From Sulfitobacter pontiacus (lineage in GTDB: Bacteria; Pseudomonadota; Alphaproteobacteria; Rhodobacterales; Rhodobacteraceae): DNA of 64,000 nt. The first letter of the stretch is position 1. Each line of letters begins with the position of its first letter. The translations under genes were made by a program, and so were the position numbers. This document shows positions 1-64,000 of this stretch, piece after piece. The DNA lies in the NCBI RefSeq assembly GCF_040790665.1, contig NZ_CP160849.1:1637501-1701500 (forward strand). Direction: 5' to 3'. The notes under the pieces were generated by a model. It was given only the letters and a program-made list of their open reading frames with translations, ran no database searches and was not told the origin of the DNA.

Positions 1-2
1 GC

Positions 3-1460
3 GTGACCCAAGGCACCCCGGGGATGGAGCTGAGCCTGTTCTCGCGTGACATCATCGCCATGGCGGCGGGCGTCGGGCTGAGCCACAACACATTTGATTC
101 CGCGATCTATCTGGGGGTCTGTGACAAGATCGTACCCGGTCTGGTGATCGCGGCGCAGGCTTTCGGGCATCTGCCGGCGGTGTTCCTGCCTGCGGGGCCG
201 ATGACCTCGGGTATCTCCAACGACGAGAAAGCGATCGTGCGCCAGAAATTCGCCGCAGGCGAGGCCACGCGCGAAGAGCTGATGGCCTCGGAGATGGCGG
301 CCTACCACGGGCCGGGCACCTGCACTTTCTATGGCACCGCCAACACCAACCAGATGTTGATGGAGTTTATGGGCCTGCACCTGCCCGGCGCGTCCTTTGT
401 GAACCCCAATACTCCCCTGCGTGATGCGCTGACCGTTGCGGGGACGCAGCGGGCGCTGGCGATCAGCCATCTGGGCAATGAATACACACCCGTTTGCGAT
501 GTGCTGGACGAAAAAGCCTATGTGAACGGCATCGTCGGCCTGCATGCGACGGGCGGGTCGACCAACCTGCTGATCCACCTTGTCGCGATGGCGCGGGCCG
601 GTGGGATCGTGCTGGACTGGCAGGATTTCTCGGATCTTGCCGATGTCACGCCGCTGCTGGCGCGGGTCTATCCGAACGGCTTGGCCGATGTGAACCACTT
701 CCACGCGGCGGGAGGCTTGGGATTTATGATCGGGCAGCTCATGGCGGGCGGCTTGCTGCATGACGAGGTCAAGACCATCGCGGGCGACGGGCTGTCGCGC
801 TATACCCAAGACCCCAAGCTCAAGGATGGCGCCGTCGAATGGGTCGCAGGCCCGACCGAGACGCTGAACGAAAAGATCGTGCGCCCCATTGGCGATCCGT
901 TCCAGCCCACCGGCGGGTTGAAACGTCTGGCGGGGAACCTTGGCAATGCGGTCACCAAAGTCTCTGCCGTGAAGCCGGAGCATCACATCGTCGAAGCCCC
1001 GATCCGCGTGTTCCATGACCAAGAAAGCGTGAAAGACGCCTATCGCAATGGTGAGTTCAACGAGGATGTCATCGTCGTCGTGCGTTTTCAGGGGCCCAAG
1101 GCCAACGGCATGCCCGAATTGCACAGCCTGACGCCGGTGCTGGCGAACCTGCAGGCGCGCGGGCTGAAGGTGGCGCTGGTCACCGACGGGCGTATGTCCG
1201 GTGCCTCGGGCAAGGTATTGAGCGCGATCCACGTGTGTCCCGAAGCGGTGGACGGCGGGCCGATTGCACGTTTGCAAGACGGTGATATCGTGCGCGTCGA
1301 CGCCCGCGACGGGCAGCTGACGGTCCTGACCCCCGGCGCGATGGAGCGCCCGGTTGCCACGGCTGATCTGTCGGGCAATGAATACGGGCAGGGGCGCGAG
1401 CTGTTTGCCACTTTCCGCAACACGGTTGGCGCGGCTGATACCGGCGCCAGCAGCATTTGA
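3..1460 (+). CDS. edd: 6-phosphogluconate dehydratase (3' part)
   Basis: Entner-Doudoroff enzyme that dehydrates 6-phosphogluconate to 2-keto-3-deoxy-6-phosphogluconate in the cytosol. The window begins inside the gene: about 485 of the usual roughly 600 residues are present, and the first codon shown is internal, not a start. The readable part has the IlvD/Edd family block from VTQGTPGMELSLFSRD through LGVCDKI (Cys near residue 40), AGPMTSGISNDEK and the GTCTFYGTANTNQM segment, which carries a further conserved Cys. Cysteines of this family bind an Fe-S cluster; the first ligand would lie just outside the window. eda follows after 21 bp, so the two are probably co-transcribed. edd rather than ilvD is favoured by the eda neighbour. 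Confidence 0.95.
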   Translation: MTQGTPGMELSLFSRDIIAMAAGVGLSHNTFDSAIYLGVCDKIVPGLVIAAQAFGHLPAVFLPAGPMTSGISNDEKAIVRQKFAAGEATREELMASEMAAYHGPGTCTFYGTANTNQMLMEFMGLHLPGASFVNPNTPLRDALTVAGTQRALAISHLGNEYTPVCDVLDEKAYVNGIVGLHATGGSTNLLIHLVAMARAGGIVLDWQDFSDLADVTPLLARVYPNGLADVNHFHAAGGLGFMIGQLMAGGLLHDEVKTIAGDGLSRYTQDPKLKDGAVEWVAGPTETLNEKIVRPIGDPFQPTGGLKRLAGNLGNAVTKVSAVKPEHHIVEAPIRVFHDQESVKDAYRNGEFNEDVIVVVRFQGPKANGMPELHSLTPVLANLQARGLKVALVTDGRMSGASGKVLSAIHVCPEAVDGGPIARLQDGDIVRVDARDGQLTVLTPGAMERPVATADLSGNEYGQGRELFATFRNTVGAADTGASSI

Positions 1461-1481
1461 ACCTGACCAGAGGAAGATCCG

Positions 1482-2129
1482 ATGACCCCGCAAGACGCCA
1501 GCGCCGCTGCCTATGCCATCTGTAAACGTGCCCCCATCGTGCCGGTCCTGGTCGTGCATGACGCGCTGCACGCCCGCCCCCTGGCCGAAGCTTTGGTCGC
1601 AGGCGGATTGCCCGCGCTAGAGGTGACGCTGCGCACCGATGCCGCGCTTGAGGTGATTGCCGAGATGGCCAAAGTCGAAGGCGGCGTTGTCGGGGCGGGC
1701 ACGTTGCTGACCCCCGATGATGTCAAACGTGCGGTGGATGCGGGCGCGACCTTTGGTGTGTCGCCCGGTGCCACGGATAAACTGCTGCAAGCGGCCGAAG
1801 ATCTGGGCCTGCCGATGTTGCCCGGTGCCGCCACCGCGTCAGAGGCGATGCGTCTTTATGAACGCGGCTATGATATGCTCAAGTTCTTCCCCGCTGAAGC
1901 TGCGGGTGGGGCGCCCTTCCTGAAATCGCTGTCCTCGCCGCTGCCTCAGGTGCGGTTCTGCCCCACGGGCGGCGTGATCCCTGCCAATGCGGAAAGCTAC
2001 CTGTCGCTGCCCAATGTGGTTTGCGCGGGCGGCAGCTGGGTCGCGCCGGACAATCTGATGCGCAAGGGCGATTGGGCAGCGATCACCGAACTGGCCCGCG
2101 CCGCCAGTACCCTAGGCAGCCGCGGCTAA
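1482..2129 (+). CDS. eda: 2-dehydro-3-deoxy-phosphogluconate (KDPG) aldolase
   Basis: Cleaves KDPG to pyruvate and glyceraldehyde 3-phosphate, completing the Entner-Doudoroff pathway started by edd upstream. The 215-residue length is normal. Visible features are the LEVTLRT motif with Glu47 and Arg51, the GAGT strand near residue 72, and the Schiff-base Lys134 in MLKFFPAE, followed by the phosphate-binding PTGG at 161-164. The start has an AGGAAG ribosome site six bases upstream. The stop overlaps by 4 bp the stop of the convergent regulator gene. Confidence 0.96.
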   Translation: MTPQDASAAAYAICKRAPIVPVLVVHDALHARPLAEALVAGGLPALEVTLRTDAALEVIAEMAKVEGGVVGAGTLLTPDDVKRAVDAGATFGVSPGATDKLLQAAEDLGLPMLPGAATASEAMRLYERGYDMLKFFPAEAAGGAPFLKSLSSPLPQVRFCPTGGVIPANAESYLSLPNVVCAGGSWVAPDNLMRKGDWAAITELARAASTLGSRG

Positions 2130-2650
2130 AGCGACGCCGCCGCGCGACTGGCCTGATCATACTGACCCGAGATCGCGCGTAGCTGCGCCGCGATCTCGCG
2201 CAGGTCGTCGCCTTTGATATCGGTGCGCCCCATGCTGTCGATCAGGCAGGTGTTGCGCACCGCGCGGTAGGTCTCTATCAGCTCGGCCCCGCTGGCGGAG
2301 GTGCGATAGAACACCTCCTTTCCGCGTTTCTCGGCCTCTAGCAGGCCGGATTTCAGCAGTTTGCGCAGCGCGTAGTTCACCGTATGCGTATCTTCGATGT
2401 TCAGCAGAAAGCAGATGTCCGTCAGCCGTTTTTCACGGTCGCGGTGGTTGGTGTTGTGCAGCACCAGAATTTCCAGCGGGGTCAGGTCGGCATTGCCCGC
2501 CGCCGCCATGCAGCGCGACATCCAGCGCGAGAAGGCGTTGTAGGCGATGATCATCCCGTATTCGAGCTCGGACGCCTCCCATCCTTCGCCCTCGGCAAGG
2601 TGACGGGACGAGACGATACGGCGGGACGGGTGCGATTTTGGGTCTGACAT
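2126..2650 (-). CDS. MarR-like winged-helix transcriptional regulator
   Basis: A 174-residue predicted DNA-binding protein. The middle part (NADLTPLEILVLHNTNH, then DICFLLNIEDTHTVNYALRK and LLKSGLLEAEKRGKEVFYRT) reads as a winged helix-turn-helix of the MarR/COG3355 kind, with a helical C-terminus probably for dimerisation. I chose the internal ATG at 2650 because GAGG lies six bases upstream; the open frame continues to 2731 without a comparable site. It is convergent to eda. Its targets are unknown. The position beside edd-eda does not prove that it controls sugar catabolism. Confidence 0.8.
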   Translation of the reverse strand: MSDPKSHPSRRIVSSRHLAEGEGWEASELEYGMIIAYNAFSRWMSRCMAAAGNADLTPLEILVLHNTNHRDREKRLTDICFLLNIEDTHTVNYALRKLLKSGLLEAEKRGKEVFYRTSASGAELIETYRAVRNTCLIDSMGRTDIKGDDLREIAAQLRAISGQYDQASRAAASL

Positions 2651-2834
2651 CAGTGCCTCAAGGCTGGTTTTCACTGTCGTTATGTTAGCGAATTGTCGGT
2701 ATCGCGCAATCCGTCTGTGCGCCAAGGACACGCCCGCCTAAGAAAAATGTACCAAGGATAGCGCGACGCGGCAGGGCGCGGTAGCAAAGGGGCAACGGGT
2801 GCCGACCCTTACAGCCATTGCGATAGGAGTGACG

Positions 2835-3752
2835 ATGCTGCGATTTCTTGTGCCGGTATTGGCCGCGCTTTTGCTTTTGCCCGTGGGTGCGCAGGCGACA
2901 GAGCGGGAGCGCCTTGGCTATGGCCGTCTGATTTCCAATGATTCCATCGGAGAGTTTCGCGACCGCGAGCGGACGGGTGCCTATGTATCGTCCCGCGTCT
3001 GGGGGCCTGAGTGGACGGGGCGCTTGCCCGACCGCTTTGGGCAGTTGATCGAGCTGCGTTTGGGGGTAGAGGTATTCTCCCCCGCGAACCTGCGTCGCCC
3101 GCAAGCCGGATCGCGCCCCTGGGCCGGTGCCCTGTCCGTCGGGATGCACACCCATTTCGAACGCGATGCTGTGGAATATTCGGTCGGGGCGGCGATCTAC
3201 GCCACCGGCCCGCAGACCCATCTGGATGATCTGCAACGGGGCATTCACGACATCATCGACGCGACCTCGCCCTCTGATCGGGTGTTGGATAACCAGATCG
3301 AAGACGGCTTTCACCCCACGGTTCTGGTCGAGATCGGGCGCAGCTTTCCGATTGGCGCGCGGACAAGCCTGCGCCCCTTTGTCGAAGGGCAGGGGGGGAT
3401 AGAGACATTCGTTCGCGCGGGCTTTGACCTGACCTTTGGCGACATCACACGCGGGGAAATGTTGGTACGCGACAGCACCACCGGCCAGCGTTACCGCGTG
3501 GTGCAGAACCGCGAAGCGACGGGCTTTGGCTTTGTCGTTGGGGCCGATATCGCGCGCGTCAGCGACAGCGTGTTCCTGCCGTCGGATCGTGGCTATGACC
3601 TGACCCCGCGCCGTGATCGTGTGCGTGCCGGGGTGCATTGGCAGGGCAGGCGGGCCTCGGCGTTCTATGGTCTGACGTGGCTAGGCAAGGAATACGAGAC
3701 GCAGCCCGATCACCAGCTTGTCGGCTCTGTACGCATCAAGATCGACTTCTGA
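2835..3752 (+). CDS. LpxR-like outer-membrane lipid A deacylase family protein (DUF2219)
   Basis: About 305 residues, with an N-terminal signal peptide (MLRFLVPVLAALLLLPVGAQA). Alternating hydrophobic and aromatic strands follow and the protein ends in a phenylalanine (KIDF), as expected for an outer-membrane beta-barrel. The early NDSIGEFRDRERTGAYVSSR segment resembles the ND..(D/R)..Y(T/V) region of LpxR-type lipid A 3'-O-deacylases. The start at 2835 has TAGGAG five bases upstream, and an in-frame ATG-like start at 2799 lacks a signal. The family assignment is fair, but catalytic activity on lipid A is inferred only from family resemblance. Confidence 0.65.
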   Translation: MLRFLVPVLAALLLLPVGAQATERERLGYGRLISNDSIGEFRDRERTGAYVSSRVWGPEWTGRLPDRFGQLIELRLGVEVFSPANLRRPQAGSRPWAGALSVGMHTHFERDAVEYSVGAAIYATGPQTHLDDLQRGIHDIIDATSPSDRVLDNQIEDGFHPTVLVEIGRSFPIGARTSLRPFVEGQGGIETFVRAGFDLTFGDITRGEMLVRDSTTGQRYRVVQNREATGFGFVVGADIARVSDSVFLPSDRGYDLTPRRDRVRAGVHWQGRRASAFYGLTWLGKEYETQPDHQLVGSVRIKIDF

Positions 3753-3845
3753 CGCGCAGGCACCGTGCATAGGGTGATTCGTTCTTTCCAGCGGGGAACG
3801 GTTTTGATAGCCTTGGGGCAATAATAATACGACGAGGCACGAACA

Positions 3846-4919
3846 GTGGTCAAAACGGGCTTTCGAGGCACGTTTGTCATAAGCTGGTCGCAGACAGAAA
3901 TAGACGGGCTGGACGCCGCACCGGTGCAATCCCTCAAGGTGGGGGCAGCCTGGGCATGGCGGGGCGATTCAATTCGCGTTGACGGGCCGAATGACGTGTT
4001 GCGGCTGGATCAGGCGGACGAGGCAGGGGATCTGCGCAGACGGGCTGCGCGGATGGTGCATCGTTTGGTCGGGGCCGCCCTGGACGGCACCACGCCGCCG
4101 CACCGGTCTTTCGCCAGTGACCGCGACACCCCGTTGATGGACAACAGCTTTACCGTGACCGACGGCGCGCAGACCTATCTGGTGACAGTGATCGAGGTCG
4201 GTCAGGGCAGCCAGCCGCTGCTGATGTTCCTTGACGCGCTGCCGCCGCGCAATACCGATCTGTGGGTCGTCGCGCATACGTTGAACACCGCCGCGGCGGA
4301 TCGGGCGGCGCAATACAGCAGCGGCGTCATCTGCTTTACCCCCGGCACGATGATCCGCACCGCCGACGGCGCGCGCCGGATCGAACAACTGCGCGAGGGC
4401 GATCACGTCCAGACGAAAGACAACGGCCTGCAACCTGTGCGCTGGATCGGTAGCCGCCGGATGAGCGGGGCGCGATTGTTCGCGATGCCGCAGCTGCGCC
4501 CCATCCGATTTCGCGCCGGTGCTTTGGGGGATGCTCAGCCTGACGCGGATCTGCTGGTGTCGCCCAGCCACCGGATGCTGGTGAAGGGGCGCGTCGCGCA
4601 TGACTTGTTCAACACGGACGAGGTGCTTGTCACCGCGCGGGATCTGGTGAACGGGCGCAGTGTCACCATCGATGCCCATGCGCGCGAGGTGACTTATATC
4701 CATCTCCTGCTCGATTTCCACGAGGTGCTTTGGGCCAATGGCGTAGAGACGGAAAGCTTTCACCCTGCCTCTGCCGCGCTAGAGACATTGGACGCGACCG
4801 ACCGCGCGCGGCTGCTGGACCAGTTTCCGCAGATCGCCTTTGATCCGCATACCTATGGCGGCTATGCGCGGCGCAATCTGTCGATGTCCGAAGCGGCGAT
4901 CCTCGCGCACGCCGCCTGA
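3846..4919 (+). CDS. Hint-domain (Hedgehog/intein-type) protein
   Basis: A 357-residue protein starting with GTG. The C-terminal half begins at Cys163 (VICFTPGTMIRTADG) and has the typical Hint_2 pattern: LREGDHVQTKDNG, PVRWIG, then the SPSHRMLV block and a late HEVLWANGVETESFHP block. This domain is common in roseobacters, usually at the end of secreted proteins. The N-terminal 160 residues show no known domain and no signal peptide. Self-cleavage at Cys163 is possible by family but not shown. It stands alone, followed convergently by the TlpA-like gene. Confidence 0.8.
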   Translation: MVKTGFRGTFVISWSQTEIDGLDAAPVQSLKVGAAWAWRGDSIRVDGPNDVLRLDQADEAGDLRRRAARMVHRLVGAALDGTTPPHRSFASDRDTPLMDNSFTVTDGAQTYLVTVIEVGQGSQPLLMFLDALPPRNTDLWVVAHTLNTAAADRAAQYSSGVICFTPGTMIRTADGARRIEQLREGDHVQTKDNGLQPVRWIGSRRMSGARLFAMPQLRPIRFRAGALGDAQPDADLLVSPSHRMLVKGRVAHDLFNTDEVLVTARDLVNGRSVTIDAHAREVTYIHLLLDFHEVLWANGVETESFHPASAALETLDATDRARLLDQFPQIAFDPHTYGGYARRNLSMSEAAILAHAA

Positions 4920-4952
4920 CGCTGCCGGATCGCCTGCTTTCTTGGGGCGGGC

Positions 4953-5522
4953 CTAGCTGTCTGCCTTGCCCGCGATCAATGCCTGAACGATGGCTTTTGC
5001 GCTGTCGCTCGACCAATCCGCATCACCGCGCAGACGCGCGATTTCGCGTCCCTCGGGGTCCATGATCACGGTGATCGGCAGGCCGAAAATGCCCATCTGG
5101 CTGGCCAGCGCCTGTTTCGGGTCTTGGTGGCGTGGCAGGCTATCGACGCCCGCATCCGCAAAGAACCGTTTGATCCCGTCGGGCGTGTTGCGGCCCGTGG
5201 CGATGGTCAGCACCTCGAAATCATCGCCGCCGAATTCCTTTTGCAGCGCGTTCAGCTGCGGCATTTCCTTGCGGCAGGGGGCGCACCATGTGGCCCAGAA
5301 GTTGATCAGCACATATTTGCCCTGCCATGCCTCAAGCGTCGTCTCGCCGCCGTCATCCTCAAGCTGGAACGCGACAGAGGAGGTGGCAACGGGGGAATCG
5401 TGCACGACCAGTTTCTTCATATCACCGTCGCGCAGGGGCTTGATGTCGGCGCTTTGCCCAAAGCTGGGGTTTGCACCAAGGGCAAGGGCCGTATAAACGA
5501 GCGCGAGCATAATCTTTTTCAT
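4953..5522 (-). CDS. TlpA-family thiol:disulfide oxidoreductase
   Basis: A 189-residue periplasmic thioredoxin-like protein. It has an N-terminal signal ([23 protein letters not shown]) and the redox motif [11 protein letters not shown] with Cys80 and Cys83, followed by a cis-Pro region ([13 protein letters not shown]). Such proteins reduce or exchange disulfides, for example in cytochrome c maturation; its partner here is unknown. I chose the start at 5522 for its GGAGG site and signal peptide, although the frame is open to 5753 across argH. It is divergent from argH with only 22 bp between start codons, so the two share a promoter region. Confidence 0.9.
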
Positions 5523-5544
5523 TTTCCCTCCGAGGGGTTGCCTG

Positions 5545-6936
5545 ATGACCGATACGACTTCGAACAAAATGTGGGGTGGCCGTTTTGCCGCCGGACCAGA
5601 CGCGATCATGGAGGCGATCAACGCCTCGATCTCGTTTGACCAGCGTATGGCCGCCCAGGACATTGCCGGGTCGCGTGCCCATGCTGCCATGTTGGCTGCA
5701 CAAGACATCATTAGTGATAGCGATGCCGACGCCATTCGGAAAGGGTTGCTCACGGTGTTGTCAGAGATCGAGGGCGGGACATTTGCCTATTCGACCGCGC
5801 TGGAAGACATCCACATGAACGTCGAGGCGCGCCTGAAAGAGGTGATTGGCGAACCCGCAGGCCGTCTGCACACGGGCCGGTCGCGCAACGATCAGGTCGC
5901 GACCGATTTCAAACTGTGGACCCGCGACCAGTTCGACGCCGCCGAAAGCGGATTGTTGGCGTTGATCAAGGCCTTGCTGGGTCAGGCAGAGGCCGGAGCC
6001 GATTGGGTCATGCCCGGTTTCACCCATTTGCAGACCGCGCAGCCGGTCACCTGGGGCCACCACATGATGGCCTATGTCGAGATGTTTGGCCGCGATCTGA
6101 GCCGGATGCGCGACGCACGGGCGCGGATGAATGAATCGCCTTTGGGCGCGGCTGCGCTTGCGGGCACGTCCTTTCCGATCGACCGCGACATGACGGCGCA
6201 GGCGCTTGGCTTTGATCGCCCGTCGGCCAACTCGCTCGATGCGGTTAGTGATCGTGACTTCGCGCTCGAATTCCTGAGCGCTGCGTCGATCTGCGCCATG
6301 CACCTGAGCCGTTTCGCCGAAGAGCTGGTGATCTGGTCCTCGGCGCAGTTCCGTTTCGTGACCCTGTCGGACCGCTTCTCGACCGGGTCCAGCATCATGC
6401 CGCAGAAAAAGAACCCCGATGCGGCAGAGCTGATCCGCGCCAAGATCGGCCGGATCATGGGGGCCAATGTGGCCCTGATGATGGTGATGAAGGGGCTGCC
6501 GCTGGCCTATTCCAAGGACATGCAGGAAGACAAAGAACAGGTCTTCGACGCCGCGGACAACCTGATGCTGGCGTTGGCCGCGATGGAAGGCATGGTCAAG
6601 GATATGTCCGCCAACCGCGAAAGCCTTGCTGCGGCGGCGGGATCGGGCTTTTCCACCGCGACCGATCTGGCCGATTGGCTGGTCCGCGTGCTGGGGCTAC
6701 CGTTCCGCGATGCGCATCACATCACCGGATCGCTGGTGGCGCTGGCCGAACAGAATGGCTGCGACCTGCCGGACCTGACGCTGGAGCAGATGCAATCGGC
6801 CCATGGCGACATCACGGCAGATGTCTTTGACGTTTTGGGCGTGGAAAATTCTGTCAATTCGCGTATGTCTTACGGGGGCACCGCGCCCGCACAGGTGCGC
6901 GCGCAGGTGGCCCGCTGGAAAGGGATCATCGGATGA
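5545..6936 (+). CDS. argH: Argininosuccinate lyase
   Basis: Last step of arginine biosynthesis: argininosuccinate to arginine and fumarate, cytosolic. The 463-residue length is normal. It shows the N-terminal MWGGRF block, the HTGRSRNDQ motif, HLQTAQPVT with the catalytic His region, and the superfamily signature [12 protein letters not shown] near residue 280. The stop overlaps the next small lipoprotein start as ATGA, so argH, the two lipoprotein genes and probably lysA form one transcription unit for amino-acid synthesis. Confidence 0.97.
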
Positions 6937-7112
6937 AACCCGTCGCTGCTATTGCCTTGTTGCTGACTCTCGCCGCCTGTGGTGTGGACGGGGAACCCGT
7001 GCCGCCGCAGGTCAATAGCACGGTGACGCTGTCGTCGTCAGGCATGTCGGTGGGCACTGGCGTCACCCTTGGCCGCGGCCCGTTCCGGCTGGGTCTGGGG
7101 GCGGCGCTGTGA
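6933..7112 (+). CDS. Tiny lipoprotein of unknown function
   Basis: A 59-residue ORF whose ATG overlaps the argH stop as ATGA. The N-terminus is a lipoprotein signal, [16 protein letters not shown], with lipobox LAAC and Cys16 as the lipidation site. The mature part is about 43 residues, rich in small residues and Gly ([20 protein letters not shown]), and has no domain I recognise. The coupled start, the lipobox and the next coupled lipoprotein gene support that it is real despite its size. Confidence 0.7.
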
Positions 7113-7312
7113 TCCGCGCGGCGGTGCTGGCCGTGGTTGCACTGGCGGTACTGGCGGGCTGCGACAGCGCGCAACGCCATGCGCCAAGCGCCCATGACAG
7201 CCGCGCCTATCCCCCCGCGACGGATACCGCCACCCGCAAGCATCGCAGCAACTATGAGCCCGGTGTGCATATCTCGGGGCATGTGGATGTGGGCGTTTCC
7301 AAGACATTCTGA
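7109..7312 (+). CDS. Small lipoprotein of unknown function
   Basis: A 67-residue ORF starting with GTG that overlaps the preceding lipoprotein stop as GTGA. It has a lipoprotein signal ending in LAGC (Cys18). The mature part is polar (HAPSAHDSRAYPPATDTATRKH) and ends VHISGHVDVGVSKTF. The first lipoprotein ends with a similar Gly/Val pattern ([11 protein letters not shown]), so the two could be related, but the similarity is weak. It lies between argH and lysA; its role is unknown. Confidence 0.65.
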   Translation: MIRAAVLAVVALAVLAGCDSAQRHAPSAHDSRAYPPATDTATRKHRSNYEPGVHISGHVDVGVSKTF

Positions 7313-7460
7313 TCGGCGGGGCGGGTGGCGCTGATTGCCATTCCCGCCGCCTTTGGTATTGGGGTAAGCTGTGGTCTGCCGCGATGCCTTTCCCTGCGGT
7401 CCGCCGCCCGTAAACGATCGCCGGCAGCTTTCGGCGGGAAAAGCTTAGGAGCCTGAAACT

Positions 7461-8726
7461 ATGGATCATTTCCTGTACCGTGATGGCGCGCTGTTCGCCG
7501 AGGATGTCGCCATCTCCGAGATCGCAGCCGCGGTCGGCACACCCTTTTACGTCTATTCAACCGCCACGCTGTTGCGCCACTTCAAGGCATTTGACGATGC
7601 GCTGGACGGGATGGACCATCTGGTCTGCTACGCGATGAAAGCGAACTCGAACCAAGCGGTGCTGAAAACGCTCGCGCAGGCGGGGGCGGGCATGGATGTG
7701 GTGTCGGCGGGGGAATACCTGCGTGCCAAGGCGGCAGGCGTGCCCGGCGACAAGATCGTGTTCTCGGGCGTGGGCAAGACCGTGTCGGAAATCCGGCTCG
7801 CGCTTGAGGGCGGCATCCGCCAGTTCAACGTTGAATCCGAACCCGAGATGGAGATGCTGGACGCCATCGCGCGGTCGATGGACAAGGTCGCGCCGATCAC
7901 CATCCGCGTGAACCCCGATGTCGACGCCAAAACCCATGCCAAGATCGCGACGGGCAAGTCCGAGAATAAATTCGGTATCCCCATCGCCCGCGCCCGCGAG
8001 GTCTATCGCATGGCCGCCGCGATGCCGGGGCTGGAGGTCGTGGGCATCGACGTGCACATCGGCAGCCAGCTGACCGATCTGACGCCGTTCGAACTGGCGT
8101 ACCAGAAGGTTGCGGAGCTGACCGAGCAGCTGCGCGCCGACGGGCATACCATCCGTCGTCTGGATTTGGGCGGCGGGCTGGGAATCCCCTACGAGCGTAG
8201 CAATGCCGCCCCGCCACTGCCCACGGATTACGGCGCGATGGTGCAAAAGACGCTTGGCCACCTGGGCTGCGAGATCGAGATCGAGCCGGGCCGCCTGATC
8301 GCGGGCAACGCCGGCCTCATGGTGAGCGAGGTGATCTATGTCAAATCCGGCGAGGGCCGCGATTTCCTGATCATCGACGGTGCGATGAACGACCTGATCC
8401 GCCCTGCCATGTACGAAGCCCATCACGATATCATCCCCGTCGTCGAAGCCGAAGCAGGGGCAGAGCAGCAGCCCTATGACATCGTCGGGCCGGTCTGCGA
8501 AACCGGTGATACCTTTGCCAAGCAGCGCATGATGCCAAAGCTGGCGGCGGGCGATCTGGTGGCCTTCCGCAGTGCCGGTGCCTATGGCGCGGTGATGGCC
8601 AGCGAATACAACTCTCGTGCGCTGATCCCCGAGGTGCTGGTCCATGGCGATCAATTTGCAGTTATCCGCCGACGCCCGACCTTTGACGAAATGATAAATC
8701 GCGATACCATTCCTGAATGGCTGTGA
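7461..8726 (+). CDS. lysA: Diaminopimelate decarboxylase
   Basis: Final step of lysine synthesis: decarboxylation of meso-diaminopimelate, PLP-dependent. The 421-residue length is normal. The PLP lysine is Lys60 in CYAMKANSN; further family blocks are VHIGSQLTDL, the phosphate-binding LGGGLGIPY, EPGRLIAGNAG and the substrate-binding CETGDTFA, followed by AYGAVMASEYNSR. An AGGAG-like site precedes the start. It lies 148 bp after the second lipoprotein gene and 39 bp before the DUF4175 gene. Confidence 0.97.
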   Translation: MDHFLYRDGALFAEDVAISEIAAAVGTPFYVYSTATLLRHFKAFDDALDGMDHLVCYAMKANSNQAVLKTLAQAGAGMDVVSAGEYLRAKAAGVPGDKIVFSGVGKTVSEIRLALEGGIRQFNVESEPEMEMLDAIARSMDKVAPITIRVNPDVDAKTHAKIATGKSENKFGIPIARAREVYRMAAAMPGLEVVGIDVHIGSQLTDLTPFELAYQKVAELTEQLRADGHTIRRLDLGGGLGIPYERSNAAPPLPTDYGAMVQKTLGHLGCEIEIEPGRLIAGNAGLMVSEVIYVKSGEGRDFLIIDGAMNDLIRPAMYEAHHDIIPVVEAEAGAEQQPYDIVGPVCETGDTFAKQRMMPKLAAGDLVAFRSAGAYGAVMASEYNSRALIPEVLVHGDQFAVIRRRPTFDEMINRDTIPEWL

Positions 8727-8765
8727 CCGCGCCTTGCGTGTCCGGCTTTTGAAAGCAGGGCCCGC

Positions 8766-11357
8766 ATGACGCTTTTCACCGCCAAGGATGACGACCACTC
8801 GCCCGATCAGGGTCTCAAGTCGATCCGTTGGCCCCTGCGTCTGACCTGGGCCGGTATCTGGGCCGAGGTGTTGGTGCAGGCGTTCTGGCCGCTGATCGCC
8901 TTGGTGCTGGCTGTTCTCGCGGTGCTGATGCTGGGGCTGCACGATACCGTGTCGATGTCCGTCGTGACGGGCGCTGTCGTGGCAGTGACGCTGGCCGCTG
9001 TCGGGGCGCTGGTCTATGCGCTGCGCCATTTACGCATCCCCCGCCGGATAGAGGCGCTGACCCGCCTTGACGCCAGCCTACCCGGACGCCCCATTCAGGC
9101 GCTGATGGATGTGCAGGCGATCGGCACGGGGGATGATGCCTCTGCTGCGGTGTGGCAGGCGCATCAGCGCCGCATGGCCACCCGTGCCGCCGCTGCGCAG
9201 GCGGTGCCCGCGGACTTGCGCATTGCGCGTCGTGATCCCTTTGCCCTGCGCTATGTCGCGCTGCTGGCTTTCGTTACGGCGCTGGTCTTTGGGTCGGTGC
9301 TGCGCATCGGGTCGGTTGCGGGTCTGACGGCGGGCGGGGGGGCGTTGGCCTCCGGTCCGGTCTGGGAAGGCTGGGCGGAGCCGCCGCGCTATACCGGCAA
9401 GCCGACGCTGTATTTGTCCGACCTTGCGGAGGGGCCGCTGAACCTGCCTGCCGGCACGCTGATCACCCTGCGCATGTATGGCGAAGTGGGGGCGCTGTCG
9501 GTTTCCGAGACCGTCTCGGGCCAGCCCCAGCCAGAGGGGGACACCCCCGCCATCGTGCAGGATTTCAAGGTCAGCCAAAGCGGGCAGATCGCCATCGACG
9601 GCCCGAACGGGCGGGCGTGGGACGTGACGATGCTGCCTGATGCCAAGCCGCAGGTCGAGATTGCAGGCCCGCCCGAGGTGACCGCCCTTGGCGAGATGCA
9701 ACTGCCCTTTGTGGCGCGGGACGACTATGGCGTCGAAGCGGGCGAGGCGCGGATTGATCTGGATCTGGCCGCTGTGGACCGCCGCTATGGGCTGGCGATC
9801 GACCCTGATCCGCGGACCGAGATGATCGTGCCGCTGTCGCTGCCCATTGCCGGGGACCGCCGCGATTTCGAAGAGAACCTGATCGACGATTTTTCCAAAC
9901 ATCCGTGGGCCAACCTGCCGGTCACCGTCACGCTGAGCGTGCTGGATGCGTCGGAACAACAGGCGACCACCCCGCCGACGCAGATGATCCTGCCGGGGCG
10001 ACGCTTTTTCGATCCGCTGGCGGCGGCCGTCATTGAACAGCGGCGCGATCTGCTGTGGGCCAAGGGCAACGCCGACACCCTCGCGCAGGTCTTGCGGGCG
10101 GTGTCCTATCGTCCGGAGGATGTGTTCCGCTCTGACACGGCGGCGCTGCGCTTGCGGCGGCTGATTGAACGGATCGAAATTCGCGCCCGCTATGGTTTGT
10201 CCGACGAGGTGCAAACCGAGATCGCGGATGATCTATGGGATCTGGCGATTGAACTGGAGGAAGGCGTGCTGGCCGATGCGCTGGACCGGATGCGCCGCGC
10301 ACAGGAGCGTTTGCAAGAGGCGATGAAGAACGGCGCCTCGGACGCCGAGATCGCAGAGCTGATGGAAGAGCTGCGCCGCGCCACCGACGACTATATGCGC
10401 CAGCTGCAACGCCAGCAGGCGCAAGAAGGTGAGAACGGCGACCAGCAGCAAGGCCAGCAGGGCGAGACCATGCAGATGACGCAGGACGACCTGCAACGCA
10501 TGATGGACCGGATTCAGGAGCTGATGGAGCAGGGTCGCATGGCAGAGGCCGAACAGGCGTTGCGCGAGCTGCAAGAGATGATGGAGAACATGCGCGTTAC
10601 TCAAGGCCAGCCGGGCGAAGGGGGGCAATCCGAGGGTGAACAGGCGATGGAGGGGCTGGCCGATAGCCTGCGTGAGCAGCAAGAGCTAAGCGATCAGGCG
10701 TTCCGCGATTTGCAGGACAGGTTCAACCCCAATGCCGATGACGGCCAGCAACAGGGTCAGGACCAGGGCCAGCAACCCGGCCCGCAACAGGAGGGCAACC
10801 AGCCCGGCCAACCGGGGCAGCAGCCGGGCCAGAACAACGGCCAGGGCGAACCCGGGCAGGGACAGGGATCGATCGCTGACCGTCAGCAAGCGCTGCGCGA
10901 TGAGCTGCGCCGTCAGGAAGGGCGTCTGCCCGGTGGCGGCACCCCCGAAGGTGACGCCGCGCGCGATGCGCTGGACCGTGCCGGCCGCGCGATGGACGGC
11001 GCCGAAGAGGCTTTGCGCCGCGACGATCTGGCCGAAGCGATCGATAACCAATCGCAGGCGATGGAAGCGCTGCGCGAGGGCATGCGCGCCTTGGGCGAGG
11101 CGATGGAACAGGACCAGCAAGCGTCCGAGCCAGGGCAAGGCACCGCGCAGGGCAACCGCCGTGCCGAGAACACGGACCCTTTAGGGCGCGAGCAGGGGGC
11201 GAATGGCGCGCAGGGGTCAGAGGGTGATCTGGCGCTGGATAATGACGCCTATGGCCGCGCGCGTGAACTGCTGGACGAGATCCGCCGCCGCTCGGGCGAG
11301 GCGACGCGGCCGGAGGTCGAACGCGACTACCTGCGCCGTCTGCTGGACCGCTTCTGA
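8766..11357 (+). CDS. TIGR02302 / DUF4175 family membrane protein with low-complexity C-terminus
   Basis: An 863-residue protein of the alphaproteobacterial TIGR02302 family, function unknown. Two hydrophobic segments lie near residues 38-80 and a third near 155-175; a large periplasmic-type region follows. The C-terminal third is charged and helical, with many Glu, Gln, Met and Arg, then a Gln/Gly/Pro-rich tract about residues 655-705 (QQQGQDQGQQPGPQQ and similar). A final conserved helical part ends in YLRRLLDRF. Its position downstream of lysA is probably conserved. A cell-envelope role is possible but not shown. Confidence 0.85.
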   Translation: MTLFTAKDDDHSPDQGLKSIRWPLRLTWAGIWAEVLVQAFWPLIALVLAVLAVLMLGLHDTVSMSVVTGAVVAVTLAAVGALVYALRHLRIPRRIEALTRLDASLPGRPIQALMDVQAIGTGDDASAAVWQAHQRRMATRAAAAQAVPADLRIARRDPFALRYVALLAFVTALVFGSVLRIGSVAGLTAGGGALASGPVWEGWAEPPRYTGKPTLYLSDLAEGPLNLPAGTLITLRMYGEVGALSVSETVSGQPQPEGDTPAIVQDFKVSQSGQIAIDGPNGRAWDVTMLPDAKPQVEIAGPPEVTALGEMQLPFVARDDYGVEAGEARIDLDLAAVDRRYGLAIDPDPRTEMIVPLSLPIAGDRRDFEENLIDDFSKHPWANLPVTVTLSVLDASEQQATTPPTQMILPGRRFFDPLAAAVIEQRRDLLWAKGNADTLAQVLRAVSYRPEDVFRSDTAALRLRRLIERIEIRARYGLSDEVQTEIADDLWDLAIELEEGVLADALDRMRRAQERLQEAMKNGASDAEIAELMEELRRATDDYMRQLQRQQAQEGENGDQQQGQQGETMQMTQDDLQRMMDRIQELMEQGRMAEAEQALRELQEMMENMRVTQGQPGEGGQSEGEQAMEGLADSLREQQELSDQAFRDLQDRFNPNADDGQQQGQDQGQQPGPQQEGNQPGQPGQQPGQNNGQGEPGQGQGSIADRQQALRDELRRQEGRLPGGGTPEGDAARDALDRAGRAMDGAEEALRRDDLAEAIDNQSQAMEALREGMRALGEAMEQDQQASEPGQGTAQGNRRAENTDPLGREQGANGAQGSEGDLALDNDAYGRARELLDEIRRRSGEATRPEVERDYLRRLLDRF

Positions 11358-11409
11358 TAGGATTGATGACCCAAGGACAGGGCCGCCAAAAGGACGGGCC
11401 CGATCCGTT

Positions 11410-12318
11410 TTAGCTGCCCGACTGCGACGCCCGTGCATCCAGCCATTGCAGTGTTGATTGCAACATCCCGTCCAGCCATTGGCGCGCGCTGTCCACCTGC
11501 GCGACGTAAAGCGCAAGATAGGGGCGCAGCGCGGGCACCGCTTCCGAGATTTGCGGCGAAAAGACGTATAGCAGCACCAGCACAGAGGCGAGCGCGACAA
11601 TCAGCACGAACCCGCGGCTGAACCCGCTACGCTGTTTCGTGTCCGCATGGGTATCGCGCCCGGCGTCTGCGCCCGTGTTCGGGATCACGCGCCGTTCTGA
11701 TCCGGTGCGCAGGGTGGAATTGATCTCTTCGATATCGGGCAGCAATTCGCGGCGCGATGCAACGGCCGCCGCGGCGGCTGTGGTCTCGGCAACGCTGTGC
11801 TGCTCTTCGCCGCGCAGACGCGACATGCGGGCCTTGGCCTGCTGCGCGCGGTCGCTTTCGCTGGGTTGGTCTGCTTCTTCAAGCCCCAGATCGGGCTGGC
11901 TTTCAAGGGTCTGAGCCTGACGGCGACGGCGGGCTTCTTGTTCCGCCTCGGCCTCTTGCCGGAGAATATCGGCGACCGAAGGGTCAAGCTGCTTGCGCGG
12001 TGGCGGGGCGGGATGCGCGGGTTCGCCCGCGTCGGGGTCTTCCGCTGCGTCTTCGTCGGGCTCGGGTGGGCTTGCTGGGGCGGGCGCATCTGCATCGCCT
12101 TCGGGCGCGACGCCGTCATCCGCATCATCGCGCGCCGACAGAGCGGCGGAAACCGTGCTGATCCTGCTGTCGTCCTCTTCATCGAGAGGGGGGAAATCGG
12201 GGTGATGCTGGAACCAGGTCTGGCCACAGTTCGAACATTGCACATCGCGACCGGAAGAGGGCATCACCTCGTCCGGGACCTCGTACTGCGCATCGCAATT
12301 GGGACAGATCAGTCTCAT
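11410..12318 (-). CDS. MJ0042-type zinc-ribbon single-pass membrane protein
   Basis: A 302-residue protein with an N-terminal zinc ribbon: CPNC (Cys5, Cys8) and CSNC (Cys28, Cys31) within MRLICPNCDAQYEVPDE. A long acidic, Pro/Ala-rich linker follows, then one hydrophobic segment near residues 233-256 (FVLIVALASVLVLLYVF) and a short C-terminal tail. This architecture is common in alphaproteobacteria; the function is not known. It is divergent from ftsE with 159 bp between start codons and convergent with the DUF4175 gene. Confidence 0.85.
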   Translation of the reverse strand: MRLICPNCDAQYEVPDEVMPSSGRDVQCSNCGQTWFQHHPDFPPLDEEDDSRISTVSAALSARDDADDGVAPEGDADAPAPASPPEPDEDAAEDPDAGEPAHPAPPPRKQLDPSVADILRQEAEAEQEARRRRQAQTLESQPDLGLEEADQPSESDRAQQAKARMSRLRGEEQHSVAETTAAAAAVASRRELLPDIEEINSTLRTGSERRVIPNTGADAGRDTHADTKQRSGFSRGFVLIVALASVLVLLYVFSPQISEAVPALRPYLALYVAQVDSARQWLDGMLQSTLQWLDARASQSGS

Positions 12319-12477
12319 GTTGCGCCCCGAACCATTGGAAACCTCTTCGTTTTCACGTCAGATCAACCTTATGTCCTAGAAAACCGTAGGAAAAGTGCAA
12401 TCTTCATGCAATGGCTGCGCCGGGGTGCATTGAAACCCAAGCGGTGCTGGGGCACAACAGTTCAAACCAAGCGGGAT

Positions 12478-13161
12478 ATGCGTGTGATCGAGTTTGAAAA
12501 CGTGGCCTACAGCTATGGCGGGGGCGAGCTTTTGTCCGATATCTCGGTCAAGCTGGCGCCGGGGTCGTTCCATTTTCTGACGGGTCCGTCCGGCTCTGGC
12601 AAGACCACTTTGATGAAGCTCTGCTATGGCGCGCTTCTGCCCACGGCGGGGCATGTGTCGCTGTTTGGCAAGGACGTGCGTGCGATGGACCGCGATGATA
12701 TCGCGATGATCCGGCGACGTGTCGGTGTGGTGCACCAAGATTGCCAATTCCTGAACCATTTGCCGGTTGCGGAAAACATCGGTTTGCCGCTGACCGTGTC
12801 GGGCCGCCATGCGGAAACCGGCGGCGACGATCTGCAAGAGCTGCTGTCGTGGGTCGGGCTGAGCAGCCGCGCCGAGGCCCTGCCGCCAGAGCTGTCGGGC
12901 GGTGAACGCCAGCGCGCGGCGCTGGCCCGTGCGGTGATCATGTCGCCCGATGTGGTGCTTGCGGATGAACCCACCGGCAACGTCGATTGGGAAATGTCGC
13001 AGCGCCTGCTTCGCCTGCTGGTAGAGCTGAACCGCATGGGCAAGACCGTGTTGATCGCGACCCACGATCTGGGGCTGATCCGTGCCACCAAGGCGCAGGT
13101 GCAGGCGCGTGTCTTGCGCATCGCTAACCGGCGCATCCAGTTGGCGGGGGCGGATCTATGA
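12478..13161 (+). CDS. ftsE: Cell-division ATP-binding protein FtsE
   Basis: ABC-type ATPase that works with FtsX at the division septum to control peptidoglycan hydrolases. It shows Walker A GPSGSGKTT (residues 37-44), the Q-loop region VVHQDCQFL, signature LSGGERQRAALARA, Walker B VVLADEPTGNVD and the switch His in ATHDLGL. The start is uncertain: ATG 12478 gives MRVIEFENV, while GTG 12484 gives VIEFENV, a common FtsE start, and neither has a strong ribosome site. The open frame runs far upstream but is antisense to the zinc-ribbon gene. The stop overlaps the ftsX start as ATGA. Confidence 0.93.
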   Translation: MRVIEFENVAYSYGGGELLSDISVKLAPGSFHFLTGPSGSGKTTLMKLCYGALLPTAGHVSLFGKDVRAMDRDDIAMIRRRVGVVHQDCQFLNHLPVAENIGLPLTVSGRHAETGGDDLQELLSWVGLSSRAEALPPELSGGERQRAALARAVIMSPDVVLADEPTGNVDWEMSQRLLRLLVELNRMGKTVLIATHDLGLIRATKAQVQARVLRIANRRIQLAGADL

Positions 13162-14063
13162 AAATGCTGCGCATTGCGCTGACCGCGCTGTGGAACGGCG
13201 ACCGTCAGGCGGACCGTGTGGTGCCGCCGTCGGGGTTTACGGCGCAGTTGACCCTGTTTGCCGCCGGAACGATGGCGTTTCTGGCGGTCTTTGCGCTGGC
13301 TCTGTCGCTGGCGTCGGGGCGGTTGGCGAATATCTGGGGGCAAGAGTTGGCACGCACCGCGACGATCCGGGTTGTGGCCCCCATCGACCAGCGCAGTGCC
13401 CAGACCGAGGCCGCCTTGCGCATCCTCGAGACGACCAAAGGCGTCGCCACGGCCCGCGCTCTCACGGATGAAGAGCAGCAATCCCTGCTGGCCCCCTGGT
13501 TCGGGCCGGAACTGGCCATTGATGCCCTGCCGGTGCCCCGCCTGATCGAGATCATCGAAGAGGACGACGGCATGGACGCCGATGGCCTGCGCCTGCGCCT
13601 CGCGGCAGAGGTGCCGGGGGCGGTTCTGGACAATCACAGCCGCTGGCGCGCGCCGCTGGTCAAGGCCGCGTCGCGTCTGAAGCTTCTGGGCTGGGTCTCC
13701 ATGATCCTGATCATCGCGACGCTGGCCGCGATGGTGACACTTGCCGCCAATGCGGCGCTGTCGGCCAACGCTCAGGTCATTGCCGTTTTGCGTCTGGTGG
13801 GCGCGACCGACAGCTATATCGCGCAGGCCTTTATCCGGCGTTTCACCCTGCGCGCGCTGACCGGCGCTGCGGCAGGCACGGGGGTCGGGCTGCTGGCGAT
13901 ACTGCTGTTGCCAAGCACCGCTGACGCGGGGGGCTTTCTGACGGGTTTGGGCTTTCAGGGCTGGCACTGGGTTGTGCCGCTGGTGATCCCGTTTCTGTCC
14001 GGTGGCGTCGCCTTTGCGGCCACAGGGGCGGCCGCGCGCCGTACATTAAAGGAACTCGCATAA
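13158..14063 (+). CDS. ftsX: Cell-division permease-like protein FtsX
   Basis: Membrane partner of FtsE. It is 301 residues with about four hydrophobic segments: one near residues 33-55, then a large extracytoplasmic domain (WGQELARTATIRVVAPI, with the AETEAAL/RILE-type region), then three C-terminal segments near 180-205, 230-252 and 268-290. This matches the FtsX layout. It overlaps ftsE by 4 bp and touches plsC by 1 bp (TAATG), so the three genes are translationally coupled. Confidence 0.93.
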   Translation: MKMLRIALTALWNGDRQADRVVPPSGFTAQLTLFAAGTMAFLAVFALALSLASGRLANIWGQELARTATIRVVAPIDQRSAQTEAALRILETTKGVATARALTDEEQQSLLAPWFGPELAIDALPVPRLIEIIEEDDGMDADGLRLRLAAEVPGAVLDNHSRWRAPLVKAASRLKLLGWVSMILIIATLAAMVTLAANAALSANAQVIAVLRLVGATDSYIAQAFIRRFTLRALTGAAAGTGVGLLAILLLPSTADAGGFLTGLGFQGWHWVVPLVIPFLSGGVAFAATGAAARRTLKELA

Positions 14064-14794
14064 TGTTGCAGTGGATACGATCCTTGTCCTTCATCGTGCT
14101 GGCCACGGTCTATATGCCGCTTCTGGGGCTGTTTTACGCGCCTTGGGCCATGTTTTCGCGGCGGGGGGCCTATGCGGCGTGCAAGGCCTATGCGGCGGGG
14201 ACCATGTGGATGGCGAAGGTCATCGTCGGGTTGCGGTGCGAGGTGCGGGGCGACGTGCCGGACGGGGCCGTGTTGGTGGCCGCCAAACACCAGTCTTTCC
14301 TTGATATCCTGATGATCTTTCACATTCTGCCACGCGCGAAATTTATCATGAAACGCGAGATCCTGATGACGCCGGTGATCGGGCAATATGCCAAGCGTAT
14401 GCAGATGGTCGCGGTGAACCGTGGTAAACGTGGTGCGGCGATTTCCAAGATGCTGGCCGATGTCAAAGCGGGCGAGGCCGAACCGGGCCAGCTTGTCATC
14501 TATTCGCAAGGCACACGCGTCGCGCCCGGTCTATCGGTACCCTATAAGGCAGGCACTGCCGCACTTTACGAGCAGATGAACCAGCCCTGTGTCCCCGTCG
14601 CCACCAATGCCGGTTACTTCTGGCCACGGCGCGGGCTGTACCGGCGTCCGGGTGTGGCAGTGGTCGAGTTCCTGACCCCCATCGCGCCGGGGTTGGAGCG
14701 GGCCGCCTTCATGAAGCGGCTTGAAGAAACGGTCGAGACACGGTCGGACGCGCTCTTGGCCGAAGCGGGGTTCAAAGCCCCTCAACCGAGATAG
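14063..14794 (+). CDS. plsC: 1-acyl-sn-glycerol-3-phosphate acyltransferase
   Basis: Makes phosphatidic acid by acylating lysophosphatidic acid at the inner membrane. It is 243 residues: an N-terminal hydrophobic segment (SLSFIVLATVYMPLLGLFYAPW), then the acyltransferase HX4D motif in KHQSFLD, the FIMKREI block and YSQGTRVAPG in place of the more usual FPEGTR. The YSQGTR form is common in alphaproteobacteria. It is coupled to ftsX. A terminator-like hairpin at 14853-14880 separates it from the convergent lpd gene. Confidence 0.88.
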   Translation: MLQWIRSLSFIVLATVYMPLLGLFYAPWAMFSRRGAYAACKAYAAGTMWMAKVIVGLRCEVRGDVPDGAVLVAAKHQSFLDILMIFHILPRAKFIMKREILMTPVIGQYAKRMQMVAVNRGKRGAAISKMLADVKAGEAEPGQLVIYSQGTRVAPGLSVPYKAGTAALYEQMNQPCVPVATNAGYFWPRRGLYRRPGVAVVEFLTPIAPGLERAAFMKRLEETVETRSDALLAEAGFKAPQPR

Positions 14795-14848
14795 GCGCTG
14801 CCCCTACCGATCGGCGCGCACGACGGATAGAGCACGACGGTTAGAACA

Positions 14849-14880
14849 CAAAAAAGGGTGGGCCAAACGGTCCACCCTTT
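14849..14880. terminator. Bidirectional terminator between plsC and lpd
   Basis: A 12-bp stem (14853-14864 with 14869-14880, one G-T wobble) around a 4-base loop AAAC. On the minus strand the stem is followed by TTTTTTG, a good tract for ending the lpd operon. On the plus strand only TTT follows, so it is weaker for plsC. It sits in the short gap between the two convergent genes. Confidence 0.8.
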
Positions 14881-14904
14881 GTCGTTTCAATACAGGCGGC
14901 TGCC

Positions 14905-16293
14905 TTACATGTGGATCGGGCCATCGCCACAGGCCAGCGCCGCTTCGCGGACCGCTTCGGAGTAGGTCGGGTGCGCATGGCAGGTCATTGCCAGATCCTC
15001 GGCAGAGGCACCGAATTCCATTGCAACGCAGACCTCGTGAATCAGATCACCGGCACCGGGGCCGATGATATGCGCGCCGAGGATGCGGTCGGTTTCCTTG
15101 TCGGCGATCAGCTTGACGAAGCCTTCGCCCGCGAAGACGGCCTTGGCACGGGCGTTGCCCATAAAGCTGAACTTGCCGACCTTATAGGCGCGGCCTGCTT
15201 CTTTCAGCTGCTCTTCGGTGGCACCGACATTGGCAACCTCGGGGTGGGTGTAGATCACGCCGGGGATCACGCCATAGTTCACGTGGCCATGTTTGCCCGC
15301 CACGACCTCTGCTGCGGCCATGCCTTCGTCTTCGGCCTTATGCGCCAGCATCGGACCTTCAATGACGTCGCCAATAGCGTAGATGCCTTTGACCGAGGTT
15401 TCCCAGGTGTCGCTTACCGCGATCTGGCCGCGTTTGGTCAGCTCGACCCCCAGACCTTCAAGGCCCAGCCCGTCGTGGAACGGCTTGCGGCCTGTGGAGA
15501 CGAGAACAACATCGGCGTCCAGCGTATGTTCGCTGTCATCCTTGCGCAGCTTGTAGGTCACCTTGGCTTTGGTCTTGGAAGCTTCGGTGCCTTGTACGGC
15601 GGCACCCATGACGAAGTTGACGCCCTGCTTTTTCAGGATGCGCATAAAGTTCTTCTGCACTTCGCCGTCCATGCCGGGGGTGATCGCATCGAGATATTCG
15701 ACAACCGTCACCTCGGCCCCCAGACGCGCGTAGACAGAGCCGAGTTCGAGCCCGATGACGCCCGCGCCGATCACGACCAGCTTTTTCGGGATCTTGTTCA
15801 GCGACAGGGCGCCGGTGGAGGTGACGACGACCTTTTCGTCAACCTCGACACCGGGAAGGGCAGAGGGTTCGGAGCCCGTGGCGATGATGATGTTCTTGGC
15901 CTCGTGGACCTCGTCGCCGACCTTGACCTTGCCGGCTTCGGGGATGGTGGCCCAGCCCTTGATCCAGTCGATCTTGTTCTTCTTGAACAGGAACTCGATC
16001 CCCTTGGTGTTGGTGTCGATCGTGTTCTGTTTGTAGGTTTGCATCTGCGCCCAATCGACCGAAGGGCTTTTACCCTTGAGGCCCATATCGGCAAAGTTGT
16101 GTTCGGCTTCGTGCAGCATATGCGTGGCATGCAGCAGCGCCTTGGACGGGATACAGCCGACGTTCAGGCAGGTGCCGCCCAACGTCTCGCGGCCCTCGAC
16201 ACAGGCGGTTTTGAGGCCCAGTTGGGCGCAGCGGATGGCGGATACATAGCCGCCGGGGCCGGATCCGATGATGATGACATCGTAGCTGGACAT
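14905..16293 (-). CDS. lpdA: Dihydrolipoyl dehydrogenase (E3)
   Basis: Flavoprotein that reoxidises the lipoyl groups of 2-oxoacid dehydrogenase complexes and passes electrons to NAD. The 462-residue length is normal. It shows the FAD motif GSGPGG (10-15), redox-active Cys42 and Cys47 in [13 protein letters not shown], a second dinucleotide motif [13 protein letters not shown], the GDV segment [13 protein letters not shown], and the C-terminal His-Glu pair in HAHPTYSEA. It is last in the suc operon, after sucA, sucB and two MAPEG genes, so it is probably the E3 of the 2-oxoglutarate dehydrogenase complex. AAGGAG lies seven bases before the start. Confidence 0.96.
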
Positions 16294-16380
16294 GGAAGGT
16301 CTCCTTGGTGGTCGGGAATTGGGGTAGAGTAGAAGAGGTGGCGTTCAGGCATGAAGGGGCGGGGCGTGTTGCGGTCAAGG

Positions 16381-16439
16381 CTAGGGGGCGCTGCCCCCGT
16401 GCGCAAGCGCACGCCCCCGGGATCTATGCCATTTGGAAG
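16381..16439 (+). repeat. Intergenic palindromic element, copy 1
   Basis: GC-rich hairpin cluster: GGGGGC/GCCCCC at 16384-16398 followed by GTGCGC/GCGCAC at 16399-16412, with GGGGGCG also able to pair with CGCCCCC at 16412-16418. It is followed by GGGATCTATGCC and ATTTGGAAG. A related arrangement occurs in the opposite orientation at 37111-37155. It lies in the gap between lpd and the MAPEG gene, so it would be transcribed inside the suc operon and may slow or process the message. Confidence 0.5.
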
Positions 16440-16440
16440 A

Positions 16441-16836
16441 TCAAAACAGCGCGGCCAGCAGCATCAGCACGGTTGCACCCAGGCCCACGGCCCAGATCAG
16501 CGAGCGTCCGGGACGCAGGCCAAGCGCATAGGCTGGCACATAGGCGACGCGGGCCGCGAGGAAGATCCATGCGAGAATGGCGGTGTAGGTCGTATTCTGG
16601 CCGGACATTTGCAGCACCACGACGGCGACGGCGAAAAGCGCCAGCGCTTCGAACATATTGTTGAACGCGCGGCCCAGACGGGCGGTCCTGTCAGAGAGCG
16701 ATTTCGACGGCTCTCGGTCGCGCGCGGACATGGTGTAGCCGGGGCCGACCTCGCGGTTGGCAGGGATCGCATAGGCCACAAAGGTCACGACCTGAAGCAG
16801 CGCTGCGAGGGTCAGAACGGTGAGTTCGGGTGTCAT
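16441..16836 (-). CDS. MAPEG-family membrane protein (second of a tandem pair)
   Basis: A 131-residue integral membrane protein with about four hydrophobic segments. The loop RLGRAFNNMFEALALFAVAVV matches the MAPEG pattern with Asn and Glu before the second helix, and RVAYVPAYALGLRPGRSLIW is typical of the last part. The eukaryotic members handle glutathione and eicosanoids; the bacterial role is unknown. It lies 12 bp after a paralogous gene, both within the 2-oxoglutarate dehydrogenase operon. Why they sit there is not clear. Confidence 0.82.
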   Translation of the reverse strand: MTPELTVLTLAALLQVVTFVAYAIPANREVGPGYTMSARDREPSKSLSDRTARLGRAFNNMFEALALFAVAVVVLQMSGQNTTYTAILAWIFLAARVAYVPAYALGLRPGRSLIWAVGLGATVLMLLAALF

Positions 16837-16848
16837 CTTGGCGGTCCG

Positions 16849-17235
16849 CTATAGCGCGAGGAAATAGAGAATGGCGGTGGCGGCAAAGCCCGCCAGCCAT
16901 GCGAGGGTCCGGATCGCGGGCACGCCAAGCGCATAGACCGGCAGATAGATGATCCGTGCGATGAGGAAGACCTGTGCGGCCAGCAGGGACGTGGCATTGG
17001 TGCGGTCCAGCATTTCGAGGATCAGCACCGCCGGGGCAAAGAGCGCCATTGCCACGATGGAGTTGTCCAATGCGCGTTTCAGCCGGGCCGTCATGCCGGT
17101 CATCGACCGGTCCTCGTCGCGCGACGAGAGCAGATAGCCCAGGCTGAGTTGTTGCGCACCGCCCAGAACCTGAAGCAAGATTGTCAGCATAACGAGCAGG
17201 CCATAGGCGGCGAGTATCGTGGTCTCTGTCATCAT
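16849..17235 (-). CDS. MAPEG-family membrane protein (first of a tandem pair)
   Basis: A 128-residue membrane protein similar in length and layout to the next gene: a hydrophobic start (TILAAYGLLVMLTILLQVL), then RLKRALDNSIVAMALFAPAVLIL, then ARIIYLPVYALGVPAIRTLAW. The MAPEG Asn is kept, but the Glu of the NxxE motif is replaced (NSIVA), so it may have diverged. It follows sucB by 30 bp. The two genes probably arose by tandem duplication. Confidence 0.8.
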   Translation of the reverse strand: MMTETTILAAYGLLVMLTILLQVLGGAQQLSLGYLLSSRDEDRSMTGMTARLKRALDNSIVAMALFAPAVLILEMLDRTNATSLLAAQVFLIARIIYLPVYALGVPAIRTLAWLAGFAATAILYFLAL

Positions 17236-17265
17236 TTGTCCTTTCTGGGCGGTGGGTGTGGTGGG

Positions 17266-18795
17266 TTACAGGTCCATCAGCAGGCGGCGTGGGTCTTCGA
17301 GCGCTTCTTTCACGCGGACGAGGAAGGTCACGGCACCTTTGCCGTCCACGATGCGGTGGTCATAGCTGAGCGCCAGATACATCATCGGACGGATCACGAC
17401 CTGACCATTGATCGCCATGGGGCGGTCTTGGATCTTGTGCATCCCGAGGATACCCGATTGTGGCGGGTTCAGGATCGGCGAGGACATCAGCGAGCCATAG
17501 ACACCACCGTTAGAGATAGTGAAAGTGCCGCCCTGCATTTCCGCCATGGACAGTTTGCCGTCGCGGGCCTTGGCCCCCAGTTCACCGATTTCCTTTTCGA
17601 TGTCGGCAAAGGACATCGCTTGCGCGTCCTTGACCACGGGCACGACCAGACCGGTGGGTGTGCCGGCTGCGATGCCCATGTTGACGTAGTTCTTGTAGAC
17701 CAAATCGGTGCCGTCGATTTCGGCATTCACTTCGGGCACTTCGTTCAGGGCGTGGATACAGGCCTTGGTGAAGAAGGACATGAAGCCGAGTTTGACGCCG
17801 TGCTTTTTCAGGAACAGGTCTTTGTATTCGTTCCGCAGGGCCATGATCTCTGTCATGTCGACCTCGTTATAGGTCGTCAGCATGGCGGCGGTGTTCTGGC
17901 TGTCTTTCAGACGTTTCGCGATGGTCTGGCGCAGACGGGTCATCTTGACGCGTTCCTCGCGGGCGGCGTCTTGGGGGGGCGATGGGGCGCGTGGCGCGGC
18001 GGCGGCAGGTTTTGCCGCGTTCTTGCCAGCGGCAACGGCCTTGGCCACGTCTTCCTTCATCACACGTCCGTCACGGCCTGTGCCGGTGACCTGATCGCGG
18101 CTGATGCCGGCTTCGGCCATGGCTTTCTTGGCGGAAGGCGCGTCTTCGACATCGCCCGAGGGCGCGTTGCCGGGGGCAGGGACCTGACCGCCCGCTTTGG
18201 GTTCAGCGGTATCATCGGCGGGTTTGCTTGCGCTGCCGCCTTCGCCCTGGCTGATCACGGCGAGCTTGCCGTTGGCCTCGACCGTGCTGCCTTCTTCGGC
18301 GATGATCTGGGTCAGCGTGCCCGATTTCGGCGCGGGCACTTCGACGCTGACCTTGTCGGTTTCCAACTCGCACAGCATTTCATCGGCTTCGACGTGGTCA
18401 CCGACGGTCTTGAACCACGTGCTGACGGTCGCCTCGGACACGGATTCGCCCAAGGTGGGGACCATGACATCGACATCATCCGCAGCGTCGCGGGGTTTCA
18501 CGTCTTCGGCACCGGCATCGACCGCTTTCGGGGCTTCGGATTTCGCCGGGGCCGCATCCCCTTCGGAGATATTGGCCAGCAGTGCGTCAACGCCGACGGT
18601 TTCGCCTTCGGCGGCGACGATGTCGGCCAGAGTGCCCGCCACGGGGGAGGGCACTTCGACGGTGACCTTATCGGTTTCCAGCTCGCAGAGCATTTCGTCA
18701 ACTGCGACGCTATCGCCGGGCTTTTTGAACCATGTTGCCACGGTCGCTTCGGTTACGGATTCACCCAAGGTAGGGACGCGTACTTCGCTTGTCAT
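17266..18795 (-). CDS. sucB: 2-oxoglutarate dehydrogenase E2, dihydrolipoyl succinyltransferase
   Basis: Core of the 2-oxoglutarate dehydrogenase complex, transferring succinyl to CoA. It is 509 residues with two lipoyl domains in tandem: lipoyl Lys43 in ETDKVTVEV and Lys148 in ETDKVSVEV. The peripheral subunit-binding domain follows ([20 protein letters not shown]), then the catalytic domain with the C-terminal SYDHRIVDG motif. Many bacterial SucB proteins have one lipoyl domain and about 400 residues. The gene begins 2 bp after the sucA stop. Confidence 0.96.
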
Positions 18796-18797
18796 GG

Positions 18798-21761
18798 TTA
18801 TTTTCCTTCGATGGTCAGCGCTTCGTCAACGAGGGCTGCTTGTTGTGCTTTGTGTTGGGAGGCAAGGCCGGTCGCAGGCGAGGCCGAGGTGGCGCGACCG
18901 ACATAGGTCGGACGGGTGTGGGTGGCGTCGATACGGCCCAGAACCCATTCGATATTGGGTTCGATGAAGGACCATGCCCCTTGGTTCTTGGGCTCTTCCT
19001 GACACCATACCATTTCCGCATTCTTGAAGCGTTCCAGCTCTTTCACAGCGGATTGCGCGGGGAACGGATAGAATTGTTCGAAACGCAGCAGGTAGATGTC
19101 GTCGATGCCACGGGCGTCGCGTTCTTCCAGCAGGTCGTAATAGACCTTGCCCGAACACATGACGACGCGCTTGATCTTGTCGTCCGCCGCCAATGTGGTG
19201 TCCGAGTTGCCCTGTTCCGCATCGTCCCAGAGGACGCGGTGGAAAGAGGAGCCGGTGGTGAATTCCTCGGCCTTGCTGACGGCCAGCTTGTGGCGCAGCA
19301 GGGATTTCGGCGTCATCAGCATCAGCGGCTTGCGGTAGCTGCGGTGCAGCTGGCGGCGCAGCAGGTGGAAGTAGTTCGCGGGCGTGGTGCAGTTCGCCAC
19401 GATCCAGTTGTCACCGCCGCACATGGTCAGGAAGCGTTCCAGACGCGCGGAGGAGTGTTCGGGCCCTTGCCCTTCATAGCCATGGGGCATCAGGCAGACG
19501 AGGCCGGACATGCGCAGCCATTTGCTTTCGCCCGAGGAAATGAACTGGTCGAACATGATCTGCGCGCCGTTGGCAAAGTCGCCGAACTGCGCTTCCCACA
19601 GGGTCAGCGCGTTGGGTTCCGCCAGCGAGTAGCCGTATTCAAAGCCCAGAACCGCGTATTCCGACAGCATGGAGTCGATGACTTCGTATTCTGCCTGACC
19701 TTCGCGGATGTGGTTCAGCGGGTAGTAGCGGTCTTCGTTTTCCTGGTTGATCAGGGCCGAGTGACGCTGCGAGAAGGTGCCGCGGGCGGAGTCCTGACCG
19801 GACAGGCGGACCTTGTACCCTTCGGTCAGAAGGGAGCCAAAGGCCAGCGCCTCGGCTGTGGCCCAGTCGAAGCCTTCGCCGGATTTGAACATCTCGGCCT
19901 TGGCGTCCAACAGGCGCGCCACGGTTTTATGCAGCGGGAAGCCGTCGGGTGCGGCGGTCAGGGCCTTGCCCACGTCTTCCATGGTTTCGGGCGCGATGGC
20001 GGTCTTGCCACGCTGGTATTTCTTTTCCTTGGCCTTATCGAGGTGCGACCACTTGCCATCCAGCCAATCGGCCTTGTTGGGGCGGTATTCTTTGCCGGCC
20101 TCGAATTCGGTGTTCATCTTCTCTTGGAAGGCGGCTTTCATATCCTCGATTTCGCCCTCGGGGATCAGGCCGTCTTTCACCAGCCGCTCGGTATAGAGCG
20201 TCAGCGTGGTCTTTTGCTTTTTGATCTTCTTGTACATCACCGGGTTGGTGAACATCGGCTCGTCGCCTTCGTTGTGACCAAAGCGGCGGTAGCAGATCAG
20301 GTCGATGACCACGTCTTTCTTGAACTTCTGACGGAATTCAGTGGCCACGCGCGCGGCGTGCACGACCGCTTCGGGGTCGTCGCCGTTGACGTGGAAGATC
20401 GGAGCCTCGACGACCAACGCGTTATCGGTCGGATAGGGGCTGGAGCGGCTGAAGTGCGGCGCTGTGGTGAAACCGATCTGGTTGTTCACCACGATATGCA
20501 TGGTCCCGCCGGTACGGTGCCCGCGCAGGCCCGAGAGGGCGAAACATTCGGCCACAACGCCCTGACCGGCAAAAGCGGCATCCCCGTGCAGCAGGATCGG
20601 CATCACGGATGCGCGTTCCTTGTCGTTCAGCTGGTCCTGCTTGGCGCGGACCTTGCCCAGAACAACGGGGTTTACGGCCTCAAGGTGCGAGGGGTTGGCG
20701 GTCAACGACAAGTGGACGGTGTTGCCGTCGAATTCACGGTCAGAGGACGCGCCAAGGTGATATTTCACATCGCCGGAGCCGTCGACATCATCGGGTTTAA
20801 AGCTGCCGCCCTGAAACTCGTTGAAGATCGCGCGGTAGGGTTTCTGCATGACGTTTGCCAGCACCGACAGGCGGCCACGGTGCGGCATGCCGATCACGAT
20901 GTCCTGAATGCCCAGTTGACCGCCGCGCTTGATGATCTGTTCCATCGCGGGGATCAGGCTTTCGCCTCCATCAAGGCCGAACCGCTTGGTGCCCATGTAT
21001 TTGACGTGCAGGAATTTCTCGAAGCCTTCTGCTTCTACCAACTTGTTCAGAATGGCTTTGCGGCCATTGCGGGTGAACTGGATTTCCTTGCCGTAGCCCT
21101 CGATCCGCTCTTTCAGCCACGCGGCCTGTTCGGGATCAGAGATGTGCATGTATTGCAGTGCGAAGGTGCCGCAGTAGGTGCTTTTGACGATATCGACGAT
21201 CTGTTTCATCGTCGCGATCTCGAGGCCAAGCACGTTGTCGATAAAGATCGGGCGATCCATGTCCTTGGGCCCGAACCCATAGGCGGCCGGGTCCAGTTCA
21301 GGTTGGGTGTCGCTGTCGCGCATGCCAAGCGGGTCAAGATCGGCGGCAAGGTGGCCACGGATACGGTAGGCGCGGATCAGCATCAACGCGCGGATACTGT
21401 CGAGCACGGCGCGTTGTACCTGCGCGTCAGACAGTTCGATCCCCTTGGAGGAGGCTTTTTCGGTAATCTTCTGACCGGCGGCTTTCGCTTCGGTCGGGAC
21501 GGGCCACTGGCCGGTCAATGCAGAGGTCAGATCGTCCTGCGGGACGGGGGGCCAATCACTGCGCGCCCAGGACGGGCCTGCGGCCTCTGCCTGAACATCA
21601 GCGTGGTCATCGTCCATCGCCTCGAAGAACGCCTGCCATGCGCCATCAACCGCATTGGGATCGCTGGCATAGCGGGCATACATTGCCTCTAGGTATTCGC
21701 CGTTCTGCCCCTCGAGAAAGGAGGTATCGTGGAACTGGTCGTTTTTCGGGTGGTCTGTCAT
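18798..21761 (-). CDS. sucA: 2-oxoglutarate dehydrogenase E1
   Basis: Thiamine-diphosphate-dependent decarboxylase of 2-oxoglutarate, passing succinyl to SucB. It is 987 residues. It begins with the typical [22 protein letters not shown], and has [27 protein letters not shown] for thiamine diphosphate, and [21 protein letters not shown] in the C-terminal half. I chose ATG 21761, with AGAGG seven bases upstream, over the longer open frame. It lies 76 bp downstream of sucD and 2 bp upstream of sucB. Confidence 0.97.
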
Positions 21762-21837
21762 GGCGATACCTCTGATGAGAGCGCGACGTTTAAGTAAGAG
21801 CGGCGGGGCCTGAAAAGTCAGGCCCCACCATCTGGCG

Positions 21838-22725
21838 TTAGCCTTTGTTGATAGCTTCCTGAACAGCTTCACCCAGCGTTGCGGGACTATCCGCAACAAC
21901 GATGCCTGCTTCTTTCATAGCTGCGATCTTGGATTCCGCGTCACCTTTGCCGCCTGCGACGATCGCACCGGCGTGGCCCATACGACGGCCGGGAGGGGCT
22001 GTGCGGCCCGCGATGAAACCGGCTGTGGGCTTCCAACGGCCTTTTTTCTTCTCGTCGGCCAGGAATTGTGCGGCTTCTTCTTCGGCAGAACCGCCGATTT
22101 CACCAATCATGATGATCGACTGTGTTTCTGGATCGGCCAGGAACATCTCGAGGATATCGATATGCTCGGACCCTTTGATGGGGTCGCCGCCGATACCAAC
22201 CGCAGAGGATTGGCCGAGGCCAAGATCGGATGTCTGTTTCACAGCTTCGTACGTAAGCGTACCCGAGCGCGAGACAACCCCGCAGGTGCCGCGCTTGTGG
22301 ATGTGGCCGGGCATGATGCCGATTTTGCAGGCGTCAGGCGTGATCACGCCGGGGCAGTTTGGCCCGATCAGGCGGGATTTGGACCCTTCGAGCGCGCGCT
22401 TGACGCGCATCATGTCCAGAACAGGGATGCCTTCGGTGATGCAGATGATCAGCTCCATCTCGGCGTCGATCGCCTCGAGGATGGAATCTGCGGCGAAGGG
22501 GGGCGGCACGTAGATGACCGTGGCGTTGGCTTCGGTGACGTGACGGGCTTCGTGGACAGAGTTGAACACGGGCAGGTCAAGGTGCGTCTGGCCGCCTTTG
22601 CCGGGGGTCACACCGCCGACCATTTTGGTGCCATAGGCGATGGCCTGTTCGGTGTGGAACGTGCCCTGCGAGCCGGTGAGGCCCTGGCAGATCACTTTGG
22701 TGTTTTCGTTTACGAGTACGGCCAT
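21838..22725 (-). CDS. sucD: Succinyl-CoA ligase, alpha subunit
   Basis: Converts succinyl-CoA to succinate with formation of ATP or GTP, together with SucC. It is 295 residues. It shows the CoA-binding start [28 protein letters not shown], and the phosphorylated His251 in [12 protein letters not shown]. Unlike many genomes it does not directly follow sucC: about 1.3 kb with three small ORFs lies between them on the same strand. Confidence 0.97.
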
Positions 22726-22768
22726 GTTATGTGCTTTCTTCTCAAGTTCAATTCAGGTGGCGCCGGTC

Positions 22769-22990
22769 TCAGGGCGCGGTGGAAGGTGCCGCCGCCGCAA
22801 GGCGCGGCAGTCGGTATGTCAGATAGATTGCAACAGCGAACATCAGCGGGATGCCCAGTTCGCCGACTTCCTCGATGACGTAGGCCAGATCGATCTGATC
22901 TTGGCCTAGCGTGATGCCAAAGGGTTCCAGCTTGCGCGCCAGCCCGTCGGTCATCTTGTAGACGACGATGAACAGCAGCCCGATCAACAC
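22769..22990 (-). CDS. C-terminal part of an interrupted membrane protein
   Basis: A 73-codon ORF, GTG 22990, with two hydrophobic segments (LIGLLFIVVYK and GIPLMFAVAIYLTYRL) and KMTDGLARKLEPFGITL between them. No ribosome site precedes the GTG, and 22 further sense codons in the same frame (…PRATWGFIRGVAKGAAPQLA) connect it upstream to a TGA that ends the neighbouring 134-residue ORF. It therefore reads as the second half of a single protein of about 230 residues. Alternatively, removing one C from the C5 run at 23047-23051 would give a separate gene starting at ATG 23060. Confidence 0.5.
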   Translation of the reverse strand: MLIGLLFIVVYKMTDGLARKLEPFGITLGQDQIDLAYVIEEVGELGIPLMFAVAIYLTYRLPRLAAAAPSTAP

Positions 22991-23056
22991 AGCAAGCTGC
23001 GGTGCCGCGCCTTTGGCGACCCCACGGATGAAGCCCCATGTCGCGCGGGGGCAGCT

Positions 23057-23461
23057 TCATGGGGTCAGACCGGTTGCGATGATCGCCAGCAGGATGACGC
23101 CGGCAACGCCCTTTTCCATCAGGCTGACGCCATCGCTGGAAAATTGCCGCGCCTTCAGCAGTCCTTCGGTGAACGGCTTTTTATCAAGGTCCAGTTCGCG
23201 GGCTGCGAACAGGGCCATGAACACCGCAAAGTACCACCGACGCGCCACCGAACCCGCGGGCCACAGCACAAACATCAGCAAGATGCACAGGCCATAGCCA
23301 ACGACCGACAGCGTCTCGAACGGGCCGCCTTCGGCCAGCAGAGAATCCTGCATCGGCATGGGCAGCTGTGCCACGACAGCCATCATTGCGAAGACCAGAA
23401 CGGTCATCCCAAGGACGATGGCCTTGCCACCGGTGACGGTGTTTTGTGCGGTCGTGGTCAT
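23057..23461 (-). CDS. N-terminal part of a multi-pass membrane protein, cut by in-frame TGA
   Basis: A 134-residue ORF with about four hydrophobic segments (AIVLGMTVLVFAMMAVVAQL; LSVVGYGLCILLMFVLWPAG; WYFAVFMALFAARELDLDKK; GVAGVILLAIIATGL). The start overlaps the upstream gene stop as ATGA. Its TGA at 23059-23057 is followed, in the same frame, by another membrane-protein coding stretch to 22769. The ARELDLDKKPFTEG region is reminiscent of a family of roughly 230-residue bacterial inner-membrane proteins, which would need both halves. Function unknown. Confidence 0.6.
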   Translation of the reverse strand: MTTTAQNTVTGGKAIVLGMTVLVFAMMAVVAQLPMPMQDSLLAEGGPFETLSVVGYGLCILLMFVLWPAGSVARRWYFAVFMALFAARELDLDKKPFTEGLLKARQFSSDGVSLMEKGVAGVILLAIIATGLTP

Positions 23462-23991
23462 TGGCTTGCCTCGTTCAGCGGGATCAGGCGTTCGACGCGG
23501 GCAAAGGTTTCAACCCCCTGCGCCCCGTCGCGTACCCCCGATTGTACCACAGCCATGCGGTTGGGGTTCAGCATGACGGCGGCGCGATAGGTGGCCCCCG
23601 TTGTGGTGGGAAACCCTGCGGGGACATCTACGAGATCAGTCAGCTGTTCTTGAGCCAATCCGGTGGCGATCCCCTGTCGCGCAACCTGCGGTGCCGCCCC
23701 GTCAAAGGACACTTCGCAGCGGCGGTCTGTGCCCGCCGTTGCTGCCGCGCCCGTCACCGGAGACTGAGGTGCCGAGGTAAAGGGGCGCAGATCATAGAAA
23801 TCGACCCGTGCCCCGTTGCTGCCAAGCTGTTCCTGCGCTGTCCGTGCGGTCAGACGCGGGCTGAAACAATGGTCTGCAAAGGCCTGAGCGATGTCGGCTG
23901 CGCGCGTTGTCTGTGCCATAGCGTTACTGGCCGCCCCGAAAGGGACAGCCAGCGCAGCAATGGAAAAACAAAAGGCGAGACGATGCATCAT
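23458..23991 (-). CDS. Secreted protein of unknown function in the suc operon
   Basis: A 177-residue protein with a signal peptide (MMHRLAFCFSIAALAVPFGAASNAMAQ). The mature part contains an early Cys (ADHCFSPRL) and later RRCEVSFDG, which could form a disulfide, and ends in ERLIPLNEASQ. I recognise no domain. It begins 19 bp after sucC and overlaps the next membrane-protein ORF by 4 bp, so it is part of the operon. Confidence 0.72.
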   Translation of the reverse strand: MMHRLAFCFSIAALAVPFGAASNAMAQTTRAADIAQAFADHCFSPRLTARTAQEQLGSNGARVDFYDLRPFTSAPQSPVTGAAATAGTDRRCEVSFDGAAPQVARQGIATGLAQEQLTDLVDVPAGFPTTTGATYRAAVMLNPNRMAVVQSGVRDGAQGVETFARVERLIPLNEASQ

Positions 23992-24010
23992 CCAAGCTTT
24001 CCAGCCAGTT

Positions 24011-25204
24011 TTAGCCTTTGACCGCTTTCACGATCTTTTGCGCGCCATCTTTCAGGTCGTCCGCAGCGATCACGTCCAGGCCGGAGTTGTTGATGATGGC
24101 TTTGCCTTCTTCAACGTTTGTGCCTTCCAGACGGACAACCAGCGGAACCTGCAGACCGACTTCTTTCACGGCTGCCACAACGCCTTCGGCGATGACGTCA
24201 CAGCGCATGATGCCGCCGAAGATGTTGACCAGGATACCTTTGACCTGCGGGTCGGAGGTGATGATCTTGAACGCTTCGGTCACTTTCTCTTTGGTAGCAC
24301 CGCCACCCACATCAAGGAAGTTCGCGGGCTCGGCGCCGTAAAGCTTGATGATGTCCATTGTGGCCATTGCCAGACCGGCACCGTTCACCATGCAGCCGAT
24401 TTCACCGTCCAGAGCGATGTAGTTCAGGTCGTACTTGGACGCCTCGAGCTCTTTGGGGTCTTCTTCGGTGGTGTCGCGCAGATCGGCGATATCGCCGTGG
24501 CGGTACATCGCGTTGCCGTCAAAGCTGACTTTGGCGTCCAGCACTTTCAAGTCGCCGCCGTCGGTGACGATCAGCGGGTTGATTTCGAGCATTTCCATGT
24601 CTTTTTCGACGAATGCTTTGAACAGCTGACCCATCAGGGTGACGCACTGTTTGACCTGCTTGCCTTCAAGCCCCAGGGCGAAAGCAACGCGACGGCCGTG
24701 GTAGGGCTGGAAGCCCGCGGCGGGGTCAACAGAGAAGCTGATGATTTTTTCAGGTGTGGACTCGGCTACTTCTTCGATGTCCATGCCGCCCTCCGTGGAG
24801 CAGACGAACCCGATGCGCGAGGTCTGGCGATCCACCAGCAGCGCGAGGTACAATTCGGTTTCGATGCCCGAACCGTCTTCGATGTAGATGCGGTTGACCT
24901 GTTTGCCCGCGGGGCCGGTCTGGTGCGTGACCAGGGTGCGGCCCAGCATTTTCTTGGCTTCTTCGGCGGCTTCTTCAACCGATTTGGTCAGGCGTACACC
25001 GCCTTTGTCGCCAGCGTCGGCTTCTTTGAAAGAACCCTTGCCGCGGCCACCTGCGTGGATCTGTGCCTTGACGACCCAAAGAGGTCCGTCCATCTCGCCT
25101 GCGGCTGTTTTCGCTTCTTCAGCTTTCAGCACGACCCGGCCGTCGGATACTGGCGCGCCGTAGCTACGCAAAAGGGCTTTTGCCTGATATTCGTGGATGT
25201 TCAT
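24011..25204 (-). CDS. sucC: Succinyl-CoA ligase, beta subunit
   Basis: ATP-grasp subunit of succinyl-CoA synthetase. It is 397 residues. It begins with the canonical [19 protein letters not shown], then [23 protein letters not shown], and C-terminal [15 protein letters not shown]. It is the first gene of a long minus-strand TCA operon running to lpd. Two palindromes about 111-142 bp upstream probably form its operator. The ribosome site is weak, and six T residues directly precede the ATG. Confidence 0.97.
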
Positions 25205-25313
25205 AAAAAACGGTCCCGTCTTTGTTCCAGTCTAATCGCGGTATACGATTGAGTCTTGATACTCGGTAAACAGTTTTTCGGAGAAATACAGGGTTTTCCA
25301 GATAAAAGCGACA

Positions 25314-25348
25314 TTTGTGATCACACGAATTTCGCGTGTGATCACAAA
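25314..25348. promoter_or_regulatory. Double-palindrome operator upstream of sucC
   Basis: A perfect 14-bp inverted repeat (25314-25327 with 25335-25348), each arm containing the self-complementary 10-mer TGTGATCACA at 25316-25325 and 25337-25346. The centres are 21 bp apart, two helical turns. The nearer edge is 111 bp before the sucC start. The same pair with the same spacing occurs upstream of sdhC at 31075-31105. It is probably a site for a dimeric regulator binding twice on one face of the DNA; the regulator is not identified. Confidence 0.75.
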
Positions 25349-25485
25349 ATAGCGCTAACGGTGGAAAATCTGCGGAATGTTGCCGACGCAGCGGCTGTCG
25401 CGCTCGGAAACCCCACGTTTTAAGGGCCGAACGCGACATATAGTTGTTTGTTTTGCGACCGGTCAGCCGTCGTCAAGGGGGCGTC

Positions 25486-26523
25486 TTACTTGGGAATCAG
25501 TGCCCAGTAATCGAGGTCGAGCAGGACATCGGGCAGGTATTTACCGTCTTCACCCTTCAGCTTGAACGGCTCTCCGCCTTTGGTGGCGACCAAGCGCAAG
25601 CGCAATGCGCCGACGCCGGGTTTGTCGGTATCGGCTTTGTCCAGAACCTCGGTCCAGGCGCGGATTGTGTCGCCGGATAGGCAGGGGTTCGCATGGGCCC
25701 CGCCGTTTAGCCCCACGATCATCTGCGCATTGGCCAGCCCGTTGAAAGATAGCGCCCGCGCCATAGAGATCACATGCCCGCCATAGATCAGCCGCGACCC
25801 GTCGGGGCGGGCAGAGGTGTCAAAGTGCACTTTTGCCGTGTTCTGCCACAGGCGGGTGGCCATCATATGCTCCGCCTCTTCGACGGTGACGCCATCCACG
25901 TGGTCGATCATCTCGCCCACGGAATAATCGCCCCAACGATGCGCCTCGCCCGCGAGGGTAAAGTCATAATTGCTGAAATCGAGCGTTTCGGGGATCGTCA
26001 GATCGTCAACCGTCAGCGCCTTGGGTAGATCGGGCACGACCGTTTCGGGGGCGGGGGCATCGACATCACGTTTGCGCACCATCACCCAGCGGACATACTC
26101 CAGCACTTTGGTGTCGTTCTGGTTAAAGCCAGTGGTGCGCACATAGACGACGCCGGTTTTCCCGTTCGAGTTTTGCTTGAGCCCGATCACCTCGGATTCA
26201 GACCGCAGCGTATCGCCGGGCCAGACCGGTGCCAGCCAGCGTCCCTGCGCGTAGCCAAGGTTGGCCACGGCGTTCAGCGATACATCCGGCACGGTTTTGC
26301 CGAACACGATGTGAAAGGTAATCATATCGTCCAGCGGGCTGGCAGGCAGGCCGCAGCTTTGCGCGAACTGGTCAGAGGAATAAAGCGCATGACGCGCAGG
26401 ATATAGTGCGTGGTATAATGCCCGCTCGCCATCCTTGACGGTGCGCGGGACCGCGTGGTGCAGTGTCTCGCCGACTTTATAGTCTTCGAAGAAGCGCCCT
26501 TTGTTGGTCTTTGCCTGTGCCAT
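25486..26523 (-). CDS. mch: Mesaconyl-CoA (2-methylfumaryl-CoA) hydratase, MaoC family
   Basis: Ethylmalonyl-CoA pathway enzyme that hydrates mesaconyl-CoA to beta-methylmalyl-CoA. It is 345 residues and has two MaoC-like halves: KGRFFEDYKVGETLHHAVPRT early, and the hydratase-type segment IYGGHVISMARALSFNG near residue 270. The start at 26523 matches the family N-terminus; the frame is open to 26649. It overlaps the DUF1737 stop by one base (TGATG). The neighbours DUF1737, NnrU and mcl2, and ecm/ccr elsewhere in the window, support this role over a generic MaoC function. Confidence 0.85.
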   Translation of the reverse strand: MAQAKTNKGRFFEDYKVGETLHHAVPRTVKDGERALYHALYPARHALYSSDQFAQSCGLPASPLDDMITFHIVFGKTVPDVSLNAVANLGYAQGRWLAPVWPGDTLRSESEVIGLKQNSNGKTGVVYVRTTGFNQNDTKVLEYVRWVMVRKRDVDAPAPETVVPDLPKALTVDDLTIPETLDFSNYDFTLAGEAHRWGDYSVGEMIDHVDGVTVEEAEHMMATRLWQNTAKVHFDTSARPDGSRLIYGGHVISMARALSFNGLANAQMIVGLNGGAHANPCLSGDTIRAWTEVLDKADTDKPGVGALRLRLVATKGGEPFKLKGEDGKYLPDVLLDLDYWALIPK

Positions 26524-26726
26524 CAATGCGCCCCTAGTTTGGTATCCGGCGTGTAGGTGCCTTCGACTTCCTTGGTGACGGCCTGACCGCAACGCATAAC
26601 ATTCGCCGCCGCGTCCCAAGTCTGTGTGGGGGTGCCATATAGTTCCCAACCCTTATTCAGCGCGTCGGTGACTTTGTGACAAAAGGCGGAAGTGTCCTCT
26701 TCGGACAGGAAACGATAGAGTTTCAT
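26523..26726 (-). CDS. DUF1737 protein
   Basis: A 67-residue protein, MKLYRFLSEEDTSAFCHKVTDALNKGWELYGTP at its start, with the pattern LYR…D…FC..V…L..GW.LYG.P that marks DUF1737. Function unknown. It is coupled to mch (TGATG) and follows the NnrU gene by 18 bp, within the mcl2-NnrU-DUF1737-mch cluster. Confidence 0.8.
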   Translation of the reverse strand: MKLYRFLSEEDTSAFCHKVTDALNKGWELYGTPTQTWDAAANVMRCGQAVTKEVEGTYTPDTKLGAH

Positions 26727-26744
26727 GGGGGTTCTTTCAGTAAC

Positions 26745-27302
26745 TCAGGAAAAAGGAGAGACGCCAAGCAGGGTGTGGATCGCGGTCACAACAACCAGCA
26801 TCACCAGCGTAATCACCGCAAGGCGGATATAGGTAGCTTTGCCCGCAGGGGCAGGGGGCGTCCAGCTGGGTTCGGCGCGGTTGATCAGGATCACGGAACC
26901 GACAGCCCAAGCCAGCATAGAGCCAAACAGCAGGATAGACGCGACGTCGCCGTTCACCAGCAAATGCGCGACGGCCCAGATTTTAACGGCCATCAGCTGC
27001 GGGTGGCGGGTTTTCGACGCGGGCCATGCCTTGGCCCCTTTGGCGGCGCTGGACCCGTAGACCCAGAATGCCAGCACCATCAACAGGTTGTTAAGATGTG
27101 TCAGGAAGGGCGGGGGCGTCCAGACGGGGATAAACGCGGCCCCGCGGTATCCGATAATGATCATGACTAGCGCCGCCACGATGGCGACGGCGATGATGCC
27201 TTTGCCCCGTCGGCCCATAGCTGCGCGCTGGTCCGGCATGAAGCGACGGAAATAATGGGCACCGACCCATAAGATCAGACCAAGGATCAAAAGTGCCATC
27301 AT
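26745..27302 (-). CDS. NnrU-family inner-membrane protein
   Basis: A 185-residue integral membrane protein with about five hydrophobic segments. It begins MALLILGLILWVGAHYFRRFMP and contains RHPQLMAVKIWAVAHLLVNGD, the conserved His/Asn-rich region of NnrU-type proteins. NnrU was named for a link with nitric-oxide metabolism, and related proteins act in carotenoid isomerisation. Nothing here indicates denitrification, so its job in this pathway cluster is open. It starts 5 bp after the mcl2 stop. Confidence 0.82.
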   Translation of the reverse strand: MMALLILGLILWVGAHYFRRFMPDQRAAMGRRGKGIIAVAIVAALVMIIIGYRGAAFIPVWTPPPFLTHLNNLLMVLAFWVYGSSAAKGAKAWPASKTRHPQLMAVKIWAVAHLLVNGDVASILLFGSMLAWAVGSVILINRAEPSWTPPAPAGKATYIRLAVITLVMLVVVTAIHTLLGVSPFS

Positions 27303-27307
27303 CAGGT

Positions 27308-28165
27308 TTACTCCGTTTGCAGGGCCGCGATCGCGTCCAGCTTTGCCAATGTTTCGCGTGCGGTGGCGACATGCAGGTTTTCAACGATGCGCCCGTCCAC
27401 AACGGCCACACCCTGACCTGTCGCCTGCATTTCGTCAAACGCCTCGATCTGGCGGCGCGCCAGATCGGCTTCGGCCTCGGAGGGGGAGAATGCCTCGTTC
27501 GCGACGTCCAGCTGCGCGGGGTGGATCAAGGTTTTGCCGTCAAAGCCCATGTCGCGGCCTTGGTCACATTCAACGCGGTGGCCTTCGTCATCCTTGAACG
27601 CATTGTAAACGCCATCGACAATCGCGATGCCGTTGGCCTTGGCTGCAAGTACGCATAGGCCAAGCCCGGTCATCAGAGGCAGGCGGTCGGCGCGCACGCG
27701 GGTTTGCAGGTCTTTATTCAGGTCGTTGGTGCCCATCACCATACATTGCAGCTTGGGATGCGCGCCAATCGCGGCGGCATTCAGCATCGCACCCGGCGTT
27801 TCCATCATCGCCCAAAGCGGGATGTCGCCGGTGATTTCGGCCAGTGCATCCAGATCGGCGGGGCTGCCGACTTTGGGCAGCAAAATGGCGTCGCAGTCCA
27901 TCTTCGCCGCGGCGCGGGCATCGTCGGCACCCCATTCGGTGTCCAGCCCGTTGATGCGGATCACCTTATACCGGCTGCCGTAGCCGCCGTCTGTCAGCGC
28001 CGTGGCGAGTGTTTCACGTGCAGCGGTTTTCTCTTCCGGGATCACAGCGTCTTCGAGGTCAAAGATAATCGCATCGGCCGGCAGCCCGCGGGCTTTGTCT
28101 AACGCGCGGGCCTTGGAGCCGGGGATATACAGAACGGAACGCAGGGGGCGGGTGATTTTCGACAT
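27308..28165 (-). CDS. mcl2: (3S)-malyl-CoA thioesterase, CitE/HpcH family
   Basis: A 285-residue CitE-like protein. It shows RSVLYIPGSKARALDKAR, the acidic metal site IIFDLEDAV, MVMGTNDLNKDL and KTLIHPAQLDVANEAF. In Rhodobacter, Mcl2 hydrolyses (3S)-malyl-CoA to malate and CoA in the ethylmalonyl-CoA pathway, while the longer Mcl1 (about 318 residues) is the lyase. The length, the N-terminus and the neighbouring mch point to Mcl2. The start at 28165 was chosen because the upstream extension has no family similarity. A beta-methylmalyl-CoA lyase role cannot be fully excluded. Confidence 0.78.
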   Translation of the reverse strand: MSKITRPLRSVLYIPGSKARALDKARGLPADAIIFDLEDAVIPEEKTAARETLATALTDGGYGSRYKVIRINGLDTEWGADDARAAAKMDCDAILLPKVGSPADLDALAEITGDIPLWAMMETPGAMLNAAAIGAHPKLQCMVMGTNDLNKDLQTRVRADRLPLMTGLGLCVLAAKANGIAIVDGVYNAFKDDEGHRVECDQGRDMGFDGKTLIHPAQLDVANEAFSPSEAEADLARRQIEAFDEMQATGQGVAVVDGRIVENLHVATARETLAKLDAIAALQTE

Positions 28166-28339
28166 TTGCGACTCTCCAAGAAATAATATTGCGTGCAGGT
28201 CTGCATTTTTAGACGAAAACTTCAAGCGCAAACGCGCCGCAGCGCAGCGTCAGATAATTTGCGGCTTTAACGCGGCCTTCAGGTTTTGCTGCCAGAAGGA
28301 AAGGCGTCTTGGTGCGTGTGTAAGTGTAAGAGGTGTAGA

Positions 28340-28516
28340 ATGGTAAAACTGCTTAACCTGATCGGGCTGGCAACTGCCGCGGCGGCGGTGGTGGCGCTGA
28401 CGCAGGATGTCGCGGCGGGAACGCGAACCGCAGGTTGTGACGGATACCACAAGATTTCCGCAAAAATTTCGCACCCGCCGCAGGATCAACAAACTAAGGC
28501 GGTGGGCCCCATTTGA
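28340..28516 (+). CDS. Small membrane-anchored or secreted protein, unknown
   Basis: A 58-residue ORF with a good ribosome site (AGAGG, seven bases before ATG). Its N-terminus MVKLLNLIGLATAAAAVVALTQDVAAG is a signal peptide or membrane anchor, followed by a polar tail with one Cys (TAGCDGYHK). No family recognised. It stands alone between the divergent mcl2 gene and the PRC-barrel gene. Confidence 0.5.
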   Translation: MVKLLNLIGLATAAAAVVALTQDVAAGTRTAGCDGYHKISAKISHPPQDQQTKAVGPI

Positions 28517-28636
28517 TATGTCATAGATTATAAAAGCGGCGAAAAAAGACGCGGATCGCCGGAACGCAATCGCCACATCATCGTTGATATCACAACCGAG
28601 TGATTATCACCCGGAACTTCTAAAGGAGTATCAACA

Positions 28637-29659
28637 ATGAAACGTATTCTTGGCACAACCGCAATCATCCTGAGCTTGACTGGTCCCGCATTTGCAGATG
28701 CACATGCAGCTGGTTTTGGTACCGTGACAGCGCAAGAAACTGACTTCTTCGCGTCCGACCTGATCGGCATGCGTATCTACAATTCCGAGACAGAAGTTGA
28801 AGCAAACTCCACCATCGCCGCTGACGGCGAAAAGGAATGGGACGACATCGGCGAAATCAACGACGTCCTGCTGGATTCCGAAGGCAACGTTAAGGCCGTT
28901 ATCCTCGGCATTGGCGGCTTCCTCGGCATGGGTGAGCGCGACGTGAGCGTGAACATGGACGAGATTCGCATCGTGACCGAAGAAGGTGACAGCGACGACC
29001 GTTTCCTCGTGGTGAACACAAGCAAAGAGATGCTTGAAAAAGCCCCAGCGTTCGAACGTATGGACGACGAAGCTGACATGGAAACCGAAGCAAACATGGA
29101 CGCCGACGCCGACATGAAGGCTGACACAGACATGGCAGCGACCGACATGAACGCCGAAGCCGAGGTCGACACAGAGACCGAGATGGAAGCGGATGCCGAA
29201 GCACTGGCAAACGAAGCTGAAATGGAAGCCGAAGAAGCAGCCGCTGAAACAGAGCAGGCCGTTGATGAAGCGACCACCGAAATGGCCGACGGGGCAAACG
29301 AACTTGAACAAGACATGGAACGCCCCATGCTGACAGCCCCAGCGGTTGAGCGTGAAGGCTATACCAACGCCACAGTCGAAGACCGGAACGCGCTGACCGC
29401 AGAAGACCTTGAAGGGTCCTATGTTTACGGTGCCAACGACGAGACCGTCGGTGAAATCGGTGCCCTCGTTATGGGTGACAACGGCGAAGTTGGCCAAGTT
29501 GTGATCAACGTCGGTGGTTTCTTGGGCATTGGCGAAAAGCCCGTTGCTGTCACCTGGGACGAACTGCAGATCATGAAGAACGCTGAAGGCGACGACTTCC
29601 GCATCTACATCGACAGCAGCAAAGAAGCGCTGAAAGCACAGCCCGAATACCAAGGCTAA
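28637..29659 (+). CDS. Double PRC-barrel protein with acidic repeat linker
   Basis: A 340-residue exported protein: signal peptide MKRILGTTAIILSLTGPAFA, a first PRC-barrel (DLIGMRIYN … WDDIGEINDVLLDSEGNVKAVILGIGGFLGMGERDVSV), a linker of about 90 residues (roughly 145-235) made almost wholly of Ala, Asp, Glu, Met, Asn and Thr, and a second PRC-barrel (EDLEGSYVYGANDETVGEIGALVM … INVGGFLGIGEKPVAVTWDEL). The two barrels are clearly duplicated. Such exported proteins may support the envelope; the role is unknown. A strong terminator follows. Confidence 0.88.
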   Translation: MKRILGTTAIILSLTGPAFADAHAAGFGTVTAQETDFFASDLIGMRIYNSETEVEANSTIAADGEKEWDDIGEINDVLLDSEGNVKAVILGIGGFLGMGERDVSVNMDEIRIVTEEGDSDDRFLVVNTSKEMLEKAPAFERMDDEADMETEANMDADADMKADTDMAATDMNAEAEVDTETEMEADAEALANEAEMEAEEAAAETEQAVDEATTEMADGANELEQDMERPMLTAPAVEREGYTNATVEDRNALTAEDLEGSYVYGANDETVGEIGALVMGDNGEVGQVVINVGGFLGIGEKPVAVTWDELQIMKNAEGDDFRIYIDSSKEALKAQPEYQG

Positions 29660-29704
29660 GCTTCACGCTCAGTCAAATTCGGCAATAGCTTGCTGAAACG
29701 CTGA

Positions 29705-30811
<1,107 letters not shown>

Positions 30812-31244
30812 TACCCTAGGGTGAAGCGGGCGGACGTGGTCGAGATCACAATAAACCCCGCCCGCTGCACCTGCACTTTGCTATTGGACGATCCCGCGGG
30901 GTGATGCCAAAGCCGCTCTCTCCCCCCGCTCAGATCAGTCTCCGCAGGTAGCCAAATCTGCCGCGTCGTAAGTTGAAGACATGCGCATCATGCGGCGCGC
31001 AAACGGACGCTAGGGGCTGAGTTTCGCCCAAACGGCTGCCGAAAAGCCCGATGAATTTGGTTGGCTTTAGTACTTGTGATCACAGCTTGAAAATTAGTGA
31101 TCACAAATTGCAGAAATGTCCGGCGCTAACCGAAGGGTTTGGGCAACTGCGCCAATAAACCGCTTCAAATTCACGCCTCTGGACGTGACAGTCCCAAAAA
31201 TACCGTTATCTATGACCGCAACCTGACGAGAAAAGGAATCCATC
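30812..31244. other. Long gap between mdh and sdhC
   Basis: 433 bp with no ORF I would support. It holds a 9-bp inverted repeat after mdh (30825-30833 with 30858-30866, no T tract), an otherwise featureless part to about 31070, the double-palindrome operator at 31075-31105, and the sdhC leader of about 140 bp. Confidence 0.7.
31074..31107. promoter_or_regulatory. Double-palindrome operator upstream of sdhC
   Basis: TGTGATCACA at 31075-31084 and AGTGATCACA at 31096-31105, with centres exactly 21 bp apart. This repeats the sequence and spacing of the pair upstream of sucC. The nearer edge is 139 bp before the sdhC start. The AT-rich flanks (TTGAAAATT between the copies) would allow a promoter to overlap the sites. 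Confidence 0.75.
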
Positions 31245-31628
31245 ATGGCAGATGTGAACCGGGGCAATCGCCCGCTGTCACCCCACCTGACGATCTATCG
31301 CCCGCAACTGACCTCCATGACGTCGATCCTGACGCGGATCACCGGCAACGCGATGCTGGTCGCCGCGCTGCTGATCGTCTGGTGGTTCCTCGCGGCGGCA
31401 ACGTCGGCGGAGTATTTCGATATCGCGAACGGTTTCATCACCAGCTGGTTCGGTGATCTGGTCATGTTCCTGTCGCTGCTGGGGCTGTGGTATCACACGC
31501 TGGCCGGTATCCGGCACCTGATCTGGGACAACGGCTATGCGCTGGATATCCCGACGGCTGAAAAGCTGGGCTGGGCCGCGCTGATCGGTTCAGTCGTTTT
31601 GACCATCATCACCGCGCTGATCATCTGA
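31245..31628 (+). CDS. sdhC: Succinate dehydrogenase cytochrome b556 subunit
   Basis: Membrane anchor of complex II. It is 127 residues with three hydrophobic segments. The RPLSPHLTIYRPQLTSMTSI start and ILTRITGN (quinone-side) are typical of the family; the likely haem ligand is His84 in WYHTLAGIRHLIWD. It begins the sdhC-sdhD-sdhA-x-x-sdhB cluster. Confidence 0.96.
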   Translation: MADVNRGNRPLSPHLTIYRPQLTSMTSILTRITGNAMLVAALLIVWWFLAAATSAEYFDIANGFITSWFGDLVMFLSLLGLWYHTLAGIRHLIWDNGYALDIPTAEKLGWAALIGSVVLTIITALII

Positions 31629-31639
31629 GGGATAGACAC

Positions 31640-32011
31640 ATGGCTTATTTGACAGACCGCAAACGCGCTATGGGCATGGGCTCGGCCAAATCGGGCACCG
31701 CACATTTCTGGGCGATGAAAGTCAGCTCTGTTGCGCTGCTGATCCTGATCCCGCTTTTCGTCTTTACCTTCGGGTCCGCCCTTGGGGGCACCTACGAAGA
31801 GATCATCGCCTACTACAGCAGGCCTTTCCCCGCGATCGTCGCCGCCCTGACGCTGATCGTTGGCTTCAAACATTTTAACGACGGTGTCCAAGTGCTGATC
31901 GAGGATTACGTCCACGGGCTGTCGCAGAAAGTTGCGATCATCCTGATGACCTGCCTCAGCTATGGTGCGGCCGCGGTTGGCGTTTTCGCCATCGCCCGCA
32001 TCGCGCTTTAA
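31640..32011 (+). CDS. sdhD: Succinate dehydrogenase membrane anchor subunit
   Basis: Second membrane anchor of complex II, 123 residues with three hydrophobic segments. It contains the conserved [18 protein letters not shown] block with the haem- and quinone-site residues. It starts 11 bp after sdhC and ends 31 bp before sdhA. Confidence 0.95.
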
Positions 32012-32042
32012 CACACGCCTACGCTATACCGGAGACCGAGAC

Positions 32043-33848
32043 ATGGCTGCATATGAATATGAAACGCATGAATATGATGTCGTTGTCGTGGGGGCTGGCG
32101 GCGCTGGCCTGCGTGCGACACTTGGCATGGCAGAGCAAGGGCTGAAAACAGCCTGCGTGACCAAAGTTTTCCCGACCCGTTCGCACACGGTTGCGGCGCA
32201 GGGCGGTATCGCGGCGTCGCTGTCCAATATGGGCCCCGATAACTGGCAGTGGCATATGTATGACACGGTCAAGGGCTCTGACTGGCTGGGTGACACCGAT
32301 GCGATGGAATACCTCGCACGCGAAGCCCCAAAAGCGGTCTACGAGCTTGAACACTACGGTGTGCCTTTCTCGCGGACCGAAGCGGGCAAGATCTACCAGC
32401 GTCCCTTCGGCGGCCACACCACCGAATTCGGCGAAGGCCCCCCCGTGCAGCGGACCTGTGCCGCCGCCGACCGGACCGGCCACGCGATCCTGCACACGCT
32501 TTACGGTCAGTCGCTGAAGCATAACGCGGAATTCTACATCGAGTATTTCGCCATTGATCTGATCATGTCGGATGATGGCGTCTGCCAAGGCGTGCTGTGC
32601 TGGAAGCTGGACGACGGCACCATGCACCTGTTCAGCGCCAAGATGGTTGTTCTGGCGACAGGTGGCTATGGCCGTGCCTATTTCTCGGCGACATCGGCGC
32701 ATACCTGCACCGGCGACGGCGGCGGTATGGCGGCGCGCGCGGGCCTGCCTTTGCAGGATATGGAATTCGTGCAATTCCACCCCACCGGCATCTATGGCGC
32801 GGGCTGTCTGATCACCGAAGGCGCGCGTGGCGAAGGCGGGTATCTGACCAACTCCGAAGGCGAACGCTTTATGGAGCGGTATGCCCCCACCTACAAAGAC
32901 CTTGCCAGCCGCGACGTTGTCTCGCGCTGTATGACGATGGAAATCCGTGAAGGCCGCGGTGTGGGCGAGAACAAAGACCACATCCACCTGCACCTGAACC
33001 ACCTGCCCAAGGAAACGCTTGATCTGCGTCTGCCCGGTATCTCTGAATCCGCGCGTATCTTTGCAGGGGTGGACCTGACCAAGGAACCGATCCCGGTTCT
33101 GCCGACCGTACACTACAACATGGGCGGTATCCCCACCAACTATTGGGGCGAAGTGCTGGCACCGACCGAAGACGCGCCGGACCGCGTGGCACCGGGCCTG
33201 ATGGCCGTGGGCGAAGCGGGCTGTGCCTCGGTGCACGGGGCGAACCGCTTGGGCTCGAACTCTCTGATTGACCTTGTGGTCTTTGGCCGTGCCGCCGCGA
33301 TCCGCGCGAAAGAGGTCGTCGACGCAGAGGCACCCGTGCCAACGCCGAACCAGAAATCGGTCGATGCCGCCTTTGAACGCTTCGACAGCCTGCGCTATGC
33401 CAAGGGCCAGATCCCGACCGCCGAGCTGCGCCTTGAGATGCAGAAAACCATGCAGGCCGATGCTGCGGTTTTCCGTACCGACAAGACGCTGAACGAAGGC
33501 AAGGTCAAGATGGACGAGGTCGCCGGCAAGATCGCTGACCTGCACGTGACCGACACATCGCTGGTCTGGAACTCTGACCTGATGGAAACGCTTGAGCTGA
33601 CCAACCTGATGCCGAACGCCGTGGCCACCATCACCGCCGCTGCTGCCCGCAAGGAAAGCCGCGGGGCGCATGCCCACGAAGATTATCCTGATCGCGACGA
33701 CGAGAACTGGCGCAAGCACAGCCTCGCGTATTTCGACGGGAACGCGGCATCGCTCAGCTACCGTGGTGTGCACCTTGACCCGCTGACCGAGGAATCCGAA
33801 GGCGGGATCGACATGAAAAAGATCGCACCCAAAGCACGGGTGTATTGA
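32043..33848 (+). CDS. sdhA: Succinate dehydrogenase flavoprotein subunit
   Basis: Oxidises succinate to fumarate on a covalently bound FAD. It is 601 residues. It shows the FAD motif [12 protein letters not shown], the flavinylation His48 in [32 protein letters not shown] and the C-terminal [17 protein letters not shown] 32043 was chosen; the frame is open upstream into sdhD. A stem-loop (33856-33881) without a T tract follows the stop and may mark a processing site before the inserted genes. Confidence 0.97.
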
Positions 33849-33930
33849 TCTGAAACCCTGCCTCCGCTTTTGGGGGCAGGGGACCAAACCGGGGGCCATG
33901 CCCTCGTCCTGCAGGCGGAGGGCAGGCGAC

Positions 33931-34266
33931 ATGAAACAGTTTATCGCTATGACCATGATTTTGGCCGCGTCCGCTTGTGCGCAAGCAACGCAGCAGGTCG
34001 ACAGCATCGCCCGCGAAGGCACCAAGGGGGTCATCACCGAAACCCTTGCCACGCGCTTTCCACAGGTGCCCAAGCAGCTGATCACGCCCTTCACCGATTG
34101 TATCGTCGACAATGCCGATGCGGCTCAGGTGCGCGTTTTCGCCAAATCCGCCGTGATCGGCGTGGATGACACCACCGTCGCCACCGTGCGCGCGGTACTG
34201 TCGCGCCCCGAAACCGTGCAATGCCTGTCGCGTTCCGCTGGCAGCGTCCCGGGATTGCTGGGCTAA
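33931..34266 (+). CDS. Small exported protein between sdhA and sdhB
   Basis: A 111-residue protein with an N-terminal export signal MKQFIAMTMILAASAC; the Cys16 could be a lipidation site, though ASAC is not an ideal lipobox. The mature part holds two further Cys (FTDCIVDN and VQCLSRS). No domain recognised. The stop overlaps the FkbM start (TAATG). It lies inside the sdh cluster. Confidence 0.65.
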   Translation: MKQFIAMTMILAASACAQATQQVDSIAREGTKGVITETLATRFPQVPKQLITPFTDCIVDNADAAQVRVFAKSAVIGVDDTTVATVRAVLSRPETVQCLSRSAGSVPGLLG

Positions 34267-35081
34267 TGGGTCACCCGAACGTCACGCCGGATACGCAGGG
34301 CAAGGATGTAGGCCATATGGCCGATCTGCGCGCGCAATTCCGTGACGGGGACACCAGCGAACGCACCCGCATCAAGGCGCAGCTTGGCCCCACAGAGGTA
34401 GAATTCGCTGACATCCGCATGGTGGTGGACCCGCGCGATAACTATACCGAAACCTGCCTTTGGCTGAACGAATACCCGCCCGAGATCAAATCGCTGGTGG
34501 CTTTGGTCGAACTGGTGGAAGACCGCAACATGCTGGTCTTTGACATCGGTGCCAACTGCGGGGCCTATTCGATCCCGCTGGCGATGGCCGCAGGCGACGG
34601 GTCGCGTGTTGTGGCATTCGAACCCAACCCGCTGATGATTGGCCGGCTTGGCATGAACATCGCGCTGAATAATCTGACCGACCGTGTCCGTATCGAAGGC
34701 TGCGCGCTGTCCGACCGCGAGGGCGAGGCGATGCTGAACTTCCGCGGGCACAATTACGGTCAGGCATCGCTGCTCCCGATCGAGGGCAAGCAACAGAACG
34801 GCGGCGTGCTGGTGCCCACACGGCCCCTGTCCGCCTTTACACACGCCGCACGGCACCATGACGGCACGATCCTCAAGATCGATGTCGAAGGGGCCGAGGA
34901 GGTCGTGCTGAACCCCATCCTCGCGCAGGGCAAATCCGGCGGCTGGCTGCCGGATGCGATCTTGATAGAGGTCCGCCATGCGGATCAGTGGGACGGCGAC
35001 CTTTGTGCAGAGATACTGGCCGCCGGGTACCGCCGAACCCTGCGCGCCGAGGGAAATGCGCTTTACATCCGAAAGACGTAA
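34266..35081 (+). CDS. FkbM-family methyltransferase
   Basis: A 271-residue SAM-dependent methyltransferase-like protein. It has the FkbM start of the Rossmann fold, [20 protein letters not shown], then [37 protein letters not shown] and [13 protein letters not shown]. The substrate is unknown; relatives methylate sugars or natural products. The start is either ATG 34266, coupled to the gene before (chosen), or ATG 34317. It is placed between sdhA and sdhB on the same strand. Confidence 0.82.
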
Positions 35082-35134
35082 GCGCCAGAATTGTAACGAA
35101 CTGGGCAACTGCCCGACAGACCAGGAGAAGCGAT

Positions 35135-35914
35135 ATGGTTCAACTCACGCTCCCCAAGAACTCCCGGATGACGACCGGTAAAACATGGCCCAAACCCGAA
35201 GGTGCCAAGAACCTGCGGCAGTTTCAGGTCTATCGCTGGAATCCGGATGACGGCAAGAACCCGGCCATCGACACGTATTTCGTCGATATGGAAACCTGCG
35301 GCCCGATGATTCTGGACGCGCTGATCAAGATCAAGAACGAGATCGACCCGACTCTGACCTTCCGCCGGTCCTGCCGCGAAGGCATCTGCGGATCCTGCGC
35401 GATGAACATCGACGGGATCAACACGCTGGCCTGTACCTATGGCGTGGACGAGGTGAAAGGCGCGGTGAAGATCTATCCGCTGCCACATATGCCCGTGGTC
35501 AAGGATCTGATCCCCGATCTTACGCATTTCTACGCGCAGCACGCCTCCATCCAGCCGTGGCTTGAAACCAAAACGGCAGAGCCCGCGAAAGAATGGAAAC
35601 AGTCGATCGACGACCGTGCCAAGCTTGACGGGCTTTATGAGTGCATCATGTGCGCCTGCTGCTCGACATCCTGCCCCAGCTACTGGTGGAACGGCGACCG
35701 CTACCTCGGGCCAGCCGCATTGCTGCACGCCTACCGCTGGATCATCGACAGCCGCGATGAAGCCACAGGCGAACGTCTGGACGATCTGGAAGACCCGTTC
35801 AAACTGTACCGCTGCCACACCATCATGAACTGCGCCAAGACCTGCCCCAAGGGCCTGAACCCTGCCGCAGCCATCGCCAATATCAAGAAGATGATGGTCG
35901 AACGCACCGTTTGA
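35135..35914 (+). CDS. sdhB: Succinate dehydrogenase iron-sulfur subunit
   Basis: Electron-transfer subunit of complex II. It is 259 residues. The cluster motifs are visible in order: [2Fe-2S] CREGICGSC with a later Cys in NTLAC, [4Fe-4S] [12 protein letters not shown], and [3Fe-4S] [19 protein letters not shown] lies upstream of ATG 35135. It is separated from sdhA by about 1.3 kb containing two other genes. Confidence 0.97.
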
Positions 35915-35975
35915 TCCCATCGCAACCTGCGCCTCCCGCTGCCCATTGGCGCGGGGGGCGTGACATGTGCCCCCT

Positions 35976-36191
35976 ATGATCCTGATTGCCTTTGCCATCG
36001 CTTTTGCGATCGTCGCCTATGTTGCCTACCGTGATAAAGCGGTGCGTGGATGCCGCTGGCGCAAGGACAGTACCCGCGACAAAGGCAGCCTGCAGTTCTA
36101 CCACTGTGTCGCCTGCGGAGCAGAGGCCTATACCGCCACCCAGTCGGCCCCCCGCGACTGCAAGGCCAATGTCGGCGGCCGGCCTCTCTGA
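35976..36191 (+). CDS. Small protein with N-terminal membrane helix and Cys pair
   Basis: A 71-residue ORF: hydrophobic start MILIAFAIAFAIVAYVAY, then a basic stretch and FYHCVACGAEAY with a CxxC, which could bind a metal. A GTG start at 35967 would add MPP. No family recognised. It lies 61 bp after sdhB and 51 bp before the DUF1989 gene. Confidence 0.5.
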   Translation: MILIAFAIAFAIVAYVAYRDKAVRGCRWRKDSTRDKGSLQFYHCVACGAEAYTATQSAPRDCKANVGGRPL

Positions 36192-36242
36192 CGCCGTGCG
36201 CGATGGCCTCAGGATCGGACCCAACCGTCAGGAGTTTCCGCT

Positions 36243-37085
36243 ATGACACCGCCCCATGATGCCGACGCCCGCCGCGCTGTTGCGCCCGTGATCTGCTATC
36301 CCGTCGAAACGCTGCCCGTGCCTGACATGGCGCTTTACGGACGCGCGCGCGAAACGCTGACCAAAGTGGACGAGGCCACCGTCGCCCCTCGTGACGCAAG
36401 CTGCTTTACCGTGCCTGCGGGACATTTCTTTCGGATCACCTCGGTCGAGGGGCCACAGGTCGGTGATCTGAACCTCTGGTCGCGAGACGATCTGTCCGAA
36501 CGGTTCTACTCCGGCAAAACCCGCGCGCTTCATGGCACGCATATCACCACAGGACAGCGCATGTGGAGCAGCTTTCCCACGCTGCGCCCTATGGCGACGC
36601 TGACCCATGATACGCTCGACTGGTACGGCATGGATGCCTTCGGCGGCTCGGTGCATGATGTGATCGGCACGCGCTGCGATCCCTATACCAACCAACTGTT
36701 GTCGGGCGGGCAATACCACCATTGCTGCCACTCCAACCTGATCCGGGCCTTGGCGGATCATCAGGGCATGTCCTACGCCGAGGCAGAGCCTTTCGTGCAT
36801 GACGTGCTGAACGTCTTTATGTGCACCGGCTTTACCCGCGACACCGGCCAGTATTTCATGAAGGCTAGCCCCGTGCGCCCCGGCGACTACCTTGAGTTTT
36901 TCGCCGAGATCGACCTGCTCGGCGCGCTCAGCGCCTGTCCGGGGGGGGATTGCTCCGCCAAACACTCCTCGGACGTTGCCGCCTGCTATCCGCTGCTGGT
37001 AGAGGTGTTCGCCCCCGCCAAAGGCGCGCTTGAGGGGTGGCAAAGCCCGTCCCCCAACGGCTACGACCGCAGCCACGGGGGCTAA
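36243..37085 (+). CDS. DUF1989 / urea carboxylase-associated family protein
   Basis: A 280-residue cytosolic protein of DUF1989: FTVPAGHFFRITSVEGPQVGDLNLW, then GTRCDPYTNQLLSGG and HHCCHSNLIRAL, and a late SACPGGDC. Members occur beside urea carboxylase or in amine and glycine metabolism, but the reaction is not established. AGGAG lies eight bases before ATG. No urea gene is nearby. Confidence 0.85.
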   Translation: MTPPHDADARRAVAPVICYPVETLPVPDMALYGRARETLTKVDEATVAPRDASCFTVPAGHFFRITSVEGPQVGDLNLWSRDDLSERFYSGKTRALHGTHITTGQRMWSSFPTLRPMATLTHDTLDWYGMDAFGGSVHDVIGTRCDPYTNQLLSGGQYHHCCHSNLIRALADHQGMSYAEAEPFVHDVLNVFMCTGFTRDTGQYFMKASPVRPGDYLEFFAEIDLLGALSACPGGDCSAKHSSDVAACYPLLVEVFAPAKGALEGWQSPSPNGYDRSHGG

Positions 37086-37110
37086 GGGATCGGGATAGCG
37101 CCCGGCCGTG

Positions 37111-37155
37111 CTTCCAAATGGGTATAAATCCCCCGCGGAGCGTCCGCCGGGGGAT
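37111..37155. repeat. Intergenic palindromic element, copy 2
   Basis: Imperfect hairpin: 37128-37139 (ATCCCCCGCGGA) pairs with 37143-37155, with one bulged C. Read on the minus strand it ends GGGATTTATACCC then ATTTGGAAG, matching the end of the element at 16381-16439 (GGGATCTATGCC then ATTTGGAAG). It lies between convergent genes and may also act as a terminator. Confidence 0.5.
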
Positions 37156-37164
37156 CATCGTGCA

Positions 37165-37875
37165 TCAGCTATTGGGGAAAGCCGCCTTTAGCGCGATTTC
37201 TACCATATCGCCAAAGGATTTCTCGCGCTCTTCCGCGGGCAGCGCCTCGCCGGTTTGCAGGTGGTCGCTGACCGTCAGCACCGCCAGCGCACGGCGTTTG
37301 TGACGCGCGGCGAGGGTATAAAGCTCTGCCGCTTCCATCTCGACACCCAGAATTCCGTGGCGGGTCATCTGCTCGTCCAGATCGGGGCGTTCGGCATAAA
37401 AGACATCCGAGGAATAGATCCCGCCGACATGGGTTTTCGTGCCTTTCGCCTCTGCCGCGTCCACGGCAGCACGCAGCAGGGACCAATCGGCGCAGGGGGC
37501 GTAATTCATCTCGCGGAAGATACCGGAAGAAGGCGAGGTAATTGTCGTGGCGGTCATGGCAATAATGACATCGCGAATACCAACCTGCGGCTGCATTCCG
37601 CCACAAGATCCAATCCGAATAAGGGTTTGCGCGTTGTATTCGGAAATCAATTCATTGGCATAAATCGACAGCGAGGGCATCCCCATGCCAGAGCCTTGAA
37701 TAGTGACGCGGTTGCCATTCCATGTGCCGGTGAAACCCAGCATGCCGCGCACTTCATTTACAAGTTTTGCATCTTTAAGGAATGTTTCCGCAGCCCATTT
37801 CGCGCGATACGGGTCGCCGGGCATAAGGACTGTTTCGGCAATATCGCCGGGTTTTGCGCCAATATGGATTGTCAT
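37165..37875 (-). CDS. deoD: Purine-nucleoside phosphorylase
   Basis: Phosphorolysis of purine nucleosides to base and ribose 1-phosphate. It is 236 residues, the hexameric bacterial type: [56 protein letters not shown] and TVSDHL. ATG 37875 was chosen because it gives the family N-terminus. It could use nucleosides imported by the BMP/ABC system at 46787-51513, though the genes are not linked. Confidence 0.96.
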
Positions 37876-37957
37876 AGGATGCTCTTTATATTTCCAAAGC
37901 CAAAGGGATGCGCCGAGGGGACGCAATAACCGCACGCTGTGCGCATGTCAGGCTGAT

Positions 37958-38272
37958 TTACAGTTCCAACGTTTCCGGATCGGTGCCGCTGGCGATCAGG
38001 TCGCGGAACCAGTTGGGCTGGCGGCCCTTGCCGGTCCATGTCTGGCTGGGGTCTTCGGGGTTGGCGTATTTCGCGGCAGCTTTCGCGGCTTTGCCCTTTT
38101 TCGCACCGCCGGATACTTCATCCAGCGAGAACCCGTATTCGGCGGCTGCTTTTTCAGCGGCTTTGCGGGCTTCTACGCGGTCGCGTTCATATGCGTTCTT
38201 AATCGCCATCTTCACGTCTTCCAAATGCTGTTCCAGCTGTTTGTGGGACATTGTGCTTAGATCAATACTCAT
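37958..38272 (-). CDS. H-NS-type nucleoid-associated protein
   Basis: A 104-residue DNA-binding protein: coiled-coil N-terminus (STMSHKQLEQHLEDVKMAIK…RDRVEARKAAEKAA), a short Ala/Lys/Gly linker, and the C-terminal H-NS motif PSQTWTGKGRQPNWF. Rhodobacter has a protein of this type (Spb). It probably binds AT-rich DNA. It lies between deoD and ecm on the same strand. Confidence 0.88.
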   Translation of the reverse strand: MSIDLSTMSHKQLEQHLEDVKMAIKNAYERDRVEARKAAEKAAAEYGFSLDEVSGGAKKGKAAKAAAKYANPEDPSQTWTGKGRQPNWFRDLIASGTDPETLEL

Positions 38273-38357
38273 TCTCGCTCATTCCTTTGTCGAAAAGCCA
38301 ATTAATGCTTTACGCCAAAAGAATGAACAAACAAAGAGTTTTTGAATTGGCCGCTTT

Positions 38358-40325
38358 TTATTCGGCGGCCACAGTTTCGGGATCGGCGAGTGTGACGATG
38401 TCTGCCATAATTGTATTCAATTCAAAGTCTTTTGGCGTGTAAACACGAGCGACTCCCATAGCGCGCAATCTTTTGGCGTCTTCTTCTGGAATAATACCAC
38501 CCACGATTACGGGAATGTGGTCCAATCCGGCGGCGCGCATTTGTTTCATTAAATCCTCGACCAATGGAATATGCGATCCCGAAAGAATCGAAAGCCCGAC
38601 AACGTGATGTTCTCCTTCAGCGGCGGCGGAAACAATTTCCGACGGCGTCAGGCGAATACCCTCATAGGCAATTTCCATGCCGCAATCGCGGGCGCGCACG
38701 GCGATCTGCTCGGCCCCGTTCGAATGGCCGTCGAGCCCCGGTTTCCCGACAAGAAAACTCAACCGTCGACCCAGACGGGTGCTGACGGCATCCACGGCGT
38801 CGCGCAGGTCGTCCAGCCCCTCGGTCTTGTTTGACCGGCCCGAAGCAACGCCTGTTGGCCCACGGTATTCGCCGTGCACGCTGCGCATCTGTTCGGCCCA
38901 TTCGCCGGTGGTAACCCCCGCCTTGGCGGCGGCGATCGACGGCTCCATTACATTGCGCCCTTCGGCAGCGGCGGCGCGCAGATCGGCCAGCGCCTTGTCC
39001 ACGGCGGCCTGATCACGGCTGTCGCGCCATGCGTTAAGACGGTTGATCTGGTCGGCCTCGACCGCGGGGTCCACGACCATGATGCCGCCATCACCCGTCA
39101 TCAGCGGCGAGGGTTCGCCCTGTTGCCACTTGTTCACGCCCACGACGATGGTCTCGCCGGCCTCGATCCGACCCAGACGGTCGGCGTTGCTTTCGACCAG
39201 ACGCGACTTCATATAGTCAATCGCCGAAATCGCGCCGCCCATATCGTCAAGGTTCGCCAGTTCGGCCCGTGCGCCCTCTTTCAGCGCTTCGACCTTACGG
39301 TCCACGGCGGGGTTGCCATCGAACAGGTCGTCAAACTCCAGCAGGTCTGTCTCGTAGGCCATGATCTGCTGCATCCGCATCGACCATTGCTGGTCCCACG
39401 GGCGCGGCAGGCCAAGCGCTTCGTTCCACGCGGGCAGCTGCACGGCGCGGGCGCGGGCGTTCTTTGACAGGGTCACCGCAAGCATCTCGATCAGGATGCG
39501 GTAGACGTTATTCTCGGGCTGCTGTTCGGTCAGCCCAAGGGAGTTCACCTGCACCCCATAGCGGAAGCGGCGATACTTCGGGTCTTCAACGCCATAGCGG
39601 TCGCGGCAGATTTCGTCCCAAAGGTCGCCAAAGGCACGCATCTTGCACATCTCGGTGACAAAGCGGATGCCCGCGTTCACAAAGAAAGAGATCCGCCCCA
39701 CCAGCATGGGGAAGTCCTCTTCGGGGACGCGGGGACGCAAGGCGTCCAGTACGGCGGTGGCGGTGGCAAGGGCAAAGGCCAGCTCTTGCTCGGGCGTGGC
39801 ACCGGCCTCTTGCAGGTGGTAGGAACAGACGTTCATCGGGTTCCACTTGGGCACGTTGGTATAGCAATACTCGGCCACATCCGCGATCATCTTGAGCGAC
39901 GGGGCAGGCGGGCAGATATAGGTGCCACGCGACAGGTATTCCTTGATCAGGTCGTTCTGCACGGTGCCTTGGAGCTTGGACACATCCGCGCCCTGTTCCT
40001 CGGCCACAGCAATATACAGCGCCAGCAGCCACGGCGCGGTGGCGTTGATCGTCATCGAGGTGTTCATCTGCTCAAGCGGGATATCCTTGAACAGGCTGCG
40101 CATATCGCCCAAATGCGCCACGGGTACACCCACTTTGCCGACTTCGCCGCGCGACAGGATGTGATCACTGTCATATCCGGTCTGGGTGGGCAGGTCGAAG
40201 GCGACCGACAGGCCGGTCTGCCCTTTCAAAAGGTTCGCGCGATACAGCGCATTGGATGCCTCGGCGGTGGAGTGTCCGGCATAGGTGCGGATCAGCCAGG
40301 GGCGGTCTTTTTGCGGTTGCGACAT
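38358..40325 (-). CDS. ecm: Ethylmalonyl-CoA mutase (B12-dependent)
   Basis: Converts ethylmalonyl-CoA to methylsuccinyl-CoA in the ethylmalonyl-CoA pathway. It is 655 residues: the catalytic barrel at the N-terminus (RPWLIRTYAGHSTAEASN, LSVAFDLPTQTGYDSDH) and a C-terminal B12-binding domain with LDGHSNGAEQ (DxHxxG), IVSAAAEGEHHVVGLSILSG and VIVGGIIPEED. The RTYAGHSTA opening distinguishes MeaA/Ecm from methylmalonyl-CoA mutase. The start at 40325 is the family start; the frame is open beyond it. ccr lies 1.7 kb away in divergent orientation. Confidence 0.94.
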   Translation of the reverse strand: MSQPQKDRPWLIRTYAGHSTAEASNALYRANLLKGQTGLSVAFDLPTQTGYDSDHILSRGEVGKVGVPVAHLGDMRSLFKDIPLEQMNTSMTINATAPWLLALYIAVAEEQGADVSKLQGTVQNDLIKEYLSRGTYICPPAPSLKMIADVAEYCYTNVPKWNPMNVCSYHLQEAGATPEQELAFALATATAVLDALRPRVPEEDFPMLVGRISFFVNAGIRFVTEMCKMRAFGDLWDEICRDRYGVEDPKYRRFRYGVQVNSLGLTEQQPENNVYRILIEMLAVTLSKNARARAVQLPAWNEALGLPRPWDQQWSMRMQQIMAYETDLLEFDDLFDGNPAVDRKVEALKEGARAELANLDDMGGAISAIDYMKSRLVESNADRLGRIEAGETIVVGVNKWQQGEPSPLMTGDGGIMVVDPAVEADQINRLNAWRDSRDQAAVDKALADLRAAAAEGRNVMEPSIAAAKAGVTTGEWAEQMRSVHGEYRGPTGVASGRSNKTEGLDDLRDAVDAVSTRLGRRLSFLVGKPGLDGHSNGAEQIAVRARDCGMEIAYEGIRLTPSEIVSAAAEGEHHVVGLSILSGSHIPLVEDLMKQMRAAGLDHIPVIVGGIIPEEDAKRLRAMGVARVYTPKDFELNTIMADIVTLADPETVAAE

Positions 40326-40530
40326 GGGGCGGCCTTTCGTGAATCGAATGGGTAATATTCTTGCGCTGGTCGATTGATACGTGAAATAATCAGGCTCTGT
40401 CAATTCGCTGCATCGCGGCATGGGCGAAAGCCGCTGCGTTACGGTCGCGCGTGCCTTGTCTAGGGGGGCCCTATGTGTGGTTGACTGTTTTATGTTGCCC
40501 AGACAGCGCGGGTCCTGCAAGGGTTGGGCG

Positions 40531-41877
40531 ATGACGCAAACGATTGAACTTCCCGTCTGGCTTTTCGCGGTGATCCTGCTGTTCGCGGCTGTGACCGCGC
40601 TTAGCCATTTTTTGTTGCCCTCGGTCCGGTGGTTCTTTCGCAGACGGCTGGAGAAAGCTGTCGCACAGCTGAACACGCGGCTGACCCGCCCGATTGAACC
40701 GTTCAAGCTGGCACGGCGGCACGATATGATCCAGCGGTTGATCTATGACCCGCAGATCAGTCAGGCGATTGTGGATCACGCGCGCGCCGAAGGTATCCCC
40801 GAGAACGTCGCCTCCGAACAGGCGCGCCGCTATGCCCGCGAGATTGTCCCGAGTTTTAGCGCCTTTGCTTATTTCAGCTTTGGCATCCGGCTGGCGCGGT
40901 TTCTGGCGAATGCGCTGTATGATGTGCGCACCGGATCGCGCAACGACGCGGTGATCGAAGGTATCCCGTCAGACGCCACGGTCATCTTTGTGATGAACCA
41001 CCGCAGCAACATGGACTACGTGCTGGTGACCTACCTCGCGGGGGAGGCGTCGGCGCTCAGCTATGCTGTGGGGGAATGGGCGCGTGTCTGGCCGCTCAGC
41101 CGGTTGATCCGGTCGATGGGGGCGTATTTCATCCGGCGCAAGTCGCGCGGCGCGCTGTATCGCAAGGTCTTGGCCCGCTATGTGCAGATGGCAACCGAAG
41201 GCGGGGTGACCCAGGCGATCTTCCCCGAGGGCGGGCTGAGCCTGAACGGCAAGTTGATGCCGCCCAAGATGGGGCTGCTTGGCTATGTGCTTGAGGCAGA
41301 GTTGAAAGACCGCGATGTCGTCTTTGTGCCGGTGGCGATCAACTATGACCGCGTGCTGGAAGACCGCGTGTTAATTGCTGCGGACGAGGCAGGCACCCGT
41401 CGGTTCGATGCGCAAATCTCGGTCATTTTGAAATTCATTGTTCGCAAGATCTGGCTGCGTCTGCGCGGCAAATTCCTGCGCTTTGGCGAGGCGGTGGTCG
41501 TGTTCGGCACGCCGGTACATTTGCGCGACTATGGCGACGCGCCGAATGTAGACGGGCTGGCGCAGGATCTGATGGGGCGGATCGAACACGAGATGCCGCT
41601 ATTGTTCGTGCCCTTGCTGGCGCGGGTGCTGCTGCTGGCGGAAAAGCCGCTGGATGGCGTCGCGCTGGAACAGGAAATGCAAGGCATGGCAGCGCGGGTC
41701 TCTGACGCGGCTGTGGTCGGGACGCAGGACTTCGCCGCCAATGTCGCCAGAGCACGTGATCATCTGGTGCAGCGCGGGATGATCACGGCGTCGGATCGTG
41801 GCTATGCTCCTGCCGACGGGCAACGCCCCGCCTTGCGCTTCTACGCCAACTCTATCGCCCATTTCTTTGACAGATAG
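40531..41877 (+). CDS. PlsB-like glycerol-3-phosphate acyltransferase family protein
   Basis: A 448-residue protein with an N-terminal hydrophobic anchor (VWLFAVILLFAAVTALSHFLL) and an acyltransferase core: HX4D in NHRSNMD (His157, Asp162), FPEGG, and VPVAINYDRVLEDR, all typical of PlsB-type enzymes. It probably acylates glycerol 3-phosphate or a related acceptor at the membrane. It is shorter than E. coli PlsB (about 800 residues). It lies between ecm and ccr. Confidence 0.82.
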   Translation: MTQTIELPVWLFAVILLFAAVTALSHFLLPSVRWFFRRRLEKAVAQLNTRLTRPIEPFKLARRHDMIQRLIYDPQISQAIVDHARAEGIPENVASEQARRYAREIVPSFSAFAYFSFGIRLARFLANALYDVRTGSRNDAVIEGIPSDATVIFVMNHRSNMDYVLVTYLAGEASALSYAVGEWARVWPLSRLIRSMGAYFIRRKSRGALYRKVLARYVQMATEGGVTQAIFPEGGLSLNGKLMPPKMGLLGYVLEAELKDRDVVFVPVAINYDRVLEDRVLIAADEAGTRRFDAQISVILKFIVRKIWLRLRGKFLRFGEAVVVFGTPVHLRDYGDAPNVDGLAQDLMGRIEHEMPLLFVPLLARVLLLAEKPLDGVALEQEMQGMAARVSDAAVVGTQDFAANVARARDHLVQRGMITASDRGYAPADGQRPALRFYANSIAHFFDR

Positions 41878-42041
41878 GTCACACAAGCGAAACTACTGCC
41901 GAAATTGCTGCGGCTGCAAAGTCATAAAATTACAATTAGAGACCAAATGGTGTTGCATTGTTGCGTGAAGGATCATATTCCACCAGTAGACGCCGCGATT
42001 CTGCACTGCGGCACAAACCTATTCTGACTGTGGAGACCGAC

Positions 42042-43321
42042 ATGGCCTTGGACACGAATATCGCGCAATACGACGCACCGGAAAAAGACCTTTACGAGAT
42101 CGGGGAAATCCCGCCTATGGGCTACGTTCCAAAGCAGATGTACGCATGGACCATCCGCAAGGAACGCCACGGAAACCCAATACCGCGATGCTCGAAGAGG
42201 TCGTGGACGTGCCGACGCTCGACAGTCACGAGGTGCTTGTCCTCGTGATGGCTGCGGGTGTGAACTATAACGGTGTCTGGGCTGCCTTGGGCAAACCCAT
42301 CAGCCCCTTCGACGGCCACAAGCAGCCCTTCCACATTGCGGGCTCTGACGCGTCGGGCATCGTCTGGGCGGTTGGCGACAAGGTAAAACGCTGGAAGGTC
42401 GGCGACGAAGTCGTGATCCACTGCAACCAGGATGACGGCGACGACGAAGAGTGCAACGGCGGCGATCCGATGTATTCTCCCAGCCAGCGTATCTGGGGCT
42501 ACGAGACCCCCGACGGATCCTTTGCCCAGTTTACCAATGTGCAGGCGCAGCAGCTGATGCCTCGCCCCAAGCACCTGACATGGGAAGAGGCCGCTTGCTA
42601 CACGCTGACGCTGGCCACTGCCTACCGGATGCTGTTCGGCCACGAGCCTCATGACCTGAAACCGGGCCAGAACGTGCTGGTCTGGGGCGCCTCGGGCGGT
42701 CTGGGGTCCTACGCGATCCAGCTGATCAACACTGCTGGCGCGAATGCGATTGGTGTGATCTCGGATGAATCCAAGCGGGACTTTGTCATGGATCTGGGCG
42801 CCAAGGGCGTTCTGAACCGCAAGGACTTCAACTGCTGGGGCCAGATGCCCACCGTGAACACGCCCGAATATGCGGCTTGGTTCAAAGAGGCGCGCAAGTT
42901 CGGTGCCGCGATCTGGGAGATCACAGGCAAGGGCGTGAACGTCGACATGGTGTTTGAACATCCCGGCGAGGCGACGTTCCCAGTGTCCACCTTCGTCTGC
43001 AAAAAGGGCGGCATGGTCGTGATCTGCGCGGGGACTTCGGGTTTCAACCTGACTTTCGACGTGCGCTATATGTGGATGCACCAGAAGCGTTTGCAGGGCA
43101 GCCACTTTGCCCACCTCAAGCAGGCGTCGGCCGCCAACAAACTTATGGTAGAGCGCCGTCTTGATCCGTGCATGTCCGAAGTGTTCACCTGGGCCGATCT
43201 GCCCGACGCGCACATGAAGATGATGGCGAACGAGCATAAGCCGGGCAACATGTCGGTACTGGTGCAATCGCCCAAGACCGGCCTGCGCACGCTCGAAGAC
43301 GCGCTGGACGCGAAAAAATAA
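42042..43321 (+). pseudogene. ccr: Crotonyl-CoA carboxylase/reductase, split by a one-base frameshift
   Basis: Key carboxylating enzyme of the ethylmalonyl-CoA pathway (crotonyl-CoA + CO2 + NADPH to ethylmalonyl-CoA). The N-terminus (MALDTNIAQYDAPEKDLYEIGE … YAWTIRKERHGNP) is read in one frame from 42042, with GGAG upstream. From about 42180 the family sequence continues in another frame (NTAMLEEVVDVPTLDSHEVLV … VWGASGGLGSYAIQ … DALDAKK) to 43321. Restoring one A in the CCCAATACC stretch at 42176-42184 gives an uninterrupted protein of about 426 residues, the normal size. It may be a sequencing error or a true mutation. The rest is intact. Confidence 0.9.
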
Positions 43322-43365
43322 GTCGGTGACCCCCGTTCAGGGGGCGCTGACGACCGGCTGACCAG

Positions 43366-43399
43366 ACACCCGCGCACCAATCCATCGGTGCGCGGGTGT
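43366..43399 (+). terminator. Hairpin terminator after ccr
   Basis: A perfect 13-bp stem (43366-43378 with 43387-43399) around an 8-base loop, 44 bp after the ccr stop. Only a short, interrupted T-rich stretch follows, so termination is probable but not certain. Confidence 0.7.
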
Positions 43400-43499
43400 T
43401 GTCGTATTTGGCATCACGCGGCGGTTTGGCACGGGCTGATTGCGCGAATAGCGGCGATGCCATCTGGCCCCCGGTGCCGCGCTGAATTAGGGTCGCGCC

Positions 43500-45035
43500 A
43501 TGACAGTACCTGCCCTTACCTATTCCGCCGATCAGGCGGCTGCCTTTGACAGCGTGACCGAGATGTTGCGCCATGCGGGCATCGATCTGGATGACAATCT
43601 GCTGATGCCCCCTGCGGGCGGGGCGGACCAAGTGCTGGCGGTGACCGGCAAGGCGGGGTCGGGCAAAACACTGCTGCTGGCAGAACTGTACAAGGCGCTG
43701 GAAAATGCCGGCGTCGACATCGTTTCGGGCGATTACGAGCGCAAGAAGAAAGACAAGCGCACGCTCGCCATTCTGGCCCCCACCAACAAGGCGGCATCCG
43801 TCCTGCGGCTGCGCGGTGTGCCCGCGACGACGATCCACCGCATTCTCTATACGCCGGTCTATGACCCCGAATACGAACGCATCGCGGAATGGCTGGCGGG
43901 CAGCGGTGAACGCCCGGTGATCGAGGGGATGAACGAAGTCTCGCTGGACCGCGCCTTCGCGTTCTACGAGAACAATAAATCCATTCCCGGTGCCTTGGCC
44001 GCTGCGGGTCTGCGCGGTAGCGATTTCATCACCGGATGGAAGCGTCGCGAAGAACCGCTGGATATCGGGTTTGTTGATGAAAGTTCGATGCTGGACGACA
44101 AACAGTTCGAGGATCTGAAAGAGATCTTCCCGACGTTGCTGCTGTTTGGCGATCCGGCGCAGTTGGCACCGGTGGGGCAGTCGGGCACGATGGTGTTTGA
44201 AAAGCTGCCCAAGGAACGGGTGCTGAACCTTAGCCGAATTCACCGGCAGCAGGCCGACAACCCGATCCTTGATCTGGCCCATGCGCTTGCCGACCCTGAC
44301 CTGAGTTTTGAACAGTTCGAGCGTATGGTCGAAGACGCGTCAAAGAAGGACGACCGTGTCGTCTGGGGCCAGCGGGTAGAAGTGGACTTGATGGCGCGGT
44401 CGCCTGTGCTGGTCTGGCGCAATGCCACGCGCATCCGACTGATCAACGCGTTCCGGTCGGTCTATGGCGCGCCCGAAGACGCGCTGCTGGAGGGTGAGCC
44501 GCTGATCTGCGACGGGATCGAGCTGCCGTTGAAACATCGCAAGAAACGGCTCGACCTTGAAGCGCGGGGCCTGATCAAGGGCGCGCAGGTCGTTTATCTG
44601 GGGGCCGGGCGCAAGCCGGGCTTTAGCCGCCTGCATGTGATGGGCGCGGAAGACCCGCAAATCTCTGCCGCGTCGATCGTGAAGATCGAAAAACCGGACG
44701 AGGAAGAACCCTTTATCCCCTTTGCCGCGCGCATGGGAGCGACGTTTTTGCATGGGGCGGCGGTGACGATCCATAAGGCGCAGGGTAGCCAGTGGGACAC
44801 GGTGCAGGTCTTTGCGCCCGACCTTTATGCAGCGGCGCGGATGGGCCGGTCAGAGGCGGGGCAACCGCTGTGGAAGCGGCTGGCCTATGTGGCGATCACC
44901 CGCGCGCAAGAGCGGTTGATCTGGGTCGTGCGCAACCGCCTGTCAAAACCGTCCGGAATGCTGCGGGTGGACGATCTGCGCGCGGCCCCTGCCGCCCCGC
45001 TGAGCCTTGAGACCCAGACGGATGATCCCGCCTAG
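43500..45035 (+). CDS. RecD-like superfamily 1 DNA helicase
   Basis: A 511-residue ATPase with helicase motifs in order: Walker A VTGKAGSGKTLLL (49-60), motif Ia LAPTNKAASVLR and TIHRILY, Walker B GFVDESSM, motif III GDPAQLAPVGQ, motif IV-like LSRIHRQ, and C-terminal TIHKAQGSQWDTV and YVAITRAQERLIWV. This set fits RecD/UvrD-type 5'-3' helicases. It lacks the extra domains of RecD2 and is not beside recBC. It is a single-gene unit; the substrate is unknown. Confidence 0.85.
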   Translation: MTVPALTYSADQAAAFDSVTEMLRHAGIDLDDNLLMPPAGGADQVLAVTGKAGSGKTLLLAELYKALENAGVDIVSGDYERKKKDKRTLAILAPTNKAASVLRLRGVPATTIHRILYTPVYDPEYERIAEWLAGSGERPVIEGMNEVSLDRAFAFYENNKSIPGALAAAGLRGSDFITGWKRREEPLDIGFVDESSMLDDKQFEDLKEIFPTLLLFGDPAQLAPVGQSGTMVFEKLPKERVLNLSRIHRQQADNPILDLAHALADPDLSFEQFERMVEDASKKDDRVVWGQRVEVDLMARSPVLVWRNATRIRLINAFRSVYGAPEDALLEGEPLICDGIELPLKHRKKRLDLEARGLIKGAQVVYLGAGRKPGFSRLHVMGAEDPQISAASIVKIEKPDEEEPFIPFAARMGATFLHGAAVTIHKAQGSQWDTVQVFAPDLYAAARMGRSEAGQPLWKRLAYVAITRAQERLIWVVRNRLSKPSGMLRVDDLRAAPAAPLSLETQTDDPA

Positions 45036-45802
45036 CGGCGCAGCGCCGCAAAAAGGCTAGAGGCCCCCCAGCCCGCCGCGATGGCAATCGCCAGCGACAG
45101 CAGCCCGTAGACCAGCGCATTTTCCCGCGACAGGTTGAACAGCCAGCGTTCCAGCCCGACCTTGCGCACGTCGATCAACGTCCCGTATTGCGCCACGACG
45201 GACCCGTTGCGGGTCAGGAAAATGCGGGTGTTGTAATCGCCCTCGATCAAGGACGCGGGCAGCTGCACCGTCGCGCGGAACAGGGTCTGTTCGTCCACGG
45301 TCACGCCTTCCTCGTCCAGTTGATACTGGTTCGCCTTGCTGCGGATGCGCACCAGCGCGTCCGAGAATGCGGCGGAATCCTCGATATTCATCGGCGCACC
45401 GACCGACCGGATCGCCCGCGGGACAGAGACTTTATAGCGCAGGTCCTCGGTGCGGTTCAGCACGTCCTGCAAGGGGCCACTGGTGGCGACGGCATAGAAG
45501 CTGGGGGCGCGGTCGACCTCGACGGCGGCGGTGTTCACCCAGATGCCAAAGGTCTTTTCCTTGCGCCGCACCGTGACCGGGGCCGACGGGCCGGACACGG
45601 TCACCACGACCTCAAGCTCGGGGCCTTCGGGGATCGGTATCTCGCGTTTGACGGCCCCGAAGATGATGATCTCGGACCCGTTGAAATTGGTAGAGATAGA
45701 GACTTCGCTTTGGTTCAGGCCCAGCACAATCGCCTCGTCCGCGGTGGCGGAGAATGACAGGCAGGCCAGCGCTGCCAGCAAAAGGGCACGCAGACGGATC
45801 AT
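45032..45802 (-). CDS. TIGR02186 family exported/membrane protein
   Basis: A 256-residue protein of the alphaproteobacterial TIGR02186 family. It has a signal peptide (MIRLRALLLAALACLSFSATA), a beta-rich extracytoplasmic region (VLGLNQSEVSISTNFNGSEI … VVVTVSGP) and a C-terminal hydrophobic segment (NALVYGLLSLAIAIAAGWGAS). The start overlaps the TSUP exporter stop as ATGA, so the two are translated together and probably work together. It is convergent with the helicase, overlapping by 4 bp. Confidence 0.82.
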   Translation of the reverse strand: MIRLRALLLAALACLSFSATADEAIVLGLNQSEVSISTNFNGSEIIIFGAVKREIPIPEGPELEVVVTVSGPSAPVTVRRKEKTFGIWVNTAAVEVDRAPSFYAVATSGPLQDVLNRTEDLRYKVSVPRAIRSVGAPMNIEDSAAFSDALVRIRSKANQYQLDEEGVTVDEQTLFRATVQLPASLIEGDYNTRIFLTRNGSVVAQYGTLIDVRKVGLERWLFNLSRENALVYGLLSLAIAIAAGWGASSLFAALRR

Positions 45803-46707
45803 GATGTGAACCCGACGGAATAAAGCTCTGCCGGTTGCAGCAACAGTTCCAGTGCAAGCTTGCCGCAGACGACCAGCACCAGCAGTGCAAGCAGGATACG
45901 CAGCTGTTCCGCCTTGAGCTTGGTGCCAAGGTTGGTCCCGAACTGCGCGCCGATCACCCCGCCGATCAGCAGTAGCACGGCCAGTACGATGTCGACGGTA
46001 TAGTTGGTGGTGGCGTGCAGCATCGTGGTAAACGCGGCGACAAAGATGATCTGGAACAACGAGGTCCCCACAACCACCTTGGTCGGCATCCCCAGCAGAT
46101 AGATCATCGCCGGCACCATGATAAAGCCGCCGCCCACGCCCATGATCGCGGCCAAAAGCCCGACAAAAGCCCCGACCAGCAGCGGTGGGATGACCGAGAT
46201 ATAAAGCCCCGTGACCCGAAAGCGCATCTTGAACGGCAGCTTCTGGATCCACGTGTGTTTCTTGCGCGGGGGGCGTTTGCCGCTGCGGGTCTTGTACATC
46301 GCGTTCAGCGATTCAATCAGCATCAGCCCACCGATGATGCCAAGGAAAACGACATAGCACAGGTTGACCAGCAGATCGACCTGACCCAGCGATTTGAGGT
46401 AGTTGAAGATGGTGACGCCCGCCGCGGCCCCGACCAGCCCGCCCGCCAGCAGCACGCTGCCCATGCGCAGATCCACCGTCTTGCGTTTCAGATGCACCAG
46501 CAGCGCCGAGAAGGAGGAGGCAACGATCTGGTTCGCGCCGGTCGCCACAGCGACCGCAGGGGGAATGCCGATAAAGAACAGCAGCGGCGTGATCAGAAAA
46601 CCGCCCCCGACGCCGAACATGCCGGATAGAACGCCCACGATACCGCCCAACCCCAAAAGGAGGAACGCGTTGACCGACAGCTCGGCAATGGGCAGGTAAA
46701 TTTGCAT
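45799..46707 (-). CDS. TSUP (TauE/SafE) family anion exporter/permease
   Basis: A 302-residue polytopic membrane protein. It has the duplicated TSUP motif: GIVGVLSGMFGVGGGFLITP near residue 25 and FVGLLAAIMGVGGGFIMVPA in the second half, separated by a basic loop (RSGKRPPRKKHTWIQK). The family moves sulfite, sulfoacetate or other sulfonates. The substrate cannot be told here. It is coupled to TIGR02186 by a 4-bp overlap. ATG 46707 is chosen over the longer open frame. Confidence 0.88.
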   Translation of the reverse strand: MQIYLPIAELSVNAFLLLGLGGIVGVLSGMFGVGGGFLITPLLFFIGIPPAVAVATGANQIVASSFSALLVHLKRKTVDLRMGSVLLAGGLVGAAAGVTIFNYLKSLGQVDLLVNLCYVVFLGIIGGLMLIESLNAMYKTRSGKRPPRKKHTWIQKLPFKMRFRVTGLYISVIPPLLVGAFVGLLAAIMGVGGGFIMVPAMIYLLGMPTKVVVGTSLFQIIFVAAFTTMLHATTNYTVDIVLAVLLLIGGVIGAQFGTNLGTKLKAEQLRILLALLVLVVCGKLALELLLQPAELYSVGFTS

Positions 46708-46786
46708 AGAAGCAGTTAGACCGATCCAAAGGTTGAAATCAATCGTGGATGCTGCGCCGCCGCAATCTGCGACGGCGCGGGGAGCG

Positions 46787-47755
46787 TTAACGCTCTTTGA
46801 CGTAGGGCTCGCCGCCGGCACGGGGCGGGATCGCCTTGCCGACAAAGCCTGCGAGGATGATCACGGTCATCACATAGGGCAGGGCGGCCAGCAACTGGCC
46901 CTGAACCTTGAAGTTCACCAATGCCTCGATCACGTCGGGGCGGGTTTCCAGCGCGCCGAACAGGCCGAACAGCAGCGTGGCCCACAGCGCGTACCACGGG
47001 CGCCACTTGGCAAAGATCAGTGCCGCCAGAGCGATATAGCCACGGCCTGCGGACATATCCTTGATGAAGCCGGCCTGCAGCGCCGTGCTGAGGTAGGCAC
47101 CGGCAATACCGCAAAGTACGCCACAGATCAGCACCGCGGCATAGCGCAGCCCGATGACGGAAACCCCAGCGGTATCCACCGCAGCGGGGTTTTCGCCCAC
47201 AGCGCGCAGACGCAGGCCAAAGCGTGTCCGATACAGCAGCCACCATGTCGCAGGGACCGCGAGGAAGGCGAGGTAGACAAGGATCGAATGGCCCGAGATC
47301 AGCTCGGCATAGAGCGGGCCGATGATCGGGGTCTGGGCGATGTCATCGGCAAAGGGCAGGGTGATCGGATTGAACCGCGCCCCGCCGATCAGCGACGGCG
47401 TGCGCCCGCCTTGCTGGAACCAGTCCTGCGCGATCAGCACCGTCAGACCGGCGGCAAGAAAGTTGATCGCGACGCCGGAAATCAGCTGGTTGCCGCGGAA
47501 GGTGATGGAGGCAAGCCCGTGTAGCAGGCTCAGCGCCATCGACGCGGCGATGCCGGCCAGCAGCCCCAGCCAGACGTTCCCCGTCAGCGACGCCACGGCC
47601 GCCGAAAAGAACGCCGCCGCCAGCATCTTGCCATCAAGGCCGATGTCGAAAATACCGGCGCGTTCGGAAAACAGACCGGCAAGGCAGGCCAGCAGCAGCG
47701 GTGTGGCAAGGCGCACGGTGCTGTCGAACAGTTGGATAAGCGTGATATAATCCAT
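46787..47755 (-). CDS. Nucleoside-type ABC transporter permease (second)
   Basis: A 322-residue inner-membrane permease with about nine hydrophobic segments. It contains the BPD_transp_2 features ERAGIFDIGLDGKML and RAVGENPAAVDTAGVSV, as in COG1079 permeases of BmpA-linked importers. Its start overlaps the stop of the other permease by one base (TAATG). It is the last gene of a four-gene import operon. Confidence 0.92.
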   Translation of the reverse strand: MDYITLIQLFDSTVRLATPLLLACLAGLFSERAGIFDIGLDGKMLAAAFFSAAVASLTGNVWLGLLAGIAASMALSLLHGLASITFRGNQLISGVAINFLAAGLTVLIAQDWFQQGGRTPSLIGGARFNPITLPFADDIAQTPIIGPLYAELISGHSILVYLAFLAVPATWWLLYRTRFGLRLRAVGENPAAVDTAGVSVIGLRYAAVLICGVLCGIAGAYLSTALQAGFIKDMSAGRGYIALAALIFAKWRPWYALWATLLFGLFGALETRPDVIEALVNFKVQGQLLAALPYVMTVIILAGFVGKAIPPRAGGEPYVKER

Positions 47756-48885
47756 TATTCAGCAGGCTCCACCGGTTTGCGTTCGGGCTTGGGGGCCCGT
47801 GCGGCGCGCAGCGCCAGAAAGATTTTCTCGAGCGGCATACGCACCATGTTGTCCAACGCTCCGGTAAAGAGGATCACCAGCGCCTGAATGACGACGATCA
47901 GCTCGCGCGGGATCGAGGTCCAGAGCGCCAGTTCAGCACCGCCCTGATAGAGGAACCCGAACAGGATCGCGGCAAGGAAAACGCCCAAAGGATGGCTGCG
48001 GCCCATTAGCGCCACAGCGATCCCGATAAAGCCCGCGCCTTCCGTGGCGTTCAGCACCAGCCGTTCGGCTTCGCCCATGACGTTGTTGATCGCCATCATG
48101 CCCGCCAAACCACCCGAGATGATCATCGCGATCATCGTAATCTTGACCGGAGAGATACCGGCGTATTTCGCAGCCGATTCCGAATGGCCATAGGCGCGGA
48201 TCTCATACCCCAGCCGCGTGCGCCAGATCAGCACCCACAGGAAGATACAGGCCGCAACCGCCACCAGAAGCGAGATATTGGCGGGCGCTGCCTTGGAAAA
48301 CTCGATCCCCAGCGGGGCAAGGATATCATGCAGCGTCGGTAGTTTGGTCGCGTCAGGAAAGCGTGCCGTTGCGGGGTCCATGCTGCCTTGGGGGCGCAGC
48401 ATATTAACCAGAATATAGTTCAGCACCGCCGCTGCGATAAAGTTGAACATGATCGTGGTGATCACGATATGGCTGCCCCGTTTGGCTTGCAGGAACGCGG
48501 GGATCGCGGCCCAGGCGGCGCCGAACACGGCAGCCATCGCAGCTGCACCGATCAGGGCCAGCGACCAATGGGGCCACGGGATATACAGACAGGCCAGCGC
48601 CACGCCCAAACCGCCCAGCATCGCCTGGCCTTCACCACCGATATTGAACAGCCGCGCGTGAAAGGCGATGGCAACGCAAAGGCCGGTGAACATGAAGTTC
48701 GTGGCGTAATACAGCGTATAGCCCCAGCCATAGGTGCTGCCCAAAGCGCCGGACACCATCAGTTTGACGGCAGCAACAGGGTCTTCCCCGATGCCCAGAA
48801 TGACCAGCGCCGACAGGATCGCTGCCAGCAATAGCGAAATCAAAGGCACGAGGACGACCTCGGCCCATTTTGGCATTACGTCCAT
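47755..48885 (-). CDS. Nucleoside-type ABC transporter permease (first)
   Basis: A 376-residue permease of the COG4603 type with about ten hydrophobic segments. It shows HARLFNIGGEGQAMLGGLG and IRAYGHSESAAKYAGIS, conserved in BMP-linked permeases. ATG 48885 is chosen; only one base separates it from the ATPase stop. The C-terminal tail is charged (ARAPKPERKPVEPAE). Confidence 0.92.
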   Translation of the reverse strand: MDVMPKWAEVVLVPLISLLLAAILSALVILGIGEDPVAAVKLMVSGALGSTYGWGYTLYYATNFMFTGLCVAIAFHARLFNIGGEGQAMLGGLGVALACLYIPWPHWSLALIGAAAMAAVFGAAWAAIPAFLQAKRGSHIVITTIMFNFIAAAVLNYILVNMLRPQGSMDPATARFPDATKLPTLHDILAPLGIEFSKAAPANISLLVAVAACIFLWVLIWRTRLGYEIRAYGHSESAAKYAGISPVKITMIAMIISGGLAGMMAINNVMGEAERLVLNATEGAGFIGIAVALMGRSHPLGVFLAAILFGFLYQGGAELALWTSIPRELIVVIQALVILFTGALDNMVRMPLEKIFLALRAARAPKPERKPVEPAE

Positions 48886-48886
48886 G

Positions 48887-50515
48887 TTACACTTCCTTAT
48901 GCGGATCGCCGCCCGCATGGGCCAGATTGTCTTCGATCTCTTCGATGGAATGGGGCGCATCGGTATCGGTGATGCCCGCCATCAGCAAGCCCAGTTCCTT
49001 TTCATCGGTCTGACTGGCGTCGCGGATGCCCATGACCTGACCGTCGAACATGACAGCCACCCGGTCGCTGAGTGCGAGAATCTCTTCCAGCTCGACCGAG
49101 ACCAGCAGGATCGCCTTGCCCTGATCGCGCAGGGCGACGATCTGTTCGTGGATGAATTCGATCGCGCCGATATCCACGCCACGGGTCGGCTGTCCGATCA
49201 GCAGCAGGTCGGGGTTGCGTTCGATCTCGCGCGCCAGAACGATCTTTTGCTGGTTCCCGCCGGAAAAGTTCTTGGCCGCCAGTTTGGGGTTTGGCGGACG
49301 CACGTCGAAACGTTTCATCTTTTCAACGGTGTCGGCCTTGATCGCGACGCTATCCATCAACATGCCGCTGCGGTAGGCAGGATCTTTGTGATAGCCGAAG
49401 GCGGTGTTTTCCCACGCCTGATACTCCATGATCAGACCTTCGCGCTGGCGGTCTTCGGGGACATGGGCGATGCCGTGGTTGCGGCGGGATTGGCCGTCGG
49501 ATTTGTTGCCGGTCAGGTCCAGTGCCGTGCCATTGACGCGCACGCTGCCCTTGCCGGTCTGGTATCCGCCCAGAACCTCAAGCAGTTCGGACTGGCCATT
49601 GCCGGCCACCCCCGCAACGCCAAGGATTTCGCCCGCGCGAACTTGCAGATCGATGCCGCGCAGACGCTCGACGCCCTTGTCATCAACGACGCGCAGCCCT
49701 TCGACATCCAGAATGACCGGGCCGGGGGCCGCGGGTTTCTTGTCAACACGCAGCAGGACCTTGCGGCCGACCATCAGCTCCGCCAGTTCGGCGGGCGAGG
49801 TTTCGGCGGTCTTGACGGTGGCGGTCATCTCGCCGCGGCGCATGACCGATACGGTGTCCGTCGTCTCCATGATCTCGCGCAGCTTGTGGGTGATCAGGAT
49901 GATCGTCTTCCCTTCGGAGCGCAGACGCCCGAGGATGCGGAACAGCTGGTCCGCCTCGGCTGGGGTCAGTACGCCGGTGGGCTCATCCAGAATGAGGATA
50001 TCGGCCTGACGATACAGCGCCTTGAGGATTTCTACCCGTTGCTGCATGCCGACGCCGATGTCTTGCACCAGCGCGTCGGGATCGACCTTGAGCCCGTAGT
50101 CATCGGCCAGCTTCATCAGCGATTTGCGCGCCTTGGCCAGCGACGGTTTCAACAGCCGCCCGTCTTCGGCACCCAGAATGATGTTTTCCAGGACCGTGAA
50201 ATTTTCAACCAGTTTGAAGTGCTGGAACACCATCCCGATGCCTGCGGCAATCGCGGCCTGGCTGTCAGGGATGTCGGTTTTTTTACCGGCGATAAAGATG
50301 TCGCCTTTGTCAGCTTTGTAGAATCCGTAAAGGATCGACATCAGCGTCGATTTGCCCGCGCCGTTTTCCCCGATGATCCCATGGATCGTGCCGGGCATAA
50401 CGCGGATAGAGATGTCTTTATTGGCCTGTACCGGACCAAAGGCCTTGGAGATGCCTTTCAGCTCGATCGCCGGAGCGGCAGTTTCCTGCCGCTCCGTATG
50501 TATTGCAGTGCTCAC
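48887..50515 (-). CDS. Nucleoside-type ABC transporter, double ATPase
   Basis: A 542-residue protein with two ABC domains. The first has Walker A GENGAGKST and Walker B ILILDEPT, but the signature is GVGMQQRVEI. The second has degenerate Walker A GVAGNGQSE and signature FSGGNQQKIVLAREI, with DLLLIGQPTRGVD at Walker B. This unequal pair is usual for ribose/nucleoside importers. The start is GTG 50515, 2 bp after the bmp stop. A stable hairpin at 50471-50496 lies within codons 7-15. Confidence 0.93.
   Translation of the reverse strand: MSTAIHTERQETAAPAIELKGISKAFGPVQANKDISIRVMPGTIHGIIGENGAGKSTLMSILYGFYKADKGDIFIAGKKTDIPDSQAAIAAGIGMVFQHFKLVENFTVLENIILGAEDGRLLKPSLAKARKSLMKLADDYGLKVDPDALVQDIGVGMQQRVEILKALYRQADILILDEPTGVLTPAEADQLFRILGRLRSEGKTIILITHKLREIMETTDTVSVMRRGEMTATVKTAETSPAELAELMVGRKVLLRVDKKPAAPGPVILDVEGLRVVDDKGVERLRGIDLQVRAGEILGVAGVAGNGQSELLEVLGGYQTGKGSVRVNGTALDLTGNKSDGQSRRNHGIAHVPEDRQREGLIMEYQAWENTAFGYHKDPAYRSGMLMDSVAIKADTVEKMKRFDVRPPNPKLAAKNFSGGNQQKIVLAREIERNPDLLLIGQPTRGVDIGAIEFIHEQIVALRDQGKAILLVSVELEEILALSDRVAVMFDGQVMGIRDASQTDEKELGLLMAGITDTDAPHSIEEIEDNLAHAGGDPHKEV
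50471..50496 (-). promoter_or_regulatory. Stable GAAA-loop hairpin at the start of the ABC ATPase gene
   Basis: A perfect 11-bp GC-rich stem (50471-50481 with 50486-50496) closing a 4-base loop that reads GAAA on the transcribed strand, a stable GNRA loop. It lies 22-48 bases after the bmp stop, inside the first codons of the ATPase gene. It lacks a T tract. Such hairpins after binding-protein genes often protect the upstream mRNA and lower downstream expression. Confidence 0.6.
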
Positions 50516-50517
50516 GC

Positions 50518-51513
50518 TTAGAAGCTCAGGCTCGGGCAGCTGTCGTCGGACATGTAGTCATGTACCTCAAGCGACCCGTCTGCGATCTTGGCTGCTGCTT
50601 CATCCACAGCGGCCTGCATTTCAGCGGTAACCAGTGCCTTGTTGTGTTCGTCAATCGCGACGCCCACGCCTTCGTTGCCAACGCCCATGACGTTAAAGCC
50701 TTTTTCCATGCCGGGGCCATCGGACATCGCGTCAAACACAGCGTTGTCCACGCGTTTGATCATCGAGGTCAGGACTTTGCCCGGGTGCAGGTGGTTCTGG
50801 TTGCTGTCCACGCCGATCGACAGGATGTCTTCGTCCGCTGCGGTTTGCAGAACGCCAACGCCTGTGCCGCCCGCGGCTGCATAGACAACATCAGCACCCT
50901 GGCTGATCTGCGCTTTGGTCAGTTCGGACCCTTTTACGGGGTCGTTCCATGCGGCAGGGGTCGAACCTGTCATGTTCGAGATCACGGTCGCGTCGGGGTT
51001 CACGGCCAGAACACCTTGGGCGTAGCCGCAGGCGAATTTACGGATCAGGGGGATGTCCATGCCGCCGATAAAGCCGACAGTGTTGGATTCAGAGGCCATC
51101 GCCGCCATCATACCGACCAGATAGGACCCTTCGTGTTCGTTGAAGACAACGGAACGGACGTTGGGCGCGTCGACAACCATGTCGATGATGACAAAATCGG
51201 TATCAGGGTAATCGCCTGCCACCTGACCAAGTGCATCACCAAAGGCAAAGCCGGTCATCACGATAGGGTTGGAGCCCGCTTCGGCGAAACGGCGCAGCGC
51301 CTGTTCACGCTGTGCTTCGGACTGCAGTTCGATCTCGCGGAAGCTTTCACCGGTCTCTTCGGCCCAGCGTTGCGCGCCAGCAAAGGCGGCTTCGTTGAAG
51401 GATTTGTCGAATTTGCCGCCAAGGTCGAAGATCAGGGCGGGTTCGGCCAGTGCCGCACCGGCACTAAGAGCCGTGGCCGCAGCAGCGCCGAGGAATTTGG
51501 TCATAAGGGTCAT
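50518..51513 (-). CDS. BMP-family substrate-binding protein
   Basis: A 331-residue periplasmic binding protein of the BmpA/PnrA type. It has a signal peptide (MTKFLGAAAATALSAGAALA) without a lipobox Cys, then LIFDLGGKFDKSFNEAAFAGAQRW, the family start motif, GMMAAMASESNTVGFIGGMD and VLQTAADEDILSIGVD. It probably delivers nucleosides to the ABC importer encoded next. GGAG lies six bases before ATG 51513. Confidence 0.93.
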   Translation of the reverse strand: MTLMTKFLGAAAATALSAGAALAEPALIFDLGGKFDKSFNEAAFAGAQRWAEETGESFREIELQSEAQREQALRRFAEAGSNPIVMTGFAFGDALGQVAGDYPDTDFVIIDMVVDAPNVRSVVFNEHEGSYLVGMMAAMASESNTVGFIGGMDIPLIRKFACGYAQGVLAVNPDATVISNMTGSTPAAWNDPVKGSELTKAQISQGADVVYAAAGGTGVGVLQTAADEDILSIGVDSNQNHLHPGKVLTSMIKRVDNAVFDAMSDGPGMEKGFNVMGVGNEGVGVAIDEHNKALVTAEMQAAVDEAAAKIADGSLEVHDYMSDDSCPSLSF

Positions 51514-51673
51514 GGAGTGTCTCCCGGTTTATTGTGTTGGGGCGCAAGCGCGAAGCCTTTGCCCGGTCGCAGTTCCGTGCTTGCGCCCGGTTCCGTCGAT
51601 CAGATGTACGATACTGCGTAGCCCATGGGTAGGGTCAACCGGATTCTCAAGCGCTTGGGGATGATATTGCCTA

Positions 51674-52090
51674 TTAACCGTGCGTAAACTGACGCGAAAA
51701 GATCAATGCATCAACGGAGGACGCATCTTTACGCTGATAATACCCGCGACGTGTCGCGGTCTGGCGAAACCCTGCGGACGTGTAAAGCGCGATGGCAGCG
51801 GTATTGTCGGCGGCGACCTCTAGAAAGGCGGTGTCGGCCTGCGCTTCAAGCCCGTCCATCCAGCGTTGCAGCAAGCGGCGGCCAACGCCCTGACGTTGGG
51901 CTGCGGGATCAACGGCGAGGGTCAGCAGCTCTGCCTCTCCCGCGATGAGGCGGGTCAGGGCAAAGCCCTGCGGTTCCGCCAGATACGTCACAAAGGGGGA
52001 GGCCAGCAGATCGGCGATCTCTTGCGCCGTCCACGCACGGTCGTGCACAAAAGCGGCGGCGTGAATCCGCGCCATGTCCTGCGGCGTCAT
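51674..52090 (-). CDS. rimI: Ribosomal-protein alanine N-acetyltransferase (GNAT)
   Basis: A 138-residue GNAT acetyltransferase: AFVHDRAWTAQEIADLL at the N-terminus, the acetyl-CoA loop VDPAAQRQGVGRRLL and FLEVAADNTAAIALYTSAGF near the end. It overlaps tsaB by 4 bp; the tsaB-rimI pair is common in bacteria. The ribosomal target is inferred from family and neighbour. Confidence 0.9.
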   Translation of the reverse strand: MTPQDMARIHAAAFVHDRAWTAQEIADLLASPFVTYLAEPQGFALTRLIAGEAELLTLAVDPAAQRQGVGRRLLQRWMDGLEAQADTAFLEVAADNTAAIALYTSAGFRQTATRRGYYQRKDASSVDALIFSRQFTHG

Positions 52091-52743
52091 GAAAAGATCG
52101 CGGGCGGTGTGTCGCGGGCCGGGGCGGCATCGGCGGGGCGCAGATACAGCGGGGCAGGGCGCGGGGTCCGGGTGCCAAGCTTCGTGGCGGCAATGCGTGC
52201 CGTTGCCTCTGCCACGGGCATACGGGGGGGCAAGGCGGTGCCGTTACAAAGTGCTGCGATCATATCGGCCTGATGACCCACACAGACGGGATCAGCGCGC
52301 GAGGGCACTGAAGGCAGATCATCCAGCCCACACATCACAGGGTCGCGGTCGTCCATCGTGCCGAACACCTGCACGAACAGCTTGTCCTGCCGCGCATCGA
52401 TGCTGCTAATGACGACGCCCTCATGCCCGAAGGCCAGCGCCTGAAGATGCGAAACCCCTATCGCGGGCACCCCAAGGCCAAGCGCGAGCCCGCGCGCGGC
52501 CGAGACCGCAATGCGGATCCCGGTGAAGTTCCCCGGCCCGATGCCGACGCCAATCGCGGTCAGATCGCTATAGGCCACATCTGCGCTGGCCAGCACCTCG
52601 GCACATAGGCCAAGCAGCCGTTCGCCCTGACCCTTGTTCATCGGTTCCTCGACGCTGGCGATGATCTGGTCGCCCGACAGCAAAGCGGCCGCACAATGTG
52701 CGGCCGATGTATCAAACGCCAGGAGAAGAGGCGTCTTAGGCAA
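52087..52743 (-). CDS. tsaB: tRNA threonylcarbamoyladenosine biosynthesis protein TsaB
   Basis: Non-catalytic partner of TsaD in t6A37 tRNA modification. It is 218 residues of the ASKHA fold: LLLAFDTSAAHCAAALL at the start, GVGIGPGNFTGIRIAVSAARGLA, and a C-terminal RPAPLYLRPADA. It lies between nfuA (8-bp overlap) and rimI (4-bp overlap) in one unit. Confidence 0.95.
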   Translation of the reverse strand: MPKTPLLLAFDTSAAHCAAALLSGDQIIASVEEPMNKGQGERLLGLCAEVLASADVAYSDLTAIGVGIGPGNFTGIRIAVSAARGLALGLGVPAIGVSHLQALAFGHEGVVISSIDARQDKLFVQVFGTMDDRDPVMCGLDDLPSVPSRADPVCVGHQADMIAALCNGTALPPRMPVAEATARIAATKLGTRTPRPAPLYLRPADAAPARDTPPAIFS

Positions 52744-53296
52744 CCGGGCGTACCTCGGTTACTTCGGGGATGTAGTGGCGCAGCAGGTTCTCGATGCCCA
52801 TTTTCAACGTCAATGTGGACGATGGGCAGCCCGCGCAGGCCCCTTGCATGTGCAGATAGACAACGCCGCGCTCGAACCCGTGGAAGGTGATGTCGCCGCC
52901 GTCCTGTGCCACGGCAGGGCGCACGCGGCTGTCCAGCAATTCCTTGATCTGGCCCACGATCGCACCGTCTTCGCCGGTATGCTCCGCATGGCCCGATGCG
53001 TGGTCATGGCCGGTTTCCATCACGGGCTGACCGGATTGGAAATGCTCCATAATCGCGCCAAGCAGGGCGGGTTTCAGGTGGTCCCATTCGATCCCGTCAG
53101 CCTTGGTGATGGTCACGAAATCGGTGCCGAAGAACACGCCGGTCACGCCTTCGACAGCGAACAGACGCGTGGCCAAAGGCGAGGCGCTGGCGGCTTCGGG
53201 GGCGGGGAAATCGGCGGTGCCCATCTCTAGCACGGTCTGACCGGGCAGGAATTTCAACGTTGCGGGGTTGGGCGTGGATTCGGTCTGAATAAACAT
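52736..53296 (-). CDS. nfuA: NifU-family Fe-S cluster scaffold/carrier protein
   Basis: A 186-residue protein: N-terminal Nfu domain (MFIQTESTPNPATLKFLPG) and C-terminal NifU-like domain with AVAQDGGDITF and the cluster-binding CxxC in GACAGCPSS. It carries Fe-S clusters to target proteins. I chose ATG 53296, six bases after AGGAG, over the GTG just before it. It overlaps tsaB by 8 bp. Confidence 0.94.
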   Translation of the reverse strand: MFIQTESTPNPATLKFLPGQTVLEMGTADFPAPEAASASPLATRLFAVEGVTGVFFGTDFVTITKADGIEWDHLKPALLGAIMEHFQSGQPVMETGHDHASGHAEHTGEDGAIVGQIKELLDSRVRPAVAQDGGDITFHGFERGVVYLHMQGACAGCPSSTLTLKMGIENLLRHYIPEVTEVRPVA

Positions 53297-53394
53297 CACA
53301 TGCTCCTGAAAGGGTTGATGCAGATATGCGACCTGAGCGCGCGCAAGTCAAGGTTTGGAACGATTCTAAGTTTGCGACGGGACGCGGTGCCGCC

Positions 53395-53853
53395 TCAGGT
53401 GATCATCTCGAGCCGTTCTTTGCTCATGTCACCGGGGACGATGGTGATCGGCACCGGCAGCGAGCCTGCGTTGCGGGAAAGCTGGGTCACCAAGGGGCCG
53501 GGGCCAGATTTCTTGTCTGTGCCCGCGCCAAGGACCAGCACGCCGACTTCGGGGTCATCGGCCAGCTGGTTGATAATCTCGTCCACGATCACACCTTCGC
53601 GAATGACCAGCGCGGGCTCCACGTTCAGCCGGTCGCGCATCCATTTGGCGAATACCTCGAAATGCACCTCGATCCGCTCGCGGGCTTCTTCGCGCATGAC
53701 CTCGGCCACACCGATCCAGTGATTGAATTCGTCAGGCGGGATGACCGACAGCACCACCACCCCGCCGCCAGAGTTGGACGCCCGCATCGCGGCAAATCGC
53801 ATGGCGTTCAGGCATTCGCGGCTGTCATCCAGCACAACCATAAATTTACGCAT
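53395..53853 (-). CDS. Universal stress protein (UspA family)
   Basis: A 152-residue Usp domain: KFMVVLDDSRECLNAMRFA at the start, VVVLSVIPPDEF, and the ATP-type G2xG9xG(S/T) region LGAGTDKKSGPGPLVTQLSRNAGSLP near the end. The role in stress is inferred from family. It follows the aminotransferase gene by 32 bp. Confidence 0.9.
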   Translation of the reverse strand: MRKFMVVLDDSRECLNAMRFAAMRASNSGGGVVVLSVIPPDEFNHWIGVAEVMREEARERIEVHFEVFAKWMRDRLNVEPALVIREGVIVDEIINQLADDPEVGVLVLGAGTDKKSGPGPLVTQLSRNAGSLPVPITIVPGDMSKERLEMIT

Positions 53854-53885
53854 AGCATCCTCCTGTTGAACGGCGGGGGGCGGGG

Positions 53886-54752
53886 TCAGCCACGGTCAGA
53901 GGCCGCCCAATCCCAATACATCTCGCGCACGCGGCGGGTCATGGGGCCGATCTGGTACTGCGTGTCGTCAAAAGCTTTGACCGGCGTGACCTTCATCATA
54001 TTGCCGGACAAAAAGACCTCGTCCGCGGCATGGAAGTCATCAAAGCTAAGCACTGTTTCGTGCACCTTGATCCCGTCGGCGCGCATGTTCGACATATGCC
54101 GCGCGCGGGTGATACCGGCCAGAAACGTGCCATTGGGGATCGGGGTGAACACCTCGCCATCCTTGACCATGAACACATTGGCAGAGGCCGATTCGGCGAC
54201 ATTGCCCATGGCATCGGCGACCAGCGCGTTGCCAAAGCCCTTGGCGCGGGCTTCAACCATCATGCGGGCGTTGTTGGGATAAAGGCAGCCCGCCTTGGCG
54301 TTGACGACGTTGTCTTCAAGCACGGGACGCCGGAAACGGGTCCGTGTCAGCGTCGTGGCCGCATCGGGTGCCGCCATAGGGATCTGTTCAAGGCTGATGG
54401 CAAAACCGGTCGCGTCCTTTAATGGCACGATCCCCAGCTCGTCGCCCGCCAGCGCCCAATACATCGGGCGGATATAGACGGCGGCGTCCTTGGGGTAGCT
54501 TTTCAGACCCTCGCGTACCATCTCGACCATATCGGCGGTCTCGACCGTGGGGGTGATCATCAGCGCCTTGGCCGACCGGTTGATCCGCGCGCAATGCGCC
54601 TCCAGATCGGGGCTGAGACCGTCGAACAGCCGCGCCCCGTCAAATACGGTCGTGCCCAGCCATGCACCGTGGTCAGCCGCTTTGATGACAGAGATGTCAC
54701 CCTCGTGCCAACTGCCTTCGTAAAATGTCTTGATATCTGTGCCAGTGGCCAT
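53886..54752 (-). CDS. Branched-chain amino acid aminotransferase-like (class IV)
   Basis: A 288-residue PLP enzyme of fold type IV. It shows GTTVFDGARLFDG, YIRPMYWALAGDELG, the PLP Lys153 in NAKAGCLYPN, and NVAESASANVFMVKDGEVFTP. It fits branched-chain aminotransferase (IlvE), but D-amino-acid aminotransferase or aminodeoxychorismate lyase share the fold. ATG 54752 chosen. No ilv genes are adjacent. Confidence 0.85.
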   Translation of the reverse strand: MATGTDIKTFYEGSWHEGDISVIKAADHGAWLGTTVFDGARLFDGLSPDLEAHCARINRSAKALMITPTVETADMVEMVREGLKSYPKDAAVYIRPMYWALAGDELGIVPLKDATGFAISLEQIPMAAPDAATTLTRTRFRRPVLEDNVVNAKAGCLYPNNARMMVEARAKGFGNALVADAMGNVAESASANVFMVKDGEVFTPIPNGTFLAGITRARHMSNMRADGIKVHETVLSFDDFHAADEVFLSGNMMKVTPVKAFDDTQYQIGPMTRRVREMYWDWAASDRG

Positions 54753-54766
54753 TGCGTGTCCTTTGG

Positions 54767-55003
54767 TTACCGCTTGGGCGCGGTGCGGTAGATGCCCTCG
54801 GGCAGGTTCAGCGCGGCTGTCAGATCGTGCAGCTGCTCGGGCGAGAGGCTGATCTTGCAGACAGAGTTGGTGCGCGGGTCCCATTGCTCGAATGTGATAA
54901 CGCTGGCAAAGGCCTGCACCGTCACATCTTCACGCAAGGGTGCTTTGCCTTCGTCGATCAGAGTGATCACACTGGCATCGAATTCGTGTTCAATCGTAAA
55001 CAT
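54767..55003 (-). CDS. Conserved small protein, unknown
   Basis: A 78-residue soluble protein, acidic, starting MFTIEHEFDASVITLIDEG and containing ITFEQWDPRTNSVCKISLSP. It ends 14 bp before the aminotransferase start, so they may be co-transcribed. No domain recognised. Confidence 0.65.
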   Translation of the reverse strand: MFTIEHEFDASVITLIDEGKAPLREDVTVQAFASVITFEQWDPRTNSVCKISLSPEQLHDLTAALNLPEGIYRTAPKR

Positions 55004-55127
55004 AAAGGCACAGTATTCTTTCGGCGGTCCAATGCAAGGGCAGCACTGCGCCGTCTGTTCAAATCCGCGCCGCCGCGTTAAAACGGTGGCAGATCTATTC
55101 GTTGCCCTTTTGAGGATGCGTTACGTG

Positions 55128-55835
55128 ATGTTGAGATACTGTCTTGCTCTGGCTGCTGCGGCATTTATGGCTGCCTGCGAACCGACGCCCATGTCGGGGC
55201 CTGTCTCCACCCAACCCGAGCAAGGGCAACCCGCTAGTTTTTCCGCCAATGAATCCGCCCGCAGCTTTATCCGCGTGTTGCAAACGGTCGAACCTGTCGC
55301 CGAACGGGAATGTCGCGTGCGGACCTCGCAGGTGAATTGCGATTTCAATATCGTGGTCGATGACCGCCCCGGCCAGCCCGCCAACGCCTACCAAACCGAG
55401 GATAAGGCCGGGCGTCCGGTCATCGCCTTCACCCTCGCCCTGATCGCGGATGCGCGTAACGAGGACGAGCTTGCCTTTGTCATGGGGCACGAGGCTGCCC
55501 ACCACATCGAAGGGCATATCGCACGCCAGCAGCAGAACGCGGTCGCCGGTGCGGTGATCTTTGCCGGTCTCGCCACGCTGAGCGGGGGCGATGCGACAGC
55601 GGTCGAATCGGCACAGCGCCTTGGGGCGCAGGTGGGCGCGCGGACCTATTCCAAGGACTTCGAGCTTGAGGCAGACGCCTTGGGCACCATTATCACCGCA
55701 CGCGCAGGGTATAACCCGCTGCGGGGGGCCGAATTCTTTACCCGTATTCCTGACCCCGGTGACCGTTTCCTGGGCACGCACCCGCCCAATGCATCGCGTC
55801 TGGATACCGTACGGCGGACCGCGGCGGGGCTGTAA
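55128..55835 (+). CDS. M48-family metalloprotease, lipoprotein-like
   Basis: A 235-residue predicted exported protease. The signal MLRYCLALAAAAFMAAC ends in a possible lipidation Cys17. The zinc motif HEAAH (121-125, in VMGHEAAHHIEGH) and the third ligand Glu in DFELEADALG identify M48, followed by THPPNASRLDTVR. The start is uncertain: ATG 55116 (GAGG too close) or ATG 55128 (chosen). The function may be envelope protein quality control. Confidence 0.85.
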   Translation: MLRYCLALAAAAFMAACEPTPMSGPVSTQPEQGQPASFSANESARSFIRVLQTVEPVAERECRVRTSQVNCDFNIVVDDRPGQPANAYQTEDKAGRPVIAFTLALIADARNEDELAFVMGHEAAHHIEGHIARQQQNAVAGAVIFAGLATLSGGDATAVESAQRLGAQVGARTYSKDFELEADALGTIITARAGYNPLRGAEFFTRIPDPGDRFLGTHPPNASRLDTVRRTAAGL

Positions 55836-55844
55836 CGGCACCGC

Positions 55845-56195
55845 ATGAAGCAGCTTGGCCAGATACTGTCGGACCGCGGGTCGAAATATGCCGTGTCAGG
55901 CTGCCCCGCGTCCGACCGCGCCGCCGTGGATGCCGCGCTGAAAGAGCTCAAGCGCGATAAATCCTATGCCAAGGCAACCCACAACACCTGGGCGGTGCTG
56001 CTGTCAGACGGCGGCCCGCTGAAAGGCGATGATGGGGAATCCGGTGCGGGGATGGTGATCATCCGGATGCTAGAGCGTGAGGGTCTGGAGGATCACTTGA
56101 TCGTGGTCACGCGCTGGTACGGCGGGAAACATCTGGGCGGTGACCGGTTCCGCAACGTGCAATCCTGCGTGCGCGCCTATCTGGACGCGGCCTGA
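55845..56195 (+). CDS. YigZ/IMPACT (UPF0029) family protein
   Basis: A 116-residue protein with the UPF0029 N-terminal fold: DRGSKYAVSGCPASDRAAV, ATHNTWAVLL, GDDGESGAGMVIIRMLE and VVTRWYGGKHLGGDRFRN. It lacks the C-terminal domain of full YigZ (about 200 residues). The role is poorly known; relatives bind ribosomes or nucleic acids. It follows the M48 gene by 9 bp. Confidence 0.88.
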   Translation: MKQLGQILSDRGSKYAVSGCPASDRAAVDAALKELKRDKSYAKATHNTWAVLLSDGGPLKGDDGESGAGMVIIRMLEREGLEDHLIVVTRWYGGKHLGGDRFRNVQSCVRAYLDAA

Positions 56196-56212
56196 CGCGG
56201 CCTGACACGGGC

Positions 56213-56833
56213 TTACAAGCTGATAGAGATGGCGGCGAAAAAGCAGATAGAGGCGGCAAGCACAAAGCTGTGCCAGATCGCATTCTGAAAGCGCATGCCG
56301 GGGTGTGCAAAGACGATCGTCCCCAGCGTATAGATCAACCCGCCGATGCCAATCAGCGTCAGCGCCGTGGTGGGCAGGCTTTGCCACATTGGCCAGACCA
56401 GCAGCACAGACAGCCACCCCATGCCAAGATACAGATAAAGCGACGCTTTGGAGTCCGTGCTCCAGAAAGACAGTTTGGCGACCGCGCCGATAATGGCCAG
56501 CGCCCAGACCACAGCGAGGATGCCATAGGCGAACCCCGTTCCGATGAGCACAACAAACGGTGTGTAGGTGCCCGCGATCTTGAAGTAGATCGCCGCATGG
56601 TCAATCCGCCCCAGCAGGGCGCGGGTACGATCAAACGGTAAAAGGTGGTAAATCGCCGACGCCAGAAGCGACAGGACAAAGCAGGCCGCATAAACCAGCG
56701 TCGGTGTAAGCTGCTCCCCCTGGCTTGCAGCATAGGTCGTCAGCAGGATTGTTGCCGGTATCGCAAATCCCAGACCCAACACGTGGATCGTGCCATCGGC
56801 GAGAGTGTCAGCGGTTGGGTGCGGATAAGCCAT
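56213..56833 (-). CDS. trhA: Hemolysin III / PAQR-family membrane protein
   Basis: A 206-residue protein with seven hydrophobic segments. It holds the PAQR zinc-site residues: SAIYHLLPF, DHAAIYFKIAGTYTPF and the C-terminal AIWHSFVLAAS. TrhA-type members are linked to membrane lipid homeostasis rather than haemolysis. Single-gene unit, convergent with the YigZ-like gene. Confidence 0.88.
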   Translation of the reverse strand: MAYPHPTADTLADGTIHVLGLGFAIPATILLTTYAASQGEQLTPTLVYAACFVLSLLASAIYHLLPFDRTRALLGRIDHAAIYFKIAGTYTPFVVLIGTGFAYGILAVVWALAIIGAVAKLSFWSTDSKASLYLYLGMGWLSVLLVWPMWQSLPTTALTLIGIGGLIYTLGTIVFAHPGMRFQNAIWHSFVLAASICFFAAISISL

Positions 56834-56956
56834 AGGTCAAATCTAGCACCCGTTTGCAACATTCCCATGTCAGATTTCGCCTAATTAATGGCGCTTTGGT
56901 ATCTCGGCCTATCCATTCGTATAGGAGGTTATGCCGACGCGTGGCGCGCGTCCGGA

Positions 56957-57334
56957 TCAACGGGGTTTATTGCCGTCGATCCAGCGCGACATCATCGTCT
57001 TGTCGCGGAAACACTCCTGCGGGATATCGCGGCGCTTCAGACGGGCGATGCGTTCGGCAAAAGCGACCTGCTTTGACGAAGGATACTGCGAAAACGGCCC
57101 GTCCACCGGCTTGGGCTTATGGGCGTCGATCCATTCAGACAGCGCGGCGCGGTCGGTCAATGCCCGTTTTGGCACAGGCGCGCCGGTCTTGAGGCTAAGC
57201 GACGTAGCATACTGCATCTGCTTCTCCGTCGGCGGCAAAGCGGCGCGCGCGTCGCGGGCTGAAACATCTGTATGGGCAGGTACGGCCCCTTGATCGGGAT
57301 CGAACATGCCGGGAAACTGCGGTTGGTAGGACAT
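56957..57334 (-). CDS. Protein of unknown function with two internal repeats
   Basis: A 125-residue soluble protein. After MSYQPQFPGMFDPD it has two copies of a motif of about 42 residues: PTEKQMQYATSLSLKTG … LSEWIDAHKP and PSSKQVAFAERIARLKR … MSRWIDGNKP. The KQ…A, Pro and SxWID-KP positions match. The pattern recalls DUF3072-like repeats, but I am not sure. Start 57334 chosen over ATG 57379. Confidence 0.68.
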   Translation of the reverse strand: MSYQPQFPGMFDPDQGAVPAHTDVSARDARAALPPTEKQMQYATSLSLKTGAPVPKRALTDRAALSEWIDAHKPKPVDGPFSQYPSSKQVAFAERIARLKRRDIPQECFRDKTMMSRWIDGNKPR

Positions 57335-57551
57335 TGTGTAGGCCCCCTTGTTCTGGTTGGAACATATATAGAACATCACCTGCGCTTTTTCAAGGGTTTC
57401 ACCTCTGATACGCCATCATGTTTCTATATGTAGGGTGCAGATTGAAGATTTCCACAACATGGGCGGTGGGTGCAGTCGGACCTGCCTGCGCGAATAGGAA
57501 CGCCAGGGCGCTCGGATTGTTCCACGGTTGAGAAGGGGGGAGGGCGGTGGC

Positions 57552-58922
57552 CTAGACCACGCGCCCCCAAAGATCGTATTCGCCGGCTTCTTCGACTTCG
57601 ACGGTCACGATCTGGCCAACGCTCAGGTTTTCGAACCCTTCGTCGATGAACAGGTTGCCGTCGATCTCTGGCGCGTCTGCCTTCGTGCGGCAGGTAGCGG
57701 CCTCGTCGTCGATTTCGTCGATGATCACATCCATGCGGCGACCGACTTTGGCTTCCAGCTTGGCGGCCGAGATGGCTTGCGCCTTCTCCATAAAGCGGTC
57801 CCAGCGGTCTTGTTTGACCTCGTCCGGCACGTGATCGGGAAGCGCATTTGACCGCGCCCCGTCAACGTTTTCGTACTGAAAACAGCCCACGCGATCCAGC
57901 TGCGCCTCGTCGAGCCAATCCAGCAGGGTCTGGAACTCTGCCTCTGTCTCTCCGGGGTATCCAACGATGAATGTCGACCGCAGGGTGATGTCGGGGCAGG
58001 TGTCACGCCACGCGGCGATTTCATCCAGCGTCTTAGCCGCCGCCGCAGGGCGGGCCATGCGTTTCAGCACGTCGGGATGCGCGTGCTGGAAGGGAATATC
58101 CAGATAGGGCAGTACCAGACCTTCAGCCATCAGCGGGATCAGGTTGCGCACATGGGGATAGGGGTAGACGTAATGCAGCCGTACCCACGCCCCGAGCGAC
58201 CCCAGATCACGGGCCAGATCGGTGATATGTGCGCGGTGGCCACGGTCTTCGGCATGTTTGATATCGACGCCGTAGGCCGAGGTATCCTGAGAGATCACCA
58301 GCAGCTCGTTCACGCCGTTCTGCACCAGCTTTTCAGCCTCGCGCAGGATCGCATGGGCAGGGCGCGATTGCAGGCGGCCGCGCATGTCGGGGATGATGCA
58401 GAACTTGCACTTGTGATTACAGCCTTCCGAGATCTTCAGATAGCTGTAGTGGCGCGGCGTCAGGCTGACGGCCTGCGCGGGCAGCAGATCGATAAACGGA
58501 TCGGGCGAGGGCGGCACGGCCCCATGCACCGCGTCCAGCACCTGTTCATATTGGTGCGGGCCGGTGACGGCCAGAATACGCGGGTGATGTTCGCGGATAT
58601 AATCCGGCTCGGCCCCGAGGCAGCCGGTCACGATCACTTTGCCATTTTCGTTCAGCGCCTCGCCAATCGCGTCAAGGCTTTCGGCCTTGGCGGAATCAAG
58701 GAACCCGCAGGTGTTCACAATCACCGCATCCGCCCCGGCGTAATCCGGCGACACGCCGTAGCCTTCGGCGCGCAGGCGCGTCAAAATCCGTTCGCTGTCG
58801 ACCAGCGCCTTGGGGCAGCCGAGCGATACCATGCCGATGGTCGGCTGGCCGGGGCGGGACGGATTGCTGATCTGGGCCTTTGGCGCAAGATCGGGGCGTA
58901 GATTTGGTGGGTTTGTGCTCAT
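57552..58922 (-). CDS. rimO: Ribosomal protein S12 methylthiotransferase
   Basis: Radical-SAM enzyme that adds a methylthio group to Asp of ribosomal protein S12. It is 456 residues. The N-terminal cluster Cys are Cys36 ([14 protein letters not shown]), Cys72 and Cys101; the radical-SAM Cys are 168, 172 and 175 in [15 protein letters not shown]; a TRAM domain ends the protein. The [10 protein letters not shown] and IIPDMRG forms point to RimO rather than MiaB. It is divergent from the AsmA gene, 64 bp apart. Confidence 0.95.
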
Positions 58923-58986
58923 GAACTGCGCTATAAGCCATGCAAAGGGTCTGGGAAAGGCCCCGCATCAGGCAAGGAGACGGGCG

Positions 58987-60930
58987 ATGAAGTGGATTAT
59001 TCGGGCAATTGGCATACTGCTGCTGATTTTGGTGGTCGCGGTGGGGTCGCTGTTCTTGCTGCCCGCCGACCGTATTGCGCGAATCGCGGCGGACCAGCTG
59101 CGCAACCTGACAGGGCGCGAGGTCACGATCACGGGCGATGTGGGGTTGACCTTCTGGCCGGTGCTGGGGGTGACCGCAAGCGGGCTCGAGGTCGGGAATG
59201 CCGATTGGGCCAAGGATGGGGCGATGCTCTCGGCCGCCAATGCCGCCATCGGGGTTGATGCGATGGCGCTGATCCGGGGCGAGATCAAGATCACCAACAT
59301 TGAAGCCCAAAGCCCCACCATCCGGCTGGAGCAACGCCGCGACGGGCGCGCCAGCTGGCAGTTCAGCGACGGGGGCGGCGCGGCAGCCATCGAGACCGCT
59401 CCGACCGCGCCTGCGCGCAGCCCGCGCCCGCTGACGATCCAGCGGCTCAATATCACCGACGCCACGTTGATCTATGATGCCGAGGGCAGCGATCTGGTGC
59501 GATTTGACGGTGTGGACCTTTCGCTCGACTGGCCCGATCGGGCGGGCGATGCGGTGATCAAGGCCGCCCTGCGCCCCGCGGCCGATCGCGTGTCGATCGA
59601 GGCGACGATCAACCGGTTTGACCAATTCCTGAACGGCGACATCCGCCCGCTGCGTGCCCGTGTAGACACCAAGGGCGGCGGCGTCTCGCTGACCGGACGG
59701 GCGGGGCTGACCGGCGCTGTCGCGGGGGGTCTTTGGCTCAAGACATCGGACACGGGGCGTTTTCTGGCAGCGCTCGGGGTGGGTGACATCGCACTGCCGC
59801 AGGGCTTGGGAAAGACGGCGGATATCAACCTTGATCTGACCCTGACGCCCGACCGGCGCTTGGCCCTGCGAGAGGTGGTGGCCGATCTGGGCGGGAACGC
59901 CCTGACCGGCGCGGCGGATATCACGCTGAACGGCACGCCCGATGTGAACGCGCAGATCAACGTCGGCGCGCTGGACCTGACCGGCTTTGCAGGCAGCGCC
60001 CCCAGTGGCACCGCGCCCGCGTCCAGCACCCCCGCGCCTGCGTCCCCGACAGGGTGGTCGAAAGCACCGATTGATGCCTCCGCGCTTTCCGCCTTCAACG
60101 GCGAGGTCGCGCTGCGCGCAGATAGCATCGATCTGGGCACGCTAAGCTTGGGCGCGACGCGCGTATTGCTGCGCAACGACCGGTCGCGTCTGGTCGCCGA
60201 GCTGCGCGAGATCAGGGCCTATGCCGGTGTGATCAGTGGCGAGTTCGTGGTCAACAACCGCAACGGCCTGTCGGTGGGCGGGGCGCTGAACGCGACCTCC
60301 ATCGCCATGCAGCCTTTGCTGCAACAGACCGCAGGGCTGGGCCGGTTCCATGGTACAGGCGATGCAGAGGTATCCTTCCTCGGGTCCGGCGCATCGCTGG
60401 ACGCGATCATGCGGTCGCTTAGCGGATCGGGCGCGGTGAATGTCGGGCGTGGGCATATCGAGGGGATCGACCTTGATGCGCTGATGGGCAATTTCGACGT
60501 CGAGGGTGGCACGACGGTCTTCGATTCCCTTGCCGCGACATTCGACATGGATCAAGGCGTGCTGCGCAACGACGACCTGCTGATGCAGCTGCCGAACTTT
60601 ACCGCCACGGGCACAGGGCAGGTGGGGCTGGGGGCGCAAACGCTTGATTATACCGTCACGCCCAAGGCACTGCGGGTGAACGGCGATCGGGGGCTGGCCA
60701 TTCCGGTGCGCATCTTCGGGCCGTGGGCCGCACCGCAGATCAAGCCGGATTTGCAGGCGGCGCTGGACATGAACTTTGCCAAGGAAAAGGAACAGGCCCG
60801 CCAAAAGCTGAACGAAAAGCTGGAGGAGGAACTGGGCGTATCGCGGCAGGACGGGCAATCGGTCGAGGATGCGGTGAAACAAAAGGTAGAGGACGAGCTG
60901 CGGCGCGGGCTGTTGAAGCTCTTTGACTAG
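58987..60930 (+). CDS. AsmA-family envelope protein
   Basis: A 647-residue protein with one N-terminal membrane helix (IIRAIGILLLILVVAVGSLFLL) and a large periplasmic part. AsmA features are the N-terminal TGREVTITGDVGLTFWPVLGV and the C-terminal block SGSGAVNVGRGHIEGIDLDALMG. The Ala/Pro/Ser linker near 335-360 separates two halves, and the end is charged and helical (KEKEQARQKLNEKLEEELG). AsmA-like proteins are linked to lipid transport to the outer membrane. GGAG precedes ATG. Confidence 0.9.
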   Translation: MKWIIRAIGILLLILVVAVGSLFLLPADRIARIAADQLRNLTGREVTITGDVGLTFWPVLGVTASGLEVGNADWAKDGAMLSAANAAIGVDAMALIRGEIKITNIEAQSPTIRLEQRRDGRASWQFSDGGGAAAIETAPTAPARSPRPLTIQRLNITDATLIYDAEGSDLVRFDGVDLSLDWPDRAGDAVIKAALRPAADRVSIEATINRFDQFLNGDIRPLRARVDTKGGGVSLTGRAGLTGAVAGGLWLKTSDTGRFLAALGVGDIALPQGLGKTADINLDLTLTPDRRLALREVVADLGGNALTGAADITLNGTPDVNAQINVGALDLTGFAGSAPSGTAPASSTPAPASPTGWSKAPIDASALSAFNGEVALRADSIDLGTLSLGATRVLLRNDRSRLVAELREIRAYAGVISGEFVVNNRNGLSVGGALNATSIAMQPLLQQTAGLGRFHGTGDAEVSFLGSGASLDAIMRSLSGSGAVNVGRGHIEGIDLDALMGNFDVEGGTTVFDSLAATFDMDQGVLRNDDLLMQLPNFTATGTGQVGLGAQTLDYTVTPKALRVNGDRGLAIPVRIFGPWAAPQIKPDLQAALDMNFAKEKEQARQKLNEKLEEELGVSRQDGQSVEDAVKQKVEDELRRGLLKLFD

Positions 60931-60971
60931 CGGCGCGCCACACGGGCGGTGTATTTCCAAACCCTCAGTTT

Positions 60972-60989
60972 GGAAAATTGCAATTTTCC
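60972..60989. repeat. 18-bp perfect palindrome upstream of trpB
   Basis: GGAAAATTGCAATTTTCC reads the same on both strands. Just upstream, TTTCCAAA at 60954-60961 pairs with TTTGGAAA at 60969-60976 across a 7-base loop, so two alternative hairpins overlap. A third hairpin (61008-61014 with 61028-61034) lies before trpB. Together they fill the AsmA-trpB gap and may act as terminator or attenuator. Confidence 0.5.
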
Positions 60990-61099
60990 GTGGCGTTTTA
61001 TGGGCGAGGGGCGGTACGGGCCCTTCGCCGCCCCCACCCCGTCTTTACCTGTCGCGGCGGGGGCGTTAAGGCTGGTCGCCAAGCGCAAGGAGCACCTCC

Positions 61100-62326
61100 A
61101 TGGACAATGATCTTTTCAACTCTTTCATGACCGGACCTGACGAGAATGGCCGCTTTGGCGATTTCGGGGGGCGGTTTGTGTCGGAAACCCTGATGCCGCT
61201 CATCCTCGAACTGGAAGCGGAATATGAAAAGGCCAAAACGGACGACAGCTTTTGGGCCGAGATGGACGACCTGTGGACCCACTATGTCGGTCGCCCCAGC
61301 CCGCTGTATTTCGCAGAGCGTCTGACCGAACATCTGGGCGGTGCCAAGGTTTACATGAAGCGCGACGAGCTGAACCACACCGGCGCGCATAAGATCAACA
61401 ACGTGCTGGGCCAGATCATTCTGGCGCGGCGCATGGGCAAGAAACGTATCATCGCGGAAACCGGCGCGGGCCAGCACGGTGTGGCGACGGCCACCGTCTG
61501 TGCCAAGTTCGGTCTGCAATGCGTTGTCTATATGGGCGCGCATGATGTTGAACGGCAGGCCCCCAACGTCTTCCGCATGCGTCTGCTGGGTGCCGAAGTG
61601 ATCCCCGTAACCTCGGGCCGTGGGACGCTGAAAGACGCGATGAACGACGCGCTGCGCGATTGGGTCACCAATGTGCGCGACACATTCTATTGCATCGGTA
61701 CGGTCGCAGGGCCGCACCCCTATCCGGCGATGGTTCGCGACTTTCAGGCGATCATCGGCAAGGAAGTGCGCGAACAGATGGACGCGGCCGAAGGCCGTCT
61801 GCCCGACACGCTGGTCGCCGCGATCGGTGGCGGGTCGAACGCGATGGGGCTGTTCTATCCGTTCCTTGATGACAAGGACGTCAATATCATCGGCGTCGAA
61901 GCCGGAGGCAAGGGCGTGAACGAAAAGATGGAGCATTGCGCATCATTGACCGGTGGCCGCCCCGGCGTGCTCCACGGGAACCGCACCTACCTGTTGCAGG
62001 ACGACGACGGTCAGATCCTTGAAGGCTTCTCTATCTCGGCGGGTCTGGATTACCCCGGGATCGGGCCTGAACATTCCTGGCTGCACGACATTGGCCGCGC
62101 ACAATATGTGTCGATCACCGATAAAGAGGCGCTTGAGGCGTTCCAGCTGAGCTGCGCGCTTGAAGGCATCATTCCTGCGCTCGAACCCAGCCACGCGCTG
62201 GCGCATGTGATGAAGATCGCACCAGAGCTGCCCAAGGATCACATCATCTGCATGAACATGTGTGGGCGCGGCGACAAAGACATTTTCACCGTCGCTAAGG
62301 CGCTTGGTTTTGACATGAAGGTCTGA
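61100..62326 (+). CDS. trpB: Tryptophan synthase beta chain
   Basis: Condenses indole with serine to tryptophan, PLP-dependent. It is 408 residues. It shows [13 protein letters not shown], the PLP Lys98 in [22 protein letters not shown], and GGGSNAMG for the phosphate. AAGGAG lies seven bases before ATG. trpA is not downstream; it may lie elsewhere. Confidence 0.97.
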
Positions 62327-62360
62327 GGATCAGACGAAAGCTTAGACACTGACGATTACG

Positions 62361-62391
62361 AAGGGGGCGGCGCATCGCCCCCTTTTCTTTT
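62361..62391 (+). terminator. Rho-independent terminator after trpB
   Basis: A 9-bp stem AAGGGGGCG/CGCCCCCTT (62361-62369 with 62376-62384) followed by TTCTTTT, 35 bp after the trpB stop. It separates trpB from the convergent DUF4893 gene. Confidence 0.9.
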
Positions 62392-62401
62392 GGCGCTGGC
62401 C

Positions 62402-62995
62402 CTATCGGGTCAGCTCTAGGATATCAAAGTCGCTTTCGACCACCGGCGCGGGAAACATCAGCCGCGCCCGCTGGTTGCTGACACGTTCGAACACCGCGAC
62501 ATCGGGTTGCAGGGTGCCATCTCCGGCAAAACCGGGTGGCAGGGCGTCGTAAGCGGGCGGCACCTCTCCCGCGACATAGCCAACGCCAGCATAGACCGCG
62601 CGCCCGTCTCGCAGCGTGATGACCCCCTTGGTGCGCTGCGACCCGCTGAGCTTTTCAAACAGATAGCCGTTGCCCTGAAACGTCAGGCGGCATTTGAACG
62701 GGCTATAGACTACCAGCGCGGGAAGGCCGCCCAGTTTCATCGTGCGGCAGGACCAATCGCCGGCCAGCCCCTCGTCAAAGGCGACTTGCGGCGTGCCTGA
62801 CAAGGCGCGCGACAGGGCGGTCAAGTCATCCGCGCTGCCGCTTTGGAACGCTTGCAGCAGGGCATCGCCCGCCGTGGCCTCGAACCGGTCGAGGCGGAGC
62901 TGCTCTTGCGGGCGCAGGGCGTCTTGGGCGATGGCTGGGGCGGCGCAGAGCACTGCGGTCAAGGCCGTAGTCAGGGCAGCAGTCAGGCGCAGCAT
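62402..62995 (-). CDS. DUF4893 exported protein
   Basis: A 197-residue protein with a signal peptide (MLRLTAALTTALTAVLCAAPAIA) and the DUF4893 pattern: RLDRFEATAGDALLQAF, LAGDWSCRTMKLGGLPALVVY with SPFKCRLTF, then LSGSQRTKGVI. Function unknown. It overlaps the DUF2237 stop by one base. Confidence 0.85.
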   Translation of the reverse strand: MLRLTAALTTALTAVLCAAPAIAQDALRPQEQLRLDRFEATAGDALLQAFQSGSADDLTALSRALSGTPQVAFDEGLAGDWSCRTMKLGGLPALVVYSPFKCRLTFQGNGYLFEKLSGSQRTKGVITLRDGRAVYAGVGYVAGEVPPAYDALPPGFAGDGTLQPDVAVFERVSNQRARLMFPAPVVESDFDILELTR

Positions 62996-63384
62996 CAGTC
63001 TGCCCCGCCGTTCGGGCGCAGGGCATGAGCCTGCAGGATGTTCAGCGGCACGATATCCAAGGCGCGCTGATGGGTTGCCTCAAGATGCACCTTTGGCGCG
63101 CAGCCCTCGTCCGCCGCTTGCAAGAAACGCCCCGCACAAAGACACCACGGATCGCCCGCCGACAGTCCGGCAAAGCCGAATTCGGGGCGCGGGGTGCTGA
63201 GGTCATTGCCGACATATTTGGAATAGGCCAGAAACTCGGCCGTCATGATCGCGCAGACCGTGTGGCTGCCCTGATCGGCGGCACAGGTGTTGCACGACCC
63301 GTCGCGGAAAAAGCCCGTGACGGGGGCGCTGCCACAGACGGCCAGCGGGCCGCCAAGGATATTGATGCTTTCGTCAGGTGTCAT
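62995..63384 (-). CDS. DUF2237 family protein
   Basis: A 129-residue protein with the family pattern: NILGGPLAVCGSAPVTGFFRDGSCNTC, DQGSHTVCAIMT, and the late GDPWCLCAGRFLQAADEG. The many Cys suggest metal or disulfide binding. Function unknown. It is between a serine hydrolase gene (4-bp overlap) and the DUF4893 gene. Confidence 0.88.
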   Translation of the reverse strand: MTPDESINILGGPLAVCGSAPVTGFFRDGSCNTCAADQGSHTVCAIMTAEFLAYSKYVGNDLSTPRPEFGFAGLSAGDPWCLCAGRFLQAADEGCAPKVHLEATHQRALDIVPLNILQAHALRPNGGAD

Positions 63385-64000
63385 GTGCCCCCCAAGGCTG
63401 CGCTGATCTGGCGGAAGATGGCGATGTTCTGATCGCTGACCCCGGCCTCGCGGAACTTGCGGTCGGCGGCATTGGTCGCGATCACCACCCCGTCAGCGCG
63501 GTTGATGTAGATATACTGACCATACACACCGCGGGCCATGAATTCACCCTCTGTCGCGCCTTGGGGAATCCACCACTGATAGCCATAGCCGATCTGCCCC
63601 TCTGCCGTCGGGGCCGATGGCGCGGTAGAGGCGGCGACCCAGTCTGCCGGTACAATCTGCTGACCGTTGTAGCGACCGTTTTGCAGGAACATCTGCCCCA
63701 TGCGCGCGTAATCGCGGGTCGTCAGGTTCAACCCGCCCAAGACAAAGGCGACACCCGCGCCGTCCGTCACGTAATAGGGCGCGTGCTCAAGACCCATGGG
63801 GGTGATGATCTTTTCCGACAAAAGATCGGTGACGGACCGGCCTGTTGCCCCCCGAACGACCATGCCGATGACATGGGTGTCGATCGACACATACTGCCAC
63901 TGGCTGCCGGGCGTGGTGAACGTATCTTTCAGGCTTGCAGTGAAATCGTCCAGCTCTCCGCCAAGGGCGAGGGCGCGGCCCATCTTGTTGATGTCGGAAT
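63381..64000 (-). CDS. Serine hydrolase, class C beta-lactamase-like (3' part)
   Basis: The window ends inside this minus-strand gene; about 206 C-terminal residues are present and the frame is open to the edge. It shows YVSIDTHVIGMVVRGATG, MGLEHAPYYV, GGLNLTTRDYARMGQMFLQNG, and GYGYQWWIPQG, then VYGQYIYINRADGVVIA, as in beta-lactamase/transpeptidase-like esterases. The SxxK nucleophile is outside the window. It overlaps the DUF2237 gene by 4 bp. Confidence 0.88.
   Translation of the reverse strand, partial: SDINKMGRALALGGELDDFTASLKDTFTTPGSQWQYVSIDTHVIGMVVRGATGRSVTDLLSEKIITPMGLEHAPYYVTDGAGVAFVLGGLNLTTRDYARMGQMFLQNGRYNGQQIVPADWVAASTAPSAPTAEGQIGYGYQWWIPQGATEGEFMARGVYGQYIYINRADGVVIATNAADRKFREAGVSDQNIAIFRQISAALGGT

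Follow-up and report, generated by a model that had tools for sequence, protein, structure and literature searches.

Is the gene for crotonyl-CoA carboxylase/reductase (ccr) broken in the living cell, or only in the sequence that has been written down for it? The question is raised by a 64,000-nucleotide stretch of Sulfitobacter pontiacus DNA, hereafter the window, in which an earlier note had placed a one-base split of ccr near 42176-42184. We confirm that the feature is a true property of the written sequence and lies at that place. Translation in frame 0 from the ATG at 42042 gives 46 native residues, MALDTNIAQ...RKERHGNP, followed by 22 foreign residues and a stop. The frame is lost at about 42176-42179, and the remaining 380 residues, corresponding to family positions 47-426, continue in the -1 frame to a stop that ends at 43321 (Table 1). 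In alignment, the junction reads GGAAACCCAATACC in the window versus GGGAACCCCAATACC in the sister genome G039, whose 426-codon gene is intact; the window has one C fewer in a run of four, plus an adjoining synonymous GGG/GGA difference. The earlier note had restored the frame with an extra A. Such a repair would also encode Pro-Asn, and the distant relative G027 indeed uses CCA AAT, but an additional C fits G039 more closely. Apart from this one, the gene shows no change of frame.

The C-terminal piece on its own scores 591.9 bits in a profile search with TIGR01751, against a cut-off of 378.55, and the G039 protein matches the window's genome over residues 45-426 of 426 at 99% identity. The locus therefore belongs to the crotonyl-CoA carboxylase/reductase family (TIGR01751; solved relative 4gi2) by the family's own cut-off, and differs from it in that the frame changes after codon 46, in place of a single uninterrupted frame of about 426 codons. 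On the minus strand, a 381-codon open reading frame (ORF) lies antisense to ccr (window 42122-43267; 486 codons in G039), and probably arises from the G+C-richness of the coding strand's sequence.

Table 1. Features at the ccr break, in the surrounding pathway genes and at the other frameshifted genes of the same genome (window positions unless prefixed G000:C1)
Feature	Position	Strand	Basis or remark
ccr 5' piece, frame 0: 46 native and 22 foreign codons, TGA at 42246-42248	42042..42248	+	sequence, translation
Three-C run (four in G039), frame switch	42176..42178	+	alignment
ccr 3' piece, -1 frame, family residues 47-426; 391 codons as ORF from ATG 42146	42180..43321	+	ORF list, TIGR01751, protein match
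AAGGA, Shine-Dalgarno-like, 9 nt before heptamer; coding, common to unshifted sister	42159..42163	+	sequence, alignment
A_AAC_CCA, heptamer of the X_XXY_YYZ shape, phased for a -1 shift; regarded as coincidental	42173..42179	+	sequence; E. coli data (PMC4066793); chance rate
Predicted 10-bp hairpin, 3 nt after heptamer; same sequence in unshifted sister	42183..42206	+	fold, alignment
TGATG, frame-0 stop overlapping -1-frame ATG (Met70); possible reinitiation, 357 residues (70-426)	42246..42250	+	sequence
Intact acyl-CoA mutase gene adjoining ccr, probably ecm; longest ORF reaches 40706	38361..40301	-	Pfam MM_CoA_mutase 415.5 bits, B12-binding 62.0 bits; TIGR00641 over cut-off
Intact mesaconyl-CoA hydratase-like ORF (mch)	25489..26649	-	Pfam MC_hydratase 57.8 bits, cut-off 26.5
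Intact malyl-CoA lyase/thioesterase-type ORF (mcl1 or mcl2)	27311..28231	-	Pfam HpcH_HpaI 135.7 bits, cut-off 25
Aminotransferase-like gene, one base more	G000:C1 near 1084596 (L166)		outside window; name by eye
Sodium/alanine symporter-like gene, one base fewer	G000:C1 near 2079577 (L215)		outside window; name by eye
GNAT-like gene, 4-base tandem duplication	G000:C1 near 1460049 (L125)		outside window; name by eye

In the genus, ccr is almost always whole. With the 426-residue protein of G039 as query, the gene was found in 61 of 62 genomes, the window's included, and in 58 of the 60 relatives with a match it occupies one frame throughout; G053, an assembly 64% complete, gave no match to this protein. 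The closest relative is G039, which is 97% identical at the DNA level across the 1,501 bases searched. The open frame of the relatives is thus interrupted in the window, as it would be in a pseudogene. The two exceptions among the relatives look like assembly cases. In G034 the gene is split over two contigs. In G002 it is in two pieces, its DNA showing two one-base gaps within the gene (L261, G002:C1 480401-482000), and the succinate dehydrogenase gene sdhA, whole in the window's genome, is split as well; because of these defects G002 seems to be an error-rich assembly despite its few contigs. The break in the window resembles the single-base frameshifts of G002, since in both a conserved gene has a gap of one base at or next to a homopolymer, yet such frameshifts are far rarer in the window's assembly. 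A family-wide search returned a ccr match in at least 367 of 394 genomes, ten of them with two matches, and among the matches listed only that of the window's genome starts beyond residue 13. Separately, part of the genome's plasmid has counterparts in seven plasmid records at 98.0-98.4% (five of Sulfitobacter pontiacus and two of Sulfitobacter sp.), and is absent from G039.

The conserved N-terminus bears on whether a shortened, working CCR might be made from the 3' piece, either from an internal start (ATG 42146 or 42188) or by stop and restart at TGATG. The 391-residue ORF that opens at ATG 42146 retains both Pfam domains, each at full score, and TGATG is shaped like a coupled stop and start. 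However, judged by eye, no Shine-Dalgarno-like word stands ahead of the two ATGs or of TGATG, and a product beginning at Met70 would cut into the ADH_N domain (62-176 of 426). The same N-terminus is present in the 58 relatives with a whole gene, and 4gi2 aligns from query residue 12 on. We regard an active enzyme of this shortened kind as very improbable.

For how long could the gene have been broken? Differences between the window and G039 were polarised with G031 and G012 as outgroups. The window's branch has 14 derived changes, every one of them synonymous and 12 lying beyond the break, and 13 of 14 on the sister's branch are synonymous too; five further differences, one of them at a first codon position, are without polarisation. 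Had selection been absent along the whole window branch, 32-41 non-synonymous changes would be expected, and none is observed. A 95% bound confines any loss of ccr to roughly the final 9-11% of the branch. Likewise, none of the 12 polarised changes past the break is non-synonymous, so that relaxed selection is not seen in that part of the gene. These results, together with the single frame change, bear out the description of the rest of ccr as free of decay. Gradual decay of the gene was considered and rejected, since every polarised change is synonymous and any loss falls within the last ~9-11% of the branch. Given that 32-41 non-synonymous changes were expected and none found, the break would have to be very fresh, or outside the cell, or compensated.

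Compensation could in principle be provided by the ribosome. Bacterial programmed -1 frameshift cassettes, of the dnaX type or the IS type, consist of a Shine-Dalgarno-like word, an X_XXY_YYZ heptamer and a hairpin. The same elements follow one another in the same order at the ccr break (Table 1), and if the deletion were real and ribosomes slipped by -1 at A_AAC_CCA, translation would yield exactly the 426-residue family protein, whether the shift were compensating or programmed. This reading was taken seriously because the heptamer, its phase and direction, the word upstream and the hairpin downstream all fit. The fold of 42182-42270 is predicted at -37.1 kcal/mol (z -2.32), and 6 of 200 shuffles are as good. 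In its favour are also the purifying selection that continues past the break, and the fact that frameshifting is known to compensate indels, according to the available part of one report (PMC5009743). On the other hand, the portion available to us of a survey of slippage heptamers in E. coli lists A_AA.C_CC.A among the 3 of 64 that fall below the frameshift-prone threshold even with the IS3 pseudoknot, although the present host may differ (PMC4066793). Chance readily supplies the parts: when deletions were simulated in runs of at least four, 459 of 10,960 created such a heptamer, and a Shine-Dalgarno-like word lies upstream at 26,063 of 294,270 codon positions. In contrast to true cassettes, both flanking elements are identical in the unshifted sister, and the shift is conserved in no relative, 58 of 60 having one frame throughout. 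Moreover, slippage at the usual low rates would leave little enzyme. Programmed frameshifting was rejected on the heptamer's behaviour in E. coli as reported in that portion of the survey, on the chance rates and on the flanks shared with the unshifted sister, and rescue of the enzyme by slippage in any form is, of all the readings considered, the one to which we give least credence. It is also the boldest: if true, with the deletion real and fixed, a free-living bacterium would owe an enzyme of its central carbon metabolism to ribosomal frameshifting, and this at a motif on which E. coli ribosomes do not slip.

A question remains, does the missing C reflect the assembly or the cell? To judge the assembly, 1.2 Mb of the window's chromosome was aligned to 1.2 Mb of that of G039, giving 1.03 Mb aligned at 96.0% identity, and the survey was confined to ORFs with substitutions mostly at third codon positions (847 ORFs, 917 kb, with G039 as reference). 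Fourteen ORFs were flagged with the sister as reference and 16 with the window as reference. The sequence context was inspected for seven and four of these, respectively, and two were read separately, one of which is also among those inspected; the remaining flagged ORFs switch frame within the first 34-147 or last 52 bases of the longest possible ORF and were attributed to the choice of start codon or to the ends of alignments, so that true early frameshifts there would be missed. Outgroup polarisation was applied to ccr alone, and the other frameshifts were assigned to the side with the shorter ORF; one gene with a 10-base difference inside a diverged region (G000:C1 1031884-1032525) was left out of this assignment. 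On the window's side, mid-gene frameshifts affect four genes in the 917 kb of coding-like sequence, namely ccr and the three others of Table 1, and three of the four are of one base. On the side of G039 there are two one-base frameshifts about 2 kb apart (L181, G039:C1 near 264864 and 266864). One of these falls in a gene resembling holA, which encodes the DNA polymerase III delta subunit, and is probably an assembly error because such a gene would be essential. The 4-base duplication in the GNAT-like gene, in contrast, has the look of a genuine mutation, which makes it probable that the window's genome does acquire fresh nulls. Three one-base frameshifts in 0.92 Mb are what one would see if the assembly were good with an occasional error, and equally if a few null mutations had arisen recently. 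Each of them (G000:C1 1679676, that is, window 42176, as well as 1084596 and 2079577) lies within about four bases of a mismatch to the sister that is synonymous and at a third codon position. This clustering seems closer than one would expect.

We lean towards a consensus error of the assembly at the CCCC run, with a probability of roughly 0.55. The written sequence would then lack one C of this run, at codons 45-46 of an ordinary conserved ccr, and the living cell would have an intact CCR and an intact ethylmalonyl-CoA pathway. The lean towards error comes from two lines of evidence: ccr appears to have been under full selection up to the present, all 14 polarised changes being synonymous and older loss excluded, and the other two interrupted copies found in the genus, the only exceptions to 58 whole genes, look like assembly cases. 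Also in favour of an error are the nature of the difference, one base in a homopolymer, and the strong selection for keeping ccr that is expected where neither a second ccr nor an isocitrate lyase scores over cut-off. Against an error stand the quality of the assembly, which is 99.96% complete, has an intact sdhA and shows only three one-base mid-gene frameshifts per 917 kb, the length of the run, four Cs being short for a typical homopolymer error, and the nature of the affected genes, since all four look by eye to be dispensable in rich medium, as true nulls would be.

These same observations speak for a deletion that is real and very recent, having arisen in the isolate or in culture. Translation would then stop after 68 residues, no full-length enzyme would be made, and the ethylmalonyl-CoA pathway would be unusable while its other genes stayed intact. 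The few frameshifts of a good assembly and the true-looking duplication in the GNAT-like gene are consistent with such an event. In accordance, deletion of ccr in Rhodobacter capsulatus impaired growth on acetate and not on malate, according to the part of the study available (PMC10370305), so that a loss in rich medium could go unpunished. The intact gene of 58 of 60 relatives, the lack of non-synonymous changes among the 14 on the window's branch and the undecayed state of the window's other pathway genes argue against it. A fresh null mutation is possible, at somewhat less than even odds; a consensus error is favoured over it, and the data do not decide firmly between the two. The available portions of the literature on the strain's growth on acetate or its sequencing, including PMC13386836 and PMC11278168, held nothing that settles error against mutation. 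The alternative posed in the earlier note, a real break or an assembly or read error, thus matches the present evidence as framed. Its corollary, that the pathway is broken, stays conditional, as ccr bears no sign of having evolved without a functional enzyme.

What would be lost with ccr depends on the other routes for acetate. The earlier note had named ecm, mch and mcl2 as intact, and genes of the ecm, mch and mcl types are indeed intact ORFs with the expected domains (Table 1), although the models used do not distinguish ecm from methylmalonyl-CoA mutase or mcl2 from mcl1. It had also called for a search of the genome for a second ccr. None scores over the family cut-off, and the next match reaches 99.6 bits. 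Isocitrate lyase over cut-off was found in none of the 62 genus genomes, with weak partial matches in 34; in a control with 14 known genomes, 5 passed the cut-off. The absence of matches over cut-off agrees with a survey in which, in its available part, the glyoxylate pathway is said to be confined to one Roseobacter cluster and a few Paracoccus (PMC12661815). Given that neither isocitrate lyase nor a second ccr is found over cut-off, strong selection to keep ccr is expected, and with a real break the one recognised route of net acetate assimilation would be shut. If the deletion is real, the strain would be a natural ccr knockout among 60 gene-bearing relatives of its genus, 58 of which keep the gene whole, and this marine bacterium, having no CCR and no isocitrate lyase over cut-off, would be left with no recognised means of net acetate assimilation. 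If, as we favour, the consensus is in error, automatic pathway calls made from this genome would wrongly score the ethylmalonyl-CoA pathway as broken.
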